Source: a virus. From it: a DNA stretch of 20,559 bases. The position numbers and the translations under genes are program-made. Numbering within the stretch: the first letter of the stretch is position 1; the number at the start of each line of letters is the position of its first letter. Where the stretch lies: the IMG/VR virus record IMGVR_UViG_3300009151_008314, positions 1 to 20,559 of that record; one strand, written 5' to 3'. This document shows, piece after piece, positions 1-20,559 of this stretch. Under the pieces are notes generated by a model. That model was not told the origin of the DNA. It did not search any database and worked only from the letters and a program-made list of their open reading frames with translations.

Positions 1-703
1 CATGTTTATCTGTCTGTTTGGATATACGATCTTGCTTTATTGATTCATAATTTTCAAACTGAGATTGATTAAATTCCAGATCTTTTGTGATATTTTCGAG
101 CTTACCATAAGCTACATCATAATCCTTCTTGAGGATGCTATAATCATCTCTAACTTTTAAGACCATTGCCGTAAACACTTCAAGTCCGAGTACACTCTCA
201 ATAAATTTTCTTCTATCCGTTTTAGGCAAAGCCATAAAAGGCAAAGCATTATTAACAGACATAATTACAGAGTTTTGAAACACTGTAGCTGGTGTCCTAA
301 TCAAGTCTTGAATAAGATTATTAGTCTTAGCCAAAGTAGAGCGGGTTACTTCTTCTCCGTTTTTAAATAATTGACACTTTGTTGGATTAAGCTTTCTTAC
401 TACTTTATAAGTATCGACAGTGTTATTTGAGTTAAGATCAAACGTCAAAGAGACTTCGCAACGCTTTTTGGTTACAGTGTTTGATATAAAATCTTTTCCT
501 ACTTCGCGTAAAGTATTTCCGTACAATGAGTAATACAAAGCATCACATATCGTAGATTTTCCTACTCCGTTCTTTGAGTCTTCTTTATCCAAGTTGGTTC
601 CAATGATTGCATTGACGCCTGGACGGATATTTACAACAACGGGATTGTCTCCAAATGATAGAAAATTTTTTGCCTCGATAGTTTTAAATGTAATAAATCG
701 CAT
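1..703 (-). CDS. 46: Recombination endonuclease large subunit, gp46/SbcC-like, N-terminal part (runs off the window)
   Basis: I translated this by hand from the ATG at 703; the frame stays open to the window edge, so about 234 N-terminal residues are present. The protein begins MRFITFKTIEAKNFLSFG, the usual start of SbcC/Rad50/gp46 ATPases. A Walker A with a short insertion follows (GTN...NGVGKST, about residues 35-51), then a Q-loop-like VFQNSVIM near residue 140 and the beginning of a charged region likely to be coiled coil. In T4, gp46 pairs with gp47 to resect DNA ends for recombination-dependent replication and host DNA breakdown. Here gp47 lies about 6.6 kb upstream on the same strand, separated by a glycosyltransferase cassette. 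A TTGATT/TATAGT promoter lies just upstream, so gp46 can be expressed without readthrough of the cassette. The family call is firm. Confidence 0.9.
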   Translation of the reverse strand, partial: MRFITFKTIEAKNFLSFGDNPVVVNIRPGVNAIIGTNLDKEDSKNGVGKSTICDALYYSLYGNTLREVGKDFISNTVTKKRCEVSLTFDLNSNNTVDTYKVVRKLNPTKCQLFKNGEEVTRSTLAKTNNLIQDLIRTPATVFQNSVIMSVNNALPFMALPKTDRRKFIESVLGLEVFTAMVLKVRDDYSILKKDYDVAYGKLENITKDLEFNQSQFENYESIKQDRISKQTDKH

Positions 704-711
704 TTAGTATA

Positions 712-739
712 ACTATACTTTACAAAAAAACAAAATCAA
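712..739 (-). promoter_or_regulatory. Sigma70-like promoter for gp46
   Basis: Reading the minus strand, TTGATT (734-739) and TATAGT (712-717) are separated by 16 nt. The -10 ends 8 nt before the gp46 ATG, so the transcript would have a leader of only about two bases. The -35 overlaps the stop of the upstream methyltransferase gene. The -35 is a moderate match and the -10 a good one. Confidence 0.45.
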
Positions 740-1311
740 GTAGTCTTTTGAGCTATAATGTTAAACTCTTCTTCATGCATAGAGTATCCTAAATTTTGTA
801 ATTTTTGCTTGCAACTATTTAATTTTGGACCTCCTCTTGACATTGTTCCGTCGGAATGAATAAATTCAAACATTAAAAAATTAATACTAAATTCTTCAAA
901 GTTTATACTATTCACAATATCAACATCAAGACCTTCCACATCAATATATAAACGGTCGATAATTTTTAACTTCAAATCCCTAAACAATTGATTTATATTT
1001 TTTGCTGGAACCTTTTCTGTTCTAAAATTATGGCAGCTGTGATTTTGTAAATGATAGTCAACAAGGGAGGATTGAGCGGCAATATCGTTTTCCGTGGGGA
1101 TAAATAATTCTACATACGGTTCATTTATAGTTGTAATAGCATAATGAAAAAAATGTGTATTAGGAATATCTTTGTATTGATTTTTGCAAACAGAAATACA
1201 TTTTTTGTTTGCATCTAAAAGATATATATTATCAATAATGGTTTTATTTTCGGTAACAAACTTAAAAACGTGATCGTTTCCGTCGTTACATCCTATTTGT
1301 AGTATATTCAT
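736..1311 (-). CDS. FkbM-family methyltransferase
   Basis: A 191-residue SAM-dependent methyltransferase of the FkbM type, a family that typically O-methylates sugars in polysaccharides and glycoconjugates. Visible signatures are the SAM-binding motif I LQIGCNDGND (residues 4-13), an acidic LLDAN near residue 32 for ribose binding, and RLYIDVEGLDVDIVNSI (about 120-136), which matches the FkbM 'IDVEGxExxVL' segment. It is the last gene of the glycosylation cassette. Its ATG overlaps the TGA of the preceding gene as ATGA (1308-1311), which suggests translational coupling. There is no Shine-Dalgarno sequence. It is only distantly similar to the second FkbM gene at 2098-2697, so this is not a recent tandem copy. 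The acceptor sugar is unknown. Confidence 0.8.
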   Translation of the reverse strand: MNILQIGCNDGNDHVFKFVTENKTIIDNIYLLDANKKCISVCKNQYKDIPNTHFFHYAITTINEPYVELFIPTENDIAAQSSLVDYHLQNHSCHNFRTEKVPAKNINQLFRDLKLKIIDRLYIDVEGLDVDIVNSINFEEFSINFLMFEFIHSDGTMSRGGPKLNSCKQKLQNLGYSMHEEEFNIIAQKTT

Positions 1312-2111
1312 AAATTATATTCTTGTTCTCTTGTGTCTCCCAATTCTTTTTCATTTATATTAGTATGTGTTAAATTTAAATTTAAAAATTGTGCAGTACT
1401 TCCAACATTCGAAGTGGATCTAATAAGGTGACCACAGTTAGATAGTATATAGCAATCAGTTAATACATCTAGTCCTTTTTTATATCCAGAAATTTGAGGA
1501 TAATTGTTGTGTATGGAAACAGAACCTTGAGATCGAAATGCGTCAGTAAAGCTAACTGGTTTATTGTGATATTTAGAGATGTGGTTTGTTATTGTTCGTA
1601 AATCTTCCGATTCATCGGAAGCAATAAACACGTTATCAAAAGTTGGTAATAATTGATCTATATATTTTATGTAAACAGACACATCCAATGGAAATGCTGA
1701 AGAAGGCTCTCCAAATACATGGCCAATAAGTTTGTCCGTTTTTCTAATATGAATTCCTAATGTTTTATCATTTACTTTTAGATTAGCTAAAGCTTTTATT
1801 ATTATACTTTTAGTATCCTCATTCAAAATTATAAAATTAGTCAAAATATAATTCATTGTCTGTCTAAAATTATGTCCATCGGATAATTTTAGATCAGTAT
1901 AGTCTCCCACTATGTCATTGCTTTCTTTCCGGCTGTAAGCATTGCAATAAAAGTATTCCCAGGCGTTTGGACCGTATATTGCGTCGTTGTATGGAGTGGA
2001 ATTCCAGTCGATATACCACTCTTGGTTTTTATTTAAAGCATGAGATATATGCCGAGCCGCATCTAAAACGTTTCCAAAAAATCCTTTACTCGTTCCTTTA
2101 ATAATTTTCAC
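1308..2111 (-). CDS. GT23-like (alpha-1,6-fucosyltransferase/NodZ-type) glycosyltransferase
   Basis: A 267-residue protein with the features of the GT23/O-fucosyltransferase fold. LGIHIRKTDK (about residues 118-127) resembles the GDP-sugar-binding HxRRxDK of FUT8 and NodZ. VFIASDESEDL (about 161-171) follows, and then a C-terminal block with D..ILSNCGHLIRSTSNVGSTAQFLN, which corresponds to the 'D..LS.ad.lvcT.SS' region of that fold. It probably transfers a deoxyhexose from a GDP-sugar to a glycan. The start is GTG (2109-2111), 14 nt inside the preceding FkbM gene; I see no better ATG. The stop overlaps the next ATG. The fold call is reasonably good, but donor and acceptor are inferred from family knowledge only. 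Confidence 0.65.
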   Translation of the reverse strand: MKIIKGTSKGFFGNVLDAARHISHALNKNQEWYIDWNSTPYNDAIYGPNAWEYFYCNAYSRKESNDIVGDYTDLKLSDGHNFRQTMNYILTNFIILNEDTKSIIIKALANLKVNDKTLGIHIRKTDKLIGHVFGEPSSAFPLDVSVYIKYIDQLLPTFDNVFIASDESEDLRTITNHISKYHNKPVSFTDAFRSQGSVSIHNNYPQISGYKKGLDVLTDCYILSNCGHLIRSTSNVGSTAQFLNLNLTHTNINEKELGDTREQEYNL

Positions 2112-2697
2112 AATATATTTGATATGGCCTAACTCCCCTAGGTCCTTTTGTGAAGTCTCTGGTTATTGTCTCTCTCGTAGAAAGTTCTTTGAACTCTAAC
2201 CCCAAATTATTTAACAAATCAAATATTTCTTCCCAATCTTTGTCTAAATGGCATTCAATCGCAATAAAAGAACATCTTTTAAAAGTTTCTGGTCCACCTT
2301 TTATGGCTTTTATTTCGGCACCCTCAATATCAATCTTTAAACAATCTATAGGCAAATCTTTAAAATATGTATCCAATCTTACAGACGTTGTAGTTCCAAC
2401 GAGGTCACATTTTGTTTCTGTTGCATCGTAACCAATAATATTTCCCATATAAGTGTTTTCGTGTTGATACATATATTCAGTACCATCTATATCAGAAATA
2501 GCTTTATATTCATATACACAACCTTCTACCGGAGTTCCAATATGATTGATATCGAATGAGTATATTTTTCCGTTTGGTTTAGATAAATTTGAGAAAAAAT
2601 TTGTATACATTCCTTCACAAGCTCCGACATCACAATAATTCCAATTTGGTCTGTGTATTTCGGTTATAAGAGTTGTTAATAAATTATCCCAATCCAT
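2098..2697 (-). CDS. FkbM-family methyltransferase
   Basis: A 199-residue methyltransferase. NYCDVGACEGMYTNFFSNL (residues 20-38) is a clear SAM-binding motif I, KIYSFDIN (about 44-51) ends in the acidic ribose contact, and DCLKIDIEGAEIKAIKG (about 118-134) is the most typical FkbM signature in the window. The family usually methylates hydroxyl groups on sugars. It sits between an exostosin and the GT23-like gene in the cassette and overlaps the latter by 14 nt. The start is the ATG at 2697, only 6 nt after the stop of the upstream gene. It ends NY with no extra domain and has the family's usual short length. Confidence 0.85.
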   Translation of the reverse strand: MDWDNLLTTLITEIHRPNWNYCDVGACEGMYTNFFSNLSKPNGKIYSFDINHIGTPVEGCVYEYKAISDIDGTEYMYQHENTYMGNIIGYDATETKCDLVGTTTSVRLDTYFKDLPIDCLKIDIEGAEIKAIKGGPETFKRCSFIAIECHLDKDWEEIFDLLNNLGLEFKELSTRETITRDFTKGPRGVRPYQIYCENY

Positions 2698-2703
2698 AAT
2701 ATG

Positions 2704-3552
2704 TTATTTAGTAGTATTTTTTAGGTGTTCAAGGATAAGTCTAGGAAGGTTATCCATTGCAAAGTACTTTTCGTAAGCAATTTTACCGTTGTGTCTCATT
2801 ATACTCAATTGCTCGTCAGAAATAGATAATAACTGTTCTTTCAAAGAAGAAATATCATTAATATGAATCCCTATTGAGAATTCATTCCAATTTAATACAT
2901 TTGAATATGGAAGCCACTTCGTGTCGTCGTGTACATATATGGGAACACTTCCGAGTTGTAATGCCTCATAAAATCTAAATGATTGTGCTCCATAACCTCT
3001 TGGACAAAGAGTAAATTTTGATCTAGAAGTAACATTTAAGAATGTGTCTTGTTTAACGTTATTTAAACTCCAAGACCACTCTCCATTTTGTATATAAAAT
3101 AACGGATCATCTTTAAATGAAAGAGTCATTATTTTTCTCACGTTGTGTGTATCCGATCCTATGAATGAACAGAAAATATCTCTACGGCTAAAATTTAATT
3201 TGTGAATGTTAATAGGAGAGCACACTAAAGGTATAGGAATGCCTCCGGAGTTTCCTCCTGCAGAAAACACTATAGTTCCTTCAGGTAATATTTCTTTAAC
3301 TCCATCGTCGTGCTGAGCAACACAAAAATACTTTAAATGTTTAGGTAAAGATTTTATATAGGAATCGATATCCAATTGATACAAATAAGCAGTTGTCCAA
3401 AAAATAGGAAGTAAAGTATATCCAGTACTATCAAATATTTGTTTGTTTTTAGTGTAGTAATCAAAAAAATATTCCTCCATATACATTCCTTGATGATACG
3501 GAGGATAAGGAGCTCCTTGCCAAGGAACTCTTACATTTTTAAAATCTAACAT
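2704..3552 (-). CDS. Exostosin-like glycosyltransferase (GT47 type)
   Basis: A 282-residue protein. Near residues 180-250 it carries FTLCPRGYGAQSFRFYEALQLGSVPIYVHDD, then LNWNEFSIGIHINDI and a helix SLKEQLLSIS. These match the C-terminal nucleotide-sugar-binding half of exostosin proteins ('CPRG.g..s.Rf.eal..G.iPVi..d', 'W..f.i.i.e.di'). The family adds uronic acid, galactose or other sugars; the specificity cannot be read here. I use the ATG at 3552, which overlaps the TGA of the upstream gene as TGATG; a TTG one codon earlier is also in frame. A second exostosin gene (4199-5107) lies two genes upstream and shares the same signature, so the cassette holds a diverged pair. Confidence 0.8.
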   Translation of the reverse strand: MLDFKNVRVPWQGAPYPPYHQGMYMEEYFFDYYTKNKQIFDSTGYTLLPIFWTTAYLYQLDIDSYIKSLPKHLKYFCVAQHDDGVKEILPEGTIVFSAGGNSGGIPIPLVCSPINIHKLNFSRRDIFCSFIGSDTHNVRKIMTLSFKDDPLFYIQNGEWSWSLNNVKQDTFLNVTSRSKFTLCPRGYGAQSFRFYEALQLGSVPIYVHDDTKWLPYSNVLNWNEFSIGIHINDISSLKEQLLSISDEQLSIMRHNGKIAYEKYFAMDNLPRLILEHLKNTTK

Positions 3553-4202
3553 CAAATAAAATTTTGTTGTTCGTAATTTTTACGAGTGGCTTTTAATAAA
3601 TTTATTTTATTGTTTACTCCCATTACCCAATTAGCATGATGCATTACAATATTCCTTGGGACTAAAAAATACTCTTGATTATGCCAATGATCATAATACA
3701 TTCCATATGTAAAGAATTCTTTTGGTAGAAAGGCATGTTTAATTTCAGGAAATTCTCTGAGAGCGGCTTGTACTGAAGTTTGATCGTCTCTATGTAAGTG
3801 GTTAGTCTCTAATGCTAGTTGAAGCAATTTTTTAGTATTTTCATTTTTCTTACAATAGAAAAACCCTGTACACTGAGCTCCATAATAATCATTTTGAAAA
3901 ACAATGTCATGATTACACAAAGCTTTTTTTCCTAATTCACATATTGGTTTAAAGAACTGTACATCAACATCACTAAACACAAAATAATCACTTGTATCCG
4001 TAATGTCGTCAAATATTCCTAGGATCTTTTCAAGTTTTTGAGCTGTTGCAGCATTCCATCCTTTGCTTGCAAATTCCCCTGTTGGACACTGCTGATCTAG
4101 CTCGAAATAAACAGGATCAACAGTGGATTCTACATCCTTGATAGTATTAAACCAAGGAAGGAATATTTTATGTGTTTCTGAATATGCTGTGTAAATCCTC
4201 AT
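3552..4202 (-). CDS. Nucleotide-diphospho-sugar transferase-like protein (GT-A fold)
   Basis: A 216-residue protein whose middle contains DYFVFSDVDVQFFKPI (about residues 70-85). The SDVDVQFF segment is a DxD motif of the type that holds the metal and sugar nucleotide in GT-A enzymes. Later come CTGFFYCKKNENTKKLL, HRDDQTSVQAAL and the C-terminal RNIVMHHANWV. This order (DxD, 'gfm..k......l', 'DQ..' and a late His) resembles the Nucleotid_trans/GT77 group. No signal peptide or membrane segment is visible, so it should act in the cytoplasm. It overlaps the upstream exostosin gene by 4 nt (ATGA) and the downstream one by 1 nt. The GG/AG before its ATG (GGAG) is one of the few possible ribosome binding sites in the cassette, but it is also coding sequence of the upstream gene. 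Confidence 0.65.
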   Translation of the reverse strand: MRIYTAYSETHKIFLPWFNTIKDVESTVDPVYFELDQQCPTGEFASKGWNAATAQKLEKILGIFDDITDTSDYFVFSDVDVQFFKPICELGKKALCNHDIVFQNDYYGAQCTGFFYCKKNENTKKLLQLALETNHLHRDDQTSVQAALREFPEIKHAFLPKEFFTYGMYYDHWHNQEYFLVPRNIVMHHANWVMGVNNKINLLKATRKNYEQQNFI

Positions 4203-5107
4203 AAATCTCCAATAAATGTATTAAAGTATCCCTCAGATGAAAAATAAGTCATCCACAAATTTCTGTTATGTTTAGGAGATATTTTACATTGAGATATTAA
4301 TTCCGGAATATTATGTATGTCTTGTTTGTTTATACAAATAATATGTTCGTCCCAATTAATTTGTTTATGAAACGGTAGAATACATTCTGTGTTGATTAAT
4401 ATTGGTATTCTACCAAATGAAAGTGCTTCATAAAACCTATAAGAAAAATTACCATTGCCTCTCATACAAAGAGTAAAAGAACCAGACAATAAATTTTCGT
4501 AGAAAGAGATTCTAGCTATTTGCTTTGATTGAAGCTCTGGAGCCCAAAATCCTGAACGATATATAAAATTGGTATTATCGTATACCGATTCTACTTTTTG
4601 TATTATAGGAAGTCTTCCGTTTCCTACGTGACCACAAAATGTAATAATTTTGTTGGATGGCAATTCCGTAAGATTTTTATATGATGGAAAATGGTCGGGA
4701 ACAATAACTGGGAATACTCTTTCGTTTATGTGTTTAGTAAATTGATTTAACGAAGTTCTATATAGATATAAGTTATTTGGTAGAATAAACGATTCACCAC
4801 TATCGTCGTTATAAAACCCTATTACTTTTTTGTTGTTTAAATTGGCTATATTGCAATATTCTTGAATTCTGGAATCGTTTTTATCATATTTAAATGGAAT
4901 GATGGCTATGTCACATTCTTCTATGGTTTGTACATATATACTTCTAATATCAGTCAGTCTTAGTTTAGTAAATAGACCTTCATTCCAAGTATTAGCGTGA
5001 TTTAATACAATTTTATATTGTTCTTCGGATAATAGAGGAACTGCTGGAAATATTTCTGTAAAACATTTTAAATCCTGGTCGTTGATTGGAAACAAAAATA
5101 ATTTCAT
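4199..5107 (-). CDS. Exostosin-like glycosyltransferase (GT47 type), second copy
   Basis: A 302-residue protein. Its C-terminal half carries FTLCMRGNGNFSYRFYEALSFGRIPILINTE (about residues 212-242) followed by INWDEHIICINKQDI, the same arrangement as in the exostosin at 2704-3552. The N-terminal half (MKLFLFPINDQDLKCFTEIFPAVPLL) is not similar between the two by eye. Presumably one enzyme adds each of two sugars to the same glycan, but that is an inference. The upstream gene's stop and this ATG share TAAATG, and the downstream gene overlaps by 4 nt. No signal peptide is seen. The family call is good, the substrate unknown. Confidence 0.78.
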   Translation of the reverse strand: MKLFLFPINDQDLKCFTEIFPAVPLLSEEQYKIVLNHANTWNEGLFTKLRLTDIRSIYVQTIEECDIAIIPFKYDKNDSRIQEYCNIANLNNKKVIGFYNDDSGESFILPNNLYLYRTSLNQFTKHINERVFPVIVPDHFPSYKNLTELPSNKIITFCGHVGNGRLPIIQKVESVYDNTNFIYRSGFWAPELQSKQIARISFYENLLSGSFTLCMRGNGNFSYRFYEALSFGRIPILINTECILPFHKQINWDEHIICINKQDIHNIPELISQCKISPKHNRNLWMTYFSSEGYFNTFIGDL

Positions 5108-5913
5108 TTAAAAAACATTTGTTGTAACTCTAATTCGTTAGAGTGGGGTGTTAAGAAATTTGGCCCTGGACGTTTTACTAATACATTAAAAAAGTATCTA
5201 TGCCATTTTGCAAAGTCGTCAGCATAATTTTTGCTAAACATATCTTCGTTATAATAATACTCTTTAATTTTTGCTGAAGATTTATCTTCATGTATTATAT
5301 GAAATAACGTAGGAAATTTATTTTGCATCATTGTATCTGCATTGCTTAATAATATTGTTGCATAATGAGTGTCCCAGTAAACTACTGCGTAAACATATTC
5401 AGGAAATAGCAACCTGTTAGCTTTCCACCAATCAGTCTTAATAGTAAATGTATCAAATCCTGATACCTGATAGTGACTATTTTTTACTGGAGCCGTTTCG
5501 TCATTAAGTTTTAGTTCGAAATTGAGGTCTTTAATATCTCCCTCAATTGCTAATCTGGAGCCAATATAGGCTTCGTGAGTTTCATTAAAAATTTCATTAA
5601 AAAACTTATAAGACACAATAATATCAGAATTAATAAAACAAAAATAATCATAACCAAGAGCTGCTAACTCATCAAACATGTCTCTAACGATCGGAAGATG
5701 TTTGTCTCCTCCAAAAGCTTCTTTGCTTGTACGCTTTAAACATCTAAGAGTAGTAAATCCCTCCTTTTCTGTTAGGTCCTTTCCATCTTCAAATTGAAGA
5801 TTAAACAAATCTATTTGATTTCCAAACTTTGCCTTACATTTGAGTAAACTATCTGATCCAAGTGTTTGTCTAAAGCACTCTCCAAATAAATTTGTTCCTA
5901 CTGCTATTTTCAT
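5104..5913 (-). CDS. Putative GT-A-type glycosyltransferase
   Basis: About 269 residues from the ATG at 5913, which overlaps the TGA of the upstream methyltransferase as ATGA; an in-frame TTG two codons earlier is less likely. The N-terminus KIAVGTNLFGECF followed by FDELAALGYDYFCFINSDIIVSYKFFNEI (about residues 84-112) looks like a GT-A domain, with NSDI in the DxD position. YWDTHYATILL and a late HIIHEDKSSAKIKEYYYN fit the acceptor side. It does not match a named family that I recognise. The assignment rests on this motif order and on being in the middle of a glycosyltransferase operon. Confidence 0.5.
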   Translation of the reverse strand: MKIAVGTNLFGECFRQTLGSDSLLKCKAKFGNQIDLFNLQFEDGKDLTEKEGFTTLRCLKRTSKEAFGGDKHLPIVRDMFDELAALGYDYFCFINSDIIVSYKFFNEIFNETHEAYIGSRLAIEGDIKDLNFELKLNDETAPVKNSHYQVSGFDTFTIKTDWWKANRLLFPEYVYAVVYWDTHYATILLSNADTMMQNKFPTLFHIIHEDKSSAKIKEYYYNEDMFSKNYADDFAKWHRYFFNVLVKRPGPNFLTPHSNELELQQMFFK

Positions 5914-6497
5914 AACCAAATAACTCCTATTCCTTTTTCGTTATTAGCTTCGTGTAAAAACTCTTTGTATTTATAATTTTGTTTAAGTTCTTGCCACAGG
6001 TTATAAACCCCTCCTTCTTCGTTTTTACCGATATCATGGAATGCAACCATTCCCCCTTTTCTTACTAGAGGACTATATAGCTCAAAATCCATTTTAACTC
6101 CTTGGTACGTATGATCACCGTCAATAAACAAAAAGTCAATTCGTTCACCATTAAATATATCTTTTGTCTTTTGGAGAGTTTCGGGACGTTGAGAAGCATT
6201 AGGAATCAAATAAAGTTTGCACTTCTTTGCTTTGGCCCACTTTGGCCATTCTTCTTTGTAATTCTTCTCTTGTTTCTCCACGCGCCAATCATTAGGTCCT
6301 ACAAAGTTTCTTACAGGAAGATCTATGGCTACTACTGTAGATTGATCCTGTCCGTAATGAATAAAATGTTGAAGAGTCCATCCGTACAAAGAACCAATCT
6401 CTATTACTTTGGAAGGATTAAGTGTTTTATAATCTTTAAGAAGTTCTTCAAACTCTTGAAGGTTCTGACTGTTGAGTTCGTTATCTGCTATGATCAT
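5910..6497 (-). CDS. Class I SAM-dependent methyltransferase (CmcI/Methyltransf_24-like)
   Basis: A 195-residue methyltransferase. KVIEIGSLYGWTLQHFI (residues 30-46) is motif I, VVAIDLP (about 56-62) the acidic strand, and DFLFIDGDHTYQGVKMDFELYSPLVRKGGMVAFHDIG (about 120-156) is the characteristic central block of Methyltransf_24/cephalosporin-hydroxylase-like enzymes, including the IDGDHTY and AFHDIG pieces that often bind a metal. Such enzymes commonly methylate sugar hydroxyls in polysaccharide or rhamnosyl clusters. The gene overlaps the upstream GT2 gene by 17 nt and the downstream GT by 4 nt. It ends GIGVIWL, the usual terminal strand of the fold. Confidence 0.8.
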   Translation of the reverse strand: MIIADNELNSQNLQEFEELLKDYKTLNPSKVIEIGSLYGWTLQHFIHYGQDQSTVVAIDLPVRNFVGPNDWRVEKQEKNYKEEWPKWAKAKKCKLYLIPNASQRPETLQKTKDIFNGERIDFLFIDGDHTYQGVKMDFELYSPLVRKGGMVAFHDIGKNEEGGVYNLWQELKQNYKYKEFLHEANNEKGIGVIWL

Positions 6498-7326
6498 TTT
6501 TAAGTTGTTTAAGGTTTTCTATTACTTGTTCTTTACTAACAAAAGGAGGTTGGTTTGGATAGTGTCCATGCTTTTTTAAATAAATCTCTCTTCCAGCTGT
6601 AACTTTTTTCATCCATTCTGATTTATCTTTAGCAATTGCTGAGTTTTCTATAGCATTAGGAGCTTCAGTTAAAAGTTCATGACTATTGGCTAAATCCGCA
6701 AACCACCAAAAAGGTGTATGATACCCTGCTTTATATATATTATATGTGTGATCTACGTGTTCCCAACATTGATCATATTCTTCATCAATATAACCCACTT
6801 TATCTATAACTTCTCTAGTAAAAAAAGAAAACATTGCCACAGTATGTTCATACAAAGCTATTTTACAAGTTTTATAATCCACAATTAGTTTTGGGTTAGG
6901 TTCAGTACTCTGATCTAATAAATGTCTATTATGTAAATCGAAGTGTTGTATTACTTGCTTTCTATTGAAAGGAGATCCTGGACCATAGTTAAAATGCTGA
7001 ATACCTGACGCTTTACTTGCTTCTATATACTGTTTAAACACTGATTGATCCAGAATCAACATATCGTCTTCGATAACAAAGATATAATCACACCCTTCAT
7101 CATATAGATTTTTTAAAGCTATGTTTTTAGCTTTTCCTACTCCAATTCTACCAGATGTGTGATATATAAAATCTGCTTTAGAATAAGAGTATAAAGAATG
7201 CGTCTGTCCATCATCTACAATAATAAGCCTATCAATACCTGCTTCCGCTTTGTTAATAGAATCCAACAATCCGTTGAGGTAATCAACTCTTTCACAAGTA
7301 ATGATAGCTACACCAATTTTATTCAT
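6481..7326 (-). CDS. Family 2-like glycosyltransferase
   Basis: A 281-residue GT-A enzyme. It opens KIGVAIITCERVDYLNGLLDSI (residues 3-24), the nucleotide-binding start of GT2 proteins, followed by RLIIVDDGQTH (33-43) with the first Asp pair, GVGKAKNIALKNL (62-74) and DYIFVIEDDMLILD (80-93), where EDDM is the DxD metal site. A later YDQCWEHVDHTYNIYKAG (about 184-201) carries the acidic/His residues expected near the acceptor site. It is the first gene of the cassette, overlapping the end of gp47 by 8 nt, so the cassette is probably cotranscribed with the replication genes. Donor and acceptor are unknown. Confidence 0.8.
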   Translation of the reverse strand: MNKIGVAIITCERVDYLNGLLDSINKAEAGIDRLIIVDDGQTHSLYSYSKADFIYHTSGRIGVGKAKNIALKNLYDEGCDYIFVIEDDMLILDQSVFKQYIEASKASGIQHFNYGPGSPFNRKQVIQHFDLHNRHLLDQSTEPNPKLIVDYKTCKIALYEHTVAMFSFFTREVIDKVGYIDEEYDQCWEHVDHTYNIYKAGYHTPFWWFADLANSHELLTEAPNAIENSAIAKDKSEWMKKVTAGREIYLKKHGHYPNQPPFVSKEQVIENLKQLKNDHSR

Positions 7327-8386
7327 GGGAAGTAAGGCATACTTTATACAATTCTAAGCACTTATCAAGTACTTCTTTTTTTGTAGATCTCGTATCCACT
7401 AGTTCTATAAACTCTTGAAATGCAGTTTCTATATCAATTGATAATTTCTTAACTTCTTTAGTATCAATTTGAGCACTATCGAGTATATTAAACTCAGTTC
7501 TAAATTGAAGTGGATTGTACTGAGTTAGCTTTGTAATCAACATATCCAAAGTTAGAGTGTCAACTTTTGTATCAACGTATAAGCTAACTATATTGTTGGT
7601 TACAATAGACGGAAGGTCATTGTACTTTTTAGATAACAACTCAGATATTTTAATCCTATGATGCTTGGGAGTAATAGAATTTTTGATAAACAAAGCTGGC
7701 ATATTATTTTCATTAAAATCTATAATAGATACTCCTTTTTGCTGTCCTCTATCTCCGAAATCCATTTCGTATGGTGAACCAAGATATAAAACATATCCAT
7801 TGTCGTAATTCCTCTGTTCTCTAAAATGAAAATGTCCAGTAATAACTGACCTAGCTTTATCGAGTAAATCTGTAGATGAATCTCCATGATCGCAAATTTT
7901 AGTTGCGTTCATTTTAAAGTTAATAATTTCAAAATGTCCAATAAGCATATCTACGGGATCTAATTCTGATACATCGGTCTTCCATGGACAAAATGTTATT
8001 TTTTTATCCGATACTTCAATAGTTGTAGGTACTGTATACACATGAACCTTGTCGTTCTTTAAAATCTCTACGGAATTGACTTCAACCGTTGAAGATAAGA
8101 AAGCATCGTGATTACCGGGAATTAAATGTACATCAAATTCAGATAGAGTATCAAAAAATTGTTTTGCTACATGAAGTGTGTTAACTCCTATTTCGTGTCT
8201 ATCGTGAAATACGTCTCCAGCAAAGAAGATTGTATCTAATCCTTGCTCGTACATTACCTGTTTAATCCAGGCAGCTAAATCCAAAGAAATTTTATGCCAC
8301 GTCTGGGAGTTTTGATGAACTCCTAGATGTAAGTCCGAAAAGAAAAGAACTTTATTTTGTTTGGGATTAATCTTCAAAATGGCCAT
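7319..8386 (-). CDS. 47: Recombination endonuclease small subunit, gp47/SbcD-like
   Basis: About 355 residues from the ATG at 8386. The frame is open 78 nt further upstream, but that part lies inside gp55 and the protein begins naturally at MAILKINPKQNKVLFFSDLHLG. The metallophosphoesterase motifs appear in order: SDLHLG (about 17-22), GDVFHDR (about 56-62), PGNHD (about 90-94), IGHFEI and TGHFHFRE. These bind the two Mn/Mg ions of the nuclease. With gp46 it forms the Mre11/Rad50-type complex that processes DNA ends for recombination-dependent replication. It overlaps gp55 by 20 nt upstream and the GT2 gene by 8 nt downstream. In T4, gene 47 is close to 46; here nine sugar-modifying genes separate them. 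Confidence 0.92.
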   Translation of the reverse strand: MAILKINPKQNKVLFFSDLHLGVHQNSQTWHKISLDLAAWIKQVMYEQGLDTIFFAGDVFHDRHEIGVNTLHVAKQFFDTLSEFDVHLIPGNHDAFLSSTVEVNSVEILKNDKVHVYTVPTTIEVSDKKITFCPWKTDVSELDPVDMLIGHFEIINFKMNATKICDHGDSSTDLLDKARSVITGHFHFREQRNYDNGYVLYLGSPYEMDFGDRGQQKGVSIIDFNENNMPALFIKNSITPKHHRIKISELLSKKYNDLPSIVTNNIVSLYVDTKVDTLTLDMLITKLTQYNPLQFRTEFNILDSAQIDTKEVKKLSIDIETAFQEFIELVDTRSTKKEVLDKCLELYKVCLTSHE

Positions 8387-8870
8387 TTGCTGTATAGTCT
8401 TCAGAAGACTCAAATCTAGTATTTTTTCTCGAAGGAATTTCTCCACTACAGATATGAGACTCATACATCTCGTCTTGATATCTCTTCAAAGTTTCAAAAT
8501 CTTTCTTGGATTTCTTAATACAATTTTGAAAAGCGTGGTATGCTACTTTAGTAAAGTAAGAAAACGGATTATAACCCTCAGAACACTTGAAGCGCTTACG
8601 ACGTAAAGCTGTCATCATCTTAACGATTGCATCTCCTTGCATTTCTGTCTTAAAACTATAACTATAAAAATTACGCGCTAGCCCTAACCTGACAGCAATC
8701 ATTTGTATCATGCCTGCGAGCTCTTCTGATAAGTGATCAGTTTCGTAATATTCCACATTAAGAGCTTCCATCGCAATTGGATCTATGTATACATCTTTTA
8801 ACTCCTCTTTAGTTCGTCTTACTCTTTTTACGGGAGCTGCTGCTAATTTAGGTGCTTTTGTAGTTGTCAT
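8367..8870 (-). CDS. 55: Late-transcription sigma factor, gp55-like
   Basis: A protein of about 167 residues resembling T4 gp55, the minimal sigma factor that recognises the extended -10 of late promoters and works with the sliding clamp. The best-conserved part is MMTALRRKRFKCSEGYNPFSYFTKVAYHAF...KKSKK (about residues 85-122), the region 2-like helix block with the typical YNPFSYFTK. The basic N-terminus (PVKRVRRTKEELK) is common in phage versions. I choose the ATG at 8870 because a strong sigma70-like promoter lies at 8884-8911; an in-frame TTG at 8897 would be inside that promoter. The gene overlaps gp47 by 20 nt. This factor presumably reads the TTAAATA elements seen elsewhere in the window. 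Confidence 0.88.
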   Translation of the reverse strand: MTTTKAPKLAAAPVKRVRRTKEELKDVYIDPIAMEALNVEYYETDHLSEELAGMIQMIAVRLGLARNFYSYSFKTEMQGDAIVKMMTALRRKRFKCSEGYNPFSYFTKVAYHAFQNCIKKSKKDFETLKRYQDEMYESHICSGEIPSRKNTRFESSEDYTANGHFED

Positions 8871-8883
8871 AGTCAATTCGTTT

Positions 8884-8911
8884 ATTATAACATACAATTA
8901 TTAACTTTCAA
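8884..8911 (-). promoter_or_regulatory. Sigma70-like promoter for gp55
   Basis: On the minus strand TTGAAA (8906-8911) and a perfect TATAAT (8884-8889) are spaced by 16 nt. Transcription would start about 7 nt before the ATG at 8870. It overlaps the end of the uvsW gene. It is the best match to a host vegetative promoter in the window, and it would let the late sigma factor be made by host polymerase early in infection. Confidence 0.6.
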
Positions 8912-10343
8912 CTAATTTAGTTGTTATTAAAGGAATCTTTTCGGATTCGTATAAACGTTTTCTTTCTTCAAAATGCTTAAAACCGTATGTAAGACTAACG
9001 TCTGCTATATCAAAAATAGTAGCCATTTCTTTTGTATGATGCAAACGCAAACTTCTTCCTATGGACTGAATAATCTTAATTCTAGCTTTTCCTATGGCTG
9101 CAAATATAATGTTATGAAGGTTCTTAATTGAAATACCCGTCGAAAATATCTTTGATATAGCGATACAAACAACGTTATAATCGGTTTCCATAATTTGTTT
9201 AATCTTTTCTCTTTCTTCTACTTCTAAAGAACCTCTTACAAAGTATACTTGCTTAGTTGTATGTAACTTTAAATATTCTAGCAAGTGCTCCCCATGTGCA
9301 ATCCTGTCAACAAGTATAAGAGTGTTAGTCTCTAATCTGTTGTTAAGTTTTGATATGATGGAATTTCTATACTCGTTTGTTTGCAACCAGGTAGTTTCGT
9401 CCTCGTACTCAGCCGTTGGATTTGACATCGAAGCTCTTTCAAACTCTGGAACGTTTTTATATTCTATTTCTAAGGATACTACTCGTACATTTGATATGTA
9501 ATGTTCTTTTCTTAGATCAATGGACTTTAACTGGTATATTATACTTCCAAATATTCTATTAATTGTCCATATATCAAATTTTCCTTCAGGTAAAGAACCT
9601 GTTAATCCAAATATATGTTTACATTTAAGGCTCTTTACGAGTTTTGATATGTTGGCGGCGGTCGCAAGAGAATGAACTTCATCGACAATAACGCATTGAA
9701 ATTTATTAAGGACACTTATGTCTTGTTTTTCGGAAAGAAGGATTTGATTATTAGCAATGACAATTTTAGTTCCCTTAAACTCGTGATTCCCTGTCCATTT
9801 GGAAATTAAACTTTCTTCTAAACCATATTCAATAAGATCTTTGTATGTTTGAGTAACGAGTTGAATATTAGGTACAAGAATAAGGATATTATAATCTTTC
9901 TCAATAAGAGTCGTATTAGCTATAAGACTTACAACTAATGTTTTTCCAGCAGAAGTAGGAAGAACAATAACTCCTCGTCCTTTTTGAAGCGCCAATGTAG
10001 CAGATTCTAGCTGATAGTCTCTTGGAACTAGACCTTCTAAAGGAATAGGACTGTTAGAAATCTTCTCTAACTTAGAATTATCTAAAAACGATTGAGAAGC
10101 TCTAAGCTGAACAGAGGGGAACTTTAATTGTATTTGAGTGTACAGCTCCTCATAAAAAGGAATATCAAAATATCCTTTGTTTGTAATAGCGTATTTTCTT
10201 ACAGGAATATTTCGATTCATTCTACGTCGAATAAAAGCTTGGGCTTTATCCTCAACAGAAAATAACTCTCTAATCTCGTTGAGATTTTCCGAAACTATCT
10301 TCGGCTTTCGGGCAACCGTATCAAAATCAAACAATACTTCCAT
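8901..10343 (-). CDS. uvsW: UvsW-like superfamily 2 DNA helicase
   Basis: A 480-residue SF2 helicase close in length to T4 UvsW (about 500). Motif I is PTSAGKT (129-135), preceded by a Q-motif-like PRDYQLESATLAL (107-119). Motif II is DEVH (221-224), motif III LTGS (247-250), motif V STGISIKNLHNIIF (401-414) and motif VI QSIGRSLR (426-433). The N-terminal 100 residues (FIRRRMNRN, YFDIPFYEELY) resemble the small UvsW DNA-binding domain. UvsW unwinds R-loops and branched recombination intermediates and shuts down origin-dependent replication. It starts at ATG 10343, sharing one base with the uvsY stop (TAATG), and is followed by gp55. The position next to uvsY matches T4 synteny. Confidence 0.92.
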   Translation of the reverse strand: MEVLFDFDTVARKPKIVSENLNEIRELFSVEDKAQAFIRRRMNRNIPVRKYAITNKGYFDIPFYEELYTQIQLKFPSVQLRASQSFLDNSKLEKISNSPIPLEGLVPRDYQLESATLALQKGRGVIVLPTSAGKTLVVSLIANTTLIEKDYNILILVPNIQLVTQTYKDLIEYGLEESLISKWTGNHEFKGTKIVIANNQILLSEKQDISVLNKFQCVIVDEVHSLATAANISKLVKSLKCKHIFGLTGSLPEGKFDIWTINRIFGSIIYQLKSIDLRKEHYISNVRVVSLEIEYKNVPEFERASMSNPTAEYEDETTWLQTNEYRNSIISKLNNRLETNTLILVDRIAHGEHLLEYLKLHTTKQVYFVRGSLEVEEREKIKQIMETDYNVVCIAISKIFSTGISIKNLHNIIFAAIGKARIKIIQSIGRSLRLHHTKEMATIFDIADVSLTYGFKHFEERKRLYESEKIPLITTKLVES

Positions 10344-10756
10344 TAGGTAGTTTCTAAAGTAATAATTTTAGTGAGGTTATTCATTCCAAACTGTGTATCA
10401 CGGAAATTTGCTTCAACTTTAGAAAGGTATTCCACAAGGAGTTCGTTATTTTCTATCTCTTCATTAATTTTTTGAATTACTTCATGAGAAGAAACGGAGT
10501 CTGCGACTGTCTTTGCGGACAAGCCAACCGGGGATTCGTGTTGAATACGCGCCCGTAGCTTTTTCGCTGCGTCTTCTTTAAGCTTCTTGAACTTGTTAAT
10601 TTCTTGCTTGTGATACATTAGACGGCCAACCCAATAATGGCGTACAGAGGGTAAAGCCATCTGTGCGTCTTTCATATTGAGCTCATCAATTTTTAAAAAT
10701 TCTTCAATCTTTGCATGATATTCTTTAAAAAGATCAGCAGCAGTCTTATCACTCAT
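10343..10756 (-). CDS. uvsY: UvsY-like recombination mediator
   Basis: A protein of 137 residues from the ATG at 10756, the same length as T4 UvsY; an in-frame GTG 36 nt upstream is within the leader. It is rich in charged helices: HYWVGRLMYHKQEINKFKKLKEDAAKKLRARI (about 41-72) matches the basic 'W..k......k...k.ARL' segment of UvsY, and VIQKINEEIENNELLVEYLSKVEANFRDTQFGMNNLTKII the C-terminal helices. UvsY loads UvsX recombinase on gp32-covered single-stranded DNA. The gene is immediately followed by uvsW. A TATAAT promoter lies upstream at 10798-10825. Sequence similarity to T4 is low by eye, so the call rests on length, helix pattern and neighbourhood. Confidence 0.72.
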   Translation of the reverse strand: MSDKTAADLFKEYHAKIEEFLKIDELNMKDAQMALPSVRHYWVGRLMYHKQEINKFKKLKEDAAKKLRARIQHESPVGLSAKTVADSVSSHEVIQKINEEIENNELLVEYLSKVEANFRDTQFGMNNLTKIITLETT

Positions 10757-10797
10757 AATATCGAATATACAGTAGTTAACAAAAAAATCCACGGAAT

Positions 10798-10825
10798 ATT
10801 ATATAAGATATAAGGGCTCTTTAAA
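10798..10825 (-). promoter_or_regulatory. Sigma70-like promoter for uvsY
   Basis: On the minus strand TTTAAA (10820-10825) and a perfect TATAAT (10798-10803) are separated by 16 nt. The start site would fall near 10791, giving about a 35-nt leader before the uvsY ATG. AGATCTTTA overlapping the -35 loosely recalls a T4 MotA box, but the match is too weak to claim. Confidence 0.5.
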
Positions 10826-10869
10826 GATCTTAGAGATTAATTGTAATCCGTCGATGTAGATCTTGGGAG

Positions 10870-10898
10870 GGAGGTTCCCCCCCACAGGGAAAACCTCC
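10870..10898 (-). other. GC-rich hairpin in the uvsY upstream region
   Basis: In minus-strand RNA the arms GGAGGUUUUCCC and GGGGGGGAACCUCC-side bases pair as a continuous 12-bp stem with two G-U pairs and a UGUGG loop. On the plus strand the same two pairs become A-C mismatches, so the fold favours a minus-strand transcript. No T-run follows, so it is not a standard terminator. It contains a run of seven C/G. Confidence 0.5.
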
Positions 10899-11007
10899 AA
10901 CTTGATTAATTGACTCCGTATGAAATGAGTCTCGGTCGGGTTAACAAACTTCTGGTATCTTCTACCAAGCTCCCTCGGTTGTCCTGTAAGAGCATTTTGT
11001 TTGAGCG

Positions 11008-11137
11008 GTCCTAGCAACTAGGCTAGACAACGGTCACGCTTAAAGCGTTCATCGAGAATGTGTTTTTAATTTATTAATCACTGACCCTTGTTTGTCTATC
11101 TCGCGACCGAGACCCGCTATAAAGCATTGGCTAGGAC
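11008..11137. ncRNA. Candidate branched structured RNA (three-way junction)
   Basis: A closing stem of 8 bp (11008-11015 with 11130-11137) encloses a long arm and a short hairpin. In the long arm, 11027-11036 pairs with 11082-11091 at nine of ten positions, extended outward by G-U and A-U pairs on the plus strand. The hairpin is 11099-11103/11108-11112 with loop CGAC. A nested CGCT/AGCG hairpin sits in the arm's terminal loop. The fold is hand-drawn and no RNA family was recognised. The strand is not decided; G-U pairs in the long arm favour the plus strand. Confidence 0.35.
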
Positions 11138-11190
11138 TAACAGTGATAAAACTATTAAACATCTATTACTAGAATTGTCAACAAATTTTG

Positions 11191-11197
11191 TTAAATA
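11191..11197 (+). promoter_or_regulatory. Late-type promoter element TTAAATA
   Basis: TTAAATA lies exactly 5 nt before the ATG at 11203 and no -35 is visible. The same element at the same distance precedes three other genes. It resembles the T4 late promoter TATAAATA, and at T4 spacing the transcript would begin at or next to the ATG. Confidence 0.5.
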
Positions 11198-11202
11198 ACA
11201 CT

Positions 11203-11367
11203 ATGAAAATCGATAAAGATTTGAAGGCTCTCTTTGAAGCTTACGAAAAAGTTCAGGAGATGGCTGTAAGGAGTACAGGAAAAACTTCAGCTATTTTAAA
11301 TAAAGCTCCTAATAAATATGGAGTTGGTCTCGATTGGAACGATTTACCGCCCGAAGCTTTCCGGTGA
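11203..11367 (+). CDS. N-terminal segment of a probable virion protein, ending at a putative frameshift
   Basis: A 54-codon frame translated by hand: it begins MKIDKDLKALFEAYEKVQEM and ends NDLPPEAFR at a TGA (11365-11367). It is too short to stand alone and reads like the front of the protein encoded in the next frame (11318-12121), which overlaps it by 50 nt and has an unnatural-looking start. A +1 shift at CGG-TGA would give a continuous protein of about 305 residues. The first 12 residues (LFE then A) resemble a capsid-targeting peptide cut by the phage prohead protease. The ATG is directly preceded by a late-type TTAAATA element. Whether the break is a programmed frameshift, a mutation or a sequence error cannot be decided from one sequence. 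Confidence 0.6.
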   Translation: MKIDKDLKALFEAYEKVQEMAVRSTGKTSAILNKAPNKYGVGLDWNDLPPEAFR

Positions 11368-12121
11368 AGTTACCTTAAAAGACGATCCCGAAAAAGAACG
11401 TAAACTTAACATTACTCCTAATAGAGATGCTGATTATAAACTATTTACAAATAAAGGAAGATTGGAAAAATATGGGGAACATCTTATAAAAAATACTTTT
11501 AAAAAGATTCCTTTTGATTTTAATATCATTTTTCAAGATTACGAAATTCATACAGAAGAAGAAGAAAAAAATCTTCCTGTAGATAATGAACAAGATTCAA
11601 TTACTATTTTTATGTCTAATGATGCTACTACATCCAAAGAACCAACAAAAAAAGAAACGGGAGGTTATCAACATACTGCTTTAACTCCATGGATGATAGG
11701 ACATCGTATTGCTCACAATATGACTTCCGAAACTGATTTATTTAGAAATAAAATTACAAGACAGTCAATGGGATCAATTCAAAAACAATTTGATAATGAT
11801 ACAAAAAATATTATTAATACATATTTATACAGTGTTAATAAAAATTGGAAGAACGAAAATATAAGCACAACTATTCGCAATCCAATATTTAGCAAAGTAT
11901 CCAATTTTAAGTCGGCTCGAGATGGTGTAGTAAATGGCCTTCCTGAATATATTCACGAATTGATAGCTTCCTATCTTTTTCAGGGAAAAATTGTCTTCAA
12001 CCCTCTTCCTTCTGTTGAAGTAGCTAATAAGGCAGCATCAGATTTTCAAAATTGTGTTGTATCTATGCTCGAAAAGCTAAAAGGTTGCTACGGTGTTTAT
12101 ACTCCACATTTACATGGCTAA
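11318..12121 (+). CDS. Probable virion-associated protein of unknown function, main part (frameshifted)
   Basis: A 267-codon frame. Its first 15 residues (MELVSIGTIYRPKLS) are probably an out-of-frame reading of the upstream segment; natural-looking sequence begins around SGEVTLKDDPEKERK. The centre has TPWMIGHRIAHNM (about 124-136), where HRIAH recalls a degenerate HExxH, and later YIHELIASYLFQGKIVFNPLP (about 211-231). I believe similar 'TPWxxxHRxxH' proteins occur in T4-like marine phages, but this is from memory and unchecked, and no catalytic function should be assumed without the Glu. It lies first in the plus-strand cluster and is followed 32 nt later by a small Lys-rich gene that also has a late-type promoter. 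Confidence 0.6.
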   Translation: MELVSIGTIYRPKLSGEVTLKDDPEKERKLNITPNRDADYKLFTNKGRLEKYGEHLIKNTFKKIPFDFNIIFQDYEIHTEEEEKNLPVDNEQDSITIFMSNDATTSKEPTKKETGGYQHTALTPWMIGHRIAHNMTSETDLFRNKITRQSMGSIQKQFDNDTKNIINTYLYSVNKNWKNENISTTIRNPIFSKVSNFKSARDGVVNGLPEYIHELIASYLFQGKIVFNPLPSVEVANKAASDFQNCVVSMLEKLKGCYGVYTPHLHG

Positions 12122-12141
12122 TCCACATCTTTGGCTTAGCA

Positions 12142-12148
12142 TTAAATA
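12142..12148 (+). promoter_or_regulatory. Late-type promoter element TTAAATA
   Basis: TTAAATA followed by 5 nt (ACATT) and then ATG, almost the same 15 bases as at 11191-11205 (ACACT there). There is no -35. It sits in the short gap after the upstream stop. Confidence 0.5.
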
Positions 12149-12153
12149 ACATT

Positions 12154-12426
12154 ATGGAATTTCGTACAATAGTTGAACAGGTTCTTTTCGAAGACTCTGT
12201 AGAAGGTGGAGCCGGTTCCGTATTTGGAGCAGGTGTAGCAAGCACAGCCACTCCGTTTAGTGGCGACAATTACGCAAAGGGGGACGCTCGCAATCTCTTT
12301 GGAGGACCTCCTCCAACCGTTTTAACAAGAAATGGTGCTATTAATAGCAAAACAAAAAAGAAGAAAGTTTCATACAAAAAAGCTGCTAAGAAGAAGAAGC
12401 ATAAGAAAAAATCCAAGAAGAGGTAA
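12154..12426 (+). CDS. Small Lys-rich probable internal head protein
   Basis: A 90-residue protein starting at ATG 12154; the frame is open further upstream, but that part lies over the previous gene and ATG 12154 sits right behind a late-type promoter. It has three parts. The first is an N-terminal amphipathic peptide MEFRTIVEQVLFED with a likely prohead-protease site after LFE (residue 13). The second is a Gly/Ala/Ser/Pro-rich middle (GGAGSVFGAGV, FGGPPP). The third is a tail from residue 66 that is mostly lysine (KTKKKKVSYKKAAKKKKHKKKSKKR). Such a basic tail suggests binding to packaged DNA. The role as an internal or core head protein is inferred from this design; no named family was recognised. 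Confidence 0.65.
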   Translation: MEFRTIVEQVLFEDSVEGGAGSVFGAGVASTATPFSGDNYAKGDARNLFGGPPPTVLTRNGAINSKTKKKKVSYKKAAKKKKHKKKSKKR

Positions 12427-12429
12427 TTT

Positions 12430-12876
12430 ATGGATTTAGGCCACTGGCAACTTTTGGAAGGTCTTGATTATAAAGAGGATGCATTTGGTTTTGTGTATCG
12501 AATTGATCGAGTAAATCCTGGTCCGAAAGATAAAAAACACTATTGGGGATGTAAGCAAATGGTTCAAAAGAAAAAGCTAGCTCCATTAAAAGGAAAGAAG
12601 AGATTCCGCAGATCAATAAAAGAAAGCGATTGGAAGACGTATACCGGCTCTTCAAACGAGCTTAACGCTGACATTGCTATATATGGTAAGAATCAATTTA
12701 AGTTTGTAATTTTGCAATTTTGTAGTTGCAAATGGCAATTAAAATACGAAGAGCTTAAAACTCAAATGCATAATAATGTTTTGTTGAGAGACGATACCTA
12801 CAACGGAATTATAAACGTGAGATTAAACAAAGTTCCCAAAGACCTTAAAACAATATATGAATTCAACATCTGTTAA
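12430..12876 (+). CDS. SegE-like GIY-YIG-type putative endonuclease
   Basis: A 148-residue protein resembling the SegE-like domain found in many T4-like phages. GFVYRI (20-25) and HYWGCKQ (37-43) stand where GIY and YIG would be, both degenerate. SDWKTYTGSSNELNADIAIYGKNQFKFVIL (66-95) is the most typical part, and the later EELKTQMHNNVLLRDDTYNGIINVRL (107-132) contains the Glu and Asn expected on the active face. SegE-type enzymes are free-standing homing endonucleases. It starts 4 nt after the Lys-rich gene with a plausible GAGG ribosome site 6 nt upstream, one of the few in this window. It overlaps the next GIY-YIG gene by 20 nt. Activity is uncertain because the motifs are altered. Confidence 0.72.
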   Translation: MDLGHWQLLEGLDYKEDAFGFVYRIDRVNPGPKDKKHYWGCKQMVQKKKLAPLKGKKRFRRSIKESDWKTYTGSSNELNADIAIYGKNQFKFVILQFCSCKWQLKYEELKTQMHNNVLLRDDTYNGIINVRLNKVPKDLKTIYEFNIC

Positions 12877-13855
12877 TTTTGTATCAGGAATATACAAAAT
12901 AACTTCTCCTTCTAAAAGAGAGTATATCGGCCAAGCAAAACATATACGAAAACGGTGGGAACAATACAAGTACTACGAAAGGGATTACGAATGTGTTAGA
13001 ATTAAAAACAAAACAAGCTTAATATATAAATCTTTTATTAAATATGGTTTGGAATCACACAAGTTTGAGGTAATAGAGTATTGCGACGTTGACAAATTAA
13101 ACGATAGAGAGATATATTATATAGAAAAATATAAAACCTTTTTTAAAAAATACCCAAGTAAAAGGGGTCTAAATTTACACGAAGGTGGCAATGTTCCCCC
13201 TTGCAGTTTAGGCAGAATTGTATCTGTTGAAACTAAAACCAAAATAAGCATAAAAAATAAATTAAATCATGCAGCGGGTAAATACAAATATCCCAATAAC
13301 AAACCAATAATTAAAAAAAATCTAAACGGAGAAGTGATATTAAAGTATAATACTTTACAGGATTTGGTAAAACACGAAGATTTTAGTCTAAGCAAGTTTT
13401 ATCGTAATTTTATAGAATTTAACAAATGTTTTATAGGAAATTTTGTTTTTTCGTTTGAAAATCCGACACACTTTAAGTACAAAATACAACAACCAAAAGT
13501 TCAGCGAATCAAAAAGGAAAAACAAAAAAAATCAGCAGAGGAATTGTTTAAAATATCACAAAAAAGAAAGGAATATGCAAAATCTTTAGGTCTTAGCAAT
13601 AAAGGAAGGATAATCATAAATAGAAAAAAACCCAAAAAAACGGAAAAAATGCTTTTTCATCTCAGTCGAGTCCACCAATTAAACAAAAAACCAATAGACC
13701 AACTCGATATGAATGGAAATCTTATTGCAACTTTTCCTTCAATTAAAGATGCAGCAGCAGCTGTTAATGGGGATAGACAACCAATATATTCCGCTTGTAC
13801 CAACAAAATAAAACGTTGTTACGGATTTATGTGGAGGTATAATTGTATCAAATGA
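12857..13855 (+). CDS. GIY-YIG homing endonuclease with NUMOD DNA-binding repeats
   Basis: A 332-residue endonuclease. GIY is at 11-13 and YIG at 23-25, with the catalytic Arg candidate in HIRKRWEQY (R33) and the Glu in DREIYYIEKYKT (about residue 80). It is followed by LGRIVSVETKTKISIKNK (about 118-135), a NUMOD3-like DNA-binding helix, an intermediate NUMOD1-like unit (KKNLNGEVILKYNTLQDL), a very Lys-rich linker, and a C-terminal NUMOD1/IENR1 unit (DQLDMNGNLIATFPSIKDAAAAVNG...CYGFMWRY, about 281-329). This architecture is that of I-TevI-like and free-standing phage homing enzymes, which spread by cutting alleles that lack them. It is intact, more AT-rich than its neighbours, and overlaps genes on both sides (20 and 4 nt). 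Confidence 0.87.
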   Translation: MNSTSVNFVSGIYKITSPSKREYIGQAKHIRKRWEQYKYYERDYECVRIKNKTSLIYKSFIKYGLESHKFEVIEYCDVDKLNDREIYYIEKYKTFFKKYPSKRGLNLHEGGNVPPCSLGRIVSVETKTKISIKNKLNHAAGKYKYPNNKPIIKKNLNGEVILKYNTLQDLVKHEDFSLSKFYRNFIEFNKCFIGNFVFSFENPTHFKYKIQQPKVQRIKKEKQKKSAEELFKISQKRKEYAKSLGLSNKGRIIINRKKPKKTEKMLFHLSRVHQLNKKPIDQLDMNGNLIATFPSIKDAAAAVNGDRQPIYSACTNKIKRCYGFMWRYNCIK

Positions 13856-14310
13856 ACACAAAAACCTTTCCTAAGTCTCGTGTCTGCGTAATTGATATAT
13901 ATCCTTCCTTCGAAGAAGGGCTAAAAAAGGCTGTCGAGTTTTCTCTGAAGCACGATATTTCTCTTAATTCTCCGGATGGTAAAAAGGTTATTTTAGGATT
14001 TTGTATCGAGTATATTGAGAGGACATTTAACAATATCAAAAGCCCATATCCAAAAGTACTTTGTATGGGATCAAAAGCAAAAAACCAAAAGATTGAAAAT
14101 TTTATTGCGGACCACTTTGATTCTATACTAAAGAAAATGCCTTATCCATATTGCGGAAAAGTTTCCATCACTTCTCCGGATCTAGAATCAGCTGCAGAAA
14201 ATTGTTTAAAAAATATAAAGACTAAAAGAAGCTTTATTAAAGTAGCTAAAAAGCTGAAGTTAATTCCTCAGACTTCAGCCGACAATAAAGATCCATCCTC
14301 TTCTCCGTAA
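13852..14310 (+). CDS. Protein of unknown function
   Basis: A 152-residue protein from the ATG at 13852, which overlaps the TGA of the GIY-YIG gene as ATGA. A GGAGG at 13833-13837 is 14 nt away from that ATG but only 5 nt from an in-frame TTG at 13843, so a start three codons earlier is possible. No domain was recognised. The sequence is mixed alpha/beta: RVCVIDIYPSFEEGLKKAVEFSLKH, KKVILGFCIEYIERTF, then PKVLCMGSKAKNQKIENFIADHF and a Lys/Ser-rich end. No signal peptide or membrane segment. Its last 43 nt overlap the end of the convergent kinase gene, so there is no room for a terminator between them. Confidence 0.6.
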   Translation: MNTKTFPKSRVCVIDIYPSFEEGLKKAVEFSLKHDISLNSPDGKKVILGFCIEYIERTFNNIKSPYPKVLCMGSKAKNQKIENFIADHFDSILKKMPYPYCGKVSITSPDLESAAENCLKNIKTKRSFIKVAKKLKLIPQTSADNKDPSSSP

Positions 14311-14909
14311 CAACCACCGTTATCTTTGACATATAGCTTGATCTGGGGCAAGCGCATGTCGGGAGGTCCGTCTAGTTTAATAACTGCTGGACAATCTTCC
14401 TTAGGAAAGAAAGCTCCAGTATTCTTTTCATACGAAGCAAAAAGAGCTGCAAAGATATTATCCATTTCTTCTTGAAAGAGCTCTTCGGTCTCCCTATTCT
14501 CCTTAGCAACAAGAGGAATTTCCTTTCTGGCAGGAACGTAGAATATAATATCAAACGACTTTAAAGTCATTGCAGCAATGGCTTGACAATCGATGATAAA
14601 CTCCGAAGTAAATACGTCGGAATTCTTTCCGTGATGCCAAAGGGAATATGCAATATTATCAACAACACATCGGTCAAATACTAAGAACTTATCTTCACTG
14701 GCATTTGCTTCCTGTACTTCATCTACAAGAGCGTTAAGGATTATCTTTTGTGTATCCTTGGTTGCTTCTTTATTGATAACCAGACCTTTTTCTTTGATTA
14801 TATCCCTATAAGTCTTTTCGGGCTTCTTATACATGGGCCACCGCTTAATAAATTCCTCAATAAGCGTACTCTTCCCTACTCCTTGTGCACCGATAAAAGC
14901 AATCTTCAT
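14268..14909 (-). CDS. P-loop ATPase/kinase (NadR/AAA_28-like)
   Basis: A 213-residue P-loop protein. Walker A is GAQGVGKST (7-15). FLVFDRCVVDNIAYSLWHHG (about 75-94) has the DRxxxDxxxY pattern of nucleoside/deoxynucleotide and NadR-type kinases, and SFDIIFYVPARKEIPLV (about 117-133) is a Walker-B-like strand that leads into a lid with ENRETEELFQEEMD. Probable role: phosphorylation of a nucleotide or cofactor; the substrate cannot be read. The gene has its own short upstream region carrying GTAAATA 5 nt before the ATG. It lies downstream of queE, and its last 43 nt overlap the convergent unknown gene. Confidence 0.72.
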   Translation of the reverse strand: MKIAFIGAQGVGKSTLIEEFIKRWPMYKKPEKTYRDIIKEKGLVINKEATKDTQKIILNALVDEVQEANASEDKFLVFDRCVVDNIAYSLWHHGKNSDVFTSEFIIDCQAIAAMTLKSFDIIFYVPARKEIPLVAKENRETEELFQEEMDNIFAALFASYEKNTGAFFPKEDCPAVIKLDGPPDMRLPQIKLYVKDNGGCYGEEDGSLLSAEV

Positions 14910-14914
14910 AGGAG

Positions 14915-14921
14915 TATTTAC
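14915..14921 (-). promoter_or_regulatory. Possible late-type promoter element GTAAATA
   Basis: On the minus strand GTAAATA is followed by 5 nt (CTCCT) and the kinase ATG. The distance is the same as for the four TTAAATA elements, but the first base differs. No -35 with good spacing is seen. Confidence 0.35.
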
Positions 14922-14942
14922 CGCGGTTTAAATATATGTCTA

Positions 14943-15707
14943 CTAAACTTTCAAGGCCATATTCCAAATCAAGAGGTGTAACCTAGGACTAAAATTTACA
15001 TGCATTGCTTTTGCATATTCAGCAACAGCTGGAGCATTCTGTATATGCTCATCTCTTGATCCACAACAAGGCATAAACCAAACTCGCTGAAGAGGAATAT
15101 TAATGCCCTCATAATCCTCAATATACTTTCTCCAGATCTCTTCGATGTCCCTGTCTGAAGTAATAACAAACTTAAATCCAGAATTGTGGTCTACGTGCCA
15201 TTTAAGAACCTCTGGCTTATACGTCCTTTCCTCAGGATCTCCGTTAGTGGTAAGCTTTGGAGATGTTGTGAACGTAGCACTAAAGTCTGTAACCCATCTT
15301 TCGTCGGGTTGAATAGTTGCATTAGTCTCAAAATCAATACGAGGCGTAAAACCATAACGATCTACAAAAGCTCTAACAAACCTTAGAAGAGGTTCCTGTC
15401 TCAGCGTTGGTTCACCCCCCGTTATTTTCCAAATGGCTCTATTACGAAGATGCTCTACAAAATTATTCTTTTCGTAATAATCAAAAATTTCTTGAAACGT
15501 CCATTTGTTTCGTTTTGACCAAGAAATAAAAGAATCGCATCCATTAGGAGAAGCAGGAGAAGCAAATGCTCTACAAAGGAGGTTGCAACCAAACAAGCGC
15601 ATAAAAACACTTGGCTGTCCTACATACTCCCCCTCCCCCTCCAAAGTGTAAAAACCGGCCGTGTCATCGCTAATAAGCAAATAATCTTCGTCTGTTGTAT
15701 CAATCAT
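14943..15707 (-). CDS. queE: 7-carboxy-7-deazaguanine synthase QueE (radical SAM)
   Basis: A 254-residue radical SAM enzyme that converts 6-carboxytetrahydropterin to 7-carboxy-7-deazaguanine. It has FYTLEGEGEYVGQPSVFMRLFGCN (19-42), the QueE 'QGEG...G.p..F.R..GCN' start; KITGGEPTLR (94-103), the SAM-binding GGEP; and FETNAT (about 126-131). The cluster cysteines are C41, C45 and C57 (C-x3-C-x11-C) instead of the usual C-x3-C-x2-C; an insert RAFASPASPNG precedes the conserved CDS. In phages QueE normally serves 7-deazaguanine DNA modification, sometimes host tRNA. QueD is encoded two genes upstream. The ATG is 1 nt from a 20-bp palindrome and directly follows a TTGACA promoter. Confidence 0.88.
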   Translation of the reverse strand: MIDTTDEDYLLISDDTAGFYTLEGEGEYVGQPSVFMRLFGCNLLCRAFASPASPNGCDSFISWSKRNKWTFQEIFDYYEKNNFVEHLRNRAIWKITGGEPTLRQEPLLRFVRAFVDRYGFTPRIDFETNATIQPDERWVTDFSATFTTSPKLTTNGDPEERTYKPEVLKWHVDHNSGFKFVITSDRDIEEIWRKYIEDYEGINIPLQRVWFMPCCGSRDEHIQNAPAVAEYAKAMHVNFSPRLHLLIWNMALKV

Positions 15708-15708
15708 T

Positions 15709-15728
15709 CAAATAGTTTAGACTATTTG
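15709..15728 (-). promoter_or_regulatory. Perfect palindrome at the queE start (operator or RNA hairpin)
   Basis: CAAATAGT and ACTATTTG form a perfect 8-bp inverted repeat around TTAG, ending 1 nt before the queE ATG. It covers the candidate -10 and part of the spacer, as a repressor operator would. If it is transcribed it could fold at the start codon. No T-run follows, so it is not a terminator. Confidence 0.6.
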
Positions 15729-15741
15729 ATGTATATGTCAA
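15714..15741 (-). promoter_or_regulatory. Sigma70-like promoter for queE
   Basis: On the minus strand a perfect TTGACA (15736-15741) follows the stop of the peptidase gene and is 16 nt from TAAACT (15714-15719), a fair -10. The start site would fall at about the ATG, giving a leaderless mRNA. Confidence 0.45.
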
Positions 15742-16476
15742 CTATCTACTCTCGTAGTCTTTAAGCTGATTATAAAGTTTTGCAACATCCTTAAACATCT
15801 TCTGGTACTTCCGACGAACTTGTTCATCATCTTTATGTTGTACTAAAAAGTTAATAAACCTTTCGTGACCTTTAAAGAAACTAGGAATATTGACTACGTT
15901 TGTTGCTCCAGTCTTTAAAAAAGAATCTAGAAAAGACATAAATCTGTCCTTTGCAATTTTCCAAACCTTGGATGTTCTTTCGTCCGGAGCTTCAGATAAC
16001 TTATCGGTTATCGTTACATAATAACGTTCAATAGCATCCAGAAAGGTTGAAACATACACAGGATATTCTGTAGCATGCATATAATGCTCTTTTTCCTTTT
16101 CTTGAGAATAGGGCTCATACTCTTCTCCTGCCTTTTTATACTGTTGTTTAGCATGATATAATTCATGTGAAATCATATTAACAACTGTCTCGACATTATA
16201 CAAGCCTGTATTGTTGTAAAATAACGTTATTGTATTGTTATTTTCATCGTATAGTCCCGTAACATTACTCTTCTTTGGAGATACTATAACTTTAGCTGAG
16301 CTTTCTTTGTTTGTCTCAAGGTCAGTGAATGCAATAACACCGAGTACAATATCTTTAGGAGGAGCTTTCTCTCCGAACAAAGCTACATATTTTTGAGCAA
16401 GACCGTTTATCTGGTTCTTTTCGGAGTCAGATAAATTATAACGGCCTTCTGTGAAGAATTGCTTAAATGATACCAT
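15742..16476 (-). CDS. HExxH zinc metallopeptidase-like protein, possibly packaged in the head
   Basis: A 244-residue protein. HELYH (104-108), in the helix VVNMISHELYHAKQQY, is a standard HExxH zinc site, and HYMHATEYPVY (131-141) offers a third ligand (probably E137), as in gluzincin-type peptidases. The C-terminal half is helical and basic. The first residues, MVSFKQFFTEGR, look like the capsid-targeting peptide of T4 internal proteins (MKTYQEFIAEA), with a cut expected after FTE. A late-type TTAAATA lies 5 nt before the ATG and overlaps the queD stop. Together this suggests a late-made protease carried in the particle; a virion role is inference and no substrate is known. It stands between queE and queD. 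Confidence 0.65.
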   Translation of the reverse strand: MVSFKQFFTEGRYNLSDSEKNQINGLAQKYVALFGEKAPPKDIVLGVIAFTDLETNKESSAKVIVSPKKSNVTGLYDENNNTITLFYNNTGLYNVETVVNMISHELYHAKQQYKKAGEEYEPYSQEKEKEHYMHATEYPVYVSTFLDAIERYYVTITDKLSEAPDERTSKVWKIAKDRFMSFLDSFLKTGATNVVNIPSFFKGHERFINFLVQHKDDEQVRRKYQKMFKDVAKLYNQLKDYESR

Positions 16477-16481
16477 CCACC

Positions 16482-16488
16482 TATTTAA
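16482..16488 (-). promoter_or_regulatory. Late-type promoter element TTAAATA
   Basis: On the minus strand TTAAATA is followed by GGTGG (5 nt) and the peptidase ATG; it overlaps the TAA stop of queD. No -35 is seen 15-18 nt upstream. GGTGG is also a weak Shine-Dalgarno-like sequence, but it is too close to the start. Confidence 0.5.
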
Positions 16489-16958
16489 GGTCTTTGATAT
16501 ATTGAAGAGTTGGCTTCGTGCTCAAATACTTCGACGGACTGAATCCAACAACGATCTCCATATTCTTCCTTAAGAAACTTATCTGCTTCATTGAAGCAAA
16601 ATTCCGCAACTTTTTCAATTCCTACTCCGTCCATAATCTTAAGATTGCAAGCTCGGGCTTCATGAAGTTGCTTAAACAAATCTAAGCAGGGATCGTTTTT
16701 ATCAATCGTTAAAGTATGATCAAACTGTTCGTTAAGAGTAGCCTTAAGCTTCTTCAATGAACCATAGTCTACTGCCCAGTTACGTTCGTCTAACTCTTTA
16801 CAACCAAATGTAAACTTGGCTTTTAGCTGGTAACCATGAACTTTGTAACAAGAATTTCCTTCTCTTACTAAGCCAGCTGTAGCCAGTTCAGGATCAGCCT
16901 TCCACTGACGAAAGGCACAGGATCCCAATTCAAATACTTTAGTTGAAGAATAGCTCAT
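16485..16958 (-). CDS. queD: 6-carboxytetrahydropterin synthase QueD (divergent FRQW type)
   Basis: A 157-residue member of the PTPS/QueD family, which turns dihydroneopterin triphosphate into 6-carboxytetrahydropterin, the substrate of QueE. SCAFRQW (13-19) stands where classical enzymes have FxAAH. SCYKVHGYQL (36-45) keeps the catalytic Cys (C37) and one His (H41), but the second His of HGH is Tyr. WAVDYGSLKKLKATLNEQFDHTL (61-83) has the D-H pair (D80, H81), and VEVFEHEANSS (142-152) the C-terminal Glu. The FRQW/HGY form is, as I recall, a known subgroup in some bacteria and marine phages; how it binds zinc is unclear. It overlaps the upstream small gene by 4 nt (ATGA). Confidence 0.82.
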   Translation of the reverse strand: MSYSSTKVFELGSCAFRQWKADPELATAGLVREGNSCYKVHGYQLKAKFTFGCKELDERNWAVDYGSLKKLKATLNEQFDHTLTIDKNDPCLDLFKQLHEARACNLKIMDGVGIEKVAEFCFNEADKFLKEEYGDRCWIQSVEVFEHEANSSIYQRP

Positions 16959-17227
16959 ACGTTTTCAAATGTTGTTACGTCCATATTATCTTTAAAATTG
17001 TTATAGATGTCAACGCTATATTCGTCTTCGTAATTATCTTCCTTAATAAATTGCACATTACTCAATTTGAGATCAGGCCTCAACGACTTTATTCTCTTTG
17101 CTGTGTCAATTAATTCTTTTTGAAAAGATTGGTCAGTATTAGCTACTACATTTACTGAGGCGGAAAATAGTAAAGCCGATACTACCGTATCTACTTCGTG
17201 TTCTGATAATGAAATGTTGTTATTCAT
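16955..17227 (-). CDS. Small protein of unknown function
   Basis: A 90-residue acidic protein, no family recognised. The N-terminal half (LSEHEVDTVVSALLFSASVNVVANT...KELIDTAKRIKSLRPDLKL) looks like two helices; the second half is very acidic (KEDNYEDEYSVDIYNNFKDNMD). It overlaps queD by 4 nt and is probably translated with it. ATG at 17227; an AGGA 10 nt upstream is a possible ribosome site. TTGACC (17256-17261) with a 16-nt spacer and a poor -10 (GAAGAT, 17234-17239) is a weak promoter candidate at the same distance as in other genes. Confidence 0.55.
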   Translation of the reverse strand: MNNNISLSEHEVDTVVSALLFSASVNVVANTDQSFQKELIDTAKRIKSLRPDLKLSNVQFIKEDNYEDEYSVDIYNNFKDNMDVTTFENV

Positions 17228-17257
17228 GCAGGAATCTTCCTACACTTCAGAACAAGG

Positions 17258-17875
17258 TCAAGCTTTTATCAGTGTTTTAATGTCCTCAAAGGATAATCCA
17301 TCCTGAGCAGCGGTGTCAAAAATTTCATACAATTCATTAATAACACTTTCGACTCTGTCTTTATACTCTACGATCTTCTTATACTTTTCAATATCATTAG
17401 CCTCAAAGGTATGTTTTTCTAATAGGGAGTTAGCATCAAGTAAATCAGCTTTGGATCCGAGATATTTCTTAAGACGAATGATTGTTTTAATCATTGGGGA
17501 ATAGGCTGATTGTTCATTTTCGGAAATAGGATTTCTAATCTTATTACCATTTTCATCAATGATTCCTAACTTATAAACTAGGAGTTGTTTATAGTCTTTC
17601 TTAATTTCGTTAAGAAAGATTTCATTATCTAAAAAGCTTTGAAGGGATTCTTTAAACATATTAGTGTAATTTGTTCCGTGAACGTGAGTATCCCCGATTG
17701 GATTTACGTGACAGCCTTTTCCATAATTTGGAGATCCGCAGTAAGCACATTTTGTTGGGTTATCTGGAAAGAAATGAACACCATGAGGAGCATATCTACA
17801 ACCCTTTCCGCGTGTTGTGGAACCGCAGTACATGCAACGACTCTGCTGAACTTTAGGCTGATTGTTGGTTGGCAT
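17258..17875 (-). CDS. Double zinc-knuckle protein of unknown function
   Basis: A 205-residue protein with two tandem zinc-binding units: CMYCGSTTRGKGCRYAPHGVH (14-34) and CAYCGSPNYGKGC...HVHG (43-67). Each has CxYCGS, then GKGC, then one or two His, so each can hold one zinc. They are spaced 29 residues apart and look like an internal duplication. The rest is helical and charged (KIVEYKDRVESVINELYEIF). I recall similar 'CxYCGS...GxGC' proteins in T4-like marine phages, but no function. It overlaps the upstream gene by 23 nt. The start ATG at 17875 has no ribosome site, as is usual here. The role could be nucleic-acid or protein binding; nothing shows which. Confidence 0.6.
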   Translation of the reverse strand: MPTNNQPKVQQSRCMYCGSTTRGKGCRYAPHGVHFFPDNPTKCAYCGSPNYGKGCHVNPIGDTHVHGTNYTNMFKESLQSFLDNEIFLNEIKKDYKQLLVYKLGIIDENGNKIRNPISENEQSAYSPMIKTIIRLKKYLGSKADLLDANSLLEKHTFEANDIEKYKKIVEYKDRVESVINELYEIFDTAAQDGLSFEDIKTLIKA

Positions 17876-18233
17876 TAGTTGTCTGGCCTTGTTGAGCTGT
17901 TTTGTTATAATCCGACTGCTTTTGTTTGTCGCCTACTGCCTTTGATACTTTATCTAAAAATTCGTGCAGCTCTGGGTGATTTGGATCGATCTGAGTAAGA
18001 GCTCTCAGAACCTCTTCAGGATTAAACTTGGACGGATTAGGTTGTGCGGAATTATTGGTCACATCCGCTGGCTTTTGAGCTGTCGGAGGTGTAGGAGGCT
18101 TTGTTGCTGTTCCGGTATTTAATTGAGGATTGGCTACTGTAGTTGATGTGGTCGGGTTTTTTACACCAGTGCTTCCCCCAACATTGTCTTCATTCAAAAT
18201 ACCATTACAAATCTCATCAAAAGTCTTCTTCAT
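17853..18233 (-). CDS. Low-complexity Pro/Thr/Gln-rich probable virion protein
   Basis: A 126-residue protein. It starts MKKTFDEICNGILNEDN, a short helix ending in LNE, which looks like a capsid-targeting peptide with a prohead-protease site after residue 15. A Thr/Pro/Asn/Gln-rich disordered stretch follows (about 20-70), then a short helical segment FNPEEVLRALTQIDPNHPELHEFLDKVSKAVG (about 70-101) and a Gln/Asn-rich tail. TTAAATA is 5 nt before the ATG. This makes a late head-associated protein likely. No family was recognised. It is transcribed divergently from the gene at 18287, with 53 nt between them. Confidence 0.6.
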   Translation of the reverse strand: MKKTFDEICNGILNEDNVGGSTGVKNPTTSTTVANPQLNTGTATKPPTPPTAQKPADVTNNSAQPNPSKFNPEEVLRALTQIDPNHPELHEFLDKVSKAVGDKQKQSDYNKTAQQGQTTNANQQSA

Positions 18234-18238
18234 TCGTA

Positions 18239-18245
18239 TATTTAA
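18239..18245 (-). promoter_or_regulatory. Late-type promoter element TTAAATA (possible sigma70 overlap)
   Basis: On the minus strand TTAAATA is followed by TACGA (5 nt) and ATG. In this one case TTGAGA (18262-18267) lies 16 nt upstream of the TTAAAT, so it may also serve the host-type polymerase. Confidence 0.5.
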
Positions 18246-18249
18246 GGAA

Positions 18250-18279
18250 TTTACAAAAAAATCTCAAATAAAAGATAAT
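18250..18279 (+). promoter_or_regulatory. Sigma70-like promoter for the 18287 gene
   Basis: TTTACA (18250-18255), an 18-nt spacer and GATAAT (18274-18279), each one base from consensus. The expected start site falls at or next to the ATG at 18287. It overlaps the divergent promoter of the 18233 gene, so the two directions could interfere. Confidence 0.45.
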
Positions 18280-18286
18280 TACTAGT

Positions 18287-19396
18287 ATGTTAGATTTTAA
18301 AAAGTTAGTATTAGAGGCAATTACTAGTCCAGCTGGTATTATGGATTTTTGGAACGATCCTACTGAACTTATCAATATTAAAAAAATTTTTAAAACAAAA
18401 TTCAATTTAGAGAATTGGACAATTACAGGATCGGATCGTGGTTTATTAGTAGACGCATTCGAAAGAAACAATGCTTCAAAGATTAAATCTTTAATAAAAT
18501 ATTTTCCTATAATAGATTTTTTATTTTACATTGCTGAGGAAGAAGATAAAAGTAAAAAAAGAGGTACAAGTGCTAAGATTTTATCAAATGCTCCAGTATT
18601 AGATAAAACTAAAACAGACCAATACGAAAACGCATTTATAACAGAGTTTCAAAACAAGAATCCTCGTTTAGTAGATAATTCCAATCCCGTATATGATTAT
18701 AAAGCAATAAGCGGAAAAGGAACATCTTTGTTACAAGTATTAATGAGGGATTCGGCAAAAAATATTATAGGAGAAATAGCTTTAGATAATTTTAAAGATA
18801 AAAATATCAAAGAAACACTATATGGTATTCTTAATAATCACAGAAAGTTAAAAACTACGCTTTTAAATAAAGTTGTGCCTGATGCAGGGACTTTTATCGA
18901 AAAGATTTTAAGTACTCCACAAAATTTTATTGGAGGACAAACAACCATTCCGAACAATTTTAAACAATTATATAATGAAGTTTCTCTTAAAGAAATTGTG
19001 GAACTGTGTATATCCATTCACAATTTTTATGAATCGGAATTGATAAGATTTAATATTACAAAACCAAGAATTCCTGTATCCTCATTCAATCAATTTATTA
19101 CTAATACTCCTTTAAATGATAAAAAACTGTTTAATTTTCAGTGGACGATTCAAGGTAAGTTAACTCAACCAGTTAATACACCAGCTGAAACATCACCAGG
19201 CAAACAAGATCCGGGAATTAATGGGTATATTATCGCAAACATAAAAAACGTTAATACGCCCGAATCTCAAGTATTAATAAGAAAGTTTGAAAATTTATTA
19301 AATTTTATAAAAGCTGGTGAACCGCAGGATTGGACAGGAGCTCTTCAATCTCTTGCTAGTGTGCGAGGTATTCTCGGTAAACATGTTATGGGTTAA
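18287..19396 (+). CDS. Protein of unknown function, possible virion protein
   Basis: A 369-residue protein, no family recognised. The N-terminus MLDFKKLVLEAITSP is like the capsid-targeting peptides of the neighbouring genes, with VLE as a possible cut site at residue 10. The body is rich in Lys, Asn, Ile and Phe, with helix-like segments (LIKYFPIIDFLFYIAEEED, LKEIVELCISIHNFYESELIRF) and a Pro/Thr-rich loop near residue 295 (TQPVNTPAETSPGKQDPG). No membrane segment or signal peptide is convincing. Unlike the other genes of this group it has a sigma70-like rather than a late-type promoter. It ends in TTAA, which is also the stop of the convergent primase gene. Confidence 0.6.
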   Translation: MLDFKKLVLEAITSPAGIMDFWNDPTELINIKKIFKTKFNLENWTITGSDRGLLVDAFERNNASKIKSLIKYFPIIDFLFYIAEEEDKSKKRGTSAKILSNAPVLDKTKTDQYENAFITEFQNKNPRLVDNSNPVYDYKAISGKGTSLLQVLMRDSAKNIIGEIALDNFKDKNIKETLYGILNNHRKLKTTLLNKVVPDAGTFIEKILSTPQNFIGGQTTIPNNFKQLYNEVSLKEIVELCISIHNFYESELIRFNITKPRIPVSSFNQFITNTPLNDKKLFNFQWTIQGKLTQPVNTPAETSPGKQDPGINGYIIANIKNVNTPESQVLIRKFENLLNFIKAGEPQDWTGALQSLASVRGILGKHVMG

Positions 19397-20400
19397 ACCT
19401 TAAGAAGCTTTTGTTTAATAAGAGCTTCGCCTCCCGAAGCTGAATGCTTAACAACAAACTTCCAAGGTATCTCGTCTAGTTTCAGATTGCAGCAAATCTC
19501 GTTGAAGTCTTTGAACTTCTTAAACTCGGGAGGCCATATGAAAATCTTCTTGTTTTGCTTTATATGCTTCTCAATACGCTTTGTTGTCTGCTCATTATTC
19601 TTGTCGTTATCAAAGACGTAAATCTTTTCGTATCCAATAAGATTGTTTAAAGTAGTTTCCTGTTTATGAGTCGGCGACAATGCTGCAATTGCTACTCCAT
19701 TTTTTACGAACATCGAATCGATTGGTCCTTCAAAGATGAATATATAAGGAATATCAGAATCAATATTAGATAAATTGAACAGCTCCTTCTCTCCATACTT
19801 TGTTAGATATCTTGGAAACTCTTTATCACTTAGAGATCTAGTCTGATAACAGACCACTTTCATATTCTCGTTGAAGAAAGGAATGACTAAGCGATTTTTA
19901 TGAACCTTATCTTCTAACGATATATAAAACTTCTTGCAGCTATTAATTGCAGTAAGGAGTCGTCTTTCTCTAATACATTTCTGGGCCAGCATTACGTAGT
20001 CATCATTAAAGAAATAATCTGCTTGCTTAGGATCTGTAAGTTCTATAGAGTTCTCAGGAAGATCGGGAAGTTCAACAACTTCCTTTGTTGGAGTATTTGA
20101 AGGAGTAGCAGTAATAAAGGTACCTCCTTCAGCTTTTTCCTTATTTCTCTTTATAATCTCAGGAAAGGTTAGACCTGATACTTCTTTCACCCAATCCATG
20201 GGTCTCCAAGACTTGCAACAATTATGGCAATAGAAGTAATCCTTGTTTGGAAAGTAGAATAAACGCCGAGAACGCCCTGCTGACTTGCCTTCCCTACAAA
20301 CGGGACACTCCGCATTGAAAGTATTCTGATACTTCCTATGTATAGGCCTCTTGCAATGAGTATAAATTAACTCAATAAGAAATTCTTGGTTCAGTTCCAC
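19393..20400 (-). CDS. 61: DNA primase, gp61-like (zinc finger plus TOPRIM)
   Basis: A 335-residue primase. CPVC (32-35) and CHNC (58-61) form the N-terminal zinc-binding domain, with DYFYCHNCCKSWRPMDW typical of DnaG/gp61. NRLVIPFFNENMKVVCYQTRSL (169-190) is the start of the RNA polymerase domain. FIFEGPIDSMFV (221-232), with its catalytic Glu, and IYVFDNDKN (260-268) are the TOPRIM motifs. T4 gp61 (about 340 residues) makes pentaribonucleotide primers with the gp41 helicase. The start is GTG (20398-20400): the promoter at 20407-20434 would begin the transcript there, and AGG is 5 nt upstream. It overlaps the end of the convergent gene by 4 nt. Confidence 0.9.
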   Translation of the reverse strand: MELNQEFLIELIYTHCKRPIHRKYQNTFNAECPVCREGKSAGRSRRLFYFPNKDYFYCHNCCKSWRPMDWVKEVSGLTFPEIIKRNKEKAEGGTFITATPSNTPTKEVVELPDLPENSIELTDPKQADYFFNDDYVMLAQKCIRERRLLTAINSCKKFYISLEDKVHKNRLVIPFFNENMKVVCYQTRSLSDKEFPRYLTKYGEKELFNLSNIDSDIPYIFIFEGPIDSMFVKNGVAIAALSPTHKQETTLNNLIGYEKIYVFDNDKNNEQTTKRIEKHIKQNKKIFIWPPEFKKFKDFNEICCNLKLDEIPWKFVVKHSASGGEALIKQKLLKV

Positions 20401-20406
20401 GAACCT

Positions 20407-20434
20407 ACTATACCCTAACTCTCCAACAAGTCAA
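20407..20434 (-). promoter_or_regulatory. Sigma70-like promoter for the primase gene
   Basis: On the minus strand TTGACT (20429-20434), 16-nt spacer, TATAGT (20407-20412), each one base off consensus. The -10 ends 6 nt before the GTG start, so the transcript would begin at or next to it. It lies between the stop of the upstream gene and the primase. Confidence 0.5.
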
Positions 20435-20559
20435 TTAAGCGTTTGAACTACCGGCTGCAGCACTAATTGTGAAATTAATGAGGTTTTCAGCAATTCCGCG
20501 GAGGCCTTCAGCAACACGAACGATATCAGTACTTGTTCTTCCAGCAATACCTTCATAAG
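20435..20559 (-). CDS. C-terminal end of a protein of unknown function (runs off the window)
   Basis: I translated the last 40 codons of a minus-strand frame by hand: YEGIAGRTSTDIVRVAEGLR followed by a helix GIAENLINF and a small-residue tail ending SSNA and TAA (20435-20437). GIAGR and GLRGIAENL form a short internal echo. Ala/Gly-rich helices like this are common in phage structural proteins, but 40 residues are too few for a call. The frame stays open to the window edge. Confidence 0.5.
   Translation of the reverse strand, partial: YEGIAGRTSTDIVRVAEGLRGIAENLINFTISAAAGSSNA

Follow-up and report, generated by a model that had tools for sequence, protein, structure and literature searches.

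A glycosyltransferase and methyltransferase cassette at the gp47-gp46 junction

The window, that is the whole stretch of 20,559 nucleotides analysed here, comprises positions 1 to 20,559 of the viral record IMGVR_UViG_3300009151_008314. Nine open reading frames on its minus strand, at 736-7326 and encoding proteins of 191-302 aa, fill the interval between gp47 and gp46 (Table 1). A preliminary description of this DNA had placed a glycan cassette between these two genes, and this is confirmed, with phrog_100 and phrog_77 matches at the borders. In T4 the two are near neighbours, as that description also stated, with just two small ORFs (46.1 and 46.2) between 46 and 47. Counted from the stop of gp47, eight of the nine joins are overlaps (4-17 bases) and one is a spacing of 6 bases, although the exact overlaps are only approximate because several starts are TTG or GTG. 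The gp47 ORF is itself overlapped by 98 bases (8367-8464) by that of gp55, the late sigma factor, and the same is seen in close relatives.

Table 1. Genes of the cassette, its borders and a neighbouring block in the window
Feature	Positions	Strand	Support
gp46, SbcC-like, 5' part only (cut by window end), downstream border	2..703	-	phrog_77 E 6e-41
g1, FkbM methyltransferase	736..1311	-	PF05050 E 2e-6
g2, FUT8/GT23-like glycosyltransferase, HIRKTDK motif	1308..2111	-	PF19745 E 7e-5, below cut-off
g3, FkbM methyltransferase	2098..2697	-	PF05050 E 2e-11
g4, exostosin/GT47-like glycosyltransferase	2704..3555	-	PF03016 E 2e-17
g5, nucleotide-diphospho-sugar transferase, DVDV (DxD) motif	3552..4202	-	PF03407 E 5e-12
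g6, exostosin/GT47-like glycosyltransferase	4199..5107	-	PF03016 E 7e-11
g7, GT-A-fold glycosyltransferase without described family	5104..5919	-	AlphaFold pLDDT 93; Foldseek
g8, Methyltransf_24-type methyltransferase	5910..6497	-	PF13578 E 4e-15
g9, GT2-like glycosyltransferase, EDD motif, first island gene	6481..7326	-	Pfam Glycos_transf_2 E 4e-7; phrog_2456 E 7e-31
gp47, SbcD-like nuclease subunit, upstream border	7319..8464	-	phrog_100 E 3e-58
AAA_28 kinase-like gene, QueE, unknown ORF (15742-16476), QueD	14268..16958	-	context only

Profile searches support eight of the nine proteins, one of them (g2) weakly, and the ninth, g7, has a confident model of GT-A fold whose nearest Foldseek matches are RmlT, TarP and polypeptide GalNAc-transferase. 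This supports a count of six glycosyltransferases and three methyltransferases, the same as had been read from the sequence alone. The two exostosins, the DxD transferase, the GT2 enzyme, the two FkbM proteins and the Methyltransf_24-like protein each found their Pfam profile; the GT23-like call for g2 has a sub-threshold profile match together with its motif. This content supports the earlier suggestion that the set could build a methylated oligosaccharide of several sugars. The g7 protein has no noteworthy family match in Pfam, PHROG or NCBIfam and no relatives in the phage collection searched; its NSD motif is invariant apart from N/S variation.

No membrane segments were recognised in the nine proteins, none of which contains a 19-residue stretch above a mean hydropathy of 1.2, and a value of 1.9 is reached by just two of 161 island ORFs. 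The G+C content of the island (30-34%) matches that of its near flanks, so there is no sign of recent import, and PADLOC found no defence-system match. Because the island lies among replication and recombination genes and no recognisable T4-type late promoter precedes g9, early or middle expression is no less probable than late expression. A scan for the late promoter TATAAATA gave two matches against 4.1 expected by chance and was uninformative.

Elsewhere in the window, a SegE-like ORF and a GIY-YIG/NUMOD1 homing-endonuclease-like ORF lie on the plus strand at 12430-13855; in nearly every relative the SegE-like ORF is kept close to UvsW, and it may have a link with rearrangement of the region. 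Also on the plus strand (18287-19396), and adjoining the primase gene, is a fast-evolving 369-aa protein without a PHROG match, which has only 23-39% identity among relatives but a conserved position.

Variable islands at two sites and exchange of g9

For comparison of the junction, 80 IMG/VR loci were collected by a gp47 search. Among the closer relatives (gp47 identity 60-81%) the interval is always occupied where both borders are visible, by 5-10 co-directional genes over 4.5-8.9 kb, whereas in a more distant group (gp47 about 40%) the two genes mostly abut, with about 25 bases at most between the gp47 and gp46 alignments where both can be seen. An island is thus present in all 12 distinct bounded intervals of the window's gp47 clade, the window included, and because orthologous islands occupy the same junction in relatives, chance is excluded as an explanation for the cassette.

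The islands differ greatly in content. When their 89 genes were grouped by blastp, 39 families resulted, of which 27 are confined to one island, and the window island has between one and three families in common with any other. The g9 family is the only one present in all 12. Islands of relatives contain further glycosyltransferase types (GT1, GT4, GT7C, GT10, GT25 and GT34) as well as FkbM, Methyltransf_24 and a C-methyltransferase, and some also carry sugar-nucleotide genes (GDP-mannose dehydratase, UDP-galactopyranose mutase, RmlD and DegT aminotransferase). No tail-fibre genes occur among the annotated island families, no annotated isolates carrying the island were found, and matches to g8 are to uncultured jumbo phages only. 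One singleton island gene is IS605 OrfB/TnpB-like, probably, judged by size, the 419-aa ORF that follows g9 in locus L013 (12082-13341). In Pelagibacter phage Mosig (L208:5065-5700) an annotated 2OG-Fe(II) oxygenase sits exactly between gp47 and gp46, and the junction therefore takes unrelated genes in other T4-like phages.

A search with a g9 profile found 489 relatives, and among the best 80, which were kept, many have their g9-led island away from gp47, on the downstream side of a block made up of QueD, QueE and a kinase-like gene of the AAA_28 P-loop type. Homologs of these three genes, which lie apart from the island in the window, thus precede it in the second-site phages. In nine second-site records where gp47 was found, gp46 follows it directly, and those of the more distant relatives from the gp47 search that were checked again have their island at this second site. 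The surroundings are a metabolism and replication region rather than a structural one, with a helicase downstream and, in one record, a GroES-like gene. Of the 23 larger records, 21 have a g9 gene, in most cases at a single place. Because the second site is more widespread than the gp47-gp46 site, it may be the ancestral one. Near the second site of one distant relative (L201:14805-16853) lies a gene for a 682-aa protein with 39% identity to putative adenylate/guanylate cyclases of the HTVC008M and Melnitz phages.

The history of g9 does not follow that of its neighbour gp47. The window g9 has 62-68% identity to that of second-site phages, although their gp47 has no more than 36-40% identity to the window's, and 30-67% identity to the g9 of its own gp47 clade. 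In the gp47 tree a single branch (97/91) parts the two site groups, whereas on the g9 tree the site must change five times, and a single change suffices in 0 of 200 bootstrap replicates. L092, L125, L140 and L153, which span both sites, have g9, g8 and g7 in the same order as the window. This conflict between the trees indicates that at least g9 is exchanged laterally between divergent T4-like phages.

We tentatively hypothesize, at somewhat less than an even chance, that the cassette represents one allele of a glycan locus that is hypervariable among large T4-like aquatic phages, and in which g9 starts a glycan on a shared acceptor, likely a virion protein. The parts of this proposal that are directly supported are the gene identities, the co-directional and overlapping layout, the near-universal g9, the exchangeable remainder, the two sites and the exchange of g9. 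In the proposed mechanism, g9 would place the first sugar on an acceptor common to these phages, the other glycosyltransferases would lengthen and branch the chain, and the FkbM and Methyltransf_24 enzymes would O-methylate it. The acceptor would most likely be a virion protein, to which soluble enzymes would add the glycan in the cytoplasm, with sugar nucleotides drawn from the host and, in some islands, also made by the phage. A varying glycan would then alter the recognition of virions by cells or by other factors.

The acceptor of the glycan

That the putative initiating enzyme is conserved while the extending enzymes vary suggests that the acceptor is shared and the tip of the glycan varied. 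The AlphaFold model of g9 (GT-A fold, pLDDT 89) has polypeptide GalNAc-transferases as its top ten structural matches by Z (16.6-17.3, the best 17.3 over 228 residues), although GlfT2 (16.6) and WrtF (16.5), which act on glycans, lie within 1 of these; a sequence search of the PDB gave partial glycosyltransferase matches only. In the phage collection the best matches of g9 are glycosyltransferases of cluster F mycobacteriophages, with an hhalign probability of 98.6 to gp98 of Pacc40. Two genes from gp98 lies Pacc40 gp100, with 85% identity to Che8 gp110, a protein reported to be essential for capsid glycosylation (PMC12363180); the direct similarity of g9 to Che8 gp110 is weak. Because the best phage relatives of g9 neighbour this capsid-glycosylation gene, we tentatively favour a virion protein as the acceptor over a host glycan and over DNA, with DNA the least likely.

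An unlikely but serious alternative is that the enzymes edit the surface glycan of the host by acting, in the infected cell, on the lipid-linked precursors of its O-antigen or capsule. Here g9 would start a side branch on a common precursor, host flippases would export the product, and the altered receptors would exclude competing phages or let progeny be freely released. The sugar-nucleotide enzymes of some islands resemble those of O-antigen loci, the early/middle genomic position fits action during infection, and around the cellular relatives of g9 (Ignavibacteria, Cytophagales) lie genes for GT2 enzymes and methyltransferases, and also Wzt_C and RgpF domains, in what resemble surface-polysaccharide loci. 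The authors of work on pelagimyophages likewise infer O-chain modification for the glycosyltransferases of their phages (PMC7029224). However, no flippase, polymerase or membrane transferase was recognised in the window island, and g9 is 60-75% identical across phages whose gp47 is less than 41% identical, a conservation that is harder to explain if the acceptors differ between hosts.

The preliminary description had named modified DNA, virion proteins and a host surface glycan as candidate acceptors, and it is the first of these that the evidence goes against. Under DNA hypermodification, which we regard as improbable, g9 would add a sugar to a modified base and the other enzymes would build a methylated oligosaccharide that shields the genome from restriction. 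This is in keeping with a weak match of g9 to the TAGT profile PF20691 (20.6 bits against a curated cut-off of 27.5) and another to phrog_842, with the position of T4 agt, which also adjoins gp47 but on the side away from 46, and with the closeness of QueD and QueE in the window (phrog_2389 E 1e-31, phrog_2076 E 3e-42). Precedents are the TAGT of T6, which adds a second glucose (PMC13390438), and the roughly 1 kDa oligosaccharide-like thymidine adduct in the DNA of YerA41 (PMC9023294). DNA is nonetheless the least likely acceptor because searches of the relatives did not find the base handle on which DNA glycosylation depends in characterised phages. A hydroxymethylase (PF00303) was not found in 31 relatives totalling about 2.3 Mb (largest 217 and 199 kb), of uncertain completeness, the window record being a 20.6-kb fragment, whereas the T4 control finds gp42 and td. 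The searches likewise gave no TGT/DpdA (PF01702) in 18 relatives, against 14 of 14 controls, although a divergent phage DpdA could be missed; no C5-methylase (PF00145) in 10 relatives, where 10 controls match; and no 2OG-FeII oxygenase (PF13640) in 10 relatives, where the phage Mosig control has several. ThyX, for its part, is present in three relatives, and none of the nine window proteins matches an AGT/BGT-type enzyme in Pfam or PHROGs. The TET/JBP profile PF12851 gave no match, but no control matched it either, and the isoelectric point was uninformative as a sign of DNA binding, T4 AGT itself having a value of 6.1. An unfamiliar DNA chemistry, as in YerA41, is possible.

Very improbable, in our judgement, is that the junction is an insertion hotspot holding a loose collection of auxiliary metabolic genes that act separately, for example on host metabolites. 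The islands have few families in common, the oxygenase of Mosig is an unrelated gene at the same junction, and one island holds the TnpB-like gene; but the islands consist almost wholly of glycan enzymes, are always g9-led, co-directional and overlapping, and a similar g9-led set reappears at the second site.

Relation to known phage glycan systems

Most known cases of phage glycosylation involve one to three enzymes, with DNA or the capsid as the acceptor. Phage glycan cassettes as such are already known, and what is new here is a cassette that is g9-anchored, hypervariable, found at two sites and laterally exchanged. The preliminary description had seen a single cassette; the island proves to be clade-wide and hypervariable, exchanged between phage lineages and placed at one of two alternative sites. 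By analogy with bacterial O-antigen loci, whose logic is comparable, we consider it possible, though rather doubtful, that this is a phage 'serotype locus', modular, laterally exchanged and g9-anchored, through which each lineage would have a methylated oligosaccharide of its own on a virion acceptor that they share. If so, aquatic phages (freshwater and, apparently, marine T4-like) would carry lineage-specific glycans, with a bearing on virion recognition, on the competition of co-infecting phages and on how defence systems see virions. As the anchor gene, g9 offers a single target for the question of the acceptor.

The virion glycosylation of mycobacteriophages (Che8 gp110, Corndog gp38, cluster F) is similar in that a phage-owned set of glycosyltransferases differs between phages, and the homology of g9 is to the GT2-like part of Pacc40 gp98, two genes from the Che8-gp110 ortholog. 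These phages belong to an unrelated virus lineage, however, with two or three annotated glycosyltransferase genes against the 5-10 glycan genes here; theirs lie at the right end of the genome, and no FkbM is annotated in the stretches compared. Systems acting on DNA differ in other respects. T4 also has a glycosyltransferase gene beside gp47, but T4 and T6 use one or two glycosyltransferases (AGT, BGT, TAGT) on 5-hydroxymethyl-dC and require a hydroxymethylase, for which the relatives here gave no match. Yersinia phage YerA41 has several glycosyltransferase genes proposed to build an oligosaccharide, and its acceptor was identified as DNA thymidine by nucleoside analysis (PMC9023294). With 7-deazaguanine DNA modification the window has QueD and QueE in common, but the 18 relatives searched gave no recognisable TGT-type transglycosylase.

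The O-antigen conversion of temperate phages (gtrABC type) uses a membrane flippase and membrane glycosyltransferases, whereas the window island is without membrane-like segments. Closer in setting are the host recognition cluster of pelagimyophages and the hyperplastic region of cyanomyophages (PMC7029224), which are variable LPS-type glycan islands, also in T4-like aquatic phages. The pelagimyophage cluster, however, sits among the structural genes, between vrlC and gp14 and together with tail fibres, whereas the g9 island lies at gp47-gp46 or after the QueE-kinase block, and g9 gave no matches to Pelagibacter, Methylophilales or Synechococcus isolates in the phage collection. Although the stretch examined of Synechococcus phage S-SKS1 has no gp47/gp46 borders and no g9 match was reported for it, it contains a co-directional operon in which a GDP-mannose 4,6-dehydratase, a GDP-L-fucose synthase and a fucosyltransferase accompany a homolog of g4 (38% identity).

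Follow-up and report, generated by a model that had tools for sequence, protein, structure and literature searches.

A conserved pseudoknotted RNA beside uvsY in a clade of uncultured T4-like phages

The intergenic region upstream of a uvsY-like gene in an uncultured T4-like phage carries a structured RNA, formed on one strand, and there is strong support for the conclusion that matched mutations have preserved its fold across approximately 30 related viruses. The window that we analysed consists of 20,559 nt of viral DNA (IMG/VR record IMGVR_UViG_3300009151_008314, positions 1-20,559). The organisation of the locus suggests that the RNA is probably the product of a free-standing phage non-coding RNA gene of about 300 nt, located on the minus strand with a promoter of its own, and that it most likely acts in trans and not as a leader of uvsY. 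More tentatively, with slightly less than even confidence, it may represent a new family of free-standing pseudoknotted RNAs with a novel function, serving as a trans-acting machine or an RNA-protein scaffold at the uvsY locus of a single uncultured T4-like clade. Few viruses have been studied as thoroughly as the T4-like phages, and still this clade holds a conserved RNA that is in no Rfam model and whose elaborateness matches that of many RNA families already catalogued. The fold, the strand, the promoter and a sister clade without the RNA are defined well enough for direct testing, and a covariance model is now at hand for finding further members.

The region had been singled out in a preliminary description for its inverted repeats at 10860-11150, which exist at those places. 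They include TCTCGGTCG/CGACCGAGA, given as GTCTCGGTCG (10929-10938 with 11104-11113), GTCCTAGC at 11008-11015 with GCTAGGAC at 11130-11137, and TAGACAA at 11024-11030 with TTGTCTA at 11092-11098. Its G+C content, also described as raised, is above that of its surroundings and of most of the contig. Both the plus strand (z = -2.6) and the minus strand (z = -3.2) folded better than 200/200 dinucleotide shuffles. As single-sequence folding cannot choose between alternatives, homologues were sought. Starting from the adjacent uvsY-like protein, we reached four IMG/VR contigs whose similarity extends from uvsY across the whole intergenic region to approximately position 11205, and the set was enlarged using a profile of this protein together with patterns taken from invariant parts of the RNA. 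Homologous regions next to uvsY, which the preliminary description had proposed looking for, were thus found on uncultured T4-like phage contigs: approximately 30 distinct RNA homologues, each flanked by the same pair of divergent genes. Alignment A3 was made from the 27 sequences left once duplicates had been discarded, and two homologues found later, L135 and L164, were kept out of it as held-out sequences. The homologues share no reading frame and their indels are not in multiples of three, in keeping with the region having been described as non-coding; a coding reading was rejected for lack of a conserved frame. The proposed extent of 10860-11150 does coincide with a conserved block, but the block is longer, with promoter and RNA together spanning approximately 10845-11181. 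The structure written down from alignment A3 comprises 50 pairs in 11 helices, and the principal features of the locus are as follows.

12154-12426, plus strand: divergent short gene (90 aa, lysine-rich C terminus), upstream of the RNA in 27/27 loci
11154-11181, minus strand: sigma-70-type promoter-like element (TTGACA at 11176-11181, 16-nt spacer, TTTAAT at 11154-11159)
10845-11148, minus strand: structured non-coding RNA of approximately 290-304 nt, defined by alignment A3, covariation, the held-out test and strand asymmetry
11077-11147, minus strand: 5' domain, stem P1 enclosing P2, P3 and hairpin P4
11141-11147 with 11077-11083, minus strand: P1, compensatory changes
11129-11131 with 11112-11114, minus strand: P2, compensatory changes
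11123-11125 with 11116-11118, minus strand: P3, third pair poorly supported
11108-11111 with 11100-11103, minus strand: hairpin P4, compensatory changes in all four pairs
11059-11076, minus strand: A-rich linker, AUUAAUAAAUUAAAAACA-like, predicted unpaired, with strong conservation in the majority of the 27 sequences
10931-11056, minus strand: core domain, 97.8-100% of cells paired
11053-11056 with 10931-10934, minus strand: closing stem Pc of the core domain
11045-11048 with 11036-11039, minus strand: P5 of the core, compensatory changes
11022-11026 with 11011-11015, minus strand: P6 of the core, compensatory changes
10978-11031, minus strand: pseudoknot, GUUGU(C) at 11026-11031 with (G)ACAAC at 10978-10983
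10999-11003 with 10945-10949, minus strand: P7, forming a three-way junction with P8 and P9, compensatory changes
10988-10993 with 10969-10974, minus strand: P8 of the junction, compensatory changes
10952-10968, minus strand: hairpin P9 of the junction, weaker support
10870-10898, minus strand: 3' G+C-rich hairpin P11, mean folding z of -4.1 over 27 sequences
10858-10874, minus strand: conserved CCUCCCUCCC tail, overlapping P11 and extending past it (combined element 10858-10898)
10343-10756, minus strand: uvsY-like gene (137 aa), downstream of the RNA and beside genes for a UvsW-like helicase and a late sigma factor

Across the 27 sequences, 97.1% of cells in the 50-pair model form standard pairs, compared with 33-41% when partners are slid by one to three columns. 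Changes on both sides of a pair occur at 18/50 pairs, and none of 500 shuffles matched the observed paired fraction, double-change count or covariation score. Under a tree-based null that replays substitutions, 8/50 pairs reach E < 0.05 where 0.09 would be expected, and 41 inferred branch changes are double and compensatory; the significance test and the tree are our own approximation of R-scape, applied to a fairly shallow alignment. The covariation that the preliminary description had suggested checking for is therefore present, and only one pair reaches E < 0.05 when the search is not restricted to the proposed pairs. The held-out sequences agree with the model, with 45/45 pairs holding in L164 and 43/45 in L135 (88/90 together, including four compensatory pair types unseen before; P10 and the third pair of P3, both poorly supported, were left out of this count). 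Covariance model R1 recovers both L135 (E = 1.3e-30) and L164 (E = 4.6e-37). The most significant pair of the 5' domain has E = 6e-6. In the core, the pseudoknot joins the P8 loop (ACAAC) to the GUUGU preceding P6 and is paired in 27/27 sequences, with a compensatory change from U-A to C-G in L023; at the pair flanking it, U-A replaces C-G in L023, L054 and L057. Hairpin P9 folds on average hardly better than shuffles and is a likely element, kept only because different sequences form it.

This fold differs from the one drawn earlier from the single sequence, which correctly pointed to a structured RNA but whose long-range helices are wrong; conservation is seen instead for another three-way junction and for a pseudoknot. 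The outer stem of the closed three-way junction that had been placed at 11008-11137 is paired in only 62% of cells across the 27 homologues, and the mutually exclusive pairing interpreted as a switch in 78%, so that neither is conserved; every pair of the outer stem or the switching helix is intact in only 1/27 sequences. The TAGACAA/TTGTCTA arm is paired in 91% of cells and is incompatible with the conserved pseudoknot. Taken as a set, these three helices show covariation no better than that of shuffles.

Paired cells contain 136 G-U combinations versus 17 A-C combinations, which identifies the minus strand as the one that folds. A TTGAC[A/T] hexamer lies upstream on this strand at a fixed distance from the first stem in 25/28 homologues and is accompanied, after a 16-nt spacer, by a second, [T/G]AnATT-like hexamer with T at its sixth position in 25/25, located 5-6 nt before the first aligned base of the RNA. 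The fixed distance points to a transcription start at P1, with the predicted 5' end near 11147-11148. In the window the second hexamer (TTTAAT) fits the consensus poorly and a generic promoter scan did not list the element, which was accepted because of its constant position across homologues. The 3' end would lie somewhere past the hairpin at 10870-10898. A G-run near the 3' end is conserved, and the hairpin holds two copies of CCUCC, either of which could pair with GGAGG; in L135 the 5' arm of the hairpin is replaced and the hairpin is kept. No terminator was found after it, there being no U-run, so read-through into uvsY is possible. An anti-Shine-Dalgarno role for the CCUCC tail was considered and rejected, as Shine-Dalgarno motifs play hardly any part at the gene starts of the phage itself. 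Such motifs are rare before the genes of L106-L116 and the window (12%, versus 6% in shuffled sequence), and these A-rich gene starts may hint at the host group.

The UvsW helicase, late sigma factor and SbcD-type nuclease mark the window phage as T4-like, although its UvsW is only approximately 32-35% identical to those of the isolated phages that score best, which are cyanophages. A single copy of the RNA is present in each long record, the longest being 217 kb. Searches of isolated phages returned only 22-nt chance matches, and none of 47 motif matches in bacterial genomes extended beyond chance. The gene order of the RNA-bearing clade recurs in a sister clade (UvsW 52-53% identical). Neither profile nor covariance model gave a match to the RNA there, whole records included, an empty answer from the model not being proof. 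The corresponding interval is only approximately 190 nt in many sister-clade records, and the short intervals seem to hold small coding frames. The RNA may thus either have been gained by the clade that bears it or lost by the sister clade.

We name the downstream neighbour uvsY from its position and from a sub-threshold match of its sister-clade homologue to the PF11056 UvsY profile (E = 0.04); a PDB search gave no match. The RNA lies 58-96 nt from uvsY in 21/27 loci, and in the remaining 6/27 foreign genes, which differ between loci, are inserted between the two. One of these, in L039 (7088-8455, plus strand), encodes a TnpB-like protein with a Cas12f1-like TNB domain (E = 1.1e-11) on the strand opposite to uvsY. 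On the promoter side, the divergent gene is 54-56 nt from the RNA in most loci and 1006 nt away in the window, displaced by an inserted segment; several more loci have insertions on this side. The window's segment (11200-12121) is missing from the first four relatives. It contains an ORF at 11188-11367 overlapping another at 11318-12121 in a different frame, which could be a frameshifted or unknown gene; neither ORF matches PHROGs and 11318-12121 has no Pfam match. Further along (12430-13855, plus strand) lie genes for a SegE-like GIY-YIG protein and then a GIY-YIG/NUMOD1 homing-endonuclease-like protein, and at 736-7326 (minus strand) glycosyltransferase- and methyltransferase-looking genes, judged from translations only, sit between two recombination nuclease genes. 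Among the 27 loci no insertion falls inside the unit formed by promoter and RNA. That genes have been inserted on both sides of this unit and never within it points to a free-standing, trans-acting RNA and not to a leader of uvsY.

We propose that a host sigma-70-type RNA polymerase would transcribe the RNA from its own promoter, starting at the first stem. The 5' domain and the pseudoknotted core with its three-way junction would fold, joined by the A-rich linker, and the transcript would end with the stable G+C-rich hairpin. During infection the RNA may then act in trans by binding a protein or a ribonucleoprotein.

The main rival to this proposal is that the RNA is a cis-acting leader, the 5' UTR of the uvsY-uvsW-late-sigma operon, controlling read-through or translation with its 3' hairpin as an attenuator. 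We consider this unlikely, although, besides the possible read-through, one more observation counts against a free-standing gene: the unit always occupies the same place and orientation before the operon, and at its usual distance from uvsY it is positioned as a leader would be. The two CCUCC copies would also offer alternative partners for GGAGG, and in the sister clade a promoter seems, by eye, to lie immediately before uvsY at this place. The hairpin nevertheless lacks the U-run of a terminator, and the pairing that might have switched is not conserved. Other genes intervene before uvsY in six loci, one of them on the opposite strand, and the window has promoter-like sites directly ahead of uvsY itself, though no more than expected by chance. 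A lesser rival, which we regard as improbable, is that the RNA acts at a replication origin, priming or opening it via an R-loop. At the T4 origin ori(uvsY), or oriF, a promoter transcript forms an R-loop at the equivalent site next to uvsY (PMC3016281), and here AT-rich DNA follows the RNA and the G-run near its 3' end is conserved. In T4, however, the R-loop depends on a middle promoter and on an AT-rich unwinding element, and no particular sequence is required (PMC3016281). In our locus the promoter-like element is conserved and AT-rich DNA comes only after 300 nt of G+C-richer RNA, which insertions separate from what follows. The sister clade does without the RNA, and the GC skew of the 217-kb relative, an uninformative measure here, shows no turn at it. 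Overall, the data favour a trans-acting RNA.

Two further explanations seem more remote. The RNA could belong to a known family from which it has diverged too far for covariance models to recognise it, given that phages have other structured RNAs, GOLLD and ROOL among them; we judge this very improbable because Rfam 15 gave no match in the window or in the homologues checked. At gathering scores this covered the window and the homologues in L054, L034 and L045, and at permissive thresholds the window, L135 and L020 gave nothing or chance matches. Neither ARAGORN nor Rfam found a tmRNA or tRNA in the window. The suggestion of a candidate new structured RNA that belongs to no known family is thus strongly supported by homologues beside uvsY, covariation and the empty Rfam search. 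A literature search for catalogues of phage structured RNAs returned no title or abstract about this locus; a large collection of candidate structured RNAs from viruses, phages included, reportedly exists and may hold the RNA as an unnamed cluster. Finally, the region might act as DNA and not as RNA, through protein-binding palindromes or as a packaging or recombination site, and its single copy, dense inverted repeats and fixed location would suit such an element. The excess of G-U over A-C is expected of an RNA made from one strand and not of DNA, and together with the promoter at a fixed distance it makes this reading exceedingly improbable.

The free-standing RNA that we propose resembles several known systems in part. 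The packaging RNA (pRNA) of phi29 is likewise small and phage-encoded, with a three-way junction and pairing through its loops; here the loop pairing is modelled within one molecule and there is no match to a sequence family. T4-like phages are not known to use a packaging RNA. Like riboswitch and attenuator leaders, the RNA has a conserved fold with a pseudoknot and a junction before an operon, but unlike structured leaders it is not tied to one downstream gene, and no conserved alternative pairing was found. It shares with the T4 ori(uvsY) transcript a place next to uvsY in a T4-like phage and a promoter, functional in T4 (PMC3016281) and predicted here, whereas in our clade 300 nt of sequence and a fold are conserved under a TTGACA-type promoter. 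The nearest known kind is the ornate RNAs of phages such as ROOL and GOLLD, which are phage-encoded, strongly conserved and elaborate non-coding RNAs of unknown function, with multiple pseudoknots in ROOL (PMC12286853). Many GOLLD RNAs exceed 800 nt, and both GOLLD and ROOL are often near tRNA islands (PMC12286853). The 217-kb relative (G001) encodes a tmRNA (L107:4603-5036) whose predicted tag is unusually long, at 33 residues, followed by approximately ten tRNA genes. The uvsY-side RNA differs from GOLLD and ROOL in sequence, with no Rfam match to either, in size, at approximately 300 nt, and in place, being distant from the tRNA cluster, which in the 217-kb relative is at approximately 21-27 kb, with the RNA at 42.6 kb.
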